64,000 nucleotides of DNA, from assembly GCF_008831545.1 (NCBI RefSeq), contig NZ_CP044523.1, forward strand, positions 1,612,001 through 1,676,000, read 5' to 3'. The DNA is from Halorussus halophilus. Its GTDB lineage: Archaea > Halobacteriota > Halobacteria > Halobacteriales > Haladaptataceae. The translations under genes and the position numbers were made by a program. Below are positions 1-64,000 of this stretch, one piece after another (position 1 is the stretch's first letter; each line of letters starts with the position of its first letter). Under the pieces are notes generated by a model. It saw nothing but the letters and a program-made list of their open reading frames with translations. It ran no database searches and was not told the DNA's origin.

Positions 1-606
1 CTGCGCGAGTCGCTCGCACTGTTCGACGAGGTGTCGGACGTCGCCGAGTGGTGTGCGGACAAGTGCATCGAACACGGCCCGCAGATGGCCGAGTGTGCGC
101 GACTCTGTGAGGACGTCGCCGACATCGCGGAACTGAACAAGAAGATGATAGCGCGCGACTCGGTCAACGGACCGGAACTCGCAGACGCCTTCCTGCGAGT
201 CGCCCAGCAGGGCCGCCAGACACTCCAGCAACACCAGCAACAACCACACGTCCAGGAGACGCTGCAGGTGCTGGACCAAACTGTCGATGCGACGAACAAG
301 TTGTTGTCCTCCATCGGCCAGCAGTCGGTGGGCCAACAGGGCACCCAGTGGCAGGGCCAGAGCCAGCAGTTCGGCCAGAGTAGCCAGCAGACGCCGCAGA
401 TCCAGCAGCACAGTCAGCAGAGTCCGCAGATGGGTCAGCAGAGTCCGCAGATGGGTCAGCAGAGTCCGCAGATGGGTCAGCAGACACCACAAATGGGTCA
501 GCAGACTCAGCAGTCGCCACAGGTGCAGAGTCAGCAGATTCCGCAGACCCAGCAGTACGGCCCGACCCAGCAGACGCCGCAGTTTCAGCAGGGTTCGAGC
601 TACTAA
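1..606 (+). CDS. Gln-rich protein with degenerate four-helix Cys-bundle head (5' partial)
   Basis: The reading frame is open to the first base of the window, so the true start lies upstream; the GTG at 31 is only the first start-like codon visible. The first 50 visible residues (WCADKC, ECARLCEDVADIAEL, then ARDS) match the cysteine-rich half of haloarchaeal four-helix-bundle ferredoxin-like/copper-binding proteins. After about residue 75 the expected second set of cysteines is missing. Instead there is a Gln/Pro/Ser-rich tail containing a seven-residue repeat (QQSPQMG type) encoded by 21-base DNA repeats at 415-498. The low acid content is unusual for a haloarchaeal protein. A second Gln-rich protein lies at 13520-14305. 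Function unknown. Confidence 0.7.
   Translation: MRESLALFDEVSDVAEWCADKCIEHGPQMAECARLCEDVADIAELNKKMIARDSVNGPELADAFLRVAQQGRQTLQQHQQQPHVQETLQVLDQTVDATNKLLSSIGQQSVGQQGTQWQGQSQQFGQSSQQTPQIQQHSQQSPQMGQQSPQMGQQSPQMGQQTPQMGQQTQQSPQVQSQQIPQTQQYGPTQQTPQFQQGSSY
415..498 (+). repeat. 21-bp in-frame tandem repeat, four units
   Basis: Three identical 21-base units (cagcagagtccgcagatggg plus t) occupy 415-477 and a diverged fourth occupies 478-498. All are in frame inside the Gln-rich coding region, so unit number changes alter protein length by seven residues without a frameshift. Near-identical units suggest recent slippage or unequal exchange. Confidence 0.85.
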
Positions 607-648
607 GCGCTACCGCATCAGCTCGTATTTTTCGGGGGAGAAGCCGCA

Positions 649-744
649 CTGGTTTCCTGTGACGGAGTCGCACTGATTACCTGCGACAGAGTCGCACTGA
701 TTACCTGCGACAGAGTCGCACTGATTACCTGCGACAGAGTCGCA
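649..744. repeat. 24-bp intergenic tandem repeat, four units
   Basis: Three perfect copies of a 24-base unit (ctgattacctgcgacagagt plus cgca) lie at 673-696, 697-720 and 721-744, preceded by a diverged copy at 649-672. The array fills the gap between the Gln-rich gene and the ATP-NAD kinase-like gene, ending about 33 bases before the ATG at 778, where promoter elements would be expected. There are no spacers, so this is not a CRISPR array. Confidence 0.9.
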
Positions 745-777
745 CCGTTTTTGCGACCGACGCCCGTAGCAACTGCC

Positions 778-1845
778 ATGCGACGTATCGGCGTGGTCGT
801 CAACCCAATCGCCGGGATGGGCGGCCGCGTGGGACTGAAGGGAACCGACGGGAAGGTCGTGGAGGCGCGCGAACGCGGTGCGGAACCGCGCGCATCCGAG
901 CGAGCGAGCGCAGCGCTCGCGGCACTGCACGAGAGCACACCCGACACGGAAATCGTAACCTACGGCGGCGAGATGGGCGAGCGAGCGGCGCGAACGGCAG
1001 GCTTCGACCCGCTCGTCGTCGGCAAACCAGATAGTGAGGAAACCACCGCGAGCGACACCCGCGAGGCAGTTCGACGGTTCGTGGACGAGGGCGTAGAACT
1101 CGTGCTATTCGTCGGCGGCGACGGAACCGCAGTAGACGTCGCGCAGACACTGAAAGAATTGGATTCTGCAGTTCCTATCCTCGGAGTTCCGGCAGGCGTG
1201 AAAGTCTACTCGGCCGTGTTCGCGGTGACACCCGAGGCGGCCGGACGGGTGGCCGCTGACTTCGACGGCACCGAGACGCGCGAAGTCAACGACATCGACG
1301 AGGACGCGTACCGCGAAGGGGAAGTCCGTGCCGAACTGAAGGGACTCGCCGAAGTACCGGTCGCCGAGGACCTCCAGTCGAGCAAGCAACTCGGCGGCGG
1401 AAGCGTCGAAGGTGTAGCGGCGGGGTTCGCTGACGACGTGGAGGAGGGCGTCACCTACGTTCTCGGGCCAGGCGGAACCCTCGGCAAGATAAAAGCCGAG
1501 TTGGGATTCGAGGGATCACCCCTCGGCGTGGACGTGTGGCGGGATGGAGAACTCCTCGCCACCGACGCCAGCGAAGCAGAGATTCTGGAAAACCTTGCCG
1601 AGCGAAACGTGGTCGTCGTCTCGCCAATCGGCGGACAGGGGTTCGTCTTCGGCCGCGGCAACGACCAGATTTCGCCGGACGTGCTTCGCCAATCTGACGT
1701 GGAAGTCGTCGCCTCGAAGCGCAAACTCGACGGCATCGGTGTTCTGCGAGTCGATACCGGCGACGAGGACGTAGACGAGTCGCTTCGAGGTTGGCGGAAG
1801 GTTCGTGTCGGCCGGTTCGAGCGCCGGATGATGAAGGTGGTCTGA
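778..1845 (+). CDS. ATP-NAD kinase family protein
   Basis: A 355-residue protein of the NAD-kinase-like superfamily (COG3199 type). The N-terminal strand and glycine-rich segment VVVNPIAGMGG-RVGLKGTDG is characteristic of this group. The GGDGTAVDVAQ motif near residue 110 is the diphosphate-binding GGDGT loop shared with NAD and diacylglycerol kinases. The ATG at 778 is preferred over an upstream TTG at 751 because homologues begin with the strand preceding NPIAG. The natural substrate cannot be told from sequence. The upstream gap carries a 24-bp tandem repeat. Confidence 0.85.
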   Translation: MRRIGVVVNPIAGMGGRVGLKGTDGKVVEARERGAEPRASERASAALAALHESTPDTEIVTYGGEMGERAARTAGFDPLVVGKPDSEETTASDTREAVRRFVDEGVELVLFVGGDGTAVDVAQTLKELDSAVPILGVPAGVKVYSAVFAVTPEAAGRVAADFDGTETREVNDIDEDAYREGEVRAELKGLAEVPVAEDLQSSKQLGGGSVEGVAAGFADDVEEGVTYVLGPGGTLGKIKAELGFEGSPLGVDVWRDGELLATDASEAEILENLAERNVVVVSPIGGQGFVFGRGNDQISPDVLRQSDVEVVASKRKLDGIGVLRVDTGDEDVDESLRGWRKVRVGRFERRMMKVV

Positions 1846-1927
1846 GCCAGTTATACCGTGGGCGTCTGACCGAAACGTGATGAAGGACGTTTGAAGATTC
1901 GAGCGACAATTATTGGCATCTAGGGAA

Positions 1928-1935
1928 GCTTAAGG
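1928..1935 (+). promoter_or_regulatory. Probable TATA box of the PhoU-type gene
   Basis: The A/T-rich gcttaagg segment lies about 25-30 bases upstream of the ATG at 1960, the spacing expected for a leaderless haloarchaeal transcript. This is pattern-based only. Confidence 0.4.
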
Positions 1936-1959
1936 TGACTCGAATGCAATGAACTGTAC

Positions 1960-2988
1960 ATGGATACGCGGAAGGTCCAGCGATTAGGTCCCTCGACGCT
2001 GGCGATGACCCTGCCCGCGGAGTGGGCCAAGGAGAACAACGTCGAGAAAGGTGACGAGGTGTCGCTCAGAATGGGCGGGAAGGGGACACTGACGGTCCTC
2101 CCCGAGTCGGCCCACACGGAGGAAGCCGAGGCGGTCATCCACGCGGAGAATCTGGACGCCGACGCCGTCGAGCGGGCTATCGTCGCCCAGTACGTCCTCG
2201 GACGGCGAATCATCTACGTCGAGAGCGAAGACGCCCTCTCCAGCGCGCACATCAACGCCGTCTACAAGGCCGAGACGCAGTTGATGGGACTCGGCGTGGT
2301 CGAAGAGACACCCGAGAGTATCGCCATCCGGTGTTCGGTTGACCCCGAGGATTTCAGCCTCGACAACCTGCTCGAACGACTGGAGAACACCGGTTCGACC
2401 ATGCGTAGCGAGGCGGTGAAGGCACTCGCCCACGGCAACCCCGACTTGGCACAGCGTGCGCTGAACCGCGAGCGACAGGCGAACAAGATCTTCGTCTTGC
2501 TGCTGCGACTCATCTTCACGGCCTACCAGAATCCGACGCTCGCACGTGCGGTGGACTTGGACAGCGGGTTCCCGCTCATCGGCTACCGCTCCATCGCCAA
2601 GAACCTCGAACTCATCGCCGACAACGCGGAGGACATCGCCGAAATCGTCCTCGAAACCGAGGGCCACACCATCGACGTAGACCAGAAGACGATGCGACGC
2701 ATCCGGGAGTTCACCGACCAAGTGGACGAGATTACAGCGCTCGCAGTCGAATCCGCCGTCGAGCGTGACTACGAGAAGACGCTGGAAGTGCGCGCGCTCT
2801 TCCACGAAATCGGCGACCGGGAGAGCGAGATTCTCGACGACCTCCCGGAGATGGACAACGACTCGCTACTGGCGATTCGAGAGGTGTTGGTGAGCCTCCA
2901 GCAGACTGCACAGTACGCCATGCGGAACGCCGAAATCGCGGCGAACTTGGCGCTCAACGAGGAGAGCGAGCACACGACTATCAACTGA
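1960..2988 (+). CDS. PhoU domain protein with N-terminal AbrB/SpoVT-like domain
   Basis: A 342-residue protein. Residues 1-50 (MDTRKVQRLG, LPAEWAKENNVEKGDEV) form an AbrB/SpoVT-type swapped-hairpin DNA-binding domain. Residues from about 115 to 335 carry two PhoU three-helix repeats. This architecture is known in archaea as a phosphate-uptake regulator. No pst transporter genes are adjacent, so it may act in trans. It stands alone, with a probable TATA element just upstream and leaderless initiation. Confidence 0.85.
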   Translation: MDTRKVQRLGPSTLAMTLPAEWAKENNVEKGDEVSLRMGGKGTLTVLPESAHTEEAEAVIHAENLDADAVERAIVAQYVLGRRIIYVESEDALSSAHINAVYKAETQLMGLGVVEETPESIAIRCSVDPEDFSLDNLLERLENTGSTMRSEAVKALAHGNPDLAQRALNRERQANKIFVLLLRLIFTAYQNPTLARAVDLDSGFPLIGYRSIAKNLELIADNAEDIAEIVLETEGHTIDVDQKTMRRIREFTDQVDEITALAVESAVERDYEKTLEVRALFHEIGDRESEILDDLPEMDNDSLLAIREVLVSLQQTAQYAMRNAEIAANLALNEESEHTTIN

Positions 2989-3063
2989 ATCCTCATTTTC
3001 TATACGTGAAAGCGGGCTACGGATGGAAATTCGTAGAAAATGGGACGCTGACGACGGGCTACA

Positions 3064-3516
3064 TCAGTCGGCCGCCGATGGTTCGGGGGAGAAGAGGTCC
3101 TCCGGAACCGCCCCGACTTGCATGAGCATGTTCAGGAGATTCACTTCGGACCACGTTTCTGCGAGTTTGCCGTCCTCGAACCGGTTGATGTCGATTCCCG
3201 TGATAGTCACTTCCTCGTTCGTCGGTTCGATGTTACCCATCTTGCCGACGTGAGTGCCGGTCTGTGTCCACCGCGAGACGACCCAGTCGTCGGCAGCGAT
3301 GAGTTGGTCTATCTCGATGCGGCCGTCTACGATGCTAGCTCCCATCTCGGCCATCTCTCGGTAGTCCTCGCGTCCACGAACCGGTTCGGGCATGGACGGG
3401 TCGTGGAGGACGAAGTCCTCTGCGACGAGTTCGTCGATGACGTCGTAGTTCTTCTGTTCGAAAACCTCTTCGGTGAGCCTGCGGCTGATTTGCTCGTTGT
3501 TCTCGGTTGTGGTCAT
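3064..3516 (-). CDS. SnoaL-like ester cyclase family protein
   Basis: A 150-residue single-domain protein of the NTF2-like fold. The pattern EVFEQKNYDVIDELVAEDF, HDPSMPEPVRG, then WTQTGTHVG and FEDGKLAETW is typical of the SnoaL-like/ester-cyclase family, small proteins whose substrates are mostly unknown outside polyketide pathways. It is a single gene, convergent with the PhoU-type gene. No enzyme activity can be assigned. Confidence 0.8.
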   Translation of the reverse strand: MTTTENNEQISRRLTEEVFEQKNYDVIDELVAEDFVLHDPSMPEPVRGREDYREMAEMGASIVDGRIEIDQLIAADDWVVSRWTQTGTHVGKMGNIEPTNEEVTITGIDINRFEDGKLAETWSEVNLLNMLMQVGAVPEDLFSPEPSAAD

Positions 3517-3669
3517 GGTACTGGCCAGTCCGCCGTGACTGGCAGTGCTGAAAGACGATTCCGAGTGGCTTTGTTATTAGTAACGGTGCCGGGTGAAATC
3601 CGGTCTTACCTAGATTACGTTTTCGGCACGGGACGGTGACCACTCCCAGAAACGGGACCGGACTCGCCT

Positions 3670-4056
3670 CTAATCGGCTCCAGCCACCTCGACCTCTTCC
3701 ATCGATTCCTCGATACCAGAACTGTTCTCCTCGACATCGACGCTAGTCTTCTCCGCAGTCAGCGGATTCCGCCGCGAAATCGTGCAGTCGAAGGTGGGAT
3801 GCTCGGCGAAGTGGCGCACCAGCATGTGCCGACGCGAACCGGTAATGCCCGTCCGACCGACATCCTCCGCAGAGAACTCGGCTGGCAGGCGCTCGAACAT
3901 CCGGCGCAGTGCGTCGAAACTCTCGAACACCTTCGAGTTGCCAGAGGAGTCCGCACCGCGGCGCGCGACTTCGTAGGTGCCGTCCTCGCGGTGGATTCCT
4001 GCCGTCCGGAAGAACTCGCGGCGCTCCGTCAGCGCAGACCCGACCGCGTCTTGCAA
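3670..4056 (-). CDS. Conserved haloarchaeal protein (DUF7528-like); true start unclear
   Basis: The protein contains ALTERREFFRTAG, RRGADSSGNSKVF and RHMLVRHFAEHP, which I recognise as a haloarchaeal family (I believe DUF7528). The only standard start in frame is the TTG at 4056. The same frame continues upstream to a stop near 4190 and encodes family-like sequence (VRRDGESIVLAVDGADYELN), yet has no ATG, GTG or TTG there. An ATG in another frame at about 4195 runs toward it. Either a CTG or other unusual start is used, or there is a small indel. Function unknown. Confidence 0.65.
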   Translation of the reverse strand: MQDAVGSALTERREFFRTAGIHREDGTYEVARRGADSSGNSKVFESFDALRRMFERLPAEFSAEDVGRTGITGSRRHMLVRHFAEHPTFDCTISRRNPLTAEKTSVDVEENSSGIEESMEEVEVAGAD

Positions 4057-4265
4057 CTCGGCGGCCTCGTCTCTGTTCAGTTCGTAGTCTGCGCCATCGA
4101 CGGCCAGTACAATCGATTCGCCGTCTCTTCGTACCGATACAGCGTTCTCATCGCGGGAGAAGAACTCGATCAGGAGACTGGGTACTCCGTGTCATACAGT
4201 ACACCCTCTCGTCGCTGGCGTAAAAAGGCTACCGGCGAGTGCAACACCTACCAAACGCTTCCCAC

Positions 4266-5456
4266 TCAGTCGATCGAGACGCGCTCGACGGCGAGAATGC
4301 CGTCGTCGGTGGTCGTCCCCCCGGAACCAGAAGCGGAGGTCGTCTGCTCGCCATCGGACTCGGAAGTCGTGCTATCCGAATCGTCGCCCGCGGTCGTCCC
4401 GTCGGATGCAGTCGTCGCATCCGAACCGCCGTCCGCGGTCGTTTCTCCACTAACGGTCGTCCCAGCGCCTGCCGTGGCAGTGCCTCCTGCACCGACAGTC
4501 TGGTTCTTCGTGCCGAAGATGTCTGTCTCGATGGTCTTCGTGTAAGTCATCTCCCGCAGCGGGATGCGGAACGTCTCGCCCGCGACTCGCATCTTCGCGT
4601 AGAACTCGATGCGCATGTCGGTAACTTGGTCGTTCTTCAGGTGGGTGACCCACCAGTCGTCGAGTTTCTCGTTGCGGATAACTGTCTGGGCGGCGATGGT
4701 CTCCTGCGTGCGCCCCTCTACGACGTACTCGCGGTCGGTGGTTCCGTTCCCGACCGAGACGTTGTTCATGCTGATGTTGTAGCCGATTTCGGTGATTGCT
4801 AGCGGTGTCGTCTTGGGGTTGTAGACGACGAAGCGCATGTCGATGGGCGTCTCGGATTCGGTCACCTCGCCCCAGTGGGCGCTCGTCTCGTTGACGTAGG
4901 CGACGGGGTCCGAGACGAACGGTTGACTCGCGTTCATCGAGCGCGTCTCCGTGGAGTTGAACTGCGAGATGATGTCCGTCTCGACCTGTCGCTTGACGGG
5001 CGGTGCGGAGAACGTACGACCGAGCATCGAAGAAGAGGCAGTCGCATCGACGCGCACCGTCGTCTGCTCGCCGTTGCGGATGTGGCTGACCCACCACCGA
5101 GGCATCTTTTCGTTGTTCATCTGGGACTGGAAGTGGAGGTCGCCCGTTCCAGATTGCAGGGCGACGCCCTCCTTCGTGCCGTTGGCCATCGTCACGTCGT
5201 TCATCGCCACCTCGTACGAGACGGTGACGCCGCCGAGGTCGAGTCCGAGCGGATTCGGATTCTCGACGGTGAGGTTCGTGTGGATGACCGTCGTCTCGTT
5301 GGTGACGTCGCCGAAACTGTTCTGCGTGCCCGTGACGCTAGGCGTCCCGAGGAATCCGGCCCCGAACGCCGCACCGACGAGAACAACGAGCGCTAGCACT
5401 GTAGTTCCGAGTATTCGTATCTTACTGCCCAGTAAGAGAGACTTGACCCCGTCCAT
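4266..5456 (-). CDS. LEA type 2 (WHy domain) family protein, membrane-anchored
   Basis: A 396-residue protein. Residues about 14-36 form one hydrophobic segment that should anchor the protein or act as an uncleaved signal. Two tandem LEA14/WHy-type beta domains follow, about 45-185 and 190-315. Both contain a WWV-SHI or WWV-THL segment and a turn of the NP-LGL or NPKTTPLA type, which supports an internal duplication. The last 75 residues are Thr/Ser/Gly/Asp-rich and disordered. LEA14 domains are linked to stress tolerance; the role in haloarchaea is unknown. It is transcribed alone. Confidence 0.8.
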   Translation of the reverse strand: MDGVKSLLLGSKIRILGTTVLALVVLVGAAFGAGFLGTPSVTGTQNSFGDVTNETTVIHTNLTVENPNPLGLDLGGVTVSYEVAMNDVTMANGTKEGVALQSGTGDLHFQSQMNNEKMPRWWVSHIRNGEQTTVRVDATASSSMLGRTFSAPPVKRQVETDIISQFNSTETRSMNASQPFVSDPVAYVNETSAHWGEVTESETPIDMRFVVYNPKTTPLAITEIGYNISMNNVSVGNGTTDREYVVEGRTQETIAAQTVIRNEKLDDWWVTHLKNDQVTDMRIEFYAKMRVAGETFRIPLREMTYTKTIETDIFGTKNQTVGAGGTATAGAGTTVSGETTADGGSDATTASDGTTAGDDSDSTTSESDGEQTTSASGSGGTTTDDGILAVERVSID

Positions 5457-5546
5457 ACGAGCAGTCGCGTATTCAAGACCCTAAGTTCTGCTGGGATTGC
5501 TCCGCGAGTAGAATGAACTAAGTTCCGCCCCCGGGAATCGAGGCGT

Positions 5547-5735
5547 ATGGCCGAACATCAGTCTGTTGGAACGGACAAGGGTATCGGACTCGCCTCGCTG
5601 TTCACGCTGTTGGCTGGCGTGGGCGCGGCGGCAATGTTCCTCGCACCGGGGGAAGAAATCGCCGCGTGGGGCTTCGCGGGCGCAGTCGCTGCGGGCGTCT
5701 TCGCAGTCGCGGCAGTGCACCTCTTCTGGAAGTAG
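5547..5735 (+). CDS. Small two-helix membrane protein (DUF7525-like)
   Basis: A 62-residue protein with two predicted membrane helices (about 14-33 and 41-60) joined by the short loop APGEEIAAW. I believe the family is DUF7525, a haloarchaeal small membrane protein of unknown role. The ATG is preceded by a short non-coding gap that it shares with the divergent LEA gene. Confidence 0.7.
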   Translation: MAEHQSVGTDKGIGLASLFTLLAGVGAAAMFLAPGEEIAAWGFAGAVAAGVFAVAAVHLFWK

Positions 5736-5828
5736 ATTGTTCTGACACTGCCTCGGAGTTGAATTTCTAATTCGGTGCTTACCCACGGGAAATCGTTAAG
5801 AGTACGAATCACTTATCGGTGTGTGAGG

Positions 5829-6053
5829 ATGACTGACTACTCCGACGAGGAACGGCGCATCGTCGCGTACCTCAGTGAAAGCGTCTCCCGCGGCGAGCGC
5901 TACTTCCGTGCCAAGAACATCGCCAAACAGCTCGGGTTGTCCGCGAAACAGGTGGGCGTGCGACTCCCGAAGCTCGCGGAGAAGACCGACGAGGTCGATA
6001 TCGAGAAGTGGGGCCGGGCGAAGTCCACGACTTGGAAGGTAACGCCTAGCTAG
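5829..6053 (+). CDS. Small winged-helix-like protein (DUF7123-like)
   Basis: A 74-residue protein starting MTDYSDEERRIVAYL. The segment RYFRAKNIAKQLGLSAKQVG looks like a helix-turn-helix followed by a wing ending TTWKVTPS. I believe this is the haloarchaeal DUF7123 family. The ATG at 5829 is preferred over a longer in-frame reading from 5775 because the family begins here and a TATA-like cttatc lies just upstream. A DNA-binding role is inferred from shape only. Confidence 0.75.
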   Translation: MTDYSDEERRIVAYLSESVSRGERYFRAKNIAKQLGLSAKQVGVRLPKLAEKTDEVDIEKWGRAKSTTWKVTPS

Positions 6054-6092
6054 GTCCGGCGGGTTTTTGAGAGTACAACCCGAAGTGCCGAT

Positions 6093-6521
6093 ATGACTGT
6101 CCGGGTGGAGCGGACGTTCGAGCTTAGCGTGCCGCCAGCAGAAGTGTGGGAGTTCATCGCGGACCCGGAGCGACGAGCTAGTACTATCAGCGTCGTCTCC
6201 GACTACGAACAGACGGGCGAACGAACGTCGGTGTGGCACATCAAGCTCCCAATTCCGTTTCTCGACCGGACCGTCCCCGTCAACACGGAGGACGTGGAGC
6301 GCGACGCGCCGCGGTACGTGAAGTTCGTCGGCCGCTCTTCGGCACTGCGCGTGACCGGCGAGCACGAAATCGAACCCACGGCGGACGGTGGTTCTCGACT
6401 CCACAATCGATTCGTCGTGGAGGGGAAGGTCCCTGGAATCGAGCGCTACTTCAAGCGAAATCTCGACGAAGAACTGGAGAATCTCGAAGCGACGCTTCGC
6501 GAGGAGGCGACCCTGTCGTGA
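6093..6521 (+). CDS. SRPBCC/CoxG-like lipid- or ligand-binding protein
   Basis: A 142-residue START-like (SRPBCC) domain, recognised from the opening VRVERTFELSVPPAEVWEFI, the middle strand pair around GRSSALRVTGEHEI, and the long C-terminal helix. Such proteins bind hydrophobic ligands, and CoxG-type members sit in enzyme maturation loci, but no carbon monoxide dehydrogenase genes are nearby. Its stop overlaps the GTG start of the next gene (GTGA), which indicates translational coupling with the nitrilase-type hydrolase. Confidence 0.75.
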   Translation: MTVRVERTFELSVPPAEVWEFIADPERRASTISVVSDYEQTGERTSVWHIKLPIPFLDRTVPVNTEDVERDAPRYVKFVGRSSALRVTGEHEIEPTADGGSRLHNRFVVEGKVPGIERYFKRNLDEELENLEATLREEATLS

Positions 6522-7330
6522 GACTCGCACTCGCTCAGATGCAGGTCGAATCTGGCGCGGTCGTCGCGAATCGCAGGCGGGCCGAAGCGGCAATCGCCGA
6601 CGCGGCCGCGAGGGGCGCAGACCTCGTTGCCCTCCCCGAAATCTTCAACGTCGGCTACTTCGCGTTCGACGCCTACCAACGGGCCGCCGAGTCCATCGAC
6701 GGCGAGACGCTCACTGCGATTGCTGACTGCGCGAGCGAACACGACATCGGCGTCTTGGCAGGGAGCGTCGTCGAGGATTTGGCGACGACTGCGGAGCGAA
6801 CGAACGTCGAGACACCCGCGAACGAAGGTCTCGCCAACACCTCGGTGCTGTTCGACCGGGACGGTGACCGACTCGCGGTGTATCGCAAGCACCACCTCTT
6901 CGGCTACGACTCTGCGGAGGCCGAGATGCTAGTTCCCGGCGAGAGCCTCGGCATCGCGGAGTTCGAGGAAGCGACCGTCGGGATGACGACTTGCTACGAC
7001 CTCCGGTTTCCAGAACTCTACCGAGACATCGCCGAGGCTGGCGCGAACCTGATTCTCGTCCCGAGCGCGTGGCCATACCCGCGCGTCGAACACTGGCAGT
7101 TGCTCCCCAGAACGAGAGCCGTCGAAAATCAGCTGTTCGTCTGTGCTATCAACGGCTCCGGAGATTTCGAGGACGCCTCGTTGCTCGGCCGCTCGACGGT
7201 GTACGACCCGTGGGGGACGACGTTGGCGAGTACCGGCGACGACCCGGATTTGGTCGTGACCGATATCGACCTCGGGCGAGTCGAGCGTGTGCGCGAGGAG
7301 TTCCCGGCGTGGCGTGACAGACGGTTGTAA
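6518..7330 (+). CDS. Carbon-nitrogen hydrolase (nitrilase/omega-amidase superfamily)
   Basis: A 270-residue protein with the complete Glu-Lys-Cys catalytic triad: Glu in ALPEIFNVGYF (about residue 41), Lys in YRKHHLFGYD (about 125) and Cys in TTCYDLRFPE (about 157). The start is the GTG at 6518, which overlaps the preceding stop. Length fits the nitrilase superfamily branch acting on omega-amides or carbamoyl compounds; the substrate is not predictable. It is co-transcribed with the SRPBCC protein. Confidence 0.85.
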   Translation: MRLALAQMQVESGAVVANRRRAEAAIADAAARGADLVALPEIFNVGYFAFDAYQRAAESIDGETLTAIADCASEHDIGVLAGSVVEDLATTAERTNVETPANEGLANTSVLFDRDGDRLAVYRKHHLFGYDSAEAEMLVPGESLGIAEFEEATVGMTTCYDLRFPELYRDIAEAGANLILVPSAWPYPRVEHWQLLPRTRAVENQLFVCAINGSGDFEDASLLGRSTVYDPWGTTLASTGDDPDLVVTDIDLGRVERVREEFPAWRDRRL

Positions 7331-7464
7331 GTTCGGCGCGACTCGCCCGACATCTGTAACGTTCCCTGTCAATTCGAGAACGTCGGCGAGCAGCCGTGAA
7401 GAGCTTCGAAACTCCTGACCCAAACATTAATTACTCATACGTGTCATAGTACAAAAAGCGACAG

Positions 7465-8037
7465 ATGGCAGAGATTCGTTCCCAAACGACTACTGGTGGG
7501 TCAGACGCCGCGCGGCCGTCGAGAGAGACTCTCTTCGACTTGCTGGGCAACGCCCGACGGCGTCGCGTCCTCCGACACCTTCTCGAAGAACCGACCATTA
7601 CCCTCACGGACCTGAGCGCACGCATCGCCGCGTGGGAAAACGATACGCCCGTCGCGGACCTCTCTTCGCGACAACGAAAGCAGGTGTACTCCTCGCTGTA
7701 TCAGACGCACGTCCCGCGACTGAGCGACAACGACGTCGTGGAGTACGACTCGACGGACCGCGTAGTACGTCTCACGAGCGACCCCGACCGACTGAATCGA
7801 CTGCTGTTCGACGACGACTCGGACGCGACCGAGACGACCCATCGGTGGAGTCGATACTTCTTCTGGACTGCGACGGTGGGCAGTGCGGCTATCGGCGGCA
7901 ACTGGCTCGGCACTATTCCGACCGGCGGCGTGACGACGGAGGGTCTCTACGGGCTACTGACTGTAACGTTCATGATGCTCAGCGTCTCGTTCGTGATGGC
8001 CGTGGAAGGCCCGCGAATACTGCGGTTTCTCGACTGA
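7465..8037 (+). CDS. DUF7344 winged-helix protein with two membrane helices
   Basis: A 190-residue protein. Residues about 20-110 (LFDLLGNARRRRVLRHLLEEP, LYQTHVPRLSDNDVVEYD) form the haloarchaeal DUF7344 winged-helix domain. Two hydrophobic segments at about 130-150 and 160-180 should place it in the membrane. This is the first of three DUF7344 domains in the window (also at 15431 and at the head of the regulator at 20757). A membrane-bound DNA-binding regulator is the likely role, inferred from domains only. Confidence 0.8.
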   Translation: MAEIRSQTTTGGSDAARPSRETLFDLLGNARRRRVLRHLLEEPTITLTDLSARIAAWENDTPVADLSSRQRKQVYSSLYQTHVPRLSDNDVVEYDSTDRVVRLTSDPDRLNRLLFDDDSDATETTHRWSRYFFWTATVGSAAIGGNWLGTIPTGGVTTEGLYGLLTVTFMMLSVSFVMAVEGPRILRFLD

Positions 8038-8141
8038 GTTTTGCGAAGGGGGTCTTTCCTAATTTCTCGGCTCGTTCGAGTCCGCTCTTCGACTTGCGTG
8101 AGAAGACCGTGACTTATACCACTCACCCGAGTACCTCCAGT

Positions 8142-8411
8142 ATGAACAAACTCGCCGAAGCGGGCGAGAACCGCTGGAAGCTACCCCAGCACGCCCACGT
8201 GGTAGTCTACGACGAGCGCGAGTCCGAACTGCTGACCATCTACGACTGCGGTGCGGCCCAGAAACCGCCCTCCGCACAAGTCATCGGGAATCTGGTGCGC
8301 ATCGACGCCGACCACGAGTTAGAGCGCAGCGTGACGGGATACATCGTGAAGATGCGCGAGCGGGCGACGTTGGAGAAGCAAGACGACGACCACTACGTGA
8401 TTCGCTCCTAG
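8142..8411 (+). CDS. Conserved haloarchaeal hypothetical protein
   Basis: An 89-residue acidic protein (MNKLAEAGENRWKLP, VVVYDERESELLTIYDCG, VTGYIVKMRERATLE). It is too small for an obvious enzyme and has no metal-binding cysteine cluster or membrane segment. The ATG at 8142 is chosen over very long in-frame extensions because coding character starts here. No function can be assigned. Confidence 0.65.
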   Translation: MNKLAEAGENRWKLPQHAHVVVYDERESELLTIYDCGAAQKPPSAQVIGNLVRIDADHELERSVTGYIVKMRERATLEKQDDDHYVIRS

Positions 8412-8733
8412 AAAATTACGATTGTACAGATTCTATTTTTCAGGAGTCGAACGTTACTGTTCGCTCTTTACGGTTCACGAGAAACGCCGATACTGTGACT
8501 TCCTCGAAAGCCCTCGCCCGATCGCGGTCGCTGGCGCGACATATCTGCGCCTCTCAGCACCCCTCGGCGCAGATAGGGGTCGTGCAGACGACCACGCCCA
8601 TTCGGGCGCGACCGGGCGACCCCTTTCAGACCCACCCGTGGTCTGATCTACCGAGCGTTGCCGTTGGAAAGCCTCACCGGGTGCTTCGAGTGGAAAGGCG
8701 ATCTGCACGCGACTGAAAAAATCGAATCTCCAG
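8412..8733. other. Intergenic region with GC-rich inverted repeats
   Basis: This gap of 322 bases lies between convergent genes. It contains a 10-base perfect inverted repeat, tatctgcgcc at 8542-8551 and ggcgcagata at 8566-8575. Other short GC-rich complementary pieces follow (gggcgcgaccgggcgacccc). No convincing coding frame was found on either strand. I have the impression of similar text between genes in other haloarchaea but cannot verify it. Confidence 0.55.
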
Positions 8734-9378
8734 TTACAACGGCGCGACCAAATCTTCGAGCGCCGCCTTCGGGTCGTCGGCTTTCGCCACGCCGCTGGCC
8801 AGCAGGACGCCCTTCGCGCCGAGTTCGCTGGCGGATGTGAGGTCTTCGCCCGTCGAAATACCCGCGCCACAGTACACGTCCACGGAGTCGTCCACTGCTT
8901 CGGCGGCCGCGACGGCGTCGGTCACGATTTCTGGGTCTGCCTTGCTGACCGGCGTTCCGGTGCCGATGAGTTCCGGCGGTTCGACGGCCACGGAGTCCGG
9001 GGCGAGCGCGGCGACTGCGCCGATTTGGGCGGGGTTGTTCGCGCAGACGCAGGTATCGAGGTCGGCACGCTCTGCCGCGTCAAGTGCGGCGTCGATGTCG
9101 GCGAGTTTGAGACGATTTTCCGAGTGGTTGAGCAGTGTGCCGGTCGCGCCCGCGTCGGCGGCCGCTTCGGCGAGCGTCGAACCGGTGTGACTGCCGTGTT
9201 CGACGCCGCTGACGTGCTGTGCCCACGTTTCGACGCCCGTCTCGGAGACGCGCTGGAGGTGGGCGGCCTGCGGTGCGACGGCGATGTCTGTCCCGGAGGC
9301 GTCGCTTACCTCGCGGGCGGCCGTTGCAATCTCGACTGGGTCACAAGGGTACGCTTTCAGGTTGACGAGAACGAACAT
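8734..9378 (-). CDS. tpiA: Triose-phosphate isomerase
   Basis: A 214-residue archaeal-type (short) triose-phosphate isomerase interconverting glyceraldehyde 3-phosphate and dihydroxyacetone phosphate. The N-terminal LVNLKAYP supplies the catalytic Lys, the catalytic His is in LLNHSENR (about residue 84), the Glu is in [11 protein letters not shown] (about 133), and the phosphate loop is in [11 protein letters not shown]. Length matches the archaeal tetrameric form. It is a single gene; aldolase and FBPase genes of the same pathway lie at 57.2-58.9 kb. Confidence 0.95.
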
Positions 9379-9454
9379 ACCGAATTCGACCGGCGGGCGC
9401 GACTAATAGGTTGCGAGATGACTCATCGCTCGTTCTCGAAGCCGACGAGTCAGT

Positions 9455-10132
9455 TTATCCGTCGTCTTCGTCGTCGGGGTCCGGTTCTAGCTTGCTCGTC
9501 AGATACTCGTCGATGACCTCGCGGTGGGCGCGGCGCAGTCGCTCAGAAGCGGCCTGTCGAGAGATGTCGAGTCTGTCGGCGACCGACTCTAAGGTCGTGT
9601 CGCGGGGCACGTCGTAGTGGCCCATCTCGTGGGCCGCTTGGAGAATCTCGTACTGTTCGTCGGTGAGTTCGTGGGGGCTCTCCGAGTCGGCGTCGAGACT
9701 GTGAATGTCGAGCAGTTCTGGTTCGAACTCGTACTCCCCAAGCATCTCGTAGGCATCAGCGAAGTCCTTTCGGTCCGGGAATCTGAGCAGTAACCGCCAC
9801 GCCTCGTCGTGTCCTTGCACTTCGAGGATGGTCCCGTCCTTCTCGAAGACGATTTCGGCGAGAACGTGGAGTCCGTTGGTGAAGGCCAACTTGTAGAGGA
9901 AGGCATCTTCCTCTTCGTCTACTTTTCGCACCTCCCCCGCAGAGGAGTCGGCCTGCAAGGCGCGCTCTATCTCGTCTTCCGACGCGCCTGAAACCCAGAC
10001 GAACGGCATCACCTCGCCTTGTTCCGTGCCGACGATGTGTTCCATTCGAATCTCCAATTCGGGAAGTGTCTCGAACGTCTCGTGGAGGGCGGTCTTCTCG
10101 GCGGGGACAGAAATTTCCGCGACCGTCGTCAT
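9455..10132 (-). CDS. Bat-type helix-turn-helix regulator
   Basis: A 225-residue protein. The first 150 residues form the sensor-like alpha/beta domain found in bacterio-opsin-activator relatives. The C-terminal HTH_10 domain (ELTDEQYEILQAAHEMGHYDVPRDTTLESVADRLDIS in the family pattern) should bind DNA. It is transcribed alone, on the same strand as tpiA and aMBF1. The signal it senses and its targets are unknown. Confidence 0.85.
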   Translation of the reverse strand: MTTVAEISVPAEKTALHETFETLPELEIRMEHIVGTEQGEVMPFVWVSGASEDEIERALQADSSAGEVRKVDEEEDAFLYKLAFTNGLHVLAEIVFEKDGTILEVQGHDEAWRLLLRFPDRKDFADAYEMLGEYEFEPELLDIHSLDADSESPHELTDEQYEILQAAHEMGHYDVPRDTTLESVADRLDISRQAASERLRRAHREVIDEYLTSKLEPDPDDEDDG

Positions 10133-10184
10133 AGTAGATACTACTTGCGAGTCCGACCGACAAAATTCTACCCCCCGCGGCAGT

Positions 10185-10718
10185 TCAGTCCTTGCGTTTT
10201 ACCACGTCGCCGAGGGTCGTTCCATCCGTGGAACTACCGCCGTTCCACTCCTCGTCGTCCGAGGAACCACCCATCGTCAGCGAGATGTCGAGTTCGCTTT
10301 CGAGTTTCCGCTGTACGTCGTCGCTCGGCAGGATGTCGCCGCGCTCTATCTTGCGGATGAGACTCGCCTTCTCGTTGAGTTCGTTGGCGAGTTCTTCCTG
10401 ACTCAACCCCGCGCTCTCGCGGGCGTTGCGGACCCGGTCGTCGTAGTCTTGGGCGATTTCGTCCATGTCGTCGAACATGTCCGACCGCCGCGAGCGCGAC
10501 GAGGAACTGGACGAAGATGACGATGCGGACGACCCCGACGACTGACTCGACGACGAGGACGACGAAGTCGAGTACTTCGTGGAAGTCGAACTCGACTCCT
10601 GGGTCTTGACCTCGGTCCCGAAGTCGGCACAGTTGTCACACACGTCCAACTCGGCTCCTTCGACCTTGATGGTCTTCGGGGAACCCGTCTCGGCACCGCA
10701 CATCTCACACTGAACCAT
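10185..10718 (-). CDS. mbf1: Multiprotein bridging factor aMBF1
   Basis: A 177-residue archaeal MBF1. The N-terminal zinc ribbon has CEMCG and CDNC pairs, and the C-terminal Cro-type HTH covers about residues 95-160 (ESAGLSQEELANELNEKASL, then RKIERGDILP). The two are joined by a linker of about 40 residues that is mostly serine. The start is set at MVQCEMCG because the reading upstream lacks family similarity. In archaea this factor is associated with transcription initiation or ribosomes. Confidence 0.9.
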   Translation of the reverse strand: MVQCEMCGAETGSPKTIKVEGAELDVCDNCADFGTEVKTQESSSTSTKYSTSSSSSSSQSSGSSASSSSSSSSSRSRRSDMFDDMDEIAQDYDDRVRNARESAGLSQEELANELNEKASLIRKIERGDILPSDDVQRKLESELDISLTMGGSSDDEEWNGGSSTDGTTLGDVVKRKD

Positions 10719-10826
10719 ACCCTTTCGTAGTCCTGGGGTGGCCTTAAACTCCACGCTGGTCTTTCACATTCACCCACGTCCGCTGGTTCCACCCACACGC
10801 AAAGTCACACACCCATCGTCGCACGG

Positions 10827-11081
10827 TTACGGCAGTAACTCCTCGTCTCGCTGGTCGCGGATGAATCCGAACCCGGACTTGACCTCGTCGTGGCGCTCGA
10901 AGAACTGAAGGAGTCGCCGACACTTCTCGCGTGGCAGTCGCGCCTCGCGACTCAACTCGAACAGCGAATCGACTTCCTCGGCGACTTCGAGGAACTCCTC
11001 GGCAGTAATGTGGCTGTTCTCCGGAAGTAGCTCTTCGAGTTCGACGTTGATTCCCGATTCGCCCGGTCGTTTGTCGGTCAT
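10827..11081 (-). CDS. Conserved haloarchaeal hypothetical protein
   Basis: An 84-residue, highly acidic, helical protein (LEELLPENSHITAEEFLEVA, LPREKCRRLLQFFERHDEV). No motif, membrane segment or zinc site is visible. Upstream is a pair of 8-base inverted repeats, tacctaac and gttaggta, about 30 bases apart around the expected promoter (11108-11148), which may be an operator. Function unknown. Confidence 0.65.
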   Translation of the reverse strand: MTDKRPGESGINVELEELLPENSHITAEEFLEVAEEVDSLFELSREARLPREKCRRLLQFFERHDEVKSGFGFIRDQRDEELLP

Positions 11082-11181
11082 GTTACTGCCTCTCGATTCG
11101 TTTCGACTACCTAACCGCTGAAAAACCTATCTACTAGTTAGTTAGGTATCAGGAACCGGGTGTCGGAAATCAGTTGGTCGG

Positions 11182-11784
11182 TCACGCTAGCGCGCGCCAC
11201 GAGTAGTAGAACCGCTGGAGTGCGGTGACGTGGCCGACGACGGCGAAGACGACGAGCAACCACCCGACGACGGTGAAACCTGCAAGTTCGGTCGTCACGA
11301 CTGCCGCGAGGACGCCGGTCACGCCGATGAGTGCTAATCTGTCGGCGCGCCCGAGCAGACCGCCGTACACCCTATCGAGTCCGACCGCTTGCGCCTGCGT
11401 CCCCAGATACGAGGTCATCAGCACGCCCGTCACTGCTGCCAATCCGAGCGCGTAGCGACCGATTCCGGCGGCGAGACCGGCGATGACGACGATGTCGGCG
11501 TAGCGGTCGAGTACGTGGTCCAGCAGGTCGCCCGCCTTCGAATCCGTGCCGAGTTCGCGCGCTAGCGCGCCGTCAAGCAGGTCGAGCCACCCGTTCAGAA
11601 AGACGAGCAGCGCACCCGCGAGGTAGCCGACGGGCGTGTTCAGGTAGAACGCACCGCCAGCGCCGCCCGCGAGGACGAACGCGACGACGCTCACGGCGTC
11701 CGGCGTCAGACCTAGTCGCGTCGAGAGCGAGACGAACGGTTCGAGCGCCCTGTCTGCGACCGGGCGCAGTTGGTCCAGCGTCAT
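11182..11784 (-). CDS. CDP-alcohol phosphatidyltransferase family protein
   Basis: A 200-residue integral membrane enzyme. The family signature D-x2-D-G-x2-A-R-x8-G-x3-D-x3-D is intact in LDLLDGALAREL through AGDLLDHVLDRYAD (about residues 69-98). About five to six membrane helices follow the usual layout. Family members transfer a phosphoalcohol to a CDP-activated lipid; in archaea the products are archaetidyl lipids, but the alcohol here is not determined. The start codon overlaps the stop of the adenylate-kinase-like gene, the third member of this operon. Confidence 0.85.
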   Translation of the reverse strand: MTLDQLRPVADRALEPFVSLSTRLGLTPDAVSVVAFVLAGGAGGAFYLNTPVGYLAGALLVFLNGWLDLLDGALARELGTDSKAGDLLDHVLDRYADIVVIAGLAAGIGRYALGLAAVTGVLMTSYLGTQAQAVGLDRVYGGLLGRADRLALIGVTGVLAAVVTTELAGFTVVGWLLVVFAVVGHVTALQRFYYSWRALA

Positions 11785-12305
11785 AGGTAGTCCAGGTACT
11801 CTACGTCGCCAGCACTCGGTTCTCGCTTGCCCGCGATTACGGCCGCGATTTCGTCGGCGACTGCCTCGGGCGTGCGGTCTGTCGTCTCGATTTCGTAGAC
11901 GTTCTCGATACCGTGTTCGGCGACTGCTTCCGAGAGAATCACGTCGAGGGCTTCGCTCTCAGCGTTTTCTTTGGCTTTCGCCTCGTTCTCGCCGCGTTCG
12001 GTCAGCCTGCGTTCCAACTCCTCGGGGTGACAGCGCAGGACGACCACTTTGTCAGCTTCGAAGTTGTGCGCGAGGTGCGACTCCACGAGCAGGTTCTGGT
12101 CGTCCTCCTCGCCGTCTCGCCCGTCCAATCTCTCACGAATCGCGTCGAAGTCCGCGACCAAACTGTCTCGTTCGGTGTCGCGTTCTTCCCACAAATCCTC
12201 GTCCCGAATCAGGTCGTTGAGGTGGACGACTTCGAAGTCGGTGTCGAGTGCTTTGACCGCGCTCGTCTTACCTGTTCCGGGCGTGCCGGTGACGACGACT
12301 CGCAT
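11781..12305 (-). CDS. Adenylate kinase family protein (Fap7/AK6-like)
   Basis: A 174-residue P-loop nucleoside monophosphate kinase. The Walker A motif TGTPGTGKTSA begins at residue 6, and a short lid-like segment RCHPEELERRLTERG follows at about 107. It resembles the AK6/Fap7 group, implicated in small-ribosomal-subunit maturation in eukaryotes and archaea. The ATG at 12305 overlaps the hisC stop (ATGA), which fixes the start, and its own stop overlaps the next gene. Confidence 0.85.
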   Translation of the reverse strand: MRVVVTGTPGTGKTSAVKALDTDFEVVHLNDLIRDEDLWEERDTERDSLVADFDAIRERLDGRDGEEDDQNLLVESHLAHNFEADKVVVLRCHPEELERRLTERGENEAKAKENAESEALDVILSEAVAEHGIENVYEIETTDRTPEAVADEIAAVIAGKREPSAGDVEYLDYL

Positions 12306-13375
12306 CAGTGTAGCACCTCGTTGACTTGTGCGACTGCTCGTTTCGTCTCTTCTTTCGTGCCGCAGGTGATTCGCACGCACTCGGGAAGCCCGAAACTCGA
12401 ACAGTCACGGACGATGACGCCGCGGCGTTGGAGTTCGTCGGCGACCGCTTCGCCGTCACCGACTTCCGCGAGGACGAAGTTGCCGTGGCTCTCCCACGTC
12501 TGGGCGTCCAGAGTATCGTAGATGTACTCGCGCGCCCACGCCGCAGTTTCGACCGTCCGCTCTGCGTGTTCGTCGTCGTCCATCGCGGCGAGTCCGGCGC
12601 GACACGCGATTTCGCTCGCGGCGAAGGGCGTGTTCACGCGAGCGTAGGCGTCGGCCCACTCTTCGGGAACGATGCCGTAGCCGAGTCTGACCCCCGCGAG
12701 GCCGTACACCTTCGAGAAGGTTCGCAGGACCGCAACGTCGTCACGCGTTTCGAGGAGGGAGACCGCGCTCTCGCCGTCGGCGAACTCGCCGTAGGCTTCG
12801 TCCACGAGGACGAGCGTCTGGTCGTCGGTCTCGTCGGCGATTTCCGCCACGGCGTCGAGCGAGAAGCGACCGCCGGAGGGGTTGTGCGGACTCGTGAGGT
12901 AGACGATTCGCTCGCCCTCGTAGTCGCTCAGCACAGTTTCGGCGTCGAGTGCGAAATCTCGCGCTTTCGAGATGCCGTACCGCGCTACTTCGCCGTGGTG
13001 GAATCGCGCGCTCATTCCGTAGTAGGCGAACCCCGGTTCGGGCACCAGCACCGTGTCGCCGGGTTCGAGCATCGCGCGAGCGAGGTAGTCGAGGACGCCG
13101 TCGCCGCCGTTGCCGAGCCAGATTTGTTTAGGTGAGACCGACCAGCGGTCGGCCAGTTTCTCGGTCAAGTCGGCGTGGGACGCCTTCGGATACGAGTTGG
13201 CCGACCCGGCGGCGTCACGAATTGCCGTCACGGCGGCGGGACTCGGCCCGAATGGGTTCTCGTTCGAGGCGAGTTTCACGAGGTCGTCGGGGTCCAACCC
13301 GAGTTCGCGAGCGACCTCCTCGATGCCTCGTCCGGCCTGATACACCGTGTGCGCGGAGAGGTCCCGTGGTTCCAT
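12305..13375 (-). CDS. hisC: Histidinol-phosphate aminotransferase
   Basis: A 356-residue fold-type I PLP aminotransferase of histidine biosynthesis. The motif KLASNENPFGPSP near the start, LTSPHNPSGG (about 160) and the PLP lysine in RTFSKVYGLAGVRLGY (about 220) are all present. The ATG at 13375 follows a good TATA box by 23-30 bases. A much longer in-frame reading upstream overlaps the Gln-rich gene and is spurious. It leads a three-gene overlapping operon whose other members are not histidine genes. Confidence 0.93.
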   Translation of the reverse strand: MEPRDLSAHTVYQAGRGIEEVARELGLDPDDLVKLASNENPFGPSPAAVTAIRDAAGSANSYPKASHADLTEKLADRWSVSPKQIWLGNGGDGVLDYLARAMLEPGDTVLVPEPGFAYYGMSARFHHGEVARYGISKARDFALDAETVLSDYEGERIVYLTSPHNPSGGRFSLDAVAEIADETDDQTLVLVDEAYGEFADGESAVSLLETRDDVAVLRTFSKVYGLAGVRLGYGIVPEEWADAYARVNTPFAASEIACRAGLAAMDDDEHAERTVETAAWAREYIYDTLDAQTWESHGNFVLAEVGDGEAVADELQRRGVIVRDCSSFGLPECVRITCGTKEETKRAVAQVNEVLH

Positions 13376-13397
13376 ATCCGAGAGGTGTGGGCGGCGT

Positions 13398-13405
13398 ACC
13401 TTAAG
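13398..13405 (-). promoter_or_regulatory. Probable TATA box of the hisC operon
   Basis: On the minus strand cttaaggt lies 23-30 bases before the hisC ATG. The spacing and sequence fit a haloarchaeal TATA element and a leaderless or very short-leader transcript. Confidence 0.5.
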
Positions 13406-13519
13406 CGTGCTTACCTCCGGCAACGGGTGGTTCGTCGGAGTGCAGTCACGTGATTGTCCTGTCAAAACGAAGCCAGCAGGGCTAAGGAAAGTCGTGCCGA
13501 CCCGATTGTCGGGGAAATC

Positions 13520-14305
13520 ATGCCGCGCTACAATCGCAACCAGTGGGAGATGCAGGGGAGTCAGCAACCGCAACAGTCCGGTCAGCAGGACCCGAGCCAA
13601 CAGCAGTGGAGCCAGCAGGACCCAAGCCAACAGCAGTGGAGACAGCAAGGGTCCCAGAAGCGATACCAGCAGGAACGACAGCAACGCCAACAGTCCCAGC
13701 AAATCGGTCAACAGCAGCCACAACGCGGAGTCGGGCAGCAACAGCCGCAGTACCAGCAAGGGCAACAACCGCAGTCGCAACACCAGCAGCCACAGCAGAG
13801 TCAGCAGGCACAACAGCGTCAGCAGCCACAGCAGTATCAACAGGGCCAGTCTCAACAGCACCAGCAGGGCCAACACGAACAGCAGCCACAGTACCAGCAG
13901 GGCGAGCGGGAGCAGTCACAGCAACGCCAGCAACCGCAGTATCAGCAACCACAACACCAGCAGAGCCAACACCAATCCGAGTACCAGCGGAGCCAACAGC
14001 AATCCGAATACCAACAGCCACAACGAGGACAGACCTCCCAGCAAAGCCAGTCCCATCGGCAGTCTCAGCAGGGCCAATCGTCTCGACAAAGTCGCTACCA
14101 GCGGCAACAGTCCTCGAAGTTCGGCGAGCAGGGACAGCGACACCAACAGTCCGGTTCTCGCGGGCAAGTCACCGAACAAGGGCCGGACCGCCAAGACCAA
14201 TCGCGTGGGGAGCAGTACGAGTCCGAGAGCCACCAACAGAGCGACGAACAGCAGTTGTACGGCGGGCCTCGTGAAGAACGAGAACACCGGCAGACGCCGT
14301 TCTGA
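13520..14305 (+). CDS. Gln-rich low-complexity protein
   Basis: A 261-residue protein that begins MPRYNRNQWEM and then consists almost wholly of glutamine with Ser, Pro, Tyr, Arg, His and Gly in short QQ-rich units. There is no signal peptide or membrane segment. Composition resembles intrinsically disordered, prion-like or aggregation-prone tracts and is the opposite of the acidic haloarchaeal norm. The ATG at 13520 is chosen over a GTG at 13454 because the upstream stretch lacks this composition. Codons vary between caa and cag across the tract, so it is not a simple DNA microsatellite. Function unknown. Confidence 0.7.
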   Translation: MPRYNRNQWEMQGSQQPQQSGQQDPSQQQWSQQDPSQQQWRQQGSQKRYQQERQQRQQSQQIGQQQPQRGVGQQQPQYQQGQQPQSQHQQPQQSQQAQQRQQPQQYQQGQSQQHQQGQHEQQPQYQQGEREQSQQRQQPQYQQPQHQQSQHQSEYQRSQQQSEYQQPQRGQTSQQSQSHRQSQQGQSSRQSRYQRQQSSKFGEQGQRHQQSGSRGQVTEQGPDRQDQSRGEQYESESHQQSDEQQLYGGPREEREHRQTPF

Positions 14306-14386
14306 CGCCGCAAGAGTAACACGTTTTCGAGCGAGCAACACCGGGTCGGCCAGCATTCTCTTGGTCGTGTCTGGCGTCCCCGTTCT

Positions 14387-15346
14387 ATGGCCGAACTCGG
14401 CTACACGCTCTCCAGTGAAGAACACGGCCCGAACGCGCTCGTTGACCACGCCGTCCGCGCCGAGGAGACGGGATTCGACTTCGTCTCCGCGTCCGACCAC
14501 TTCCACCCGTGGGTGAGCCAACAGGGCGAATCGCCGTTCGTCTGGACGACGCTCGGCGGGGTTGCCCGCGCGACCAGCGACGTGGGAGTCGGCGTCGGTG
14601 TGACGTGCCCGACGATGCGAATCCATCCTGCAATCGTCGCGCAGGCCAGTGCCACCGCCGCGACGATGCTGGAAGCCGACGACCGAGAGTTCTTCTTCGG
14701 CGTCGGAACCGGCGAGGCACTCAACGAACACATCTTGGGCGACCACTGGCCAGAACACTCGGTTCGCCTCGAAATGCTCGAAGAAGCAGTCGAAGTCATC
14801 CGGAAACTCTGGGATGGCGGCCAGACGAGTCACTACGGGGACCACTACACCGTCGAGGACGCCACACTGTTTACGCTCCCGGACGAACTACCGCCGATTT
14901 GCGTCTCCGCGTACGGGGAGAACGCCGCACAGGCCGCCGCCGAGTTCGGCGACGGGTTCTGGTCGGTCGGCCCGCAGGACGTGGTGGGGACGTTTGAGGA
15001 AGCGGGCGGTGAGGGCCCGAAGATTAGCCAGATGACCGTCTGCTACGCCGACGAGAAGGAGGACGCGGTCGAAACTGCACACGAGTGGTGGCCGAACAGC
15101 GCGCTCACCGGCGAACTGAGTTCCCTCTTGCCGACGCCGACCCACTTCGAGCAAGCCTGCCAGATGGTCACGAAAGACGACATCCGGGAAGGGTCCATCG
15201 TCACCGACCCCGACCCGCAGACCCACGTCGAGAACATCGAGAAGTTCGTCGGGGAGGGCTACGACCACGTCTACGTCCACCAAGTCGGTCCGAACCAAGA
15301 CGAGTTCTTCGAGTTCTACGAAGACGAGGTACTTCCGGCTTTCTGA
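14387..15346 (+). CDS. F420-dependent LLM-class oxidoreductase (TIGR03557 family)
   Basis: A 319-residue TIM-barrel protein of the luciferase-like F420-dependent family. The N-terminal FVSASDHFHPW, the segment GVGTGEALNEH and PPICVSAYGENAAQAAAEFGD are those of the G6PDH-like TIGR03557 subgroup. It should bind coenzyme F420; the substrate is not predictable. It is a single gene directly after the Gln-rich gene. Confidence 0.88.
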   Translation: MAELGYTLSSEEHGPNALVDHAVRAEETGFDFVSASDHFHPWVSQQGESPFVWTTLGGVARATSDVGVGVGVTCPTMRIHPAIVAQASATAATMLEADDREFFFGVGTGEALNEHILGDHWPEHSVRLEMLEEAVEVIRKLWDGGQTSHYGDHYTVEDATLFTLPDELPPICVSAYGENAAQAAAEFGDGFWSVGPQDVVGTFEEAGGEGPKISQMTVCYADEKEDAVETAHEWWPNSALTGELSSLLPTPTHFEQACQMVTKDDIREGSIVTDPDPQTHVENIEKFVGEGYDHVYVHQVGPNQDEFFEFYEDEVLPAF

Positions 15347-15430
15347 CCCACCGAGTCCGTCACTGTTTTCCCCGTGGGAACTCACTCCTATCACGAATCG
15401 AGGCCACGAGTCCGGCCTTCGGGAGTACCG

Positions 15431-15802
15431 ATGTCAGAGAACTCTCTACTGGAATCGCCCGACGACCCCGACGAGGAAGAACCGCCACTGAGTGAGTTGC
15501 TCGACGCGCTCGCCGACCGGCGACGACGGCGCGTGCTACGACTCGTGTCGGACCACCAGACGCCACTCGCCCTGAGTGACCTCGCCGACGAAGTCGCCGC
15601 CGCCGAACACGACTGTCTGTTTACCGATATTTCAGAACACACCGTCAAACGGACGTACACGTCGTTGTACCACTCACACGTGCCGAAACTGGCAGTAGTG
15701 GGGCTACTCGAATACGACCAAGACGTAGATGCCGTCGCGCCCGGCCACAACGTCGAGATGGCGCGACCGTACCTCGACCTCGCCGCCGAAATCGAGGACT
15801 AA
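15431..15802 (+). CDS. DUF7344 domain winged-helix protein
   Basis: A 123-residue protein consisting of one DUF7344 domain (ELLDALADRRRRRVLRLV, then SLYHSHVPKLAVVGLLEYD). The start is the ATG at 15431, where homology begins. It lacks the membrane helices of the related protein at 7465. Its stop overlaps convergently with the end of the membrane protein gene at 15799. Probably a transcription regulator, by fold only. Confidence 0.8.
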   Translation: MSENSLLESPDDPDEEEPPLSELLDALADRRRRRVLRLVSDHQTPLALSDLADEVAAAEHDCLFTDISEHTVKRTYTSLYHSHVPKLAVVGLLEYDQDVDAVAPGHNVEMARPYLDLAAEIED

Positions 15803-16392
15803 ATCGGACAGCCCCGAATCTCGCCGCCACGCATTCCCTCTGCGACCCAGTAAATCGAGAGTAGTAGCACGACCAGTGCCAACAACGAGAACTCGACGCC
15901 GTCGAGCGGGAGGAGCGTCCCAGCGCCTGCGACACCCACGAGCGAGAGGACGCCCGCGAGGATGGCCGACCCGCAGGCCGCACAGCCAGCACCGAGCGCG
16001 CCCAGCGCGAGACCGACCGCGCTCCCGCCGCTCTCGCTCATTCCGAAGCCATGCTCCTTGAAGTGATACACTACGAGTGCAGCGTCGATCCCTGCGAGTA
16101 CCGCGACGGCGAGGAGTATCGTCGCCGAGAACGGGCCGTAGTTCGTCCCGAGGAAGGGGAACAGACCGGTCAGAATCGTCACTCTGTCGCCGAGAGCGAG
16201 CGGGCCAGTGAGCGCGAACCGCGCCAACTCGAAGTTCTGCGAGACGACGAACGCCGACAGCGAGACGACCGTCGCGAGCACCGCGAGCGCGGCGTAGACG
16301 GGCGACTCCAACACGAGTCGGGTCGTGCGACCCATCAGTCGCCAGTCGTCCGCGTGGGTCGGAAGCCTGACTCGGAGTCTACCGACGCTCAT
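15799..16392 (-). CDS. Multi-pass membrane protein coupled to a DsbA-like lipoprotein
   Basis: A 197-residue protein with about four to five hydrophobic helices and a segment GAGCAACGSAI in which two cysteines are separated by two residues. The ATG overlaps the stop of the upstream thioredoxin-like gene (ATGA), so both are made together. A CxxC in the membrane beside an exported CxxC protein suggests a disulfide or electron relay across the membrane, but the family is not one I can name. Confidence 0.7.
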   Translation of the reverse strand: MSVGRLRVRLPTHADDWRLMGRTTRLVLESPVYAALAVLATVVSLSAFVVSQNFELARFALTGPLALGDRVTILTGLFPFLGTNYGPFSATILLAVAVLAGIDAALVVYHFKEHGFGMSESGGSAVGLALGALGAGCAACGSAILAGVLSLVGVAGAGTLLPLDGVEFSLLALVVLLLSIYWVAEGMRGGEIRGCPI

Positions 16393-17174
16393 AGTCCGAG
16401 GGCGCTCTTCACCACGCTGTAGCTGATGCTCCCGTTCGCACTCGTCCGGAACTCCCCGTCGCGGAAGAGGAAGATGGTCGGCGTCCCCGACACGCCTGCC
16501 TCTTCGCCCGCCGAGAGGTCCGCCTGCACCGCGTCGTCGTACGTCTTCGATTCCGCGTCGGAGACGACGGCGTCGGCGTCGAGGTCGGTTTCGCTGTCGA
16601 GGAACTGGCGAGTCTTGTCCAGGACGTTGTCCGAGTTGAACGACGACTGCTTGGCGAAGTAGTGGTCAGCGAGCGCCCACGTGGCGACAGAGCCTTGGCG
16701 GCTTCCGGGGGCGTCACTGTCGGCCGAGTTTCCACTATCTGCCATCTCTATCTCGTGGGCGAACGCCGCTTCGACGGCCTGAGTCGCGGGCTTGCCCCAC
16801 GGGTAGACGACCGGGTACGTCCGAAGCACGAACGAGACCTCCCCGCTCAGATTCTCCCGAATCTTCGGCACGGTGTTTCGTTCGAAGGCTGCACAGCGCG
16901 GACACGAGGGGTCCTCGAACGCGACGAGGACGCCCGTCGCCTCGCTCGGCGGCGGGCCGAACCGCGGCTGGTCGGCGAGTCCGACGGCCGAGGCGTGACC
17001 GTCGAGCGACCCCGCAGTGTTCGTTCCGCCCTCCATGGCCGTCCCGCCTTCTGTCGTCGATTGGTCACCCGACCCGCCGCCGCCGATACAGCCAGCCAGT
17101 CCAGTCACGACGGCGGCACCACCGACAGCCAACACGCGACGACGGGTCGTCCGAGGAGCTTCGTCCCGAATCAT
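16389..17174 (-). CDS. DsbA-family thioredoxin-fold lipoprotein
   Basis: A 261-residue exported protein. The N-terminus has a twin-arginine type start (TTRRRVLAVGG) and a lipobox LAGC at about residue 28, so it should be lipid-anchored outside the cell. The redox motif is DPSCPRCAAFE, followed by the DsbA/vitamin-K-type thioredoxin fold and the cis-Pro loop GVSGTPTIFLF. The ATG at 17174 gives the signal peptide directly. It is the first gene of a two-gene operon with the membrane protein at 15799. Confidence 0.85.
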   Translation of the reverse strand: MIRDEAPRTTRRRVLAVGGAAVVTGLAGCIGGGGSGDQSTTEGGTAMEGGTNTAGSLDGHASAVGLADQPRFGPPPSEATGVLVAFEDPSCPRCAAFERNTVPKIRENLSGEVSFVLRTYPVVYPWGKPATQAVEAAFAHEIEMADSGNSADSDAPGSRQGSVATWALADHYFAKQSSFNSDNVLDKTRQFLDSETDLDADAVVSDAESKTYDDAVQADLSAGEEAGVSGTPTIFLFRDGEFRTSANGSISYSVVKSALGL

Positions 17175-17477
17175 ACTGCCTCGGACGCCATCGACCGACA
17201 AATGCGTTGTTCCAATTTCGGGGCAAAACCGGCCAGATTCCGGCAAGAATGGGTTCTCCTCTCCGTTCGCTCGTCTCGAATCACGCTCGATTTGACGACC
17301 GACCGAGATAAATCCCTTCGCCGGTCCTGCACGCGAGATTCACAGTCGCTTCGAGCGGTGGCCGATACAGTCGCTCGGAACCGTCGCCGATGACTGAACG
17401 AAAGTCTCCCATCCGTGGCTGAAACCACCGTTTTACCCTACGCCGACTTTATGTTGGTTTAGTTTGACGTGTCGAGT
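17175..17477. other. Divergent promoter region
   Basis: This stretch of about 300 bases separates the divergent DsbA-like and DUF4349 genes. A TATA-like tttatgt at 17450-17456 lies about 25 bases before the ATG at 17478. No conserved hairpin or credible coding sequence was seen in the rest. Confidence 0.5.
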
Positions 17478-18362
17478 ATGTCACGTTCGACGCGCAAACG
17501 CTGGCTCCTTGTCGCACTCGCCGTGCTTGTGGTCCTCGCGGGCTGTTCAGGCTCTAGCGGTGGCGACGCGGCGCAGGCGACGGTTAGCGACGGTGGGGGC
17601 GTTCAGACGGCGTCCGGAGACGAAGCGAGAGCGAGCGGGTCTGGCCCACCGACTGGGAGCAAAGCCGCCTCGATGCAGATACAGCAACGCGAATTGATAC
17701 GGACCGGGAACGTCACGCTGACGGTCGCAAACTTCGACCGGTCGCGACAGAACATCAGCGCGGCCGTCGAGGCTCGCGGCGGGTTCGTCAGCGACACCGA
17801 CCAGCGGGCCCACCACCGGGGTAACGAGACGTTCACGACCGGGAGAGTCGTCTATCGCGTGCCCAAGGAGAACTTCTCTTCGTTAGTGGCACAGGTGAAG
17901 GCCGAGGGCGAAGTCGAACGGTCCGGGACGAACACGAGAGACGTGACCGACCAACTCGTTGACATCGAAGCGCGACTGACGAACCTACGCGCCCAGCGCG
18001 AGAAGTTGCGGGACCTCTACGAGAACGCCAGCGACACCGAGAACGTCCTCGCCGTGCAGGAGCGACTCTCGGAGGTCCAGACCGAAATCGAACGCCTCGA
18101 AGCCAAACGCAAGTCGCTACGCCAGCGAGTCGCGTACTCGACGGTGACCGTCGAACTGCGCGAGGAACCGCCGGAGAATCCGAAACCCGAACGGACGAAG
18201 TGGTACGAGACGGGCCTGCTGGCCGCGTTCTCTGAGTCCGTTCACGGCGTCGCCGTGGTTGCCCGTGGAATCACGGTCGCGGCGGCCTACAGCGCGCCGT
18301 ACGTCCTTGCCTTCGGGCTTCCGCTCGGCGGCGTCGCCGTGGCGTGGCGACGGTTCGGCTAA
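17478..18362 (+). CDS. DUF4349 domain lipoprotein
   Basis: A 294-residue envelope protein. It begins with a signal peptide ending in the lipobox LAGCSGS (about residues 22-28). The DUF4349 domain follows, with the beta part LIRTGNVTLTVANFDRS and a long coiled coil at about 150-225 (LTNLRAQREKLRDLYENA onward). A membrane helix lies at about 255-290. This matches the family's usual architecture. The ATG at 17478 is about 25 bases after a TATA-like element; a GTG three codons earlier is possible. Role unknown. Confidence 0.82.
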   Translation: MSRSTRKRWLLVALAVLVVLAGCSGSSGGDAAQATVSDGGGVQTASGDEARASGSGPPTGSKAASMQIQQRELIRTGNVTLTVANFDRSRQNISAAVEARGGFVSDTDQRAHHRGNETFTTGRVVYRVPKENFSSLVAQVKAEGEVERSGTNTRDVTDQLVDIEARLTNLRAQREKLRDLYENASDTENVLAVQERLSEVQTEIERLEAKRKSLRQRVAYSTVTVELREEPPENPKPERTKWYETGLLAAFSESVHGVAVVARGITVAAAYSAPYVLAFGLPLGGVAVAWRRFG

Positions 18363-18382
18363 TTATCGGCGCTCGACCACAA

Positions 18383-20002
18383 TTAGAGACGTTCTCCCAC
18401 GTGGTCGGCCGCCTTCAACGCGAGTGCGGCGATTGTCAGGGTCGGATTGAGTGCGCCGCTTGTGACGAAGACGCTACTCGACGCGACGGAGAGGTTTCGC
18501 AGGTCGTGGGTTCGCAGTTGGGGGTTGACCACGCTCTCCTCCGGGTTCGTTCCCATTCGGGTCGTCCCCATATGATGGAATGCGGGACCCGTCTTTTCCG
18601 GGCCGACCGTCCACGACACGTCCACGCCCAATTCGTCCAGAATCGCGCGCTGAATCTCGTTGGCGCGCCGCAGACTCGCCTTCGTTCGGTCGTCCACGTG
18701 CCACTCGATTTTAGGGACAGGGTTCCCGTGGTCGTCGGTCGTGTCGGGGTCGAGCGCGACGCGATTCTCCTTGCGAGGTCGCTGGCCGACCAATCCACCC
18801 ATCGCAATCGAGTTTCCGTAGCCCTCTCTGAGCGTCTCCAGCAAGTCGTCACCGAACTCCTCGCCGGAGAGCGCCATCTCGACGGGAGACGGTCCCGCGT
18901 AGTTCAGAAATTCGAGCTTGATGGAATCGGGTTCTGGACCGTCGCCCGACCACGCCGGGATTTCGCCTTCGGTGCCCGTCGCGCCCTCCGTGGGTTCGTC
19001 GTAGAACTGGTGGCACTCGCTGGTGATGAACCCGACGTGGTTCTGGCGGGTCTGCTGGTCGAGCGTGCCGCCCATGCCGCCGAACAGGTGGTCCATGAAG
19101 TACCGGCCGACCGCGCCCGAGGAGTTTGCGAGTCCGTCGGGATAGGCTTCAGATTTCGATAGGAGAAGCAATCGTGGAATCTCGACGCCGCCCGCCGCCA
19201 GCACGAACTCGCGAGCCTCCTGTCGATGCTCCTCGCCGTCGGGTGTCGCGTACACTGCCGCTTCGACGCGCTCGCCCGCGTCGTCGTGTTCGAGTCGCTG
19301 AACTGGCGCTTGGTCGATGACACGCGCACCCTCGTTCTCGGCCTTTTCGACGTGGACCTTGCCGGTGTACTTCGCGCCGGAGGGACAGACTGGTTTACAG
19401 GTCCCGTATCCCACGCAGGCGCTCCGGTCGTCGTAATTCTCGGAGTTGCGCGCGTTCGGCACCGAGTGCATGGTCACACCGAGTCGCTCGCAGGCCTCGG
19501 CGAACAGCGAGTCGCTGTGGGAGGGGTCGAACGCGGGCAGGGGATGTGGTTGCTCGCGCGGAGGAGCGAAGGGGTTGTCCGTCGCGCCAGCGACGCCTAG
19601 TGCTTGCTCGGCCTCGGCGTAGTAGGGACGAAGGTCCGAATACTCGATTGGCCACTGCTCGAAGTCCGACTCGTGCAGGCGCATCACCATCCCCTGCCAG
19701 TGGAGCGTTGTGCCACCGACGCCCTTCACGCGGGCGGCGTTGAGCGGGTAGAACCACTCTCCCGAAGAAGTGAACTGGTCGCGCTCGCCCCTCATCTCCC
19801 AGACTGACAGCGGTCCGTGCGCGGGGCGAATCGACTGCTCCATCCGGCGTTTTCGGTCTTCGAAGTCGAACCGCTCACCTGCTTCGAGGACGACCACCTT
19901 CTTCCCGCGCTGCGCGAGTCGATGGGCGACCAACGCGCCCGCCGGGCCTGCGCCGACGACGCAGACGTCGGCGCGCTCCGAAGGTTTTCGCTGATCCGTC
20001 AT
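18383..20002 (-). CDS. GMC-family oxidoreductase (gluconate 2-dehydrogenase large-subunit type)
   Basis: A 539-residue flavoprotein. The FAD dinucleotide motif VVGAGPAGALVAHRLAQRG starts at about residue 15, and a Cys-containing segment CVGYGTCKPVCPSG follows at about 190. The catalytic-His region FHHMGTTRMG lies near 475. It follows the Tat-signal small subunit gene by 22 bases and has no signal of its own, so it is probably exported as a complex with that subunit. The electron acceptor and sugar or alcohol substrate are unknown; no cytochrome c gene is adjacent. Confidence 0.88.
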   Translation of the reverse strand: MTDQRKPSERADVCVVGAGPAGALVAHRLAQRGKKVVVLEAGERFDFEDRKRRMEQSIRPAHGPLSVWEMRGERDQFTSSGEWFYPLNAARVKGVGGTTLHWQGMVMRLHESDFEQWPIEYSDLRPYYAEAEQALGVAGATDNPFAPPREQPHPLPAFDPSHSDSLFAEACERLGVTMHSVPNARNSENYDDRSACVGYGTCKPVCPSGAKYTGKVHVEKAENEGARVIDQAPVQRLEHDDAGERVEAAVYATPDGEEHRQEAREFVLAAGGVEIPRLLLLSKSEAYPDGLANSSGAVGRYFMDHLFGGMGGTLDQQTRQNHVGFITSECHQFYDEPTEGATGTEGEIPAWSGDGPEPDSIKLEFLNYAGPSPVEMALSGEEFGDDLLETLREGYGNSIAMGGLVGQRPRKENRVALDPDTTDDHGNPVPKIEWHVDDRTKASLRRANEIQRAILDELGVDVSWTVGPEKTGPAFHHMGTTRMGTNPEESVVNPQLRTHDLRNLSVASSSVFVTSGALNPTLTIAALALKAADHVGERL

Positions 20003-20024
20003 CCTCGTGGGCCTCGCTGGTGAC

Positions 20025-20549
20025 TCATTTCTGTGGTCCCCGCTGGTAACTGCTCGTCCCGCCGGGGTGGCCCTGCGGGTTCTCGATGCCGACGAGTTTC
20101 CCGCCGGTGGGCGAGGTGTAGAGCGCGTACAATAGTTCGTTGACGACGTAGTAGCGAACGCGGTTGAGATCGTCGCCCGCTGGGTCGGGGTCGGCCGTAT
20201 CGACGCCCATCTCGTCCAAGACCGACGCGCGGGTGTCGGCGCTCAGGTTTCGGAAATCCGAGTCGTGCCACGTCTGCGCGTACTCGTCCAGCGTGTCGAG
20301 CGCTGCGACGATGCCGTCGCGGTACGTCTCCCGGTCTTCCACGCGGCCGAGTGCGTAGGTTCTGACGAACTCCTCGACCCCCGAGACCTCGGATGGATAG
20401 ACTACCTCGGCGACCGAGAGCATCGTTTCGAGACGGTCTTCCGGTTCTTCGTCGTCGGCGAACGGATTGCCCTCCAGCACCGCCACGCCGCCGACAGTCG
20501 CCCCTGCGGCAGCGAGCGCGGCCAGTGCATCCCGACGAGTCAGTTCCAT
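20025..20549 (-). CDS. Gluconate 2-dehydrogenase subunit 3 family protein (Tat signal)
   Basis: A 174-residue protein with a twin-arginine signal (ELTRRDALAALAAAGATVGG). The mature part, including VVYPSEVSGVEEFVRTYALG and YYVVNELLYALYTSPTGG, is typical of the small subunit that escorts GMC-type dehydrogenases to the cell surface. It is first in a two-gene operon with the GMC enzyme. A perfect 14-base palindrome of DtxR/IdeR type sits 12-25 bases upstream of its ATG, suggesting metal control. Confidence 0.85.
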   Translation of the reverse strand: MELTRRDALAALAAAGATVGGVAVLEGNPFADDEEPEDRLETMLSVAEVVYPSEVSGVEEFVRTYALGRVEDRETYRDGIVAALDTLDEYAQTWHDSDFRNLSADTRASVLDEMGVDTADPDPAGDDLNRVRYYVVNELLYALYTSPTGGKLVGIENPQGHPGGTSSYQRGPQK

Positions 20550-20560
20550 TTCGGACGGGG

Positions 20561-20574
20561 TTAGGTGAACCTAA
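20561..20574. promoter_or_regulatory. DtxR/IdeR-like palindromic operator
   Basis: TTAGGTGAACCTAA is a perfect inverted repeat (TTAGGT, 2-base centre, ACCTAA) just upstream of the small-subunit ATG at 20549. It resembles half-sites of DtxR/IdeR-type iron or manganese repressors, a family known in haloarchaea. It would overlap the core promoter. The regulator assignment is inference. Confidence 0.55.
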
Positions 20575-20756
20575 AACTTAGGGGTTGCCATGTCGTTGTC
20601 GTGGTCACTGCCGAACGTGTCACTCGTCACGCCGCCGAACCATCCGGAAAGGTAGAAAAAATAACTTCTTAGCCCCGGTATGTCAGGGTCTTTTACCAGA
20701 GATTTATCAGTTCGTTCGTGTCACGTACGTGTGGAGGAATTCGCCTCGGTGGCACC

Positions 20757-23700
20757 ATGAACGAGAATCCGACGGATTCAGGGAGAGAAACCTACAACGG
20801 CGGACGTTCGCTCTCGACCGACCAGTTGCTCACGACGATAGCCGACCACGACCGGCGCACGATACTCGCAGAGTTGCGCCGGCACAGAAGTCGGACGCTC
20901 GACCAACTGGTCGATGCGGTCGCTGCCACTCGGGAGACCGACGGTGCATCGGACTCCCGTGAACGACGTGAAATCCAGACAGTGTTGTTGCACGTCCACC
21001 TCCCGAAACTCGCCGACAGTGGACTCGTATCCTACGACAGCAGCGACGGCGTCGCCCGAATCGAATCCGCCCCCGAGGCGTTCGACGAGTGGTTAGACAT
21101 CGCGCTCCGAGCGAACGGTCACGGCTACGCGACGGCGACCGCGGACCCTGACCAAACGTCGTTGTGCGTACTGTACGTAGACGACGACACCGAGTTCGGG
21201 GAGCGGTTCGCCGAACGTCTCGAAGCAGAAGACGACCACGTGAACGTCCGCACAGAGTCGGACCCTGACGCCGTTCTCTCCCGACTCGCCGAGGGACGAA
21301 TCGACTGTGTCGTGAGCGAGTATCGCTTCCCCGAAACGGATGGATTGGCCCTCCTGAAGCGGGTCAGGGAGACGTTCTCCCGGGTTCCGTTTGTCCTCTT
21401 CACCGACGAGGGGAGCGAACGCCTCGCCAGCGAGGCGTTCGCCGCGGGCGCGACGGGATATCTCGGAAGAGACACGACCGAGTACAGCACGCTGGTAGAC
21501 AGGGTTCGGGACGCCGTGGCCGCCTCCCGCGACGGCCGGACGTATCGCGCCATCTTCGAGCAGGCGAGCGACGGCATTCTCGTCCTCGACCCCGAGACGG
21601 CCGAGATTCGAGAGACGAACCGACGCGTTCGGGAACTACTCGAATACGACCGCGGGCCGTTGCACGGCCGAACGCTCGACAGTCTCTGTACGGAGGAAGT
21701 TCCGTACTCCCCTGCGGACGTCATCGCCGAGTCCGACGCTGGCGGCGAAGACGAGACGCACGTCCCGGAACTGTTCGAGTGTCTGGTCGAAACCGGGACG
21801 GGTGACCCCCTGTGGGTCGAACTGAGCGTGGCACACGCGGAACTCGACGGGCAAGACCGCGTCCTCGCGTTTCTCAGGGACACCTCCGCGCGCAGAGCGC
21901 GCGAGCGAGGCCTCTACGAGCAACAGGAGCGGTTCCGTCTCTTGGTCGAGGAAGTAGAAGACTACGGCATTTTCATGCTCGACCCGGACGGGCACGTCGT
22001 CAGTTGGAACGAAGGAGCCGAGCGGATGAACGGCTTCACCGAAGACGAAATTCTCGGCGAACACTTCTCTCTCTTCTACACCGAGGAAGACACCGACCAC
22101 CGACCGGACGAACTGCTTCGACAGGCCGAAGAGAACGGCCGCGTCGAAGACGAAGGGTGGCGCGTTCGAAAAGACGGAGAGAAATTCTGGGTGAACGCCG
22201 TCATCACCGCACTCACGGACGACGGTGGGGACCTGCGCGGATTCGTCAAGGTGACCCGAGACATCACCGAGCGCAAAGAGCGAGAACGCCGCTTCGACGC
22301 GATATTCAACCAGACGTACCAGTTCACCGGGTTGATGGAACCGGACGGAACGTTGATAGAAGCAAACCAGACCGCGCTGGAGTTCGGCGGTCTGGACCGC
22401 GACGACGTGGTCGGCAAGCCTATCTGGGAGACGCGCTGGTGGTCGATTTCCGAGGACGCTCGGGACAGAGTCAGAGAAGCCGTCGCGGAGGCCGCGTCGG
22501 GCGAGTTCGTCCGCTACGAGGAGGAGGTCCTCGGTGCCGACGAGGACGAAGTCGTGACGATAGACTTCTCGATAAAACCGGTCACCGACGACGACGGCGA
22601 CGTGGTGTTGCTCATCCCCGAGGGCCGGGACATCACCGAGCGCAAACGCTCCGAGGAGAAGTTGCGAGAGAACGAGCGGATGTTCTCGACGTTGCTTTCC
22701 AACCTCCCCGGCATGGCGTACCGTTGTGAGAACGACCCCGAGTGGCCGATGGAGTTCGTCAGCGACGGTTGCCGAGAACTGACGGGGTACGACCCCGACG
22801 AACTGGAGTCCGGCGAGGTGTCGTGGGGGGAAGACGTGGTCCATCCGGACGACAAGCGGAGTGGGTGGAACACCGTGCAGGCGGCCGTCGAACACCGCGA
22901 ACCGTTCACGCTCACGTACCGCATCCGGACCCGGGACGGCGAGGACCGCTGGATATGGGAACAGGGTCGCGGCGTCTTCGGCGACGACGAACTGGAGGCG
23001 CTCGAAGGGTTCATCACGGACGTGACGGAGCGCAAACGTCGCGAAGAGCAACTGGCGGCACTGAACGAGGTCTCCCAGCGGTTGAGCGACGCCGAGACCG
23101 AAGACGAAGTGAGCGACGTTACCGTCGAGGCGGCCTGCGAGACGCTGGAGTTGTCGATTGCAGTCGTGAAGCTGTACGACGACAGCAGTGGCCGCCTTCG
23201 ACTTTCGACGGCGACTTCCGAGGCCGAAGTGCTACGCGACGACGACTCGCTCTTTCCGACCGACTGGGACGCGACGTGGGAAGCGTTCTTGGAGAACGAA
23301 CCGGTCGTCTACCGCGACTTGCACGCCCAAACCGACGCCTCGGAAGTGGAAACGTCGCTCCGGAGCGTCGTCGTCCTGCCGCTCGGAAAGTACGGCGTGT
23401 TCGTCACCGGTTCGACCACCGCCGACGCGTTCAGCGACGCCGACATCGACCTGACCCAGACGTTGGCGGCGAACGTCCGTGCGGCCCTCGACAGGGTAGA
23501 CCGGGAACGAACGCTCCGCGAGCGGTCGGAGGTCTTGGCGGAGAAGAACGAGACCTTGGAGCGGATGAATCGCACGAACGAAGTCGTCCGCGAACTCACG
23601 CAGACGCTCACCCGCGCCACCTCGCGCGAGGAGATAGAGCAAGCAGTCTGTGATATCTTGACGGACTCCGACACGTACCGGTTCGCGTGGGTCGGCGACA

Positions 23701-24746
23701 TCGATTCGGTCACCGGGGAGATAGTTTCGAGCGCCTGGGCAGGCGTCGAAGATGGCTATCTCGACAACGTCGTCGTGACGAAAGACGAGGACGACCCCTC
23801 CGGACAGGGACCAACCGGTGAGGCAGTTCGGACCAGAGAGGTGCAGGTCGTCGAAGACATCCACACCGACCCGCCGTACGACCCGTGGCGGAAGGAGGCT
23901 ATCGCTCGGGGCTACCGGTCGAGCATCGCGGTGCCACTCGTCTACCGGGACACGCTGTACGGTGTGTTGAACCTCTACGCCGGAGAGCCAGACGCTCTCA
24001 CCGGCACGGAGCGGGAAGTACTGACCGAACTCGGCGAGACTGTCGGCTACGCGTTCAACGCAATCGAGAACAAGAAGGCACTCGCCAGCGACCGAGTCGC
24101 GGAACTGGAGTTTTGCATCCGCGACCCCCGACTGGCGCTCGTCCAGTACGTGGACGAGACCGGGAGAACGGTCAGCGTCGAGAACGTGCTTCGCGGCGAG
24201 GACGAGATTCGCGTCTTCTTCACGGTCAGCGGTGCCCCGCCGGAAGTGACGGGAGACTACGCCAAGCAGTCGCCGACACTCAGCGAAATCAAGCACATTT
24301 CCGGCGACGAAGAGGAGAGTCTGTTCGAGTGTACTGTCACCGACGAGAGTCTCGTCGCCACGCTACTTGACCACGGGGCTATCCCGCGACAACTGACCGC
24401 CGAGTCGGGTGAAGTGACAGTCGTCGTCGATTTCCCGGAGACGGGCGACGTGCGGTCGTTCGTGGAGATGGTCGAGTCGAAGTACGACGACGCGGAACTG
24501 GTCGCCAGACGAGAACGCGACCAGTCGGTGCAGACCGACCAGCAGTTCCGCGAGACGCTCGAAGACAGACTCACGAACCGACAGTTGGAGATACTTCGGG
24601 CAGCGTACTACGGTGGGTTCTTCGAGTGGCCCCGCGAGAGTACCGGCCAAGAGATAGCCGAGTCCCTAGACGTCTCCCAACCGACGTTCAACCGCCATCT
24701 CCGACTGGTCGAGCGAGAGCTGTTTTCCTTGCTTCTGGACGACTGA
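20757..24746 (+). CDS. Giant Bat-type regulator: DUF7344, receiver-like, PAS x4, GAF x2, HTH_10
   Basis: A 1329-residue cytoplasmic sensor-regulator. Domains in order: DUF7344 winged helix (about 20-110); receiver-like domain (about 135-255); four PAS domains (starting about 263, 390, 510 and 640), the second and third ending in the DITERKERE or DITERKRSE type; two GAF domains (starting about 770 and 930); a Bat sensor domain (about 1110-1250); and a C-terminal HTH_10 (NRQLEILRAAYYGGFFEWP). The receiver has VVSEYRFPETDGL, with Glu at the usual phospho-Asp position (about residue 188), so phosphorylation is unlikely. No kinase domain is present. The ATG at 20757 is used. Confidence 0.88.
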   Translation: MNENPTDSGRETYNGGRSLSTDQLLTTIADHDRRTILAELRRHRSRTLDQLVDAVAATRETDGASDSRERREIQTVLLHVHLPKLADSGLVSYDSSDGVARIESAPEAFDEWLDIALRANGHGYATATADPDQTSLCVLYVDDDTEFGERFAERLEAEDDHVNVRTESDPDAVLSRLAEGRIDCVVSEYRFPETDGLALLKRVRETFSRVPFVLFTDEGSERLASEAFAAGATGYLGRDTTEYSTLVDRVRDAVAASRDGRTYRAIFEQASDGILVLDPETAEIRETNRRVRELLEYDRGPLHGRTLDSLCTEEVPYSPADVIAESDAGGEDETHVPELFECLVETGTGDPLWVELSVAHAELDGQDRVLAFLRDTSARRARERGLYEQQERFRLLVEEVEDYGIFMLDPDGHVVSWNEGAERMNGFTEDEILGEHFSLFYTEEDTDHRPDELLRQAEENGRVEDEGWRVRKDGEKFWVNAVITALTDDGGDLRGFVKVTRDITERKERERRFDAIFNQTYQFTGLMEPDGTLIEANQTALEFGGLDRDDVVGKPIWETRWWSISEDARDRVREAVAEAASGEFVRYEEEVLGADEDEVVTIDFSIKPVTDDDGDVVLLIPEGRDITERKRSEEKLRENERMFSTLLSNLPGMAYRCENDPEWPMEFVSDGCRELTGYDPDELESGEVSWGEDVVHPDDKRSGWNTVQAAVEHREPFTLTYRIRTRDGEDRWIWEQGRGVFGDDELEALEGFITDVTERKRREEQLAALNEVSQRLSDAETEDEVSDVTVEAACETLELSIAVVKLYDDSSGRLRLSTATSEAEVLRDDDSLFPTDWDATWEAFLENEPVVYRDLHAQTDASEVETSLRSVVVLPLGKYGVFVTGSTTADAFSDADIDLTQTLAANVRAALDRVDRERTLRERSEVLAEKNETLERMNRTNEVVRELTQTLTRATSREEIEQAVCDILTDSDTYRFAWVGDIDSVTGEIVSSAWAGVEDGYLDNVVVTKDEDDPSGQGPTGEAVRTREVQVVEDIHTDPPYDPWRKEAIARGYRSSIAVPLVYRDTLYGVLNLYAGEPDALTGTEREVLTELGETVGYAFNAIENKKALASDRVAELEFCIRDPRLALVQYVDETGRTVSVENVLRGEDEIRVFFTVSGAPPEVTGDYAKQSPTLSEIKHISGDEEESLFECTVTDESLVATLLDHGAIPRQLTAESGEVTVVVDFPETGDVRSFVEMVESKYDDAELVARRERDQSVQTDQQFRETLEDRLTNRQLEILRAAYYGGFFEWPRESTGQEIAESLDVSQPTFNRHLRLVERELFSLLLDD

Positions 24747-24785
24747 GCGGACGAATCTAAATGTATAACCTCCTGCTCGAAGTGA

Positions 24786-24801
24786 CACTACGTATGTAGT
24801 G
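24786..24801. promoter_or_regulatory. Palindrome upstream of the HalOD1 gene
   Basis: CACTAC-GTAT-GTAGTG is a perfect 6-base inverted repeat with a 4-base centre, 38-53 bases upstream of the ATG at 24839. It is followed by a second pair, ggctac (24801-24806) and gtagcc (24818-24823). It lies where an archaeal activator or repressor would act, possibly the adjacent Bat-type protein. Confidence 0.4.
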
Positions 24802-24838
24802 GCTACCCCTTTGTTCGTGTAGCCCCAAGGTACCGGTA

Positions 24839-25174
24839 ATGGACGAGAACAGACGAGTAAAGAAATCAATCGAGCGGAACGTCGAAGACGGTCGGTTGAA
24901 CGAGACCGTCGTTACCGTGGTTCGGGCAGTCGCCGACGCGAAGGGCATCGACGAGCGGGAACTGACTACCGGGCTGTACGACGTGGTGAACCCAGAGGCA
25001 CTGGAGCGACTGTTCGAAGACAAGGGCAACGGGATGCCGCGACGGGGCGGCCGCGTCGTCTTCATGATGGAAGGGTGTGAGGTCGTGGTTCACAGCTACG
25101 GTAAAGTCGTCGTGACGCCCCGGGCCACAGAGAGTGCCACGGAAACGACAGCACAGTCCACCGAATCGGAGTAG
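24839..25174 (+). CDS. HalOD1 output domain protein
   Basis: A 111-residue protein carrying a haloarchaeal output domain 1: VVTVVRAVADAKGIDERELT, LYDVVNPEALERLFED, then a strand pair ending GGRVVFMMEGCEVVVHSYG. HalOD1 is known as the output module of haloarchaeal signalling proteins, of unknown mechanism. Here it stands alone, 92 bases after the giant Bat-type regulator and just before a DUF7331-like gene, and probably works in the same signalling unit. Confidence 0.8.
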   Translation: MDENRRVKKSIERNVEDGRLNETVVTVVRAVADAKGIDERELTTGLYDVVNPEALERLFEDKGNGMPRRGGRVVFMMEGCEVVVHSYGKVVVTPRATESATETTAQSTESE

Positions 25175-25180
25175 CTAGCA

Positions 25181-25333
25181 ATGAAGTACAAACCACCGAC
25201 AAAGTTCGCCGAGGAACCGCGAGACACCTACACCGAGTACACCGTCGGGTCCCGCGTGGTGGCGATGATAGAAGACACCGAAAACGAACACGCGTGGATT
25301 CAATCGACGGAGACGTGTCAGGTGCGGCGATAA
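25181..25333 (+). CDS. Small protein, DUF7331-like
   Basis: A 50-codon gene read directly from the sequence: ATG at 25181, TAA at 25331. The protein contains DTYTEYTVGSRVVAMIEDT and NEHAWIQS, which I recognise as a short haloarchaeal family (I believe DUF7331). It starts 6 bases after the HalOD1 stop, so it is almost certainly in the same operon. Function unknown. Confidence 0.75.
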   Translation: MKYKPPTKFAEEPRDTYTEYTVGSRVVAMIEDTENEHAWIQSTETCQVRR

Positions 25334-25456
25334 CGCTGACGTGGTGAATCCGGCATCCTCCGGTGCTGACGGCTCTCTGCAGTTCTCCCCTTCCCACGGC
25401 CGGCGACTATTTGCATCGCAAAATGGTGAGGCGGCCCGTTCGGTTCCTGCGTTCAC

Positions 25457-25753
25457 TCAGTAGAGCCAACCGTGGTCTCGAACGTAGCTCTGGACTGGCC
25501 GCTGAGTCGGAGACGTGACGCCGGTGTCGGCCGCAGGTGGCGACGTTTCTAACGCGGGTGGCGACGTTTCCAGAGCGTCCGCCGAGGCGTCTCGGTCGTT
25601 CACATCTATTGGTGGACTCGTCGCGGGAGCGAGGTCCGGAGGACTAGTGTGGTATCCGTTCGTCGCTTCCGGTGCGTCGTAGGTCGCCGCGCTACCACCG
25701 ACGAGCAGTGCGAGGACGATCATTACCGCGATTCCAACTGTTTCGATTTGCAT
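25457..25753 (-). CDS. Small exported Pro/Thr/Ser-rich protein
   Basis: A 98-residue protein beginning MQIETVGIAVMIVLALLVGG, a signal peptide or single membrane anchor. The rest is disordered and contains TSPP five times or nearly so, including three in the segment ALETSPPALETSPPAAD. The ATG at 25753 is chosen because the long upstream extension is the antisense of the hydrolase gene. Function unknown. Confidence 0.6.
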   Translation of the reverse strand: MQIETVGIAVMIVLALLVGGSAATYDAPEATNGYHTSPPDLAPATSPPIDVNDRDASADALETSPPALETSPPAADTGVTSPTQRPVQSYVRDHGWLY

Positions 25754-25909
25754 GGTAAGTCGTTCGGCAGGTGAGCCGAATATTGTTATGTGTTGTCTAA
25801 TAGCATATAAAATTTTCTCGTGATGAATGGTCATCGCTCTCTTCGGTGAAACTCTCCGGGACCTGCCGCCAACCTTTACGTCCCGAACCGTCGTATTTCG
25901 GGTTGCATC

Positions 25910-26647
25910 ATGAAACTCACCTGGTACGGTCACTCCACGTGGCACGTCGAAGTAGAGGGAACGGAACTGCTCATCGACCCGTTCTTCGACAACCCCAAAA
26001 CTGACACCGACCCGGAGGAACTCGACCCAGACTACCTCCTGCTCACACACGGCCACGCCGACCACATCGGCGACGTGGACCGCTACGAGGGGACGAAACT
26101 CGTCGCCTCCCCGGAAGTCGTCTCGTACTGCCGGGACGAGTTCGGCGACTACGAAGCCGTTGGCGGGATGGGGATGAACATCGGCGGCACCGTCGAAGTC
26201 GGCGACGCCTACGTGACGATGGTTCGGGCGGACCACACGAACGGTCTGGACACGTCCTACGGCGCGACTGGCGGGATGCCTGCTGGCTTCGTCGTCAGCG
26301 ACACCAAGCCGACGCAGGTCTCCGACGAAGAGAGCCAGTCGTTCTACCACATGGGCGACACCGCGCTCCACACGGAGATGCGCGAAGTCGTCGGCCCGTA
26401 CCTCGAACCGGACGCTGTGGCGGCACCTATCGGCGACCACTTCACCATGGGACCGTGGCAGGCCGCCGTCGCGGTCGATTGGGTTGACGCCGACTACGCG
26501 TTCCCACAGCACTACGACACCTTCCCACCAATCGAGCAGGACCCCGAGGACTTCCGGAAAGAGGTCAAGGCCGCTGGCAGCGACGCCGAAGTGAAAATTC
26601 TTTCCGGCGACGAGACGTTCGACCTCGCGGACGCGATAGGCTACTGA
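25910..26647 (+). CDS. Metal-dependent hydrolase, metallo-beta-lactamase fold (UPF0173-like)
   Basis: A 245-residue MBL-fold enzyme. The metal-binding motif [10 protein letters not shown] is complete (about residues 45-54), with further metal ligands in SFYHMGDTA (about 145) and IGDHFTMGP (about 178). The opening [12 protein letters not shown] is that of the UPF0173 group. The substrate is unknown. It is transcribed alone and divergently from the small exported protein. Confidence 0.88.
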
Positions 26648-26741
26648 CGACCGCTGGTCTTGCTACCAATCCTCACGATTTTTCGCCGTTCTCTGCCTGA
26701 TGAGCAATACTTAGGGGCGTGGCGCAACTGTATCGAGACGT

Positions 26742-27134
26742 ATGCCAGAAGTCACTACTACGTCCGACGAGGGATTCAGTGCCGAGAACCAGATTCGGGA
26801 CTTCAACATCGACATCGACGCGACGGGCGAGGACGCCCCGGACACGCTCGAAGTCCTGCTGGCGACCTACGGGTCGTGTTACGTTCCGGCCCTCCGCGTC
26901 GGCGCGGAACAGCGTGACGTCGGCGACCTCGGCAAGATCGAAATCGACGTAGACGGCTCGCTCAACGACGACGACAAACTGAAATCGGTCTCGTTCACGG
27001 TCAAGACGGCCACGGAGATGACCGACGAGCAGGCCGAGAAAGTGGTTACTCGTGCGAATCAGCTCTGCAAGGTCCACGACGCGCTGAAGGCCGAACTCGA
27101 AGCGGACGTGTCGGTCGAGAGCGGCTCTCTGTAG
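26742..27134 (+). CDS. OsmC family protein
   Basis: A 130-residue OsmC-type protein. Cysteines of the peroxidatic pair are present in YGSCYVPAL (about residue 47) and NQLCKVHDAL (about 109), with the expected helix after each. Family members reduce organic hydroperoxides with a dithiol donor; some close relatives have other roles. It is a single gene. Confidence 0.82.
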   Translation: MPEVTTTSDEGFSAENQIRDFNIDIDATGEDAPDTLEVLLATYGSCYVPALRVGAEQRDVGDLGKIEIDVDGSLNDDDKLKSVSFTVKTATEMTDEQAEKVVTRANQLCKVHDALKAELEADVSVESGSL

Positions 27135-27354
27135 ATAGAGTTAGTCGGGTAGATTCGTACTTTCTTTTGTGGCGTCGATTTGGTGATGGCGAATGTGGAG
27201 ATTGAAAAGTAGTCTACAGTACTGATTCTGTAGCCGCGAACAGGCTAGCTATTCCCGATACAAAGCCGTGCAAAGACCGCACTGCACCGTCACGGCACCG
27301 CGACCGCGCGCGCCAAGTTATCAGTGAAAATTCGAGAAATTACTTTTGGGTCAC

Positions 27355-27476
27355 GGCGCGCGCTGGCGCTACCCTCGTGGTCACGCCGGCCGTCGCACGA
27401 AGGATGAATGATGTGACCGGAGGGAACGGAGCGAATCGGTCGGGGAGGGATGTGGTCCTCGCACTGCTGTGCGGTC
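27355..27476 (+). repeat. Structured intergenic repeat, 5' module, copy A
   Basis: It begins with ggcgcgcgctggcg (27355-27368) and ends with gctgtgcggtc (27466-27476). Inside are tcacgcc and aatcggtcggggagggatgtgg-type sequence (27434 onward). The same landmarks in the same order occur in copy B at 38407-38608, with a different interior length. Confidence 0.65.
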
Positions 27477-27489
27477 ACCTAACGGAGTC

Positions 27490-27600
27490 AGCAGATGCGA
27501 GAAATCTGGCCGTTTGACGGCCAGATCTCTCTGCATCCATTTTTTGGTCCAGATTTTTCGAGGAGTGGTTCCGAGCGCCTACGGCGCGAAGGAACCCGAC
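27490..27600 (+). repeat. Structured intergenic repeat, double-hairpin 3' module, copy A
   Basis: The module of 111 bases contains a long hairpin with the perfect core atctggccgt-ttg-acggccagat (27504-27526), extended by gatgc/gcatc-type outer pairs. It is followed by ccatttttt, then a second hairpin, ggttcc (27567-27572) to ggaacc (27592-27597). The same module occurs inverted at 62683-62794, with different stem sequences that still pair. Confidence 0.75.
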
Positions 27601-27654
27601 GAGAAAAAAGGTGGTTGGAAAACCTCATACCCTTCCCAGTTAAACAATCCACGC

Positions 27655-28113
27655 ATGAGCAGAGCGTGGCAAGACATGATAGTCGGTGACCGGATGGCAG
27701 TCGATAAGGAGTTCGCCCAGCGAGTGACTGACTCGCAGTTCTCCCGGCAGGAGTGGGGCCTCGTCATGACGGCCGTCGAGTTCGAAATCGAGAACCCCGA
27801 GGACGACGAGCAGGCGCGACTCGTTGCCGACACGTCGAAAATCGAGCAGGTGCTTCCGGAGATGGAGAACATCCGTTCCCAGATGGGTGCGATGGGCGGC
27901 GGTGCAGGCGGTGGCGGCAAGTCCAAGAGCGGTGGCGGCGTCTTCGACTCGATGAAGAACGCCCTCGGTCTCGGCGGCGGAAGCGACGGCGTAGACGACG
28001 AGGAACTCCAAAAAGCAGAGCGGCTCGCACAGGAGTACGCCGACGAACTGCAGGACCGACTCGAAGCGCAGGGCAAGTGGGACCGTATTCGAGACGCCGC
28101 GAGCGAAGCATGA
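27655..28113 (+). CDS. Conserved haloarchaeal protein (DUF5799-like)
   Basis: A 152-residue protein. The N-terminal half (WQDMIVGDRMAVDKEFAQRV, FSRQEWGLVMTAVEFEIENP) is conserved, a Gly-rich linker follows (GGGAGGGGKSKSGGG), and a C-terminal helix rich in Glu/Gln ends the chain. I believe this is DUF5799. The ATG at 27655 is used because upstream codons belong to the intergenic repeat. Function unknown. Confidence 0.75.
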   Translation: MSRAWQDMIVGDRMAVDKEFAQRVTDSQFSRQEWGLVMTAVEFEIENPEDDEQARLVADTSKIEQVLPEMENIRSQMGAMGGGAGGGGKSKSGGGVFDSMKNALGLGGGSDGVDDEELQKAERLAQEYADELQDRLEAQGKWDRIRDAASEA

Positions 28114-28153
28114 ACGGGCAAGCGACGACCAACGAACGAGCGACGACCGAATA

Positions 28154-28738
28154 ATGAGCAGGTTCGCACCCGGCGGAGTGGATTACGCCGCCGTCTGTTT
28201 CGCGCTGTCGGTTCCGGCACTCTTACTGTCGCCGTTCGCCACCCTCGGCGCGCTCGCGCTCGGTCTCTTCGCGCTCCACTTCCATCGGGACCCCGACCGC
28301 TCGCCCCCAGAAGATGGGGTCCTCGCACCTGCCGATGGCAAGGTCTCGGTGATTCGGGAGGAAGGCGACCGGGTTCGCGTCGGCGTGTTCATGAACGTCA
28401 CCGACGTGCACGTCAATCGCGCGCCGCTGGGCGGGCGGGTCGAAGCAGTCGAACACGAACCCGGCAAGCACCGGCCCGCGTTCTCGAAGGAGTCGGACAA
28501 CAACGAGAAGTTGCACATCGAATTCCCGGACCACACAGTCACGCTCATCGCGGGCGCGTTCGCCCGCCGCATCCACCCCTACGTCGAAGCGGGCGACGAA
28601 CTGGCGCGGGGCGAGCGCCTCGGTCACATCTCGTTCGGCAGTCGCGCCGACGTGCTACTCTCGGAGTCGGCCAACCTCGACGACCTCCGAGTTGAGCGCG
28701 GCGACCGGGTTCGTGCTGGCGAGACGCGACTGACCTGA
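28154..28738 (+). CDS. Archaetidylserine decarboxylase of the protein sorting (archaeosortase) system
   Basis: A 194-residue phosphatidylserine-decarboxylase-family protein. Two N-terminal membrane helices (about 8-42) are followed by the catalytic domain with FMNVTDVHVNRAP (about 85) and the self-cleavage site LGHISFGSRADV (Gly-Ser at about 164-165), where the pyruvoyl group should form. It would make archaetidylethanolamine, the lipid proposed to be attached to proteins cut by archaeosortase ArtA. It lies 40 bases after the DUF5799-like gene. Confidence 0.88.
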   Translation: MSRFAPGGVDYAAVCFALSVPALLLSPFATLGALALGLFALHFHRDPDRSPPEDGVLAPADGKVSVIREEGDRVRVGVFMNVTDVHVNRAPLGGRVEAVEHEPGKHRPAFSKESDNNEKLHIEFPDHTVTLIAGAFARRIHPYVEAGDELARGERLGHISFGSRADVLLSESANLDDLRVERGDRVRAGETRLT

Positions 28739-28742
28739 CGGT

Positions 28743-28892
28743 CTAAATCTCGTCGCCGCCGTGGAACAGCGTCAGTTCCTCGGCCTCGTAGATGTTGATG
28801 AGTTCGGTGATGAGCTCGTCGTACGACTCGTCTTCGGTTCGAAGGCTATCCAGACGGTCGATGGTCTCGTCGTCCACGTGGATTTTGGGCAT
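28743..28892 (-). CDS. Small acidic protein, antitoxin-like
   Basis: A 49-codon gene read directly: ATG at 28892, TAG ending at 28743. The protein begins MPKIHVDDETIDRLDSLRT and ends LTLFHGGDEI. The pattern resembles ribbon-helix-helix style or VapB-type short haloarchaeal proteins (DUF7557-like). No toxin gene lies beside it. It converges on the decarboxylase gene with a 4-base gap. Confidence 0.6.
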   Translation of the reverse strand: MPKIHVDDETIDRLDSLRTEDESYDELITELINIYEAEELTLFHGGDEI

Positions 28893-29075
28893 CACGCAGA
28901 ACTGACGGCAGCGGTCACCTTAAGCGAACTGGGGCATCTGTCGTCGCAGGAGAAATCGCGGCAAGCGGGCGAATCGTAACGACTCGTATCGACACTTCAC
29001 GCTGGCCTAAGACCTTCACATTCTATGGGCTTAAATTACGAGGGTGCTCCGGGAATTAACCACCCAGCGCTACGG

Positions 29076-29096
29076 GCCGTAACACTCGGTTACGGC
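29076..29096 (+). promoter_or_regulatory. Perfect hairpin in the probable leader of the zinc-finger gene
   Basis: gccgtaac (29076-29083) and gttacggc (29089-29096) form a perfect 8-base stem with a 5-base loop, 85 bases before the ATG at 29181. A TATA-like cttaaatta at about 29031-29039 would place it in the transcribed leader. Role unknown. Confidence 0.4.
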
Positions 29097-29168
29097 ACCG
29101 GTAGCGGTTGATTACGGGGGTGTAGGTACTGGATAACAAAGTGGGTGGGATGGCGTGTAACAACCGCT

Positions 29169-29175
29169 GAGGAGG
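29169..29175 (+). promoter_or_regulatory. Strong Shine-Dalgarno site
   Basis: gaggagg ends 5 bases before the ATG at 29181. Such a full site is uncommon among the mostly leaderless genes here and supports the choice of 29181 as the start and the presence of a real leader. Confidence 0.6.
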
Positions 29176-29180
29176 CAGGC

Positions 29181-29414
29181 ATGACCCAAACCGACAACAA
29201 ACTCACGACCAGCAGTGACACGATGGCAGAGAACCGATGTCAGAGCTGTGGCTCTTTCGTCACGCGCGACTTCGCCCGCGTCTTCGGGAACAACCGGAAC
29301 CAAGTCTTCGGCTGTCTGGAGTGTATGACTGCCACAGAGGTCAAGAAGGGTGGCGCACGCGCCGAGACCGTCGATACGACGAACCTCATCGGCGGCCGAG
29401 AACCGCTCCGCTGA
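29181..29414 (+). CDS. Small zinc-finger protein (DUF7563-like)
   Basis: A 77-residue protein with one zinc-finger: ENRCQSCGSFVTRDFARVFG followed by VFGCLECMTA, giving two CxxC pairs. I believe this is the DUF7563 family, which is abundant in haloarchaea. The ATG at 29181 has a strong Shine-Dalgarno site; an internal ATG at 29223 would give the minimal zinc-finger. Function unknown. Confidence 0.75.
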   Translation: MTQTDNKLTTSSDTMAENRCQSCGSFVTRDFARVFGNNRNQVFGCLECMTATEVKKGGARAETVDTTNLIGGREPLR

Positions 29415-29517
29415 ACGTTCAGGACCACTGAAGAGACGTACCGACACGAGGAGGCACGTACGGGGGACCGTCGTTCTGGCCGGAAACCAGAGCGCGACTG
29501 CGGACGACTTCTCTCTG

Positions 29518-30501
29518 TTACAACCGCTCTAGCACCGCGGCAGTCACGTCGCTGGTCGTCGCCCCGCCGCCGAGGTCGGGCGTGTGCGGACCTGCTTCGA
29601 GCGTCGATTCGACCGCCGAGCGAACGCGCTGGCCCGCCTCGTCGTAGTCGAAGTACTCCAACAGCATCGCGGCCGACAGCATCGCCGCGCTCGGGTTGGC
29701 GACGCCGTCGCCCGCGATGTCGGGCGCGGTACCGTGGACCGGTTCGAACAGCGCACGCTCGGGGCCAATGTTCGCGCTCGGGAGTAGGCCGAGACCGCCG
29801 ACCAAGCCCGCCGCCAAGTCCGAGAGCATGTCCCCGGCCAAATTGGGGCAGATGACCACGTCGTAGTCTGCTGGCCGCTGGACGAGGTGCATCGCCAGCG
29901 CGTCCATCAGCGCGTCGTCGCTCGGCACGTCGTACTCCGACCCAACTGCTTGAGCAGTCTCCAAGAAGAGACCGTCCGTCTCGCGCATCACGTTCGCCTT
30001 GTGAGCGACTGTCACGCTCAAGTCGCGTTCGGCGGCGTATTCGAAGCCGTAACGGGCGATTTCGCGCGACGCGGATTCAGTAACGACCCGTGTAAGCGTG
30101 GTTACGCCCGGCGCAATCTCGGCTTCGTGTCCGGCGTAGACGCCCTCGGTGTTCTCCCGGACGAAGACGAGGTCGGTCTCGGGGTTGGGAGCCTCGACGC
30201 CGGGGTACGCCCGGACCGGTCGCACGTTGGCGAAGGAGCCGACTATCTGACGCAACGGGAGAATAACGTCGGCCGCCGTCTCGCCCGCCGCGCCGAACAG
30301 CGTGGCGTCAGCAGTCGCAGCGAGTTCGCGGGTCTCTTTGGGAAGTGCTGTGCCAGTGTCTTCTTTCACCGCGTCGCCTGCCTCGCCTTCGACGAACTCG
30401 AAGTCGGGTTCGACTGCCGCCAGCACTTCGCGCGCGGCGGGAACGACCTCGTTGCCGATGCCGTCGCCCGGAATCACGGCGATAGTCTTCGATTCGGTCA
30501 T
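29518..30501 (-). CDS. leuB: 3-isopropylmalate dehydrogenase
   Basis: A 327-residue enzyme of leucine synthesis that oxidises and decarboxylates 3-isopropylmalate with NAD. The motifs [13 protein letters not shown] at the start, [12 protein letters not shown] (about 112) and the metal-binding [16 protein letters not shown] (about 217-233) are present. The start overlaps the stop of leuD, so it is the last gene of the ilv-leu operon. Confidence 0.95.
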
Positions 30502-31133
30502 TCTGCGGCCTCCCCGTCGTCCTGCTCGCTATCGACGTACGGCAGGTCGCGCGCGGTCTGCGCGACCGACTCCGAGTTCGACTTGAGTAGGGCCGTCGTG
30601 TCCCAGACGCCCTCCACGAGCGCCTTTCGCTGGGCGTCGTCCACTGTCGCGGCGATTTGCTGGTCACCGTACCGAACTGTCTCGTCCGCTACGTCCACTT
30701 CTATCTGTGTGTCGGGGTTCGCTTCGACGTACGCTTGCAACGTCTCGATGCTTTCGCTGTCGGCCGTGACGGTCGGAATCCCGAGCGCGAGACAGTTGCC
30801 CGCGAAGATTTCGGCGAAGCTCTCGCCGACCACGGCGTCGATGCCCCAGCGTGCGAGCGCCTGCGGGGCGTGTTCCCGGGAGGAGCCACAGCCGAAGTTG
30901 GCGTTGACGACCAGCACAGAGGCGTCGTGGTACTGCTCTTCGTTGAAGGGGTGTTCTTTCTGATTGTCTTCCGAATCAAATCGCTGGTCGTAGAACGCGA
31001 ACTGTCCCAGACCGTCGAAGGTGACGACCTTCATGAACCGCGCCGGGATTATTTGGTCGGTGTCGATGTCGTTGCCCCTGACCGGGATGGCAGTGCCTGC
31101 GACTCGCTCGACGGTTTCGATTTCGTCGCTCAT
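30498..31133 (-). CDS. leuD: 3-isopropylmalate dehydratase small subunit
   Basis: A 211-residue small subunit (swivel domain) of isopropylmalate isomerase. [19 protein letters not shown] and [15 protein letters not shown] are diagnostic. The ATG at 31133 overlaps the leuC stop (ATGA), and its stop overlaps leuB. It pairs with LeuC to interconvert 2- and 3-isopropylmalate. The longer reading upstream is the antisense or other frame of leuC. Confidence 0.95.
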
Positions 31134-32563
31134 GCGGTTTTTACCTCTTTCTCCTCCAGTTCGCGTGCATCCGTGACTTCGCCTTCGATTGCGGCCGCGG
31201 CGACCATTCTGGGGTTCATCAGGACGGTCCTGCCGTCCTTGCTCCCCTGTCGGCCGACGAAGTTGCGGTTCGACGAGGAGGCGCACGCTTCGTCGCCCTC
31301 CAGTTGGTCGTCGTTCATGCCGAGACACATCGAACAGCCAGCGCCGCGCCAGTCGAAGCCAACCTCCTCGAAGACCTCGTCGAGGCCTTCCTGCTCGGCG
31401 GCGCTCTTGACGCGCTGGCTTCCGGGGACGACCATCGCGCGCACGTCGTCGTGGACCTGCTTGCCTGCGACGAGTCGCGCGGCGCGCCGGAGGTCCGGCA
31501 GGCGTGCGTTCGTGCAGGACCCCAAGAACGCCACGTCGATTTGGTAGCCCTGCATGGTCTCGCCGGGTTCGACGCGCATGTGTTCTTGCGCTCTGCGGGC
31601 AGTCTCTCGGTCGGATTCGGGTAATTCGTCGGGGTCCGGAATCTCTTCGGTGACGCCGACGCCTTGACCGGGCGTGGTGCCCCACGTGACGACCGGTTCG
31701 AGCGACGACCCGTCGATGACGACTTCGTCGTCGTACTCGGCATCGGGGTCGGAGGAGATGGACTCCCAGTAGGGTATCAGTCGCTCGAACTTTTGGGGAT
31801 TGTCTGCGAACTTGTCGGTCGTTTCGAGCCACTCGTAGGTCGTCTCGTCCGGGTTGACGTACCCCGCACGCGCGCCGCCCTCGATAGACATGTTGCAGAT
31901 GCTCATCCGGCCTTCCATGCCCATGCTCTCGATGGCTTGGCCCGCGTACTCGTAGACGTGGCCGACGCCGCCGTCGGTGCCGAGTCGGCGGATGATTTCG
32001 AGAATCACGTCTTTGGCCTCGACACAGTCGCCGAGTTCGCCCGTGACTCGAATCTGACGGACCTTCTGTTTCTCCATCGCCACGGTGCCGGTCGCCAGCA
32101 CGTCCCGAATCTGGGAGGTGCCGATGCCGAACGCCAAGGCTCCGAAGGCCCCGTGGGTCGCGGTGTGCGAGTCACCGCAGACGATAGTCGTACCGGGCTG
32201 AGTCAGACCCTGTTCCGGGCCGATGACGTGGACGATGCCCTGATTCCCGGTGTCGGGGTCCGAAAACTGGATACCCGCCTCGCGGACGTTCTCCTCCAGT
32301 TCGGCCATCATCTCCTCGGCCGCGCCGTCGTACGGTCGCTCGCGGTCTTCGGTCGGAACGATGTGGTCTACGGTGGCGTGCGTGTGCTCGGGAAAGGCGA
32401 CAGCCAAGTCCCGCTCGCGAAGCATCCCGAACGCTTGGGGACTCGTCACTTCGTGGACGAGGTGGAGACCGACGAACAACTGGTCCTGTCCGGTCGGCAG
32501 GGTCGTGACCTTGTGTCGGTCCCACACCTTGTCGTACAGGGTTCGTTCGCTCACGTTCGACAC
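31130..32563 (-). CDS. leuC: 3-isopropylmalate dehydratase large subunit
   Basis: A 477-residue aconitase-superfamily subunit. The [4Fe-4S] cysteines are in GSCTNAR (about residue 356) and CSMCLGMN (about 416-419). [20 protein letters not shown] (about 125-144) carries conserved active-site residues. The GTG start reads [19 protein letters not shown]. The gene overlaps leuD downstream and follows a small conserved ORF upstream. Confidence 0.95.
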
Positions 32564-32633
32564 CTCCCACTCGTCTTGCTACACCACGCTCTCTGCGCCG
32601 TTGCGTCGGAAAATACGTTGCCAGAAACCATGC

Positions 32634-32945
32634 TTACTCTTCGGTCTCTTCGTCTTCTTCGCCCTCGCCGCCACGCTCGAAGACGCGCTTCGCGCCCTCG
32701 CCGTGCGGCGGGGTGTGGTCTACGTCTTTCATTTGGTGCTTCTTCTCGTGGCCCGCATCTCTGCGCCCTCCGTCTGCGGCCACTACTGGCCCGCGTTCGA
32801 ACGGCCGGTTGATGGCCCCGCGGGCGGTGTACGGATGGTTGTGGCTCACCTCTCCCATCGTGTTCGTGATTGGGTTTCGGTCGCCGGTCGAGTCTCGGTC
32901 GGTCGTGATTCGGGTCGCTGGTCGTCGGGTTCTGTTGTCAGTCAT
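32634..32945 (-). CDS. Conserved small protein between ilvC and leuC
   Basis: A 103-residue hydrophilic protein. The part from about residue 30 ([20 protein letters not shown], then [20 protein letters not shown]) looks conserved, and the tail is acidic. I recall a small unknown gene at this same place in other haloarchaeal ilv-leu operons. It overlaps the end of ilvC by 8 bases. An internal start at 32858 is possible. The context suggests a link with branched-chain amino acid synthesis, but no function can be read. Confidence 0.7.
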
Positions 32946-34002
32946 CTGCTGTCACTCGTTCTTTCTCGTCGTCGTTCTCGCTCGGTTCAGTCTCTTGTTC
33001 CTCTTCGGACCAGGCAAACAGTTCGCGCAGTCGCTCGCCCACGTCCTCTATCTCGTGGTTCTTCTCGGCGATGCGGCGCTGGCGGTAGGACGGCCGTCCC
33101 GCCTGATTCTCCGCAATCCATTCGCGGGCGAACTCGCCGTTCTGGACCTGTTCCAGAACCTCCTCCATGTTCTCGCGGGCCGTGTCGTCCACGATTGCCT
33201 CGCCGCGGGTCAGACCGCCGTACTCAGCGGTGTCCGAGACGGAGTCCCACATCGCGCCGAGTCCGCCTTCGTACATGAGGTCCACGATGAGTTTCATCTC
33301 GTTCATGCACTCGAAGTAGGCCATCTCGGGGCTGTAGCCCGCGTCCACGAGCGTCTCGTAGCCGATTTTGATGAGTTCGGAGATGCCGCCGCAGAGGACG
33401 GCCTGCTCGCCGAACAGGTCGGTCTCGGTCTCTTCGCGGAACGTGGTCTCGACCACGCCTGCGCGCGTACAGCCGATTGCTTTCCCGTAGGCCAGTGCTT
33501 CCTGCTTCGCTTCGCCTGTCGCGTCCTGATACACCGCGAGGAGACCGGGCGTCCCCTCGCCGTTCTCGTAGTTGCGGCGCACGAGGTGGCCGGGCGACTT
33601 CGGCGCAATCATCGTCACGTCCACGTCCTCAGCTGGTTCGATTTGGCCGTAGTGGACGTTGAAGCCGTGGGCGAACTGGAGCGTGTCGCCAGCGTCGAGT
33701 TCGCTCCGAACGTCTTCGTACACTGCTGGCTGAACCGTGTCGGGCACCAGCACCGACACGATGTCGGCCTCGCTGGCGGCTTCCTTCGGTGTCGCCACGG
33801 CCAGTCCGTCTGCTTCGGCGGCATCGCGCGAAGACGAGCCTTCGCGCAGGCCGACGATTACGTCTACCCCGCTTTCGTCGAGGTTCTGCGCGTGGGCGTG
33901 GCCTTGACTGCCGTAGCCGAGGACGGCTACGGTTTTGTTATCGATTTGCGAACTATCTGCGTCGTCGTCGTAGTATACGTCGGTGTCGAATTCGTCGGTC
34001 AT
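32938..34002 (-). CDS. ilvC: Ketol-acid reductoisomerase
   Basis: A 354-residue class I KARI of valine, leucine and isoleucine synthesis. The NADPH Rossmann motif [15 protein letters not shown] lies at about residue 28. Catalytic-domain metal ligands lie in [20 protein letters not shown] and the following [13 protein letters not shown]. The C-terminal tail after about 325 is Glu-rich. The ATG overlaps the ilvN stop (ATGA). Confidence 0.95.
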
Positions 34003-34694
34003 TGTTCGTGAGTTGTGGAAGTTTGGTCGTCGGTTGCTTCGTCGCTCGACGTCGCGGGCGACTTGTCGTGGCCCGGTTCCTCGCCGGGCGTGGTCGGCGT
34101 GTCGCCCCGCGCCAGCGCGGTCTGGCCAGTGCGTGCGATTTCGATGATTCCGAACTGTGCGAAGGCGTCAACTGCGTCGTCTATCTTGTCTTGGTCGCCC
34201 GTGATTTGGACCGTGATAGTGCGCGGTCCCGCGTCCAAGGTCTGGCCGTCGTACATCTGCGTGATGGCGTGGACCTTGTCGGGTTCGTCACCCCGCACTT
34301 TCAGCAGGACGAGTTCGGCCTGTACCGCGTCGTCGTCGATTTCCCCGACCTGAATCACGGGTTTCAGCTTCGCCAGTTGCTTCTCTACTTGGTCGATGCC
34401 GGGGTCGGTCTCCTCGACCACGAGCGTGATGCGCGCGTGGCCTTCGACCGTCGTCGGCCCAACGGTCAGACTCTCGATGTTGAACTGCCGCCGGGAGAAC
34501 AGCCCGGAGACTCGCGAGAGGACGCCCGGTTCGTGTTCGACCAGCGCGGAGACGACGGCGGTTCGGGAGTCCGGTTCGGCCTCCGCCTCGGGGTCGATGC
34601 GGATGCCCTGCGCGTTGCGTCGGCCATCCGGGTGCGGGCGCTCGTCTGGTGCCGGGCCGGGCATTCCCGCGGATGCGGAACTGTCGTCGCTCAT
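33999..34694 (-). CDS. ilvN: Acetolactate synthase small (regulatory) subunit
   Basis: A 231-residue regulatory subunit. After a disordered acidic head of about 45 residues, the ACT domain is clear ([32 protein letters not shown]), followed by the second ALS_ss_C-like domain. A disordered tail rich in Thr/Ser/Asp ends the protein. The ATG at 34694 overlaps the ilvB stop. It should confer valine feedback control on IlvB. Confidence 0.93.
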
Positions 34695-36484
34695 AGTTGG
34701 TCCTCCGAGAGCGCGAACTTGCCGTTTGCACCGCCGCTGGCGACCATCGGGTAGACGTTTTCGGTGGGGTCGATGTGGAAGTCGATGACCGCCGGGCCGT
34801 CGTAGTTCAGTGCCTCCTCGACTGCGTCGGCGACTTCGTCGTAGTCGTCCACGCTGATGCCCAGCGCACCGAACGCCTCGGCGAGTTTGTCGAACTCGGG
34901 GCACCACTGGTAGTCGGCGGCCATCTGTCGGCCCTCGAAGAAGGCGTCCTGCCACTGGCGGACCATGCCGATGTACTCGTTGTTCAGCACCGCGACGGTG
35001 ATGTCCAGATTCTCCCGAACTGCCACGGACAGTTCCTGCATCGTCATCAGGAACGACCCGTCGCCGTCGAAGCAGACGACCTGCTGGTCGTCGTCAGCGG
35101 CGAGTCGCGCACCGATCGCGGCGGGAACGCCGTAGCCCATCGTGCCGAGTCCGTGCGAGGAGACCCACGTTCTCGGCTCCGTGTAGGTCCAGAACTGCGC
35201 GGCCCACATCTGGTGTTGGCCGACGCCGGTCGTGACGATGGTGTCGTCCTCGGTCGCTTCGTCGAAGGCTTCAACGACGAACTGCGGCTTGAGCGGTTCG
35301 TCGTCGGGCGTCTCGTAGGTCAGCGGGTACTCCTCCTGCCACGATTCACACTGCTGTGCCCACTCGCGCGTGTCCGGTGAGCGCGACATTTCGGCGTCCA
35401 CTTGTTCGATGGCCGTTCCAGCGTCCCCGACGACGGGGTAGTCCGCGTGGACGTTCTTCGAGATTTCGGCGGGGTCGATGTCTACGTGGACGACTTCGGC
35501 TTCCGGCGCGAAGGTATCGACGCCACCGGTCAGTCGGTCGTCGAAGCGCGTGCCGATGGCAATCAGGCAGTCGGTGTGCGTAATCGCCATGTTGGCGTAG
35601 CCAGTGCCGTGCATCCCGGCCCACGACAGACAGAGGTCGTGGTCCTCTGGGAACGACCCGATTGCGGGCATCGTCGTCGTGACCGGAATCCCGTGTTCGG
35701 TGGCGAAGTTTCGGGCCTCTTCGCAGGCCTCGCCCTTGACGACGCCGCCGCCGAACAGCAACAGCGGTTTCTCCGCGCGCTCGATTGCGCGGGCGGCAGA
35801 TTCGACTTGCTCCGAGTTCGGTTCCTCCCGCACGGAGTACGTCTCCGGCGTCTCTGCGGGACCCGGCTCTCTATCGGTCTCGTCCAGCGTGGTGTCCTTC
35901 GGGAGGTCCACCAGCGTCGGTCCGGGTCGGCCAGCGGCGGCCAGCGCGAACGCCTCGCCGACTGTGTCGCCGACCGTCTCGGCGTCGCCAGCGAAGTAGT
36001 TGTGCTTCGTAATCGGGGCGGTGACGCCCGTCGTGTCAGTCTCTTGGAACGCGTCGGAGCCGACCATCGCCGAGGGGACTTGTCCGGTCAGCGCGAGCAT
36101 GGCGTCCGAATCCATGTCGGCGTCCGCGATGCCGGTGACGAGGTTCGTCGCGCCGGGTCCCGAGGTAGCGAGACAGACGCCGGTTTCGCCGGAAACGACG
36201 CCGTAGGCGTCGGCGGCGTGGGCCGCGCCCTGCTCGTGGGCCATCGTGACGTGGCTGAGCGCGGAGTCGTACAGCGCGTCGTAGACGGGCATGATTGCGC
36301 CGCCTTGGACGCCGAACAGCGTCTTGGCTCCAGCCTGTTCGAGTGCCGTGACGACGGACTCTGCACCAGTTTCCGGCGTTGTTCGGTCTGCGGCTGTGGT
36401 CTCTTCTGCGGACTCGGCGGTCGGAGCCTCGGGCGAGTCGGCGTCGTCGGGGTCTGTGACCTCCGGCGGCGCGCGTTCGCTCAC
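34691..36484 (-). CDS. ilvB: Acetolactate synthase large subunit
   Basis: A 597-residue ThDP enzyme condensing pyruvate to acetolactate. The glutamate of the ThDP site is in MAHEQGAAHAADAYG, FAD and central domains follow, and the ThDP-binding motif is CFDGDGSFLMT through NNEYIGMVRQWQ. It has a disordered head of about 45 residues. The GTG start overlaps the stop of a 24-codon upstream reading frame (36481-36555). A long leader with a perfect hairpin precedes it. It is the first gene of the ilv-leu operon. Confidence 0.95.
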   Translation of the reverse strand: MSERAPPEVTDPDDADSPEAPTAESAEETTAADRTTPETGAESVVTALEQAGAKTLFGVQGGAIMPVYDALYDSALSHVTMAHEQGAAHAADAYGVVSGETGVCLATSGPGATNLVTGIADADMDSDAMLALTGQVPSAMVGSDAFQETDTTGVTAPITKHNYFAGDAETVGDTVGEAFALAAAGRPGPTLVDLPKDTTLDETDREPGPAETPETYSVREEPNSEQVESAARAIERAEKPLLLFGGGVVKGEACEEARNFATEHGIPVTTTMPAIGSFPEDHDLCLSWAGMHGTGYANMAITHTDCLIAIGTRFDDRLTGGVDTFAPEAEVVHVDIDPAEISKNVHADYPVVGDAGTAIEQVDAEMSRSPDTREWAQQCESWQEEYPLTYETPDDEPLKPQFVVEAFDEATEDDTIVTTGVGQHQMWAAQFWTYTEPRTWVSSHGLGTMGYGVPAAIGARLAADDDQQVVCFDGDGSFLMTMQELSVAVRENLDITVAVLNNEYIGMVRQWQDAFFEGRQMAADYQWCPEFDKLAEAFGALGISVDDYDEVADAVEEALNYDGPAVIDFHIDPTENVYPMVASGGANGKFALSEDQL

Positions 36485-36555
36485 GTCCGACTCACCTCCG
36501 AGTCTCGCTGGCGATACTGTCTCTCTGGTCGTGCGTGTGTCGATGTGGCGTTCAT
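36481..36555 (-). CDS. Possible 24-codon upstream ORF coupled to ilvB
   Basis: On the minus strand an ATG at 36555 opens a frame (MNATSTHARPERQYRQRDSE, then VSRT) whose TGA overlaps the GTG start of ilvB. The product is Arg-rich and lacks a run of branched-chain residues, so it is not a classic attenuation leader peptide. Coupling is plausible because other GTG starts here overlap stops in the same way, but translation is unproven. Confidence 0.3.
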   Translation of the reverse strand: MNATSTHARPERQYRQRDSEVSRT

Positions 36556-36938
36556 CGGTCGAGCGCGTCTCTCACTGCTGTTCGAAGTCGATGCGGCAAA
36601 CCGGCGGGTCGGAAAAGTAGTGTAGTAGGGGCTCAAGCCCCTACAATAATCTCGACGCGCTCGACAGCGACACCGCTCACGACGGATCGAAGTCGTCCAG
36701 CGGTGGTTCGCTGTCGCATCGTTACTGAAAGTGTACCGTCCCGCACGATTATAACGGTTACTCGAATGGCAACGCTTGCGATATATCGGAGTGTGGTGGC
36801 GTTCCACACGATTTTCGGCTCTAGTGTCTGTACGATTCGCGGCCCGGGTAATCGGGCCGGACGTAATCGGACCCTCCGTGATTGGAGACTGGCGACTCAC
36901 CTGCCGCTGTCGAGCCACTGCGAATCGAGAGGTAGTCA
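36485..36938. other. ilvB leader and leuA-ilvB gap
   Basis: This gap of 454 bases lies between the leuA stop and ilvB. For ilvB (minus strand), TATA-like sequences are gatatatc at 36780-36787 and ttataatc at about 36750-36757, implying a leader of roughly 230-270 bases. The leader contains the hairpin at 36625-36644 and the upstream ORF at 36481-36555. No other gene is visible. Confidence 0.5.
36625..36644. promoter_or_regulatory. Perfect hairpin in the ilvB leader
   Basis: gtaggggctcaagcccctac is a perfect 8-base stem with a 4-base loop. On the transcribed (minus) strand it is followed 8-12 bases later by acttttcc. Its position about 140 bases before the ilvB GTG suggests a regulatory or processing element. 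Confidence 0.5.
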
Positions 36939-38181
36939 TTACGCTTTGACCTCCGTCTCCGGTTCTCCGTCTGCGTCCTCGTGGGCGACCCCGACCTCTC
37001 GGGCGAACCGTTCGAGGTCGGCGGCCGTGACCCGGTTCTTCTCTGCACCGAAGTCCTTCACTCGGCGAGTGACCTCGCGTACTTCCGAATCAGTCGGGGC
37101 GAAGTCGCGCTCTTCGAGGCGCTTGCGGACCGAGTGGGTGCCGGTGTGTTTGCCCAGCACGAACTCACGTTCGGCACCGACCATCTCTGGGGTCATACAG
37201 CCCGGTTCGAAGGTGTCGCTGTTCTCGATGACACCCGCGGCGTGGATACCGCTCTCGTGGGCGAACGCGTTGTCGCCGACGACCGGCTTGTTCGCCGGGA
37301 CGGGCACGTCGCTGTACTCCTCGACTGCTTGGGCGAGGTCCGCGATGTACGTCGTGTCGATGTCGGTCTCGACGCCGTAAATCGACTCGACGGCCATGAC
37401 GACCTCTTCGTAGGCAGCGTTGCCCGCACGCTCGCCGATGCCGTTGACCGAGACCTGCGCTTGGTCGGCCCCGGCCTCGAACCCGGCGATGGCGTTCGCC
37501 GACGCCATGCCGAAGTCGTCGTGCGTGTGCACGTCGATTCGCGCGTCGGTGTGGTCTCGAACTGTGGCGACCAACTCGGCGAATCGGCTCGGCGTGGCGA
37601 CCCCGCAGGTGTCGGGGATGTTTATCCAATCGACGCCCGCCTCGGTGACGGCTTCGACCACCTCTATCAGGTAGTCGGTATCTGTTCTGGTGGCGTCCAT
37701 CGGTGAAAACATCGCTGTCGCGCCAGACTCGACGACGCGCTCGACGGCCTCGACGGAGCGTTCGACGACTTCCTCGCGCGTGGCGTGCATCGAATCTTCG
37801 ATTTGCACGTCGCTCGTGGAGGCGAACGTGTGGACCATCTCGACGCCGGAGTCGATGGCTGCTTCGACGTCCTTCTCTACGACGCGTGCCAGTCCACAAG
37901 TCGTCGTGGACGTACTCGCGGCGACATCGCTGACGGCTTCGAACTCGGCGTCCGAATTGACCGGGAACCCAGCCTCTATGACGTGGGTGCCCATCTCGTC
38001 TAGCGTCGCCGCGATGGCGCGCTTCTCGTCGTATGAGAAGGAAGTGCGCGGTGCTTGCTCGCCGTCGCGCAGGGTCGTGTCGAAGACCCGCGCGGACTCG
38101 AACTCAGTAGTAGTTGCGAGCGTTCCCTGGAAGAACTCGACCCGCCCGACTGGTATCGGACGAGGATGTGTCGTGAGACAT
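36939..38181 (-). CDS. leuA: 2-isopropylmalate synthase, apparent frameshift near the start
   Basis: The main frame encodes a full LeuA-type TIM barrel and communication domain: FDTTLRDGEQAPRTSF, HTHDDFGMASANAIAGF and NKPVVGDNAFAHESGIHAAG. That frame is open upstream to RVEFFQGTLATTTEF but has no ATG, GTG or TTG before the internal Met at 37994, which would lose the catalytic DTTLRDGE segment. A good start, ATG at 38181 with a TATA box 27-34 bases before it, opens the other frame (MSHDTSSSDTSRAGR). The total of 1243 bases is one more than a multiple of three. One extra base in gggcggg (about 38139-38147) explains this. It catalyses the first leucine-specific step. Confidence 0.85.
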
Positions 38182-38207
38182 CGTGTCTCCTTCTGGGCGC
38201 GAACTCC

Positions 38208-38215
38208 TATTTAAG
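38208..38215 (-). promoter_or_regulatory. Probable TATA box of leuA
   Basis: On the minus strand cttaaata lies 27-34 bases before the ATG at 38181, the standard distance for a leaderless transcript. It supports that ATG as the true leuA start in spite of the frameshift. Confidence 0.55.
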
Positions 38216-38310
38216 CGTTTTGCTGAGACAGATTCCGCCAACGGTCGGAGTTTGACGAAGATTCGTGGAGGTTCGAAAAACCGCACGACTACAACGGCCT
38301 GAAATCGATT

Positions 38311-38328
38311 GGACGTGATAATACGTCC
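38311..38328. promoter_or_regulatory. Palindrome upstream of leuA
   Basis: ggacgt-gataat-acgtcc is a perfect 6-base inverted repeat with a 6-base AT-rich centre, about 130 bases upstream of leuA. It could be an operator for leuA or for the divergent gene; no regulator can be named. Confidence 0.4.
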
Positions 38329-38406
38329 TTATACAATTGGTACGGTCGTGGCCTGAAGGGTGACGAGGACGATGTTTTTTAATTGCTAATGGCGGGGGAA
38401 ATCTGT

Positions 38407-38608
38407 GGCGCGCGCTGGCGTCTTCGTGAACGGAGTGAACGAAGGCTCGTCAGAGCAAACTCTGACGGCGTGACCCTGTGTCACGCCGAACCCGTGCGAG
38501 GGGTAAGTAACGGAACGCGGGAAACGCGACCCAAGTGGTCGCGTCTCCCGTAACTGAGTAACGCAATCGGGTGGGGAGGGCTGTGGCTGGTGCGGTTGCT
38601 GTGCGGTC
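38407..38608 (+). repeat. Structured intergenic repeat, 5' module, copy B
   Basis: It shares ggcgcgcgctggcg, tcacgcc, aatcggg-tggggagggctgtgg and gctgtgcggtc with copy A in the same order. The interior holds three consecutive stem-loops: gtcagag/ctctgac (38449-38466), ggcgtga/tcacgcc (38467-38487) and gggaaacgcgacc/ggtcgcgtctccc (38519-38549, one mismatch). The series suggests selection for structure in DNA or RNA. Confidence 0.65.
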
Positions 38609-38832
38609 TCTCATCGGTTTCGGGAGTAGCTAGCTCCACTGCTATCTCTGCTACTAATGTGTGACCGCTAGCAGAACCATCGTTTCCTCGTAGAAAGTTC
38701 CTCGTCGGTTGTTCGCTCGGCTTTCGCTAGTTGAAGTCCAATCGATTCTCGCGTTCCCAAATCCTCCCTCATCTCCCCCAACCCACCCCGGTGGCACAGT
38801 AATAAGTGCAGCGAGAGCGTACAAACTGTGGC

Positions 38833-39285
38833 ATGAGCAATCAAGAAGTCACCGACCTCCTGAAGAAGGCGTACGCCGACGAAATCGAGACAGTGATGAA
38901 CTACCTGACCAACTCCATCGTCCTCGACGGCGTGAGCGCCGAAGAGGTCAAGGAAAGCCTCGAAGCCGACATCCAAGAGGAGTTGGGCCACGCGGAGATG
39001 ATCGGCAACCGCCTCAAGCAACTGGACGAGCGCCCGCCCGCGTCCTACGACTTCGAGGCGCAGCAGGAAAGTCTCCAACCGCCGGAGGACAGCACGGACG
39101 TACTGTCGGTCATCGAGGGCGTCCTGGAAGCGGAAGAGGATGCGATTCAGACCTACCGACAGCTCATCGACGCCGCGGACGGCGACGACCCGGTCACCGA
39201 AGACCTCGCGGTCACGATTCTGACCGACGAAGAAGCACACCGCACGGAGTTCCGCGGGTTCAAGCGTGAGTACGAAAACGACTAA
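38833..39285 (+). CDS. Ferritin-like domain protein
   Basis: A 150-residue four-helix bundle of the ferritin-like superfamily. Helix 1 has LKKAYADEIETVMNYL, helix 2 has EELGHAEMIGNRLKQLDE, helix 3 has EGVLEAEEDAIQTYRQLI and helix 4 has ILTDEEAHRTEFRGF. These supply the ExxH-type iron ligands of bacterioferritin and rubrerythrin relatives. No rubredoxin part is present. The ATG at 38833 is used. Likely role: iron handling or oxidative stress, by family. Confidence 0.85.
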   Translation: MSNQEVTDLLKKAYADEIETVMNYLTNSIVLDGVSAEEVKESLEADIQEELGHAEMIGNRLKQLDERPPASYDFEAQQESLQPPEDSTDVLSVIEGVLEAEEDAIQTYRQLIDAADGDDPVTEDLAVTILTDEEAHRTEFRGFKREYEND

Positions 39286-39311
39286 TTCACGCTGAACCGC
39301 CGCTACTTCTC

Positions 39312-39334
39312 TAAATTTTTAATACAAAAATTTA
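39312..39334. promoter_or_regulatory. AT-rich inverted repeat in the promoter of the first CHAT cassette
   Basis: taaattttt (39312-39320) and aaaaattta (39326-39334) form a perfect 9-base inverted repeat with a 5-base centre, 30-52 bases before the ATG at 39364. It overlaps the expected BRE/TATA region and stands out in the GC-rich genome. It may be an operator or simply the TATA region. Confidence 0.45.
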
Positions 39335-39363
39335 TCATCATTCACCCTGTCGTATGGTACGAT

Positions 39364-40062
39364 ATGGCATTACAGCGGGCGAAATTTCGCGGGGAGGACT
39401 CCCCCGACCGGTTCCGAGAGGTCCTACACCGTCTCAAGCGAGACGGCTGTAACCTCCTCGTGACGGGTGAAGTATCCCAGAGCGTGACCGCACGGGCCAC
39501 TCGGACGCTTCTCGGCGCGGCCAACGTGGACCGGAAGCGGGTCCTCACGCTCGCGGACGGCGACCAATCCGTCCACGACCGACTCCCAAAGGGTGTCGCT
39601 CCGGACGCGTCGAGCGTGTGGGTCATCGGCCAGCAGGCAGACCACCGAGCGGTCCCGTCTCCCGTCGATGAACCGGCAGACGGCGACGAACCGACGCCCG
39701 ACGAATATCGAACTCATCTCGCGGGCCTCCGCGAAGAAATCCTCTCGGCTATCGAGTACTTCGAGAAGGATGGACTCGACCCCGCCGAACTTCGACTGTC
39801 TGTCGATTCGCTCGACTACTTGGGACACGACCACGACGAGGCGAGTCTCGCGGAGTTCGTTCGGAGCGTTTCCGAGGAAGTGCGCGACGTGCGCGGGATG
39901 GCCCACTACCACCTCCGCCACCCGGACGACTCGGAGTTAGTCGAACGGCTGACGCCGGTAGTCGAGGCGCGCATCGAACTCCGGAAGCGCGAGGGCCTGC
40001 CGGCAGAGCAACGATGGCACGTCCCGGAGTACGGACAGGCGACCGAGTGGGTACAGCTATGA
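39364..40062 (+). CDS. Conserved haloarchaeal protein (DUF7504-like) next to CHAT gene
   Basis: A 232-residue protein. The opening FREVLHRLKRDGCNLLVTG followed by VTARATRTLLGAANVDRKRV is a haloarchaeal family I believe is DUF7504. The C-terminal half is helical (REEILSAIEYFEKDGLDPAE, YLGHDHDEASLAEFVRSV). It resembles a degenerate P-loop or RecA-like fold without an intact Walker motif, which is only an impression. It ends 7 bases before the first CHAT gene, so the two are co-transcribed. Confidence 0.7.
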   Translation: MALQRAKFRGEDSPDRFREVLHRLKRDGCNLLVTGEVSQSVTARATRTLLGAANVDRKRVLTLADGDQSVHDRLPKGVAPDASSVWVIGQQADHRAVPSPVDEPADGDEPTPDEYRTHLAGLREEILSAIEYFEKDGLDPAELRLSVDSLDYLGHDHDEASLAEFVRSVSEEVRDVRGMAHYHLRHPDDSELVERLTPVVEARIELRKREGLPAEQRWHVPEYGQATEWVQL

Positions 40063-40069
40063 ACTGACC

Positions 40070-42187
40070 ATGGAACCTGAGTTCGCGCCACACCCCGACC
40101 GAACCGGCCTACAGATAGCCGACCCCATCGAGAACGCCCGCTTCGCGCTGTTCACGCCCGACGCCGTCGAACCGTCACAGACGGCGACCGAGGAGTTCTA
40201 CTTCCCAGTCGATTCCGCGGTGAGCGTTCGGACCCCGGAGATAGAGATTCCGAAGTTGGCGAACGTCTTCGTCCGCACGCGGGACGGCGACCTCGTGGCC
40301 GACAACGCCGACCACTTCGACCGGTCGTTCGAGTCGGGGTCGTACGTGTTGGAACTGACCACTGCACCGATGAAGTTGTACCTCGCCGTAGAGAGCGGGT
40401 TCGACCTCCGACACGCTGAGACTGCGGTCACTATCGCCTTCGACGCCGAGACCGAGGTTCGAATCGGCGCGCGGTCGTTCCACGACAAGCCAGCGGCGAC
40501 TATCACCACGACACCGGACCCGGAAGGAGCGATGAAAGCCATCTCCTATCTCGGGTCCGCGCTGAAGACGACGAGTCCCGAACGGAGTTTCCCGACACTT
40601 CGCGGCCATCCACCGCTGATAGAAGTCGGTGAGGAGTTTTCGGTCCCCGACGGATTAGAACGCCCCGAGACGGGCGTCCGAATCGAGGTTCCGGCGGCGT
40701 ACGAGTACGTCTATCCGGCGAGTTCGCTTGCGTACTATCTCGGTGCGGAGGTGGTTCCGGGAGAAGAACCACGACTACTCGCCGGTGATGACTTCACGTA
40801 CCTGCTCGACGGACCGCTCGGATACGAGCAGACGATTGGCCGCGTCCTCAAGCAGACGTTCTTCTTCGACTGTCTCACGCGGACCGAGGGCTACTACGAA
40901 GTCGAGTTGCACGAGCGACACGCGGTCGAATCGCTCGTTGACCTCGACTTCGCGGCACTCTACGACGTTCCGCTCGCCGAGCGACTCGAAGCGTACCTCT
41001 CGGTCCCGTTCGAGACCATCGAAGAACACGTTCCGGACTGGAACCTGACGACGGACGTGGTCCCGACCGCAGAGAACGCCGAAGTGCTTCCGTTCGTCGC
41101 GTCGGACCTCGCGCTCGTTCGGTGTCCGTCCGGCCTGACCGCGGGCGAAGTGTCGCCGACGCCGGAACCCATAGACGAGTTCTTCCGGTCCGCCGAGGAC
41201 GAGTCCTCCCGGTCGCCAGACGACGAGGAGTTCACCCGGAGCGTCGCCGAAGGGAGCGAGACCGCCACGCCATCGGAAGACGTCTTCAACCCGAACCCCG
41301 CCGAGACGGTCGAACACGCGTGGGTCGGCGACGGCATCCCGATAGGTGCGAACAAGACGAGCGTCGAGTCCTATCGGCGACGCGTCGAGCGCACGGTGCC
41401 GGAGAAGTCGAACATCGAGATTCACGTCGTCTGCAACGACGAGCGCATGAAAGCCGAAGGTATCGTCGAGGAGTTCTACGGCATGCGGGAACTGCTCAAG
41501 TTCGACGTGTGCATCCACTACGACCTGACGACGGCAGCACTCGCGGATTTGCTGGCAACGGAAGCGGACTTCCTGCACTACATTGGCCACGCAGAAGCGG
41601 CCGGACTCCGCTGTCCGGACGGCCACCTCGACGTGCGAACTGTCGAGGACGTGAACGTCAAGGCGTTCCTGCTGAACGCCTGTAGCTCCTACGAGCAGGG
41701 CCAGGCGTTAGTCGAAGCCGGGAGTTACGGCGGCGTCGTGACGCTCTCGGAAGTCGCCAACAGCGTTGCGACCGAGACTGGCCAGACGCTCGGACGACTG
41801 TTGAACTGTGGGTTCTCGCTCAGGTCCGCCTTGTCGATTGTGAAAGACGACGTTGCGGCGGCGTATCAGTACGTGGCGGTGGGCGACGGCGGATTGACAC
41901 TGTGTCAGAGTGAGAGTGGAACTCCTCTATACGCGGAACTGACGAGGTTGAGTGCAGAACGTTTCAGAATGACGCTCAAATCGTATCCTACCCGGAAGTT
42001 TCGGCTAGGGGCGACAAATTCTGTAAACGTCTCGGATTCTGCTAGTTGCTATCTTAGCTCTGGTGTTCTCGACACATTCAAATTAACCCGAGAGGACCTC
42101 AAATCGTTCTTGGGTCTCGAACTGATACCGGTCGAGACCGAGGAGGGTCTCTACTGGAGTGACCAGTTACCTGTATCAGCGATCTGA
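40070..42187 (+). CDS. CHAT-domain (caspase-like) protein, copy 1
   Basis: A 705-residue protein. The N-terminal two thirds hold beta-rich sequence (YFPVDSAVSV, TAPMKLYLAVESG, KTTSPERSFPTLRGHPP) with no domain I can name, then a disordered acidic stretch at about 365-430. The C-terminal region is a CHAT caspase-like domain: FLHYIGHAEA with His503 and His507, and FLLNACSSYEQGQALVEAG with Cys538. The His/Cys pair expected for a cysteine protease is intact. It is in an operon with the DUF7504-like gene, and a 44-codon gene converges on its end with a 1-base gap. The paralogue is at 44393. Its substrate is unknown; a cell-death, defence or stress role is a hypothesis. Confidence 0.8.
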   Translation: MEPEFAPHPDRTGLQIADPIENARFALFTPDAVEPSQTATEEFYFPVDSAVSVRTPEIEIPKLANVFVRTRDGDLVADNADHFDRSFESGSYVLELTTAPMKLYLAVESGFDLRHAETAVTIAFDAETEVRIGARSFHDKPAATITTTPDPEGAMKAISYLGSALKTTSPERSFPTLRGHPPLIEVGEEFSVPDGLERPETGVRIEVPAAYEYVYPASSLAYYLGAEVVPGEEPRLLAGDDFTYLLDGPLGYEQTIGRVLKQTFFFDCLTRTEGYYEVELHERHAVESLVDLDFAALYDVPLAERLEAYLSVPFETIEEHVPDWNLTTDVVPTAENAEVLPFVASDLALVRCPSGLTAGEVSPTPEPIDEFFRSAEDESSRSPDDEEFTRSVAEGSETATPSEDVFNPNPAETVEHAWVGDGIPIGANKTSVESYRRRVERTVPEKSNIEIHVVCNDERMKAEGIVEEFYGMRELLKFDVCIHYDLTTAALADLLATEADFLHYIGHAEAAGLRCPDGHLDVRTVEDVNVKAFLLNACSSYEQGQALVEAGSYGGVVTLSEVANSVATETGQTLGRLLNCGFSLRSALSIVKDDVAAAYQYVAVGDGGLTLCQSESGTPLYAELTRLSAERFRMTLKSYPTRKFRLGATNSVNVSDSASCYLSSGVLDTFKLTREDLKSFLGLELIPVETEEGLYWSDQLPVSAI

Positions 42188-42188
42188 T

Positions 42189-42323
42189 TTATGGGCCAGC
42201 ATGTGCCGATGCCCCGTTCGCCGCCACGTTCCCTGCTTCCATCAACAGCAAGCAGGCCGAGAACAGGACGCCCATCGCTTTCGGATTCTCACGCAGGTAC
42301 TCCGCAATCATGTTCTGGTTCAT
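42189..42323 (-). CDS. 44-residue hydrophobic micropeptide downstream of CHAT copy 1 (DUF7503-like)
   Basis: Read directly on the minus strand: ATG at 42323, TAA ending at 42189, with one base between its stop and the CHAT stop. The peptide has a polar start containing YLRENPKAMGVLF, a hydrophobic core (LFSACLLLMEAGNVA) and a short His-containing end HAGP. A TATA-like segment (attaaatt on the minus strand, about 42353-42360) lies about 30 bases upstream, indicating a leaderless transcript. It is clearly paralogous to the peptide at 46473, which has the same length and motif, so it is a real gene. Confidence 0.8.
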   Translation of the reverse strand: MNQNMIAEYLRENPKAMGVLFSACLLLMEAGNVAANGASAHAGP

Positions 42324-42482
42324 GGTAACGATAGACAGTACACGGTCGTGACAATTTAATCTATCTAATTCGTTTCAATATAAACATTATTAATGTAGCG
42401 GCGTGAAAGCAATTCAAGTATTGCGAGAATAACATCTTTTTGCAGACAAGGATTTTTGTCCAGGGAGTGTGAGCGACCCGAT

Positions 42483-42788
42483 ATGGGAAGCTTCGACCTC
42501 GACCTTCAGACGGTCGAGAAGGAGATAGATCGGGACGAGGAGGGCACTGAGGCGACCAACCGGCGCATTGCGCTCGGCGTCCTCGATGGAACGACCGACC
42601 ACCGAGAGTGGTTCGACATCGTGGAGAGCGGCGACGTACTGGTCCTCGCGATTCAGGGCGACCTCCCAGAACTCGCGGGCGAACTCGCACCGATGGTCAA
42701 AGAACGCGGCGGCAACGTCGTCCACTTCCGAGACTTCCTCATCGTCTCGCCAGCGGACGTGAGCATCGACACGGAGCGACTGAAGTAG
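42483..42788 (+). CDS. Conserved haloarchaeal protein (DUF5779-like)
   Basis: A 101-residue protein (MGSFDLDLQTVEKEI, RRIALGVLDGTTDHREWFD, VLVLAIQGDLPELAGELAP). I believe this is DUF5779, widespread in haloarchaea and of unknown function. The ATG at 42483 is chosen since homology begins there. It is divergent from the micropeptide gene. Confidence 0.78.
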   Translation: MGSFDLDLQTVEKEIDRDEEGTEATNRRIALGVLDGTTDHREWFDIVESGDVLVLAIQGDLPELAGELAPMVKERGGNVVHFRDFLIVSPADVSIDTERLK

Positions 42789-42847
42789 TCCCGAGGTTAT
42801 CGTACAGGCCGGGACGAGTTACTCGTGGCTGCGTCCGGTCAGCACTC

Positions 42848-43525
42848 CTACCTGAAGGTCACATAGTGACCGTCTGGGTCGCGCACGCGCACGTCATCGC
42901 CTCGCTCTTCGACAGCGCACGCTTGCTCGGCCACAGCCTCGGCGGCCGCTGTGGGGTCCTCGGTCTCGAATCCGATATCGACGTGGAGTCCGCCACGAGC
43001 GTCGGCGATTCCCAGTTGGGGTTCCCAGAGTTCGAGCGCTACCGGCCCGTCGAGGCGCACACGCGGCCGGTCGTCCCCGCGGTCCACGACCTCGAACCCG
43101 AGCGTGCAGTAGAACGACTCCGCACGCGCGAGGTCCTCGACTTCGAGGGCGATTTCGAACACCGACGTGATGTCCCCCTCGCCCGCGCCACAACCACCGA
43201 TTTCGACGCAGTTGCCGTCCGGGTCGTAGAAGTACAGCGAGCGCGACCCGCCGAAGTCGAACTCGGTCAACTCGAAGTCCTCGTCGAGTCGGTCGTACCA
43301 CGCGTCGTACTTCGACGGCGGCGTCGCGAGCGCGTAGTGGGTGTGGACGCCACCGCGCGGCACCGACGCCGGTCGTCTGAGCAGTAGGTCTGTCTCTCCG
43401 GCCGCGAGAACTACCTCGTCGTCGGTTTCGCCGACGACTGGCAGGTCGAGAGTCGTGGTGTAGAACTCTCGCGCGCGGTCGAGATACTTCGCTTCGAGCG
43501 CCAGCCAACGCAACCCCGAGAGCAT
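42848..43525 (-). CDS. VOC family protein, two vicinal-oxygen-chelate modules
   Basis: A 225-residue protein with two glyoxalase/dioxygenase-type modules: residues about 3-110 (LALEAKYLDRAREFYTTTLD, SLYFYDPDGNCVEIGG) and 118-225 (FEIALEVEDLARAESFYCTL, VRVRDPDGHYVTF). This matches catechol-dioxygenase-like or glyoxalase-like proteins with a paired fold. The start at 43525 is where similarity begins. Substrate unknown. Confidence 0.82.
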   Translation of the reverse strand: MLSGLRWLALEAKYLDRAREFYTTTLDLPVVGETDDEVVLAAGETDLLLRRPASVPRGGVHTHYALATPPSKYDAWYDRLDEDFELTEFDFGGSRSLYFYDPDGNCVEIGGCGAGEGDITSVFEIALEVEDLARAESFYCTLGFEVVDRGDDRPRVRLDGPVALELWEPQLGIADARGGLHVDIGFETEDPTAAAEAVAEQACAVEERGDDVRVRDPDGHYVTFR

Positions 43526-43604
43526 CGTGTCTACTTCGTGGGCCGTCCGCTTAAATTCTCGCGGGCCACTGGGGATTTTGTAGGCTCGGCCCGTAGTAAC
43601 TGCT

Positions 43605-44282
43605 ATGCCACTAAAACAGTCCCAACCGGCGACGGAGTTCGAGGAGATAGACCGCTGGGACCACGGCGTCGGTTGGCTAGCCCACCCCGACGAGACGATG
43701 CAACGAGCGAGCCACGCGCTCGAAGTAGACGGCAAGGTGTGGGTCGTAGACCCAGTAGACGCGCCGGAACTCGACGACCTGCTGGCGGAGTTCGGGACAG
43801 TCGAAGGTGTCGTCGTCCTGCTCAACCGCCACTTCCGCGACGCCGACGAAATCGCTCGTCGCCACGACGTCCCGGTGTACGTCCCCTCGTGGTTCGACCG
43901 CGTGCAGGAGATGCGCGCGCCGCTGAAACGCTTCGACGGAACGCTGCCCGAGACCGACTATCGCGTCGTCAAGGTCTTCGACTCGTTCGGGTGGGAAGAG
44001 GCCGCACTGTACGACGACGAGTCTGGAACGCTCGTGGTCCCCGAAGCCATCGGCAGTGCCCCGTACTTCACCACCGAAAGCGAACGCTTAGGCGTCCATC
44101 CGATGCTCAGACCGATACCACCGAAGGCACTGCGCGGCCTCCGACCGGAGCGCATCGTGGTCGGCCACGGTGCCGGCGTGGCTGATGACGCCGCATCGGT
44201 ACTCACGGCGACGCTTCGCGGTGCGCGGCGACGAACACCGAAACTATTCGCTCGAAACATTCGGCTGTTCTTAACTGATTGA
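43605..44282 (+). CDS. Degenerate metallo-beta-lactamase-like protein
   Basis: A 225-residue protein whose pattern (ALEVDGKVWVVDPVDAPELDDLL, VVVLLNRHFRDADEIARRHD, PVYVPSW, VVGHGAG) follows the MBL fold. The HxHxDH motif is reduced to NRHFRDAD, so canonical zinc binding is doubtful. It is transcribed from its own promoter, divergently from the VOC gene, and lies just before the second CHAT gene. Function unknown. Confidence 0.65.
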   Translation: MPLKQSQPATEFEEIDRWDHGVGWLAHPDETMQRASHALEVDGKVWVVDPVDAPELDDLLAEFGTVEGVVVLLNRHFRDADEIARRHDVPVYVPSWFDRVQEMRAPLKRFDGTLPETDYRVVKVFDSFGWEEAALYDDESGTLVVPEAIGSAPYFTTESERLGVHPMLRPIPPKALRGLRPERIVVGHGAGVADDAASVLTATLRGARRRTPKLFARNIRLFLTD

Positions 44283-44342
44283 TACACAGTCGAGTCAATT
44301 AATTAGCGATAAATTTTTATTTTTACTATCTTAACTATGGGT

Positions 44343-44396
44343 ATGCGAGTTGCTCGACGAACAAACTCTGATAGCTGTTCGGGGGGTCTCCCGTGA
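44343..44396 (+). CDS. Possible 17-codon upstream ORF coupled to CHAT copy 2
   Basis: ATG at 44343 opens a frame (MRVARRTNSDSCSGGLP) whose TGA overlaps the GTG start of CHAT copy 2 (GTGA), the same arrangement seen before ilvB. A TATA-rich segment just upstream (44308-44330) would put the ATG near the 5' end. Translation is unproven. Confidence 0.3.
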   Translation: MRVARRTNSDSCSGGLP

Positions 44397-46462
44397 CGCT
44401 GTCGTTCCGTTCGACGGCCGAACCGACAGGTATCGAAATTCGCGATCACGTCGAGCAGCGGGTGTACGAACTCTCGACAGCGAGCGACGTCTCGCCGAGT
44501 TCCGTCTCCACCGAGCGGTTCCTGTTTCCCGTAGACGACGCCGTCTCGATTCGGACGGACGCGATTTCGCTCCCCCAAATCGTGGCGACGTATCTTCGCG
44601 ACAGTGACGGCACCATGCGCGCGGAAATCCTGGATGGGACCCAAGAAGTGTTCCCCAACGGCAAGTACTACGTCGAACTGTGCGCCCCGATGAAACTCTA
44701 TCTCGCCGTCGAAGGTCCCATCTCGGTGTCGGCGACTGCTGAGCGATTCCGATTCGAGTTCGATTCCGAAGCCGAAGTGCTAATCGGCGCACGCTCTCAC
44801 CACGAGCGACCGGCCGCAACCGTCACGACCACGAGGGACCCGACGGACGTGATGACTGCTATCTCGGCGTTCTCGTCGGCACTGAAGACGACGAGTCCCG
44901 AGCGCAGTTTCCCGACGCTCCGGGGGCATCCGCCGCAGATAGAACTCGGCGAGGAACTCCACGTTCCCGACGAGTTGGAGATACCCGAGACGGACGTTCG
45001 AATCGAAGTTCCGCCGACGCTGAGTGCACTCTACGTCGTCGCTCCGCTCGCGTTCTACCTCGGGGCCGAACTCGCACCGGGACAGAGACCGCGAATCGTC
45101 ACCGACAGCGGGTTCACGTACGACCTCGAAGGCCCACTCGGGTACGAGCAGACGGTAGAACGCGTCCTCAAACAGACGTTCTTCTTCGACTGTCTCGTCC
45201 GGACGGAGGGTCTCTACGAGGTCGACCTCCACGAACGGCGAGCGGTCGAACCGCTCGTGGACTTGGACTTCGAAGCGTTGTACGACTCGACCATCGGCGA
45301 GCAGTTGGAGGGGTACCTCTCCGTCGAGTTCGAAACTATCGAGGAGTACCTTCCGAAGTGGAAGTTGACGACGCACGTCGAACCGACGAGCGACAACGTC
45401 GAGTCGCTTCCGTTCGTGGTCAACGACCTCGCAGTCGTTCGGACGCCGAAAGCACACGAGCAATCCCCACAGGTGCAGGCACAACCTGCAACGACTGGCG
45501 AGTTCGTTCGGGACGGGGACTTCACCCGTAGTGCAGCGGAGTCGAGCGGCGAGATGCCACTCGTTCACCCTGAACGTACCGACTCGGTCGAACAGGCGTG
45601 GCTCGGTGACCACGCGCCCAAGGACGCGAGCAAGGTGACCGCCAAGGCGTTCCGAAATCGCATTTCGAGAGACGTTTCCGAGGGCACGACAGAAATCACG
45701 GTCGTCTGTAACGATACCGAGATGGGCGAAGAGAGCGACCTCGCCACCGAAGTGTACGGTTCTCGGGCGGAACTCCCGTTCGAGGTAACGGTCCATCGTA
45801 ATCTTTCGACCGACGAGCTTCGAGAAGTCTTGCAATCGGAGACTGCGTTCCTGCACTACATCGGTCACATCGGCGAAGACGGTTTCGAATGTGCCGACGG
45901 CACGCTCGACGCGACGACGGTGGAGTCGGTCGGAGTCGAGGCGTTCCTGCTCAACGCGTGTAGCTCCTACGAACAAGGGCTTGCTCTCGTCGATGCAGGG
46001 AGTGTCGGTGGCGTCGTGACGCTGTCAGACGTCATCAACAGCGGCGCGGTTCGGGTTGGCAAGACGATGATTCGCTTGTTGAACCGTGGATTTCCGCTCC
46101 GTGCCGCATTGACGATTGCACGGGGCCGAAGCATCGTCGGTGACCAGTACATAGTAGTGGGCGACGGGAACGTAGACGTAGTGCAGACGGAGAGCGGTCT
46201 CGCCGCACTATACGAAATCGAGCGCGACGGAGAGGAGTTCTTAGTAACTCATCGAAGCTATACGCCGAGTACTGCGGGATTAGGTGGCTTCTTCTCACCA
46301 GAATTCGTGGAAAACAGGACGTGCTACCTGAACTCGGGAGTTCACGGTCCGTTTTCGCTCACGCGCGACGAATTGAGTATGATGCTCTTACTAGAGAATC
46401 TGCCGCTCGTAATCGATGGTCAGTTCACTTGGAGCGAGTCGCTTGACTTAGGTTCGCTGTAG
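44393..46462 (+). CDS. CHAT-domain (caspase-like) protein, copy 2
   Basis: A 689-residue paralogue of the protein at 40070, alignable from the first residues (TGIEIRDHVEQRVYEL against TGLQIADPIENARFAL). The CHAT motifs are conserved: FLHYIGHIGEDG (His488, His492) and FLLNACSSYEQGLALVDAG (Cys523), with the same spacing as in copy 1. Between about 345 and 400 the acidic linker differs in sequence and length. It starts at a GTG behind an AT-rich promoter (gataaatttttatttttact) and has no DUF7504-like gene directly upstream. A paralogous micropeptide gene converges on its end. Likely a cysteine protease, by family. Confidence 0.8.
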   Translation: MTLSFRSTAEPTGIEIRDHVEQRVYELSTASDVSPSSVSTERFLFPVDDAVSIRTDAISLPQIVATYLRDSDGTMRAEILDGTQEVFPNGKYYVELCAPMKLYLAVEGPISVSATAERFRFEFDSEAEVLIGARSHHERPAATVTTTRDPTDVMTAISAFSSALKTTSPERSFPTLRGHPPQIELGEELHVPDELEIPETDVRIEVPPTLSALYVVAPLAFYLGAELAPGQRPRIVTDSGFTYDLEGPLGYEQTVERVLKQTFFFDCLVRTEGLYEVDLHERRAVEPLVDLDFEALYDSTIGEQLEGYLSVEFETIEEYLPKWKLTTHVEPTSDNVESLPFVVNDLAVVRTPKAHEQSPQVQAQPATTGEFVRDGDFTRSAAESSGEMPLVHPERTDSVEQAWLGDHAPKDASKVTAKAFRNRISRDVSEGTTEITVVCNDTEMGEESDLATEVYGSRAELPFEVTVHRNLSTDELREVLQSETAFLHYIGHIGEDGFECADGTLDATTVESVGVEAFLLNACSSYEQGLALVDAGSVGGVVTLSDVINSGAVRVGKTMIRLLNRGFPLRAALTIARGRSIVGDQYIVVGDGNVDVVQTESGLAALYEIERDGEEFLVTHRSYTPSTAGLGGFFSPEFVENRTCYLNSGVHGPFSLTRDELSMMLLLENLPLVIDGQFTWSESLDLGSL

Positions 46463-46472
46463 CGCTAGACTT

Positions 46473-46607
46473 TCACGGTCCGTGAGTGACCAGAGCGTGA
46501 GCCGCAGTCGTGTTCCCTGCTTGTGTCAGTAGCAACAGCATCGTAAATAGCACGCCCATCATTCGCGGGTTCTCTCGGAGATACGTCGTGAGGTTGCCTT
46601 CTTGCAT
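46473..46607 (-). CDS. 44-residue hydrophobic micropeptide downstream of CHAT copy 2 (DUF7503-like)
   Basis: Read directly on the minus strand: ATG at 46607, TGA ending at 46473, 10 bases from the CHAT copy 2 stop. The peptide shares YLRENP, MGVLF, LLL and AGN with the peptide at 42189 and ends THGP. It has one hydrophobic stretch (MMGVLFTMLLLLTQAG) able to span or insert in a membrane. A TATA box (tttatatttg on the minus strand, 46632-46641) lies 25-34 bases before the ATG. I believe the family is DUF7503. Confidence 0.82.
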   Translation of the reverse strand: MQEGNLTTYLRENPRMMGVLFTMLLLLTQAGNTTAAHALVTHGP

Positions 46608-46789
46608 GACAACTGTTGCTTATGCCCACACAAATATAAAGTTTTTTACAATATTTTAGACATAATACTGTCAGAAACGGACTTACGGTCTGGTACGATC
46701 TCCTATATTATAATTCATTACGTAGTGGGATAGCTGTTTGACAGTCGAAGGGGCGATGACGTTAAAGCCAGACGGACCCAAGAACAGTC

Positions 46790-47203
46790 GTGGTCTACGT
46801 CACTCGCGGGCTCGTCGAGGCGTTGCTCGAACTCGCCGCAGAAGCAGAACCCGAGTCGTTGACTGTCTCGTTGGCTGTGACTTCTGCCGACGAGTTAGAC
46901 GGCGACGTAGACGTTCCCGCTGGCGTGCCCGTGTTTACGCACTTCTACCCGCCGGACACTGGCGGTTCCATAACCGCGGTGTTCGGTATGGACCTCTCTA
47001 TCCCTGCCAGACAAACGCAGGGACGGTTCATCACACATCCCGATGGTAATCTAGGTATCGACCGGACCGACGACCTCCACGAAGCGATGCTGGTAGCGGT
47101 GCCGCCGTGGGACGAGTCCTCTCTAGCGGCGTTCGACCGGTCAGGGCGTCGCCAATCGTTGGAAATCGTAGACGCGGAACCGCCGACAGAATCGCTGGTC
47201 TGA
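46790..47203 (+). CDS. Conserved haloarchaeal hypothetical protein
   Basis: A 137-residue protein starting at a GTG (MVYVTRGLVEALLELAAEAE). It contains VFTHFYPPDTGGSITAVFGM, QGRFITHPDG and VAVPPWDESSLAAFDRSG. The pattern appears conserved in haloarchaea, but I cannot name the family and see no intact metal or catalytic motif. It is the first gene after the second CHAT cassette. Confidence 0.7.
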   Translation: MVYVTRGLVEALLELAAEAEPESLTVSLAVTSADELDGDVDVPAGVPVFTHFYPPDTGGSITAVFGMDLSIPARQTQGRFITHPDGNLGIDRTDDLHEAMLVAVPPWDESSLAAFDRSGRRQSLEIVDAEPPTESLV

Positions 47204-47204
47204 G

Positions 47205-47414
47205 CTATTCTAGATAGCCGAGTTCGCGCAACTGGCCCGTAATCTCGTCGAACTCCGCTTCGGTGAGCGTGCCTTCTTTCTGGTGTTGGATGACGATACT
47301 ACGGAGCAGAAAGCGTACGAGGTCGCTCGTACTGGAGAAACTCGTTCCTTCGATGGTCTCGTCCACGCGGTCGGCGAGGTCCTTCGGAATCGACACCGTC
47401 GTGTACTCCGTCAT
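47205..47414 (-). CDS. Ribbon-helix-helix DNA-binding protein
   Basis: A 69-residue protein with a CopG/MetJ-type fold: strand YTTVSIPKDLADRVDETI followed by SSTSDLVRFLLRSIVI. A charged C-terminal helix continues to residue 69. Such proteins are dimeric repressors or antitoxins; no toxin gene is adjacent. It converges on the gene at 46790 with a 1-base gap. Confidence 0.82.
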   Translation of the reverse strand: MTEYTTVSIPKDLADRVDETIEGTSFSSTSDLVRFLLRSIVIQHQKEGTLTEAEFDEITGQLRELGYLE

Positions 47415-47477
47415 AGTTGGAGATGGGACGCCCCACGGGATAGATGTTGTGCCCTCGCCGATACCAAGACGAGCGAC

Positions 47478-48071
47478 CTATCGTTCGAACAGAAGCGCGT
47501 AGTGATACGGCGGTAACTCGACCTGTCGTTGCAAGGTAAAGTCCGCCGCTTCGAGGACTGCCGACTCGGTCTCCTCGGGAGTCATCCGGAGGTCAGTCGG
47601 TGGTCCTCGCGGACTTCCTGCGACGGTCGTAGCCTCGCGGGGCATATCGTGCCAGTTGACGACGGCGAATCGCCCGCCCGAATCGAGCGAGTCGAACGCT
47701 TGCTCTACGAGTCCGGCGGTGTTGCCGACGCCGTGGAACACGTTCGCCAACAGGACGAAATCGACCGTCTCCGGGAGGTGTCGAGCGAGCGACCGAGCGT
47801 CACCGACAATCGGTTCGACATTCTCGACGTCTTGTAGGTCCGCGAGAGACGTGAGTTCGTCGGCGAGCGTCTCGTCCAGTTCGAGTGCGTACACTGGTTC
47901 GGGGGCTGTAATCCGTGCCGCAGGAAGTGCGAAATAGCCGTTGCCACACCCGACTTCGGCGACGGTCGTTCCGGAACTGATTCCAAGTTCTCGGAGCGTT
48001 TCACTCGGGGCTGGCCACAGTTTTCCCCACCAGTCCCAGTCCGGCAAGCCAGTGTTTTGGAACTTTCCCAT
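47478..48071 (-). CDS. Class I SAM-dependent methyltransferase
   Basis: A 197-residue Rossmann-type methyltransferase. Motif I is TVAEVGCGNGYFALPAA (about 36-52), an acidic residue follows in ALELDETLADEL, and motif IV is FVLLANVFHGVG (about 109). It also contains AVVNWHDMPREAT. The substrate is not predictable. It is a single gene. Confidence 0.85.
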   Translation of the reverse strand: MGKFQNTGLPDWDWWGKLWPAPSETLRELGISSGTTVAEVGCGNGYFALPAARITAPEPVYALELDETLADELTSLADLQDVENVEPIVGDARSLARHLPETVDFVLLANVFHGVGNTAGLVEQAFDSLDSGGRFAVVNWHDMPREATTVAGSPRGPPTDLRMTPEETESAVLEAADFTLQRQVELPPYHYALLFER

Positions 48072-48137
48072 TACTCTAAACGAGTGAACTCTGCTGGAAG
48101 TACCTTTCCATCGTCCTACTGTCTTCCTGCACTACGC

Positions 48138-48413
48138 TTACATCCCCATGTCGGCCGCGTCGTCCGGCACGGGGAGGTCGTTCGGGGCGACCCCGAGCAG
48201 TTCGGCGGCGTGGTCGAGCGCCATGTCGAACCCGTAGTAGCGTTCGAGTTCGTCGGCGTCTGCGCTCGGTCGTACTTTCAGCATCGCGTAGCCCTCGACG
48301 TTCTGGGCGATGGCGGCCGTCGCGCCGCCGCTCTCGAATTCGAGGACGCGTTCGGTTTCGGTCTCGTGATAGCGGGCGGTGACTCCATTCGCGGTGGCCT
48401 CGCTGTCGGTCAT
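48138..48413 (-). CDS. Conserved haloarchaeal protein (DUF7111-like)
   Basis: A 91-residue protein with RYHETETERVLEFESGGATA, AQNVEGYAMLKVRPSADADE and LDHAAELLGVAPNDLPVP. I believe this is the DUF7111 family. It is small, acidic and without membrane segments. It lies between a methyltransferase and a VOC gene on the same strand, with gaps of about 57-66 bases. Function unknown. Confidence 0.7.
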   Translation of the reverse strand: MTDSEATANGVTARYHETETERVLEFESGGATAAIAQNVEGYAMLKVRPSADADELERYYGFDMALDHAAELLGVAPNDLPVPDDAADMGM

Positions 48414-48470
48414 GCGCGAGGCTTCGAGTCGGCGATAGTCGAAGCTACCGGTTTGCTCTCTCGGTCTGGC

Positions 48471-48872
48471 CTACCCTTCGGAGGGTTCCAGCAGGTCGAA
48501 GACGTTGCCGTAGCAGTCTTCGAACGTCACTTCGATACCCCACGGTACCTCCGACGGTTCGCCGTGGAACTCGACGCCGCGCTCGCGCAGGGTCTCGTAC
48601 GTCTCGCGACAGTCGTCGGTCGTGAGGACGTACAGCACGTGGTCGCCGACCTGCGACCCGACTCGCTCGCGCTTCTCGTCGGTATCGGCCTCGACGAGCG
48701 CGAACTGTGGGAACTCCTCGTCGGCGGTCGGCGAGACGGTGACCCACCGGCCACCCTCGGGCATTTCTTCATCCTCCCGTTTCTCGAAGTCGAGCGTCTC
48801 GACGTAGAAGTCCAGTGCTTCGTCGTAGTCGTCTACCAATATGGTCGCGTGCGTGAGGCCCGTGAAACTCAT
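48471..48872 (-). CDS. VOC family protein, single module
   Basis: A 133-residue glyoxalase-like protein with GLTHATILVDDYDEALDFYV at the start and VTFEDCYGNVFDLLEP at the end, the two halves of the vicinal-oxygen-chelate fold. The metal-ligand positions (His near 7 and Glu near the end) are present. The ATG at 48872 is divergent from the PadR-like gene, with a shared region of about 106 bases, so that regulator may control it. Substrate unknown. Confidence 0.85.
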   Translation of the reverse strand: MSFTGLTHATILVDDYDEALDFYVETLDFEKREDEEMPEGGRWVTVSPTADEEFPQFALVEADTDEKRERVGSQVGDHVLYVLTTDDCRETYETLRERGVEFHGEPSEVPWGIEVTFEDCYGNVFDLLEPSEG

Positions 48873-48978
48873 GTTTCGAGTGGACGCGCGTGCGGAGAAG
48901 GTAAAAATCCGACCCACGTCCGGAGCGAAACTGAACCGGACCGAAAGAGACGACTTCCCTCCGAACTTCGCCACGACC

Positions 48979-49254
48979 ATGACGAAGTGGCTCCAGAGCG
49001 GTCGTCGCCGCGACCTCTGTGCCCTGTTGTACGACAGTGGTCCGCTTCGGGGGCAGAAGTTGAAGACGACCCTCGAAGCACACTACGAGACGCATATCGA
49101 CTCCCAGTCGTTCTACGCGGGGTTGGATTCGTTAGTGGAGAAAGGATTCGTGGAAAGGAGGACGGAAGGCATCTACGACGCCTACGCGCTGACGGAAGCG
49201 GGCGAGCGACGCGTCGAGGAGCATTTCGAGTGGTTGCGCGAGAAGATGGAGTGA
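48979..49254 (+). CDS. PadR-family winged-helix regulator
   Basis: A 91-residue winged-helix protein: RRRDLCALLYDSGPLRGQKL, IDSQSFYAGLDSLVEKGFVE, then the wing YDAYALTEAGERRVEEHFEW. This matches the PadR/phenolic-acid regulator type in its short haloarchaeal form. The start at 48979 leaves room for a promoter (ggtaaaaatcc) between it and the divergent VOC gene, its likely target. Confidence 0.83.
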   Translation: MTKWLQSGRRRDLCALLYDSGPLRGQKLKTTLEAHYETHIDSQSFYAGLDSLVEKGFVERRTEGIYDAYALTEAGERRVEEHFEWLREKME

Positions 49255-49281
49255 CAGGAAAGGACTCAGGGGGTAGTTCGA

Positions 49282-50424
49282 CTATTCGAGTAACTCGTTC
49301 GCAATCGTGTTCCGCAGGACTTCGCTGGTGCCCTCGTAAATCTCGTTGAGCTTGGCGTCTCGGTAGTATCGTTCAGCGTCGAAGTCAGTGGTGTAACCGT
49401 AGCCGCCGTGAATCTGGATGCCTTCGTTGGCGACTTCTCGGGAGATTTCCGAAGCGTAGAGTTTGGCTTGGGCGGCGTTCTTGATGAAGTCCTCGCCGCG
49501 AATCTTCTTGTCGGCGGCGCGGTGCATCAGCATCTTCGCGGCTTGAACCTTGGTGTCCATGTCGGCGAGTTTGTGCTGGATGGTCTGGAACTCGCTGATA
49601 GGCTGGTCGAACTGCTCGCGGTCTTGGGAGTACTCCAGCGCGTCGTCCAGCGCGGCGCGCGCGAGGCCGATGGAGCGCGCGGCGATGGTGATGCGGCCGC
49701 CGTTGAGCGTCTTCAGCGCGTGGACGAAGCCACGCCCCTCGTTGCCGAGCAGACGGTCTTCGGGGATGCGCATGTCGTCGAAACGCAGTTCTGCGGTGGG
49801 ACAGCCCTTGTCGCCGAGTTTCTTCTCCGTGCCTTCGACGTGGAAGCCGTCGTCCTCTTCGGGTCGGACGACGAACGAGGAGATACCCTTGTTGCCAGCG
49901 TCGGGGTCTGTCTTGGCGAAGACGGTCACCGTGTCCGCGACGGAGCCGTTCGAAATCCAGAGCTTGCCCCCATTGATGACGTACTCGTCGCCGTCTTTCT
50001 CCGCAGTCGTATCCATCGCCGGAACGTCGCTCCCTGCGCCCGGCTCAGAGAGCGCGAACGCGCCGATGTCGTCGCCCTGGTTGAGCGGCGTGAGGTACTC
50101 CTGCTTCTGCTCCTCGTCGCCAAACTCGTAGAGCATGTTGCCCGCGAGGCTGGTGTGGGCCGCGACGATGGTGCCGAGGCCGCCCGAACCGCGCGAAATC
50201 TCTTCGAGACCGATGGCGTAGGAGTGGTAGTCCAGTCCCGCACCGCCGTACTCTTCGGGGAACGGCATGCCCATCAGGCCGAGGTCGGCCATCTCGTCTA
50301 CGAGGTCCGCAGGGAACTCGTCTGATTCGTCGATTTCGGCCGCTCGCGGCTTGATTTCCTCGTCGGTGAACTCCGCGACCATGTCGCGAATCTGTTTCTG
50401 CTCGGCGGAGAGGGTGAAGTCCAT
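49282..50424 (-). CDS. Acyl-CoA dehydrogenase
   Basis: A 380-residue FAD flavoenzyme of fatty-acid or branched-chain acyl-CoA oxidation. ALSEPGAGSDVPAM (about 126), VINGGKLWISNGSVAD (about 150), the FAD-contacting RITIAARSIGLARAAL (about 243), and the catalytic Glu in LNEIYEGTSEVLRNTIA (about 363) are all present. The ATG at 50424 gives the normal length. The longer reading upstream enters a structured intergenic region and is spurious. Confidence 0.93.
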   Translation of the reverse strand: MDFTLSAEQKQIRDMVAEFTDEEIKPRAAEIDESDEFPADLVDEMADLGLMGMPFPEEYGGAGLDYHSYAIGLEEISRGSGGLGTIVAAHTSLAGNMLYEFGDEEQKQEYLTPLNQGDDIGAFALSEPGAGSDVPAMDTTAEKDGDEYVINGGKLWISNGSVADTVTVFAKTDPDAGNKGISSFVVRPEEDDGFHVEGTEKKLGDKGCPTAELRFDDMRIPEDRLLGNEGRGFVHALKTLNGGRITIAARSIGLARAALDDALEYSQDREQFDQPISEFQTIQHKLADMDTKVQAAKMLMHRAADKKIRGEDFIKNAAQAKLYASEISREVANEGIQIHGGYGYTTDFDAERYYRDAKLNEIYEGTSEVLRNTIANELLE

Positions 50425-50694
50425 GCGCAAAACTTGCGCGAGTTGGGCCTTTAGTTTTCCCTTATTACGAGGGGCGGGAGAGACACGGAGTGTCTCGACT
50501 GGTCCTCGATGGAGAGCGACGAAGCCGCGGAGCATGGGCACTGAGTGATAGGGAAGCGGCCCTCAAAGCGGGGCGCGAGACGCGAGCGACGTAGCCGCCA
50601 GAGAGGTATAGGGAAACGAGAAATTTGTCTCACTACGTTCGACAAACCGCCGCCAGACCGGATTTCCGGCGAGGTTCGCAAACCTTCGGTTTGC
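50425..50694. other. Intergenic region with several inverted repeats
   Basis: This gap of 270 bases contains gagacac/gtgtctc (7-base stem with 3-base loop, about 50478-50494) and gcaaacc/ggtttgc (50678-50694, 3-base loop). The second begins right at the end of the HTH gene at 50695. No credible gene is present. The hairpins may be terminators or repeat-element debris. Confidence 0.5.
50678..50694 (-). terminator. Hairpin immediately after the HTH gene
   Basis: gcaaacc-ttc-ggtttgc is a perfect 7-base stem directly abutting the stop of the minus-strand HTH gene that ends at 50695. There is no following T run, so its role as a terminator is uncertain. Confidence 0.35.
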
Positions 50695-51060
50695 TCACCA
50701 CGGCGAGCGCAGATGCACGTGAAACAGCTTCTCGCAGTTCTCCGCACCGCAGACCGGACAAGTCTCCGTTTCTTCCGCCTCGGCGCTCGACCCCCGAGCG
50801 ATTTCGGGGTCGGCCGCCGCGATGACTCGCGTTCCGGCGTGGCCGAGTTCGTAGCCACCCTTCGTCTCGCGGACGAAGTACGAACAGAGCTTCGTCAGGT
50901 GGTAGTTGAACTTTCCAGTGTCGCGGATGCCGACTGCTTCTCGAAGTTCCGTGAACGTGAGCGCATCGTCAGTCTCCGAGAGTTCCCGAAGGATGTCGGC
51001 GCGAATCTCGTTGCCGAGTACTTCGAGGGCGTCGGTCAACTCCTCCGACGAGTTCGACAT
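50695..51060 (-). CDS. ArsR-like winged-helix regulator with C-terminal Cys motif
   Basis: A 121-residue protein. Residues about 5-85 form an ArsR-type winged helix (LEVLGNEIRADILRELSE, FTELREAVGIRDTGKFNYHL). The end carries CPVCGAENCEKLFHVHLRSP, three Cys and two His in a short zinc-binding-like tail. Longer relatives continue with a second domain, so this one may be shortened; its stop sits at the edge of a hairpin. It is divergent from the MFS transporter gene, which it may regulate. Confidence 0.78.
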   Translation of the reverse strand: MSNSSEELTDALEVLGNEIRADILRELSETDDALTFTELREAVGIRDTGKFNYHLTKLCSYFVRETKGGYELGHAGTRVIAAADPEIARGSSAEAEETETCPVCGAENCEKLFHVHLRSPW

Positions 51061-51172
51061 ACTACAGGTTCGTCCGGTCGGGACTATCAATCCCGCGGAA
51101 TTTGTCGAGCAGATTAGAGAACTCCAGTTCGCCGAACGCTCAAGTCGCTCTCGGGAGTCGATTTCCGGTACG

Positions 51173-52453
51173 ATGAGTTACGGGTTCGCAGACGCGGCGC
51201 GCAGTCGTGTGGCAGTGCTACGAAATCGCCAGTTTCGCCGACTGCTCGCGGGACGCGCCGTAAGCGTCCTCGGCGATGGACTGTACAGTGTCGCGGCGAT
51301 GTGGTTAGTATACGAGATGACCGGTTCGACGGCGTACACGGGACTCGCTGGGTTTCTCTCCCGCGCACCCGGTATCCTGAAGGTCTTCGTCGGACCGCTC
51401 GTAGACCGCGCGCCGCTCGGTCGGACGCTCACGCTCTCGGAACTCGCACAAGCGTCGCTCGTCCTACTCGTCCCGATAGCGGCCGCGTTCGGCCACCTGA
51501 ACGTCGTCGTCGTGTTGACGGTCATGCCACTGCTCGCGCTGGCGAACCTCTTCTCGGGGCCTGCGCAAAATGCGACCATCCCGCGAATCGTGCCGGACGA
51601 ACGACTCGTACGGGCGAACTCGGTCGGGCAAGTCGTCACGAAAGCCAGCGACGCCACGGCACGCGGCGTCGCTGGCGTGTTGATTGCCGCAATCGGTGGG
51701 GTGGCGCTCTATCTCGTAGACGCCGCGACCTTCGTCCTCGCCGCGATTCTGCTGGGGTCGCTGTCGATTCCAGCGCGGGAGAGCGAGAAGAGTGGGAGTT
51801 CCGACGCCGACGCGTTCGACTTCGATGGCTACGTCGAGGATTTGCGAGAAGGTTTGGACCTCCTCGCAGACTCCGTCCTCGGCCGGATGCTCGTCGCGAG
51901 TCTGTTCGCCAACTTCCTGACCGGCGTCGCACTCGCGGTGCTCCCTGCCTTCGCCGAAGGCATTGGCGGTGCAGAGCTGTACGGCCTGCTCCTCGCGGGG
52001 ATGACCGTCGGGACCGTCGCCGGGTCAGTCCTCGCGTCGTTCTTCGACCGGTACCCGCTCGGTCGGACGACTATCGCAGGGCTCGTCGTCTCCGGACTCG
52101 CGTGGGCCGGCGCAGTCGTCCTGCCGGGACGACTGCTTACCGTCGCCTTGTTCGCTGCCTCGCGGGTCCCGCTCGGCGTCTACAACGTCTCGGTGTCGGC
52201 TACGCTTCAGACGGGCGTTCCGGACGACTTGCTCGGTCGCGTGTCGGCAGTGGTCGGAAGCGCGACGAGTCTCGTCCTCCCGGCAGGCATGTTGCTCGGC
52301 GGTCTCGCAGGCACCCGTTTCGGAAGTAATTCGGTTATGTTCGCCAGCGCGCTCGGGTCGGTGTTGATGGCAGGCTACTGGCTGGCGATACCGTCGTTGC
52401 GGCGATTTGGACCGCCGACCGAAGTTGCGTCTGGAGAATTTTATCGGGCTTAG
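51173..52453 (+). CDS. MFS transporter
   Basis: A 426-residue, twelve-helix major facilitator. The N-terminal RNRQFRRLLAGRAVSVLGDG is that of the drug/lipid-exporter-like MFS_3 group, and the loop after helix 2 contains VDRAPLGRTLT. A soluble acidic loop of about 35 residues lies in the middle. The ATG at 51173 precedes the first helix. It is divergent from an ArsR-like gene, suggesting inducible export. Substrate unknown. Confidence 0.87.
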   Translation: MSYGFADAARSRVAVLRNRQFRRLLAGRAVSVLGDGLYSVAAMWLVYEMTGSTAYTGLAGFLSRAPGILKVFVGPLVDRAPLGRTLTLSELAQASLVLLVPIAAAFGHLNVVVVLTVMPLLALANLFSGPAQNATIPRIVPDERLVRANSVGQVVTKASDATARGVAGVLIAAIGGVALYLVDAATFVLAAILLGSLSIPARESEKSGSSDADAFDFDGYVEDLREGLDLLADSVLGRMLVASLFANFLTGVALAVLPAFAEGIGGAELYGLLLAGMTVGTVAGSVLASFFDRYPLGRTTIAGLVVSGLAWAGAVVLPGRLLTVALFAASRVPLGVYNVSVSATLQTGVPDDLLGRVSAVVGSATSLVLPAGMLLGGLAGTRFGSNSVMFASALGSVLMAGYWLAIPSLRRFGPPTEVASGEFYRA

Positions 52454-52698
52454 AACAGCTTTCGGCGCAGGTCGTCGGCCGCGAGCGCGCCTTGGAAGGC
52501 CCACGAGAGCTTCTTGTGCTTGTGCGCCACACTGGCCATGCCGAGCAGGAGGAACGCCCGCTTCGGTCGCCCTCTGTGCATGGCGAGACCTGCCTGCGCG
52601 AGCAGCGACAGGGAGTTGAGGCCGCCTTTCTGGAGATTTGCGGGTGCGCCGAACAGGACCTTCGCGGCGTCGAGCGGCGTCGGGGGTTTCGGTGGCAT
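52450..52698 (-). CDS. Conserved small basic protein
   Basis: An 82-residue basic protein (MPPKPPTPLDAAKVLFGAP, LAMHRGRPKRAFLLLGMASV, AHKHKKLSWAFQGALAADDL). The positive charge is unusual in this proteome, and the helices are amphipathic. It overlaps convergently by 4 bases with the MFS gene. Function unknown. Confidence 0.65.
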   Translation of the reverse strand: MPPKPPTPLDAAKVLFGAPANLQKGGLNSLSLLAQAGLAMHRGRPKRAFLLLGMASVAHKHKKLSWAFQGALAADDLRRKLF

Positions 52699-52888
52699 AT
52701 CCGAACTGTGGAGAGCGGTCGGGATAAGCGTTCGGCCGGACGACACGAAGCGACGCGAACGCGTCGAGGGGAGTCGATAGTCGAGACAATGGGTCGTCAG
52801 ACAGGAAACCCGTCGCCCCCGGAACGACGAAAAATACAGCGTGTTTGCTCAAGCTTTTCCGTCTCGGGTCCTTAGGTGCTAAAAATCA

Positions 52889-53941
52889 ATGGACACGGAG
52901 CCTCCCAGCGAGCGAGACGCCGCCGAAGTCGAGTGGTGTTTTGATGCCGTAGAAGGCGTCTCGCGGACGTTTGCGATTACTATCGACGTACTGGAGGAGC
53001 CGATGGCGTCGGCGATCTGCGTCGGCTACCTCCTCTGTCGAGTCCCCGATACGGTCGAAGACGCTGGACACATCCCCGCCGACGAACAGGCGCGTCTCCT
53101 CGAAACGTACGACAAGGTTCTCGACCCCGACGACGAGACGGCCGCCCGAACGTTCGGCCGCGAGGTCGAGGAGTGGGTCCCAGACGACCGAACCGAGGAC
53201 TGGGACGTGGTCGCCCAATCCGAGCGCGTCTTCCGCGCGTTCGAAGCCCAACCTCCCACTATTCGAGAGGCAGTCCGCGGACCGGTTCGAGAGATGGTAG
53301 ACGGTATGGCGACGTTCGTAGACCGCTACGCAGACACCGAAGGGCTTCGCATCCAGACGCCCGCCGAGTTGGAGGAGTACTGCCACTACGTCGCGGGCAC
53401 CGTCGGCGAACTCATCACGAATCTCGCCTGTCGCGGCGACGTGGACCCGGAGCGCGAGCGCATGCTGTACGACCACGCCGAGTCGTTCGGTCGCCTGCTC
53501 CAACTCGTCAACATCGCTAAGGACGTGTACGCAGACTACCACGAGGAGAACAACGTCTACCTTCCGGCGTCGTGGCTCCGCGCCGAAGGTGTCTCTCCCG
53601 AGGAAGTCTGTACGCCCGAAAACGAGTCCGAGACGGCTTCTGTCGTTTCCCGCACTGCCGACCGCGCTCGTAGCTACGCCGACGACGCCCAGACGTACCT
53701 CGAAACGGTGCCGCTCGCACACGGCAACACGCTCGCGGCGTGGGCGATTCCGTATCTGCTCGCGGTTGGCACGCTCCGCGAAGTCGCCAAGCGACCGGAG
53801 GACGCCCTTCGAGAGGCGGGCATCAAGATAACTCGGGAGGAAGTCCACGCAGTCATCGCGGCGTTCGCCGCAGAGGCAGACCGGGATGCAGTCGCGGAGA
53901 TTCGGTCGATAATTTCTGAACAACCGTTTCACCGGGCGTAG
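52889..53941 (+). CDS. Squalene/phytoene synthase family protein
   Basis: A 350-residue trans-isoprenyl condensing enzyme. The first aspartate-rich motif is CRVPDTVEDAGH (about residues 50-61), the second metal-binding region is VNIAKDVYADYHEENNVYLP (about 208-227), and EYCHYVAGTVGELI lies between. The form resembles squalene synthase more than phytoene synthase (DTVED and NVYLP), but other genes of either pathway are not adjacent, so the product is left open. It is preceded by an AT-rich promoter (gctaaaaatcaatgg). Confidence 0.85.
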   Translation: MDTEPPSERDAAEVEWCFDAVEGVSRTFAITIDVLEEPMASAICVGYLLCRVPDTVEDAGHIPADEQARLLETYDKVLDPDDETAARTFGREVEEWVPDDRTEDWDVVAQSERVFRAFEAQPPTIREAVRGPVREMVDGMATFVDRYADTEGLRIQTPAELEEYCHYVAGTVGELITNLACRGDVDPERERMLYDHAESFGRLLQLVNIAKDVYADYHEENNVYLPASWLRAEGVSPEEVCTPENESETASVVSRTADRARSYADDAQTYLETVPLAHGNTLAAWAIPYLLAVGTLREVAKRPEDALREAGIKITREEVHAVIAAFAAEADRDAVAEIRSIISEQPFHRA

Positions 53942-53976
53942 AATCGCAATAGAAGGAAGACGACAAACTCGCTCGT

Positions 53977-54837
53977 TCAGTACTCGTAGAAGCCCTTCCC
54001 CGTCTTCTTTCCGAGGTCGCCCGCGTCAACTTTGCGCTTGAGCAGGTAGGCGGGCTTGTAGCGGTCGCCCAGTTCCTCGTGGAGCGTCTCGCTGGCGTCC
54101 AGACAGATGTCGAGGCCGATGTGGTCTGCGAGTTCGAGTGGTCCCATCGGGACGTTCGTACCGAGTTTCATGCCCTTGTCGATGTCCTCCTTCGTGGCGA
54201 CGCCCTCGTCGAAGGCGCGGATGCCCTCGTTGAGCCACGGCATGAGGATGCGGTTCGTGACGAAGCCCGGCTTGTCGTCGGACTCCCACGTCTCTTTGCC
54301 GAGATCTTCGGCGAGTTCGTGGGCGAGCGCGGTCACGTCGTCGTCGGTCTTCTCGCCGACCACGACTTCGACGCCCTTCATCACAGGCACGGGATTCATG
54401 AAGTGGAGGCCGACGATTTGTGCTTCGCGCTCGGTGACGCTCGCGATGGTCGTGATGGAAAGGGTAGAGGTGTTCGTTGCGAGGACTACGTCTTCGGGGA
54501 GCGTCTCGTCCAAGTCAGCGAAGATGTCCTGCTTGATGTCCATGTCCTCGACTGCGGCCTCCACGACGATGTCGCAGTCCGTGAGGTCCGCGAGGTCCGT
54601 CGTTCCAGTGATTCGGCCGAGGGTGGCTTCGGCCTCTTCGTCGCTCATCTTGTCCTTGCCGACGAAGCGGTCGAGACTGCCTTCGATGGTGTCGAAGCCG
54701 TTCTGGACGAACTCCTCTTGGATGTCGCGCATCGTCACCTCGTAGCCCGCTTGGGCGGCGACCTGCGCGATGCCACTTCCCATCGTGCCTGCGCCGACTA
54801 CGCCGATGCTGTCGATGTCCGAAAGCGTACGTACCAT
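53977..54837 (-). CDS. 3-hydroxyacyl-CoA dehydrogenase
   Basis: A 286-residue NAD enzyme of beta-oxidation or butyryl-CoA-type chemistry. The Rossmann motif is IGVVGAGTMGSGIAQVAAQA (about 11-30), the catalytic His is in GLHFMNPVPVMKGVEVV, and the C-terminal dimer domain contains MGPLELADHIGLD. Length equals the single-domain (Hbd) form. The ATG at 54837 (MVRTLSD) is used. Confidence 0.92.
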   Translation of the reverse strand: MVRTLSDIDSIGVVGAGTMGSGIAQVAAQAGYEVTMRDIQEEFVQNGFDTIEGSLDRFVGKDKMSDEEAEATLGRITGTTDLADLTDCDIVVEAAVEDMDIKQDIFADLDETLPEDVVLATNTSTLSITTIASVTEREAQIVGLHFMNPVPVMKGVEVVVGEKTDDDVTALAHELAEDLGKETWESDDKPGFVTNRILMPWLNEGIRAFDEGVATKEDIDKGMKLGTNVPMGPLELADHIGLDICLDASETLHEELGDRYKPAYLLKRKVDAGDLGKKTGKGFYEY

Positions 54838-54881
54838 GACTCGCAATTCTTGCGCTCGGGTGGTAAGGGTACCGAAGCGAG

Positions 54882-55469
54882 TCAGGCTTCCAGAGCGTCT
54901 AGCAGGTCCCCGCTCTCGACAATCGTGGCGAACTCGCCCTGCAACTGCGCCAGCGCGACGCGGTGGTTCTGCTCGGCAGAAATAGTTTCACTCGGTTCGC
55001 TCGACTCCCCGGCGGGGACCTTCCGGTCGAACGTCGCCGTCGCGTCCGAGACGACCATAGGGTCGAATCCGAGATTTTCGGCCATCCGCGTCGTCGTGGA
55101 AACGCAGTGGTCTGTCGTCAATCCCGCGACGACGACAGTTTGGTAGTCGCGCTCGCGGAGCCACGACTCTAACTCGGTGCCGATGAAACCACTGTTGACG
55201 CGCTTGACGAACTCCGGTTCGTCGCCCGTGGGAGCGAGTTCGTCCACGAACGCGAATCCGGGTTCGTCGCCGCGAAGCGGCGAATTCGGTTCGGTCGAGT
55301 CGTGGCGGACGTGGACGACCGGTCGGTCGTCTTTCCGCCATGCGTCCAGCAGCTCGGCGGCGCGTGCCTCTGCGTCCGGGTTGGTCCGGTCGCCCCATCC
55401 TGCGTCCTCGAAGCCCTGCTGGAAGTCCACCAGCAGGAGGACCGCGTCGGCGGGTAGTTCGAGGCTCAC
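54882..55469 (-). CDS. Isochorismatase-family cysteine hydrolase
   Basis: A 195-residue enzyme with the catalytic triad of the family: Asp in [12 protein letters not shown] (about residue 15), Lys in [13 protein letters not shown] (about 88) and Cys in [15 protein letters not shown] (about 121). Nicotinamidases and related amidases share this set; the substrate is open. The GTG start at 55469 overlaps the stop of the YcgG-type gene (GTGA), so the two are coupled. Confidence 0.87.
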
Positions 55470-56260
55470 GATTCCACCAGTAAGGTGCTTTTGGGGTGTT
55501 CTCTGGTCACGCGAATCGGACACGTCTCGGGGGCTTGCGATTCGTCTTCCGAGAAGAGGTACTGCTTCCACTCCCGGTCGCCTTCGACGCCCCAGTCGCC
55601 GAGGTCTGCGTGCGGACAGACGCCGTCGTAGCTCTCTAGTCGCCCTTGGATGATTTCGCGTGCGCGCTGACCCTTGTCGGTGTCGGCGGTGACGCCATCG
55701 AACACGTCCCGCGGTTGGAACGTGATTTCGAGACCGACCGGACAGTATCGACTCTTGCGGTCCTCGTAGAACGGTGCGCGACAGGTTGGAAACATTGGCG
55801 TGCCGCCGAAGCAGAACTCCCAGTGTTCGTCGTCCGGGTCGGTCGGAATCTCCTCGGGCCACGGCGATGGGTCGTGGACGTGCAGGAACTGGAGGACGTG
55901 CCACATCGATTCGTGGTACTCCGACTCTGTCAACTGCTCCTCCGGTGGTCGGAAGAAGACGGTCAGCGGCGCTCGCTCGCTGTGGTCCTGATACGTGTCG
56001 AGATACTCCCCGAGCGTCTCACCGAGCGCGAGCAGTGCGTCTTTGTCGGTCATCGACTCACAGAAGGTGTACAGTCCTAACCCTTCGCGCTCGGACTCGA
56101 CGCCGAAGTAACACGGGAACGGCGTGTCGTTTCGCTCGCCGAGGATTCCCTCGTGGAAACTCTCGTAGTGAGCGACGGCCCAGGCGGGTAGCGTACCCGC
56201 CTCGACCCGCCGTTCGACGGCCGACTGGTCGAGGAGCGCGTCCAGACCCGGTTCGTTCAT
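55466..56260 (-). CDS. YqcI/YcgG family protein
   Basis: A 264-residue protein of the YqcI/YcgG group: [15 protein letters not shown], then [26 protein letters not shown] and [13 protein letters not shown]. The family is of unknown biochemical function. It also carries a late Cys-containing segment, [12 protein letters not shown]. It is the first gene of a two-gene operon with the isochorismatase-type hydrolase. Confidence 0.82.
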
Positions 56261-56455
56261 ACAGGACGTTTCGGTTCGGTGCCTCTATCGCTTTCGTTGT
56301 CGGCGAAGTTCGTTCGTCGTCGTTTTTCTCTTCTTTTCGATACGTTCCTGGAAAATCACCAGACATGACGGGACCGAGACCTCTTTTTGTTGTTCCACCC
56401 CTTGCAAAACATTGAAGCCATGTTAGTGTGAGACCGAATTGAGCTGGTGAGGCCC

Positions 56456-57073
56456 GTGAACGAACACGAAGACGAAACAGAACCCAACGACCCTGAAGCA
56501 CTGACAGACATCAAGTGGGTGGGTCCAGCGACCGCGGAGGTACTCGCGGACGCACCGTTCGACGCGGTCGGCATCACGAACAAGACCGTCTCCTACGAGA
56601 TGCTGATCGAGGCCGGAGTGAACGCCGGAATCGCGACCAAAATTCGCAGGGAACACTCCCTGTCGTGGTCGTTCGAGAGTAGCGACGACACCCTCGAACG
56701 TCGCTCGACCAACGTCCGCGGCCTCCAAGACGGCGAGCGCGAGTGGGTCGCGGCAAGTGGTGGCGACTGGGAGGACGCAGAACCCGAGACCACCGAGACG
56801 ACAGACGGTGACTGGACCCCGACCGGCAAAGCGACTACCGACGGGAGCGGAGCCGCCGAAGCGGCAGAGGCCGCGTGGCGCGAACGGAGCAAGCCCGACC
56901 CGATTACGGACGTCGAGTCCATCGACGAGAGCATCGCCGAGACGCTCGCGGAGGGCGGCATCACCTCCGTGCGAAGCCTCGCGACCGCCGACCCCGAACA
57001 CGTCGCCGACTCGCTAGAGCTGGACGAGGAGCGCGTCACTCGCTGGTGGAACGCGGCCCGGGACATCGCCTGA
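56456..57073 (+). CDS. Helix-hairpin-helix-like protein (DUF7409-like)
   Basis: A 205-residue protein with two helix-hairpin-helix-like segments. The N-terminal one is DIKWVGPATAEVLADAPFDA (about 18-37). The C-terminal one is SIDESIAETLAEGGITSVRS (about 160-179), followed by ERVTRWWNAARDIA. An acidic, Thr-rich disordered linker joins them. I believe the family is DUF7409. Such folds often bind nucleic acid. The GTG at 56456 is chosen; another GTG at 56447 in the same frame is equally possible. Confidence 0.72.
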   Translation: MNEHEDETEPNDPEALTDIKWVGPATAEVLADAPFDAVGITNKTVSYEMLIEAGVNAGIATKIRREHSLSWSFESSDDTLERRSTNVRGLQDGEREWVAASGGDWEDAEPETTETTDGDWTPTGKATTDGSGAAEAAEAAWRERSKPDPITDVESIDESIAETLAEGGITSVRSLATADPEHVADSLELDEERVTRWWNAARDIA

Positions 57074-57219
57074 CTTTTTACTATCTGAGTAGTAATCCTT
57101 AGGGTTCGTTTACATTCCCTCACCGGGGTTCTTCACCGTAAAACACGTGCTAAACGTTTGGGTCTATTTCTCACAATGACCAGTAAACTCTTATGCGTGG
57201 TTATCCGATTTGGAAACGA

Positions 57220-58011
57220 ATGATACCGCTTTCCGACTCACCGGTAACGCGCGACGGCAAGTCTCTCATCCTCGCTATGGACCACGGTCTGGAACACGGT
57301 CCCTCTGCGGACTTCAGTTCGGTTCCGGACTCGCTGAACCCCGAGAAAGTGTTCGAAACCGCGACGCACGACGCGGTCACTGCGCTGGCGGTTCAGAAGG
57401 GCGTCGCCGAGACATACTACCCCTCCTACGACGACTCGGTCAACCTCCTCGCGAAGCTGAACGGCACGAGCAACCTCTGGATGGGCGAACCGTACTCGCC
57501 GAAGAACTGGACGGTGGACTACGCCGCCGAACTCGGTGCCGACGCCGTCGGCTACACCGTCTACTCCGGGTCGAACCACGAACCGAAGATGTACGAGGAC
57601 TTCCGCGACGTGCAGGAGAAGGCCCACCGCGACCACGACCTGCCGGTCGTCATGTGGTCGTATCCGCGCGGACAGGGTCTGAAGAACGACACGAAAGAGA
57701 GTACTATCGCCTACGCGACCCGAATCGCGCTGGAAATCGGCGCGGACATGGCGAAGGTCAAGTACCCAGGTAGCCGCGAGTCGATGGAGTGGGCCGTGAA
57801 GTCCGCGGCAGACATGCCGGTCGTCATGAGCGGCGGGTCGAAGGTCAGCGACTACGAGTTCCTCTCCAGCGTCGAGGCAGTCATGGACGCTGGCGGCAAA
57901 GGTCTCGCGGTCGGCCGTAACGTCTGGCAGCGCGACGACCCCGAGTCGCTCCTCGACGCGCTCGAAAAGGTCATCTTCGAAGACGCGACCGCAGACGAAG
58001 CCCTCGAATAA
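57220..58011 (+). CDS. Archaeal class I fructose-bisphosphate aldolase (DhnA type)
   Basis: A 263-residue DhnA/FbaB-type TIM barrel. SLILAMDHGLEHGP (about residue 16) and the Schiff-base Lys in DMAKVKYPGSRESM (about 176) are present, and MSGGSKVSDYEFL binds phosphate. Relatives include ADH synthase of the archaeal aromatic pathway. Aldolase is favoured because FBPase follows after 3 bases, giving a gluconeogenic pair. The ATG at 57220 is preferred over 57193 because it lies about 30 bases after tcttatg and matches family starts. Confidence 0.85.
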   Translation: MIPLSDSPVTRDGKSLILAMDHGLEHGPSADFSSVPDSLNPEKVFETATHDAVTALAVQKGVAETYYPSYDDSVNLLAKLNGTSNLWMGEPYSPKNWTVDYAAELGADAVGYTVYSGSNHEPKMYEDFRDVQEKAHRDHDLPVVMWSYPRGQGLKNDTKESTIAYATRIALEIGADMAKVKYPGSRESMEWAVKSAADMPVVMSGGSKVSDYEFLSSVEAVMDAGGKGLAVGRNVWQRDDPESLLDALEKVIFEDATADEALE

Positions 58012-58014
58012 CGA

Positions 58015-58863
58015 ATGGGAGACACAGTCGCCGAAATTATCGACGTAGTCGCCAGCAGTGCCCCCGAGATTCGGGGCGGTCTCACGGGCCGTCGCCGTAA
58101 GGCTGACGAGCAGAACCCCAGCGGCGAGACCCAGATGGCCGCCGACGTGTGGGCCGACGAACTGCTCGAAGAGCGCCTCACGGCAATCGACGGCGTCGGC
58201 CAGTTCGCCAGCGAAGAGCGCGAAGGAGTCATCGACGCAGGGGAAGGGAACTACGCAGTCGCCGTGGACCCCCTCGACGGGTCGTCGAATCTCAAGTCGA
58301 ACAACTCGATGGGCACTGTCCTCGGAATCTACGACGCCGAACTGCCCGCGAAGGGCACCGAGCAAGTCGCGGCGACCTACGTCCTCTACGGGCCGATTAC
58401 GACGATGGTCGTCGCACGCGACGACGAAGTGACAGAATTCGTCATCGAAAACGACGGGACGCAGAGAACGGTCACCGAAGACCTCACGCTCCCCGACGAG
58501 CCGGTCGTCTACGGATTCGGCGGGCGCGTCCCCGACTGGACCGACCGATTCGCCGATTACGCGAGCGAAATCGAAGCCGAACTCAAGTTGCGCTACGGCG
58601 GCGCGATGATAGGCGACGTGAACCAGGTGCTGACTTACGGCGGCGTCTTCGGCTATCCCGAGTTGGAGTCGCGGCCCGAAGGAAAGCTTCGTCTTCAGTT
58701 CGAGGCTAATCCGATGGCCTACATCTTAGACGCCGCGGGCGGCGCGTCTTCGAACGGCACGCAGTCGATTTTGGAGGCAGAACCAGCAGGACTGCACGAA
58801 CGGACGCCGCTGTATCTCGGCAACGAAGCCTTGATAGAACGGTTAGAATCGACGTTCGCGTAG
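58015..58863 (+). CDS. fbp: Class I fructose-1,6-bisphosphatase
   Basis: A 282-residue phosphatase with the metal-binding motif VDPLDGSSNLKSNNSMG (about residues 83-99), an upstream Glu pair in FASEEREGV, and the sugar-binding LRYGGAMIGDVNQVL (about 190). It removes the 1-phosphate from fructose 1,6-bisphosphate. It is coupled to the aldolase gene by a 3-base spacer, so both are expressed together for gluconeogenesis. Confidence 0.93.
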   Translation: MGDTVAEIIDVVASSAPEIRGGLTGRRRKADEQNPSGETQMAADVWADELLEERLTAIDGVGQFASEEREGVIDAGEGNYAVAVDPLDGSSNLKSNNSMGTVLGIYDAELPAKGTEQVAATYVLYGPITTMVVARDDEVTEFVIENDGTQRTVTEDLTLPDEPVVYGFGGRVPDWTDRFADYASEIEAELKLRYGGAMIGDVNQVLTYGGVFGYPELESRPEGKLRLQFEANPMAYILDAAGGASSNGTQSILEAEPAGLHERTPLYLGNEALIERLESTFA

Positions 58864-58869
58864 GACCCG

Positions 58870-59190
58870 CTATTCACCTACTTCTGCGATTTTCCAGTCA
58901 GCGTCCGCCACTCGCTCGACGGCGAGTTCATCGCTCGCATCCCCGAGGAGTCGGAACTCAAAGGCACCCTCGGTCCGCCGAAGTTCCAGATTCAGCGTCG
59001 TCACGTCGGCACTGACCTGCGTTCGCCGCTCTTGTGGCTTCCAGTCGTCGCGTATCGCGGTGAGTCCGAACTCTTCGTATTCGAGACCGACGGACTCCTC
59101 GATGGTCCCCGACTCGTTGTACACCTCCCCGACGATACCCTCGTTGGCGTCCGTCTCAGAGACCACGAGCGTGTACGTCTGCATCGACAT
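58870..59190 (-). CDS. Conserved haloarchaeal hypothetical protein
   Basis: A 106-residue acidic protein beginning MSMQTYTLVVSETDANEGIV, then SVGLEYEEFGLTAIRDDWKP and LELRRTEGAFEFRLLG. It looks like a small beta-rich domain and I cannot name the family. Starts at 59184, 59190 and 59211 are in frame; 59190 is a compromise. It converges on fbp with a gap of 6 bases. Function unknown. Confidence 0.6.
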   Translation of the reverse strand: MSMQTYTLVVSETDANEGIVGEVYNESGTIEESVGLEYEEFGLTAIRDDWKPQERRTQVSADVTTLNLELRRTEGAFEFRLLGDASDELAVERVADADWKIAEVGE

Positions 59191-59347
59191 GCGACGAGGT
59201 TCGGTAGACACGAGTTTCAGTTTGTGGCAGGATATGTCAAAGTCGTAGGCAAGGGTGAGGGTATCGGGTAGTTCGAGAATGGTGGAAGCGGTCGTTCTCA
59301 GTTGACGGTACCGGACGATTCATCCCACGCCGCGATAAATCGAACCT

Positions 59348-60220
59348 GTGGCCGATGGAATCGCATTCGCCGTCTTCTCGGCGCTCGTCTGGGGTGGGTA
59401 TCTCTTCGCGCTCAAGCGCTACTTCTCGGCGTATCCACCCTCCGTGGTCGTCGTTACTGCCAACACGGCGGCTGTCCTGTGGTACCTTCCCGTCGTACTG
59501 TTCGCCCCGGCCGAGGGGCCGCCCGTCGAGACGGTGAATCTCTCAGTGCTGGCGCTCACTGCGTTCGTCCTGCTCGCCAGCGCTGTGGCGTACGTCGCCC
59601 TCCTGCGCGCCATCTCGGTCGGCGACGTGTCGTACGTCGCGCCGCTCGGAAAGCTCGTTCCGGCGTTCACACTCCCGCTGGAGGTACTACTAGTCGGCGA
59701 GAACCTGACAATTCCACAGATTACGGGCGTCGGCTTCGCTACGCTCGCCGTCTACCTCGCCAACTACGAGGGCACCGAACTGCTCGCGCCTATTCGACGC
59801 GCGGCGACGTATCGCCCTGCGCAACTTGCACTCGGAAGCGCGGCGCTCTACGGCGGCGTAGACGTTGGCACGCGAGTACTCCTCCAAGGTGCGGGCTTCC
59901 GCCCAGACATCTGGGTCCTCGTCTACACTGGTGGGGTCGCGGCGGCGCTGGTTCCCCGCGCAATTCGGAAGTGGCCCGCCGACTTCGCCGGAGAACTCCC
60001 GAAGTTCGTCGTGGTGGGTGGTTTCGTGGCCGTCGGTACTCACACCATGTCCCAAGCGTTCGCCGTTCTCCCGGCGAGTGTCGTCTCGCCGATTCTCAAC
60101 ACACAGGCAATCGTCGCGGTCGTTCTCGGCGGGGTCCTGCTCGGAGAAGACCGCTTCGCGCTCCGCTTGGTCGCAGGCGCAGTCGCCATCGTCGGCATCT
60201 CGCTCATCGCGCTCGGCTAG
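59348..60220 (+). CDS. EamA/DMT-superfamily transporter
   Basis: A 290-residue protein with ten hydrophobic helices in two repeated halves, each with the EamA pattern (VFSALVWGGYLFALKRYFSA at the start, and LGSAALYGGVDVGTRVLLQG at the second half, about 158). It starts at the GTG at 59348. Such proteins export or import small metabolites. It lies 68 bases before the carboxylase subunit gene; joint transcription is possible. Confidence 0.85.
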   Translation: MADGIAFAVFSALVWGGYLFALKRYFSAYPPSVVVVTANTAAVLWYLPVVLFAPAEGPPVETVNLSVLALTAFVLLASAVAYVALLRAISVGDVSYVAPLGKLVPAFTLPLEVLLVGENLTIPQITGVGFATLAVYLANYEGTELLAPIRRAATYRPAQLALGSAALYGGVDVGTRVLLQGAGFRPDIWVLVYTGGVAAALVPRAIRKWPADFAGELPKFVVVGGFVAVGTHTMSQAFAVLPASVVSPILNTQAIVAVVLGGVLLGEDRFALRLVAGAVAIVGISLIALG

Positions 60221-60288
60221 GCACCTGCGGCAAATTCCACCAATCCCAAAGGGAAAACTGTTTGAAATCGCTGGCCGGATTCGAATAC

Positions 60289-62064
60289 ATGAAGGTCCGC
60301 ATCAGCGACGGGGCGACCGACGAGGAAGCCTCGGCCATCGCGGAGGCACTCGCCCAACACGTCCACGACGAGGTCGAAGTGTACGTGGGCGACGGCGACG
60401 TACCGGCCGTCGTTCGAGAGGGTCCCGCTCCTGCCGCGGGAACAGAGTCGGCAAGCAAATCGGCCCCGGAGACCGAAGACGAGTACGGTCCCACGGAGCG
60501 CGAGGAGTCGCTCTGGGACGAAATCGAGGAAATCGAACTCGGTGGTCCCGAGAAGTACAAAGAGCGACTTGGCGAGAAGGGGAAACTGTTCGTCCGCGAC
60601 CGACTCGACCTCTGGTTCGGGGAGGACGGCATGCTGTTCGAGGACGGCAAGTTCGCCAACTTCGACGAGTGGCACCCGGACAGTCCGGAAGTTTCCGAGG
60701 ACAACGACGACCGACTGCCCGGCGACGGCCTCCTGACGGGTGCGGCAGAGTTCGAGGGCCGTGACCTCCACTTCATGGCGAACGACTTCACCGTGAAAGC
60801 TGGCTCGATGGCCGAGAAGGGCGTCGAGAAGTTCCTCCGGATGCAACAGCGCGCGCTCAAGTCGGGCAAGCCAGTCCTCTATCTGATGGACTCCTCCGGT
60901 GGCCGAATCGACCAGCAGACCGGCTTCTTCGCCAACCGCGAGGGCATCGGCAAGTACTACTACAACCACTCGATGCTCTCCGGAAGAGTCCCCCAGATTT
61001 GTGTCCTCTACGGGCCGTGTATCGCTGGCGCGGCGTACACCCCGGTGTTCGCCGACTTCACCATCATGGTCGAAGGCATGTCCGCGATGGCAATCGCCAG
61101 TCCGCGGATGGTCCAGATGGTCACCGGCGAGGACATCGACATGCAGGACCTCGGCGGTGCGCACGTCCACGCAGAGGAGTCCGGAAGCGCGGACCTCGTC
61201 GCCGAAGACGAGGAACACGCCCGTGAACTCGTGGCGAATCTGATCTCGTACCTGCCGGACAACGCCGACGAGAAACCGCCCGTCACGGACGGGAAAGCAC
61301 CAGCGAAGTCGCCCGAGGGAATTGACGGCGTGATTCCGGAAGCTCCGAACAAGGGCTACGACATGAACGAAGTCATCGAGCGCGTGGTGGACGACGGCTC
61401 GCACTTCGAACTCAAGCCGAACTACGGTGGGGAGATCATCACGTCGTTCGCCCGCATCGACGGCCGTCCGGTCGGCATCGTCGCCAACCAGCCAGCACAG
61501 CGCGCGGGTGCCATCTTCCCAGACGCCGCAGAGAAGGCCGCAGAGTTCATCTGGACCTGCGACGCCTACGACGTGCCACTGCTCTACCTCTGTGACACGC
61601 CGGGCTTCATGGCCGGGTCGCAGGTCGAGAAGGACGCAATCTTGGAGAAAGGCAAGAAGTTCATCTACGCCACTTCCTCGGCGACGGTACCGAAACAGAC
61701 CGTCGTCGTCCGGAAAGCCTACGGCGCGGGCATCTACGCGATGGGTGGTCCTGCCTACGACCCCGAGAGCGTCATCGGGCTTCCGTCGGGTGAAATCGGC
61801 ATCATGGGTCCGGAGGCGGCTATCAACGCAGTTTACGCGCGAAAGCTCTCCGAAATCGAGGACGAAGACGAGCGCGCCGAACGCGAGGCCGAACTCCGCG
61901 AGGAGTACCGCGAGGACATCGACATCCACCGCATGGCGAGCGAAGTGGTCGTGGACGACGTGGTGCCGCCGAGTACGCTCCGCAAAGAACTGGAGAACCG
62001 ATTCGAGTTCTACGCGGGCGTCGAGAAGGACCTGCCTGACAAGAAGCACGGGACGATTCTCTGA
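60289..62064 (+). CDS. Acyl-CoA carboxylase beta subunit with extra N-terminal segment
   Basis: A 591-residue carboxyltransferase subunit of a biotin-dependent propionyl/acetyl-CoA-type carboxylase. The two crotonase-fold halves are clear: LYLMDSSGGRIDQQTGFFAN, CIAGAAYTPVFAD, then LYLCDTPGFMAGSQVEKDAI and KAYGAGIYAMGGPAYDP. Residues 1-60 add a segment, VRISDGATDEEASAIAEALA, that looks like a small epsilon-type (PccX-like) subunit fused in front, joined by an acidic linker. The biotin carboxylase subunit is not in the window. Confidence 0.88.
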   Translation: MKVRISDGATDEEASAIAEALAQHVHDEVEVYVGDGDVPAVVREGPAPAAGTESASKSAPETEDEYGPTEREESLWDEIEEIELGGPEKYKERLGEKGKLFVRDRLDLWFGEDGMLFEDGKFANFDEWHPDSPEVSEDNDDRLPGDGLLTGAAEFEGRDLHFMANDFTVKAGSMAEKGVEKFLRMQQRALKSGKPVLYLMDSSGGRIDQQTGFFANREGIGKYYYNHSMLSGRVPQICVLYGPCIAGAAYTPVFADFTIMVEGMSAMAIASPRMVQMVTGEDIDMQDLGGAHVHAEESGSADLVAEDEEHARELVANLISYLPDNADEKPPVTDGKAPAKSPEGIDGVIPEAPNKGYDMNEVIERVVDDGSHFELKPNYGGEIITSFARIDGRPVGIVANQPAQRAGAIFPDAAEKAAEFIWTCDAYDVPLLYLCDTPGFMAGSQVEKDAILEKGKKFIYATSSATVPKQTVVVRKAYGAGIYAMGGPAYDPESVIGLPSGEIGIMGPEAAINAVYARKLSEIEDEDERAEREAELREEYREDIDIHRMASEVVVDDVVPPSTLRKELENRFEFYAGVEKDLPDKKHGTIL

Positions 62065-62073
62065 AGACCGTCA

Positions 62074-62088
62074 GGAACAGTCTGTTCC
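62074..62088. terminator. Palindrome just after the carboxylase gene
   Basis: ggaacag-t-ctgttcc is a perfect 7-base inverted repeat with a single central base, starting 10 bases after the stop at 62064 and followed by agtttacc. It could be a terminator-associated structure or a protein-binding site; the short centre favours the latter. Confidence 0.35.
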
Positions 62089-62294
62089 AGTTTACCGTCC
62101 CTGTAATCAGGTATTTCGGCCGATAGACGGGTCCTCTGTTCAGTTTTCACCCACTCCGCTACACGTTGGTGAAACGAACTAGCAGACCGATTAATCTCCC
62201 GCGTCGAAGGCTAAGGAGCCCTATAACAATACACCGAGCTATCCTCTGTGGAGACGTGACGAGGCGCAGTCGAGCGCCAGCACGGAACTCCATC

Positions 62295-62666
62295 ATGAGC
62301 ACGGACGGACAACCATCGCTGATTCGCAGTAAGGTAACGCACGCGTTCCCGGACACCGCCGGGACCCTCGGTAGCTGGGAGCGCGCCCTATGGGCACTCG
62401 TCGCCGTCGCACTCGTCGGGGACTTGGTGACGACCTACTACGGACTGAAAGTCGGACTGACAGAGTCGAACCCGGTCGCCCGCGCCGCAATGCACCAGTT
62501 CGGCTTCGCCGCGATGGGGGCACTGAAACTGTTCGCAATCGGCGTCGGACTGCTCTGTCGGCAACTGCTCCCCGAACGCTACGTCCTGCTCGTCCCTGCG
62601 GGACTCGCCGTGCCGTGGATGGCGGCCGTATTCATCAACCTCTCGCTGGTCACGATGGTTGTCTGA
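62295..62666 (+). CDS. Small membrane protein (DUF5658-like)
   Basis: A 123-residue protein with about three membrane helices. ALVAVALVGDLVTTYYGLKV, then GLTESNPVARA, is the DUF5658 pattern (D-x-x-TT, then ESNP). The ATG at 62295 is used. The upstream gap of 230 bases contains TATA-like ctataacaata at about 62221-62231, giving a leader of about 45 bases. Function unknown. Confidence 0.8.
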   Translation: MSTDGQPSLIRSKVTHAFPDTAGTLGSWERALWALVAVALVGDLVTTYYGLKVGLTESNPVARAAMHQFGFAAMGALKLFAIGVGLLCRQLLPERYVLLVPAGLAVPWMAAVFINLSLVTMVV

Positions 62667-62682
62667 ACCAACCGTTTTCTGC

Positions 62683-62794
62683 GTCGGGTGGCCAGCGCGC
62701 TTGCGTGCTCGGCCACCGCTCCTTGAAAAACGTCGATGAAAAAATGGACGCAGAGAAATCCGCACGCTTTGCGCGCGGATTTCTCGCGTCTTCT
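62683..62794 (-). repeat. Structured intergenic repeat, double-hairpin 3' module, copy C (inverted)
   Basis: Read on the minus strand, it matches 27490-27600 along its whole length (112 against 111 bases). Hairpin 1 has stem gagaaatccgc/gcggatttctc (62753-62785 on the plus strand). Hairpin 2 has ggtggcc/ggccacc (62687-62717). T-rich ccatttttt separates them in the same way. The stems differ from copy A yet pair. It lies between convergent genes. Confidence 0.75.
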
Positions 62795-62861
62795 GATACT
62801 TGTGAGACTACCACAGTCGGCGCGCCAGCGGCGCCGAACCGCATGACCCCAACTCGACTGG

Positions 62862-63329
62862 CTACTGATTTTCCTGCTTCAGCGACAGCACCGTCCGCTC
62901 GAACTCGCAGACGAGGGTTTCGTCCTCGTCACCGCCGTTCACTTTGAACGCCTCGACTCTCATCGTCACGATGCCGCGCTCGCCGTCGCTGGTCTCGCGT
63001 TTGTCCGTGACCGTCGATTGGGCGCGGATGGTGTCGCCGTGGAACACCGGGTTCGGATGCTCTACGTCGTCGTAGCTGAGGTTGGCGACGATAGTGCCGT
63101 CCGTCGTGTCGGGAATCGAGACGCCGACGGCGAGGCTCATCGTGAGGAGTCCGTTGACCAGTCGCTCGCCGAACTGCGTGTCCTCGGCGAACGCCGCGTC
63201 GAGGTGGAGCGGTTGCTGGTTCATCGTCATGTCGCAGAACTGCTGGTTGTCCGACTCGCTGATAGTTCGGCGTTTCTCGTGTTCGATAGTCTGGCCGACT
63301 TCGAACTCCTCGTAGTAGAGGCCACTCAT
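62862..63329 (-). CDS. MaoC-family hotdog dehydratase
   Basis: A 155-residue hotdog-fold protein. YYEEFEVGQTIEHEKRRTIS leads to the hydratase-like motif FCDMTMNQQPLHLDAAFAED (about 32-51). The usual Asp before the PxH pair appears as Asn-Gln, as in a distinct MaoC subgroup. Likely an enoyl-CoA or mesaconyl-type hydratase or dehydratase, consistent with the neighbouring acyl-CoA carboxylase and the beta-oxidation-type genes. It is transcribed alone. Confidence 0.83.
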   Translation of the reverse strand: MSGLYYEEFEVGQTIEHEKRRTISESDNQQFCDMTMNQQPLHLDAAFAEDTQFGERLVNGLLTMSLAVGVSIPDTTDGTIVANLSYDDVEHPNPVFHGDTIRAQSTVTDKRETSDGERGIVTMRVEAFKVNGGDEDETLVCEFERTVLSLKQENQ

Positions 63330-63491
63330 GGCCGAGACGACGTTCCGGGTGGCAAAAAACCCCGCCGATTCGGGGACGACAGGGACTGTTTGAGTTCGTT
63401 ATCAGCGTTGAAATCCGGCGTTATGCCACCCATAACAAAGCGTATTTGCTGACTAACTGTGCTTGCAGTCAGACACAGTCGAGATTTACAC

Positions 63492-64000
63492 ATGTCTAAG
63501 GACGCAACCCGGTTCGAGTGGGCGACGCCACAGGGGGAATGTGAGCGCGCTGGCTCTGCCACCGGACACGAAGCGGTCGAGTCACCGTGGGGCGAGACGC
63601 CCTCGGCCGGAGGTCTGTCGAACGCCCGCGAAGAAGTATCGTCGCGGTCGCGTTCGACCACTGTCAGCGACGCCCACTCTGGGTCGTCCGAAGACGATAG
63701 AATCCGCTGGCGTTTCCGAGCCGACGGTCCTATCGAGACCGAACCGACGGTCGATTCGGGGACCCTGTACCTCGGCTGTGCGGACGGCTGCACGTACGCC
63801 CTCGACGCCGACGACGGAACGACTCGCTGGACGTTCCACTCGGGCGGCCGCGTGACCGCCCCGACCGTGGGGGACGAAGTCGCGTACGTCGGAACGAACG
63901 CCGGAACGCTGTTCGCAATCGATACCGGGACGGGAGACGAACGCTGGCGATACCACGCGCCCGACGCCATCGAGGCTTCGCCGGTCGCCGACGAGGAAGC
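63492..64000 (+). CDS. PQQ-binding-like beta-propeller protein (3' partial)
   Basis: ATG at 63492 opens a frame that runs off the window (169 codons seen). After a charged, disordered head of about 70 residues, WD-like propeller blades of the PQQ/BamB type appear: IRWRFRADGPIETEPTVDSG, LYLGCADGCTYALDADDGTT, RWTFHSGGRVTAPTVGDE and YVGTNAGTLFAIDTGTGDER. No signal peptide is visible, so it may be cytoplasmic. A different-frame ORF over this region (63463-63855) is a shadow. Confidence 0.78.
   Translation, partial: MSKDATRFEWATPQGECERAGSATGHEAVESPWGETPSAGGLSNAREEVSSRSRSTTVSDAHSGSSEDDRIRWRFRADGPIETEPTVDSGTLYLGCADGCTYALDADDGTTRWTFHSGGRVTAPTVGDEVAYVGTNAGTLFAIDTGTGDERWRYHAPDAIEASPVADEE

Follow-up and report, generated by a model that had tools for sequence, protein, structure and literature searches.

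The window, a 64,000-nucleotide stretch of the Halorussus halophilus genome (NZ_CP044523.1), contains two modules in which the gene of a CHAT-type protein lies tail to tail with the gene of a 44-residue micropeptide. We propose that the CHAT protein and the micropeptide form a dedicated protease-micropeptide pair in which the peptide is a ligand of the CHAT protein, most likely its substrate, and we assign this reading a probability of about 45%. Since gain and loss affect both genes at once, the pair is probably a protease-peptide switch that has not been described so far. The constant pairing and orientation of the genes, their gain and loss as units, the fold of the first CHAT protein (CHAT1), the invariant catalytic dyad wherever a peptide is present, and the Gly-Pro (GP) end in unrelated peptide classes are established.

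The first module begins with a DUF7504 protein (39364..40062, + strand, 232 aa; PF24336, 155.3 bits vs. a cut-off of 27), encoded 7 bases 5′ of CHAT1, a clan CD protease-like protein (40070..42187, + strand, 705 aa) assigned by its AlphaFold2 model and structural matches. One base separates CHAT1 from micropeptide 1 (42189..42323, − strand, 44 aa). The second module comprises CHAT2 (44393..46462, + strand, 689 aa) and, after a gap of 10 bases, micropeptide 2 (46473..46607, − strand, 44 aa). The coordinates, strands and 44-codon lengths of these four open reading frames agree exactly with those in an earlier note on this DNA, as do both gaps and the description of CHAT1 and CHAT2 as paralogues (49.6% identity by BLASTP). 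The two micropeptides are 50% identical, share the YLRENP, MGVLF, LLL and AGN motifs named in that note, and belong to the Pfam family DUF7503 (PF24335; 64.3 bits and E 7.6e-18 for micropeptide 1, 69 bits and E 2.6e-19 for micropeptide 2, curated cut-off 27 bits). Micropeptide 1 has a hydrophobic segment, an [N]P[K] motif and a C-terminal AGP, and micropeptide 2 ends in HGP. The G+C content of both modules was unremarkable.

A scan of CHAT1 and CHAT2 with the Pfam CHAT profile PF12770 gave no match; the profile matched eight of the 13 CHAT paralogues encoded in the window genome, with a best E of 6.1e-7. These matches, together with the predicted fold of CHAT1, place the window proteins in the CHAT family. 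The AlphaFold2 model of CHAT1, built from a 74-sequence alignment, was confident (pLDDT 89.8, pTM 0.90). Its protease region matched gingipain R with a structural Z of 20, SAVED-CHAT with 17.5, separase with 16, the Craspase TPR-CHAT with 12-15, and caspases with 11. Comparison of the model with SAVED-CHAT, separase, Craspase and gingipain R bears out the CHAT-type protease fold proposed earlier; judged by the model, CHAT1 is a CHAT-type protein of clan CD with an intact dyad and predicted protease activity. Residues 1 to ~138-147 of the model form mainly beta strands, and the rest of residues 1-327 is a mixture of short strands and helices. The CHAT1 models contained no array of helical repeats of the TPR type. 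Structure comparison of the N-terminal domain (mainly residues 1-138) gave no clear known fold, and the best matches, the periplasmic domain of YidC and galactose-mutarotase-like sandwiches, were at the noise level (Z ~ 7).

The predicted catalytic residues, His507 (41588..41590, + strand) and Cys538 (41681..41683, + strand) of CHAT1 and His492 (45866..45868, + strand) and Cys523 (45959..45961, + strand) of CHAT2, were confirmed in their positions, in both proteins within FLHYIGH...FLLNACSSY. The dyad was kept in all 184 CHAT homologues that bear a peptide and lost in four of the 33 that do not (P 4.6e-4, in a biased sample where one tandem pair accounts for two of the four). CHAT relatives without the His/Cys pair, which the earlier note would have counted against its proposal, do exist (4/217), but all four lack a recognised convergent peptide. 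They are the two tandem CHATs of locus L186 and those of L156 and L166, where His and/or Cys is gone, and are possible pseudo-proteases.

DUF7503 was present in 95 of 116 haloarchaeal genomes, mostly in single copy, and the CHAT family in 52 of 59, so the role of the pair is probably common and important. Both were found in 49 of the 59 genomes, CHAT only in three, neither in seven, and the peptide only in none (P 3.5e-7, with the genomes taken as independent though they are related). Outside the window genome, 30/30 and 81/82 DUF7503 genes (111/112) were tail to tail with a CHAT gene of the same family, and none of the 112 was without a CHAT gene nearby. This count and the gain and loss of whole units uphold the claim that selection keeps the two genes together. 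The exception (L110:2600-4130) is a DUF7503 gene ~1.4 kb from the CHAT gene and on the same strand, with a tail lacking GP; a response-regulator/PAS-like gene, read from the sequence, appears to separate the two.

Counted from the CHAT side, a peptide accompanied 184 of 217 proteins overall, a proportion biased upward by the many loci chosen via the peptide, and 74 of 81 at loci that belong to named genomes and were selected for the similarity of their CHAT. A peptide was present in about half of the 40 loci retrieved solely via their CHAT, most of them belonging to a second clade of the family, and in the window genome eight of the 13 CHATs were paired with a DUF7503-type peptide while five had no recognised one; some CHATs therefore work without a peptide. 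The distance between the genes ranged from overlap to ~250 bases, and the stop codons overlapped in many loci. The CHAT family is strongly expanded in a few genomes, with 13 members in the window genome, 16 matches in G043 and 10 in G023; many genomes had two or three matches. Outside the class, distant homologues occurred in four genomes of one family of the same phylum (L187-L190), whose CHAT genes showed no convergent peptide of the DUF7503 or GP type; the homologue in L188 appears to lack the dyad.

The suggestion that the pair was duplicated at this site did not hold: CHAT1 and CHAT2 are not sisters in the CHAT tree, their loci have separate histories, and tree and synteny together rule out a tandem duplication. 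A locus from another family (L192) has the gene order of the window, namely ilvB-like, leuA-like, ferritin-like, DUF5779, VOC, MBL, CHAT2, peptide and the next gene (names other than DUF5779 assigned by reading the sequences), and lacks the DUF7504-CHAT1-peptide 1 unit. In Halorussus salinisoli (L194), the CHAT1 unit is accompanied by CHAT2 in the window order, as far as the stretch reaches. In H. litoreus (L195), the CHAT1 unit is present, CHAT2 and its peptide are absent, and the flanking genes are adjacent. On a Haladaptatus plasmid (L196), the DUF7504-CHAT1-peptide unit occurs without any of the tested flanking genes. From this comparison it follows that the modules come and go as units. 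CHAT2 and peptide 2 constitute an old syntenic locus, DUF7504-CHAT1-peptide 1 is a separate unit, and such unit-wise gain and loss is better evidence of a functional link than the apparent duplication. Relatives of CHAT1 occurred on 25 plasmids, all genera in the tally being haloarchaeal. A search for repeats around the CHAT1 unit gave no clear flanking duplication.

The GP end of most peptides and a hydrophilic convergent class in another CHAT clade are new here. DUF7503 peptides are mostly 41-48 aa long and have in common [H/N]-P-[R/K], then a hydrophobic stretch and a variable tail. GP was the C-terminus in 104 of 113 DUF7503 peptides and was missing from 11 of all 184 peptide tails; very few of ~650 neighbouring ORFs outside these peptide families end in this way. 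The DUF7503 core is under purifying selection (pN/pS ~ 0.19), and the tail is less constrained (0.46). All four Gly and all four Pro codons are in use at the terminal GP, which argues that this end is selected as protein. Contrasts in CHAT residues that co-vary with GP loss were modest and confounded by phylogeny. At one locus (L117:3974-4263), two identical DUF7503 peptides stand in tandem opposite a single CHAT gene.

The hydrophilic class was seen downstream of second-clade CHATs at 13 loci (L147, L149, L150, L153-L155, L167-L171, L173, L174) as a convergent, mostly hydrophilic ORF, usually of 38-47 codons. These ORFs end in [V/I]S[T/S]YxGP (e.g. VSTYGGP), usually after K-R or K-G, with an (A/S)-K-R motif preceding VSTYGGP. 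Judging by ORF conservation, they would represent a second peptide class and are candidate coding genes. A few additional convergent peptide forms also finish in GP. Since the hydrophilic class replaces the membrane type, the position and the GP end are conserved, and not the membrane segment; what stays fixed while the peptide class changes points to one short, testable recognition element. The earlier idea of a membrane effector is thereby weakened as a general role, because the hydrophilic class serves the other CHAT clade with the same GP end and position, whereas the peptide as a substrate or inhibitor is plausible. More tentatively, one may envisage a Halobacteria-wide regulatory system, a previously undescribed two-gene convergent switch, in which a clan CD protease recognises the C-terminal Gly-Pro of micropeptides that are interchangeable and may be of the membrane or the soluble type.

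Asp457 of CHAT1 (41438..41440, + strand) is a candidate acidic S1 residue. It comes after strand 449-455 and before a helix, ~50 residues N-terminal of the catalytic His, and 182 of the 184 CHATs that bear a peptide have Asp or Glu at the equivalent position. In RgpB and MALT1, the residues that bind the P1 Arg (Asp163 and Asp365, respectively) both lie in helix alpha-1. The similar position of Asp457, assigned by place in the sequence and secondary structure rather than by residue-level superposition, predicts Arg/Lys specificity. Arg or Lys at P1 is also suggested by F-x-R motifs in the linker, which were present in 184 of 217 homologues compared with a mean of 29 in shuffles. The disordered linker of CHAT1 (~residues 355-415; 41132..41314, + strand), with low pLDDT in mid-stretch, contains FFR (371-373) and FTR (388-390). 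Such motifs are candidate autoprocessing sites; autoprocessing of RgpB occurs at Arg. In 107 of 113 DUF7503 peptides, the residue after [H/N]P is basic, and only 10 have a further Arg/Lys downstream of it. The candidate cut site is this conserved basic residue in DUF7503, which precedes the hydrophobic stretch, and K-R ahead of VSTYGGP in the hydrophilic class. A few peptides lack a basic residue there, and in some of the VSTYGGP class KG or another pair replaces KR.

The specificity, cleavage site, activation, location and cell effect of the pair we infer as follows. The CHAT protein would be a cytosolic cysteine protease of clan CD with a predicted specificity for Arg or Lys at P1. It would stay inactive until its N-terminal domain receives a signal, which DUF7504 may relay in some modules. 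In DUF7503, the cut would fall after the conserved Arg/Lys of [H/N]-P-[R/K], N-terminal of the membrane segment, and in the hydrophilic class after (A/S)-K-R, N-terminal of VSTYGGP. The C-terminal piece released in this way would carry the Gly-Pro end and is the presumed recognised or acting product. We favour the substrate model because of the pairing, the unit-wise loss, the retention of the dyad, the GP end, the S1 candidate, the F-x-R motifs and the basic residue in the peptides. The model is weakened by peptides without a basic residue at the site, tails without GP and CHATs without a peptide. Moreover, were the membrane type inserted N-in, the GP tail would lie outside, away from the cytosolic protease, which counts against the model.

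It is also conceivable, though unlikely in our view, that the peptide inhibits the CHAT protein or guards it in the manner of an antitoxin. Its GP tail would then sit in or near the active-site groove as a product-like or pseudosubstrate inhibitor, and the protease would be freed when the peptide is lost or removed. The invariant C-terminus in unrelated classes would fit recognition of a free C-terminus, the strict pairing and loss as a unit agree with such a role, and an inhibitory loop whose Arg occupies S1 restrains gingipain R (PMC4357240). Nevertheless, DUF7503 as an inhibitor would have no obvious need of its membrane segment and conserved basic residue, and some dyad-intact CHATs have no recognised peptide. 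The convergent genes, probably with separate promoters, also differ from typical toxin-antitoxin pairs, which are co-transcribed.

We find it rather improbable that DUF7503 is a propeptide, its hydrophobic segment acting as a signal peptide (end xAA) and the GP tail being released outside as a signal or bacteriocin-like product that the CHAT protein processes, senses or answers. The signal-peptide-like core is indeed followed by a fast-varying tail (pN/pS 0.46 vs. 0.19) that ends in GP, and a small, adjacent gene for the precursor is a usual feature of peptide signalling (PMC10075063). However, the hydrophilic class has no export signal, CHAT is no known receptor type, and most genomes have a single copy.

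Less probable still is that the convergent layout serves mainly RNA-level control, in which overlapping 3′ transcript ends would regulate each other and the peptide would be secondary. The tail-to-tail arrangement of 111/112 genes and the many overlapping stop codons are compatible with it, as is a promoter-like region of the peptide gene itself, AT-rich at ~28-40 bases 5′ of the DUF7503 start. AT-rich sequence at such a distance is what a TATA box in archaea would look like, and the peptide gene is therefore probably transcribed from a promoter of its own. RNA control is at odds with the selection of the peptide at the protein level, the freely varying GP codons and the variable gaps. A conserved convergent gene pair is nonetheless unusual and invites tests of antisense control. 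That the genes are chance neighbours or hitchhikers with no functional link is extremely improbable, because the peptide core is under purifying selection and the pairing, gained and lost as units, recurs across genera of Halobacteria with a co-occurrence that chance would hardly produce.

The substrate model can be compared with several known systems. In bacterial gasdermin pairs, the gene of a caspase-like protease stands beside that of the membrane-active partner it cuts. Our pair likewise has a caspase-like protease gene adjoining a small-partner gene, but the partner, mostly of 40-48 residues, is far too short to adopt a gasdermin fold and is hydrophilic in some cases. SAVED-CHAT (8tl0) was the closest CHAT to CHAT1 by Foldseek (E 3.4e-7); comparison by sequence profile also found it, weakly, and no other CHAT. 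The structural match spans CHAT1 residues 443-613 only, and no SAVED domain was recognised. It is common for the substrate of a CHAT protease to be encoded in the vicinity of the enzyme, e.g. Csx30 for Craspase (PMC9729208). Craspase (type III-E gRAMP, TPR-CHAT/Csx29, Csx30) resembles our pair in the partner encoded nearby, the catalytic fold (Z 12-15) and the His/Cys dyad. It differs in its TPR N-terminus, where CHAT1 has mainly beta strands, and in its partner, which here is ~44 aa long and encoded convergently; no Cas7-11/gRAMP was recognised among the immediate neighbour genes read. Gingipain R (family C25) and separase, the best structural matches of the protease region (Z 20 and 16), are Arg-specific with an acidic S1 residue (PMC4357240, PMC4626109), but they share 12-14% identity with CHAT1 and have other N-terminal domains, and the specificity here is predicted. 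RRNPP quorum sensing (PMC10075063) also combines a small precursor gene adjoining the gene of an intracellular partner with a variable C-terminal part; in our pair, the partner is protease-like without a recognised TPR, and the hydrophilic class lacks an export signal.

The literature searched, with partial coverage, did not name DUF7503 or DUF7504 and thus gave no function or link to CHAT; that on CHAT in haloarchaea and Haloferax volcanii, also partially covered, contained nothing on a CHAT-peptide pair. Both parts being uncharacterised, the pair offers a ready test of caspase-like CHAT proteases in archaea. A role in defence or cell death, which the earlier note had brought up, is so far unsupported: PADLOC 2.0.0 profiles gave no match among the 13 CHAT paralogues, the viral contigs searched contained no relative, and the CHAT neighbours include several housekeeping genes. 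DUF7504 is an accessory part of the module, encoded directly 5′ of CHAT in 27 of 136 loci. It is weakly KaiC-like (E 0.08), and the window genome encodes 17 copies above the cut-off.

Follow-up and report, generated by a model that had tools for sequence, protein, structure and literature searches.

Two small genes of Halorussus halophilus, each of 44 codons, encode members of the Pfam family PF24335 (DUF7503), and each stands tail to tail with a gene for a large protein that is predicted to be a clan CD cysteine peptidase. Both pairs lie in the 64,000-nucleotide stretch analysed here, which is called the window. We propose that they represent a two-gene haloarchaeal module, in which the DUF7503 protein would be the small half and the convergently encoded CHAT/separase-like protease the large one. 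A functional partnership of the small protein and the protease is very likely. An earlier note on this DNA had described the two small genes as real genes missed by length cut-offs, and the convergent protease gene and a Gly-Pro end of the small protein are the main points that go beyond it.

Both small genes are on the minus strand, at 42189..42323 (tail NGASAHAGP) and 46473..46607 (tail HALVTHGP), and their 44-residue products share 22 of 44 positions (50% over the full length, E 7e-15 as a single comparison), in agreement with the paralogy first claimed for them. They match PF24335 with 64.3 and 69 bits, where the Pfam cut-off is 27. TATA-like elements, recognized by eye, are found at 42353..42359 (minus strand, about -30 to -36) and 46632..46639 (minus strand, about -25 to -32); these are AT-rich and lie some 30-36 and 25-32 nucleotides 5' of the two ATGs. 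In 141 upstream regions of relatives, with the start misassigned in part, TATA-like words are most frequent between -33 and -29 relative to the start. Such a spacing is what archaeal genes with a short leader or none should show, and the support that this lends to the suggested leaderless promoter layout is one of position. The first copy (42189-42323) does lie antisense to nothing, as had been remarked. The hydrophobic segment is likewise present in both peptides; its insertion into a membrane is plausible, and the same leader also carries a signal-peptide-like small-residue site.

The comparison of synonymous and non-synonymous change that the earlier note had proposed gives a pN/pS of 0.245 overall, 0.214 for the leader and 0.307 for the tail (40 independent pairs), and DUF7503 small proteins are thus under purifying selection. 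At E <= 0.01, 251 of 293 Halobacteriales genomes contain the family (249 with matches above the cut-off), as does a single one of 14 control genomes, that of Haloferax volcanii. The protease is present in 25 records of a plasmid collection, nearly always as 'hypothetical protein', and the small gene in 13, of which eight have it unannotated and five as a 'hypothetical protein', according to a gene table that describes itself as incomplete. Family membership, purifying selection, the spread across Halobacteriales and the mostly unannotated plasmid copies together bear out the view that these are genuine genes escaping annotation. A chance or non-coding reading frame is ruled out by the pN/pS and by this spread. 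An exact DNA pattern for DUF7503, which would miss diverged copies, met 0 stretches in IMG/VR.

The large genes of the window are on the plus strand. Protease gene 1 (40070..42187, 705 aa) ends 1 nt from small gene 1, and protease gene 2 (44393..46462, 689 aa with an assumed GTG start) ends 10 nt from small gene 2, both pairs being convergent. The two large proteins are ~50% identical to each other, and since the large and the small genes are both paralogous, the two-gene unit has been duplicated as a whole. The genome contains seven DUF7503 matches, all seven tail to tail with a large gene, and 13 copies of the large protease gene; these seven matches and the duplicated gene pair rule out a mere two-copy paralogy. 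An eighth, diverged small reading frame ending in Gly-Pro faces the protease copy at locus L021, and at L024 a Gly-Pro-ending small reading frame lies upstream of the protease on the same strand. A convincing Gly-Pro partner was not seen at the protease loci L019, L020 (two copies) and L022 of this genome; the two copies at L020 stand in tandem (L020:5826-10084, plus strand). Within the eight pairs of this genome, divergence of the small proteins is correlated with that of the large ones (Mantel r 0.63, p 0.0013), which fits duplication as a unit, although linked duplication alone also yields such a correlation. Eight different small-protein tails are found in this one genome.

The pairing extends well beyond this species. 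All of the 30 best DUF7503 loci are convergent with a protease gene, and among 80 named loci, which were collected by protease similarity, a DUF7503 gene is convergent within 500 nt of the protease in 72. Seven of the remaining eight have a convergent reading frame that ends in Gly-Pro, which in one of these seven is an N-masked DUF7503 gene. In a census of 12 whole genomes, 40 of 48 above-cut-off DUF7503 genes converge with a protease gene at a distance of no more than 500 nt, for which the probability by chance is <0.001 per gene. Seen from the other side, 48 of the 77 protease copies in these genomes have a convergent DUF7503 gene, sub-threshold ones included, and 29 do not; the Halorussus halophilus copies at L019, L020 (two) and L022 belong to these 29. 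Irrespective of family, a convergent Gly-Pro-ending reading frame accompanies 76 of 92 protease reading frames and one of 332 other large acidic reading frames at the same loci; the raw control count was 6 of 337, from which five of the six were removed as proteases missed by the filter. Exceptions to the tail-to-tail arrangement include a head-to-head pair (L120), the upstream same-strand partner at L024, and a DUF7503 reading frame that is farther away on the same strand (L182).

Eight above-cut-off DUF7503 genes in the 12 genomes are orphans, of which genome G180 has five, G108 two and G186 one. The five in G180 (L105-L109) are near-identical and lie on dispersed cassettes of ~170-370 bp, promoter region included, with no protease gene nearby. 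Protease copies broken by stop codons were also observed (G108:C3:13255-15246 and G186:C1:914733-916532), a sign of turnover among paralogues.

Gaps between the convergent genes are very small or negative in many loci, and one could accordingly regard the mini-gene as an antisense RNA or as a terminator of the protease gene, with no protein function. This explanation is barely credible given the pN/pS of 0.245, the free choice of codons at the Gly-Pro end, the retention of Gly-Pro in same-strand and orphan copies, and the repeated tail units of Haloplanus partners, which differ synonymously only. In the final Gly-Pro, each of the four Gly codons and each of the four Pro codons occurs. A role of this end as a DNA or terminator motif is ruled out by this codon freedom, by the same-strand and orphan copies, and by the repeats.

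The large protein is predicted to be a clan CD cysteine peptidase of the CHAT/separase/gingipain type, and of a cytosolic kind. Searches of Pfam (to E 0.1) and of NCBIfam (to E 1) gave no family for its sequence, and the protease profile, run against the sequences of the PDB, returned nothing useful; two plasmid homologues are annotated as 'CHAT domain-containing' or 'caspase family'. An AlphaFold2 model of protease 2, built from 60 sequences, has a mean pLDDT of 84.4 and a pTM of 0.86. The best Foldseek matches of this model are separase and a SAVED-CHAT protease, and a second structure aligner gives gingipain R (Z 21.1), SAVED-CHAT (Z 18.4), separase (Z 18.2) and Craspase TPR-CHAT (Z 14.0). 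These matches to clan CD peptidases cover mostly residues 322-598, for which separase and gingipain R are the nearest solved folds. The N-terminal residues 1-350 differ in having no clear counterpart: modelled alone, this part reaches a pLDDT of 93.8, and a fold search with it returned only a weak similarity to GH31 enzymes, in a beta-sandwich.

The predicted catalytic residues His492 and Cys523 are invariant in all 60 sequences, and the dyad is present in 13 of 13 copies of the Halorussus halophilus genome. Residue 441 is Asp in 57 of 60 sequences, and its spacing to the His and Cys resembles that of the S1-pocket Asp of gingipain R. From this likeness a preference for Arg or Lys would follow; gingipain R and separase prefer Arg.

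Pfam describes neither a function nor a protease link, a Gly-Pro end or tail-repeat relatives for PF24335 or PF24336 (DUF7504), a family that also occurs in the window. The DUF7504 gene (39364..40062, plus strand, 232 aa) adjoins protease gene 1 directly upstream, and its product shows a weak likeness to KaiC (E about 0.1). Of the 80 named loci, 36 have a DUF7504 gene in the neighbourhood of the protease, in 35 cases on the same strand, and the DUF7504 protein may be a third component of the module.

The anatomy of the small protein was examined in 148 distinct DUF7503 members aligned to the profile. Ahead of the hydrophobic leader segment, the motif [HN]P[RK]M is conserved, with Pro in 148 of 148 members followed by Arg or Lys in 147. 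The leader ends (HMM column 35) in Ala (139) or Gly (9), i.e., in a small residue in all 148, and the tail between it and the Gly-Pro is poorly conserved. The C-terminal Gly-Pro itself is present in 130 of the 148 and absent in 18; lineages that do not have it show short ends such as -TIS, -TVG and -GT. The functional unit may be the C-terminal tail of 6-10 residues ending in Gly-Pro, which the protease would read or release, and the hydrophobic leader behind [HN]P[RK]M may anchor this tail in the membrane or route it through. That the DUF7503 protein serves the protease next to it as a dedicated substrate or precursor, with a functional Gly-Pro tail, has in our judgement an even chance of being correct, from what the sequences suggest.

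This layout resembles that of a signal peptide, and the would-be -1 position holds a small residue in every one of the 148 members. The small protein might therefore be a secreted signal, in which a true signal peptide is removed behind the conserved Ala and a Gly-Pro peptide of 7-10 residues is exported, to be sensed by the protease directly or after re-uptake. The weak conservation between leader and Gly-Pro, the eight distinct tails in the Halorussus halophilus genome and the existence of precursors with tail repeats all suit such a signal. However, the hydrophobic part is itself conserved beyond the plain need of a signal peptide, with Gln in 136 and Gly in 139 of the 148 members either within the hydrophobic stretch or where it ends, and the partners in Haloplanus and in a second protease clade have no export segment. 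We consider secretion of this kind fairly unlikely.

The distance from the Pro to the C-terminus is near constant (30 residues in 63 of 91). Together with the hydrophobic helix, and with a protease fold that is common to defence CHAT proteins, this would also accord with a membrane effector or toxin, i.e., a hydrophobic peptide that is freed by the protease and damages the membrane in a gasdermin-like manner, as part of a suicide or defence module. Unlike a patchy defence gene, this one is near-universal and mostly present as a single copy; some partners do not have a hydrophobic segment; the 2023 library of PADLOC yields 0 families for four proteins up to E 1; and no relatives of the protease were found in IMG/VR. 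A membrane effector is therefore quite unlikely.

Other partner types indicate what is common to the pairing. The convergent partners of Haloplanus have no hydrophobic segment and repeat the tail unit 2 (L148), 7 (L272) or 13 (L171) times, L272 being placed with this type by sequence. In the 13-unit gene (L171:6567-7133, minus strand) and the 7-unit gene (L272:1303-1788, minus strand), the units are near-identical, of 11-13 residues, and end in Gly-Pro; the 13 units of L171 have synonymous-only changes across 12 shared residues. The first unit of L272, AAGNGSGISGP, resembles ordinary DUF7503 tails such as AAGNHGAISGP. The Halococcus partner (L168 and L178) is a peptide that looks soluble and ends in ACTYSGP.

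A second protease clade has convergent soluble partners that end in KR[VI]STYGGP or close to it. Five of these were found from the protease position alone (L239, L241, L242, L243 and L251). Twelve loci (L253-L263 and L266), with the ends KRVSTYGGP, ERVSTYGGP or KGISTYGGP, were found by a search with one partner, and their uniformity is partly built in because they were selected by similarity; their invariant residues show synonymous codon change. At L252 and L244, a leader is combined with a longer tail. Overall, only the place beside the protease and the Gly-Pro end, with few exceptions, are common to all partner types. The repeated units of Haloplanus and the KR[VI]STYGGP ends of the second clade speak for the tail as the unit that matters.

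Distant relatives of the protease (L235-L238, E about 1e-63 to 1e-66) were observed in family f25, which belongs to the same phylum but not to Halobacteriales. A convincing Gly-Pro partner was not seen in the distant clades L235-L238 and L247-L250, and L235-L238 perhaps represent the state preceding the origin of the pairing.

If the small protein is a substrate, the protease would cut behind the conserved basic residue that precedes the helix, and in the second type behind the KR that precedes STYGGP. Cleavage behind a basic residue cannot be the rule for all partners, because the Halococcus partner (with an assumed start) and the interior of the Haloplanus units have no Lys or Arg. The freed C-terminal peptide might then act at the membrane or as a signal, by analogy with the cutting of Csx30 by Csx29, and several diverged copies per genome, with their different tails, could provide parallel channels. 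The opposite relation would be that of an inhibitor or pseudosubstrate, with the small protein silencing the protease as securin does separase. The frequent pairing and the nearest folds, separase and gingipain, agree with this, and the C-terminal Pro might serve as a product-like block; the separate convergent transcription and the tandem tail repeats lend no special support to inhibition, which we regard as decidedly improbable. Extended to its limit, the substrate or precursor reading would become an order-wide archaeal peptide signalling, in which Gly-Pro-ending peptides, made from DUF7503 proteins and from the repeat-bearing and soluble partners, are matured and perceived by the paired separase-like protease, with several private channels in each genome and with multi-copy precursors, as known for yeast alpha-factor. 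This wider scheme is unlikely.

The nearest working models of the module are Csx29-Csx30 and HetF with PatS or PatX. PatX has a hydrophobic leader and its gene lies near hetF, and the C-terminal motif of PatX and PatS is RG[ST]GR. HetF of Anabaena is a putative protease with a CHAT domain that is required for heterocyst formation (PMC8406250), and the heterocyst pathway uses the short peptide ERGSGR from PatS, HetN or PatX (PMC9410556). In contrast, the RG[ST]GR motif is absent from the small proteins described here, which mostly end in Gly-Pro, there is no HetR, and the system is archaeal. Csx29, a CHAT protease, cuts Csx30, a dedicated substrate from a linked gene (PMC10028731). Craspase has the same protease fold as the haloarchaeal large protein, but here there is no CRISPR effector, and the partner is a peptide of 40-50 aa and not a protein of 565 residues. 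A further likeness is to arbitrium AimP and Phr-type pheromones, in which the last few residues of the precursor are the active part. These precursors, of about 43 aa, are similar in size and in their C-terminal active part to the reading of DUF7503 given above; unlike these systems, the haloarchaeal one has no TPR receptor, its partner has a protease fold, and some partners have no export segment.

A full-text collection that holds few subscription papers yielded no paper on DUF7503, DUF7504 or this module. What is already known is the Pfam family and the protease fold; the pairing and the logic of the tail were not found described. Two overlooked 44-codon reading frames have thus turned out to be the visible half of a conserved module in most sampled Halobacteriales genomes. 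Because Haloferax volcanii holds DUF7503, this module is testable in an established model, and the Gly-Pro tail is a clear candidate for the functional unit, to be targeted by mutagenesis and proteomics. If the protease acts on the peptide, the module would be an archaeal counterpart to bacterial pairs of CHAT protease and substrate, and a peptide that is set free would be a candidate for peptide signalling in archaea.
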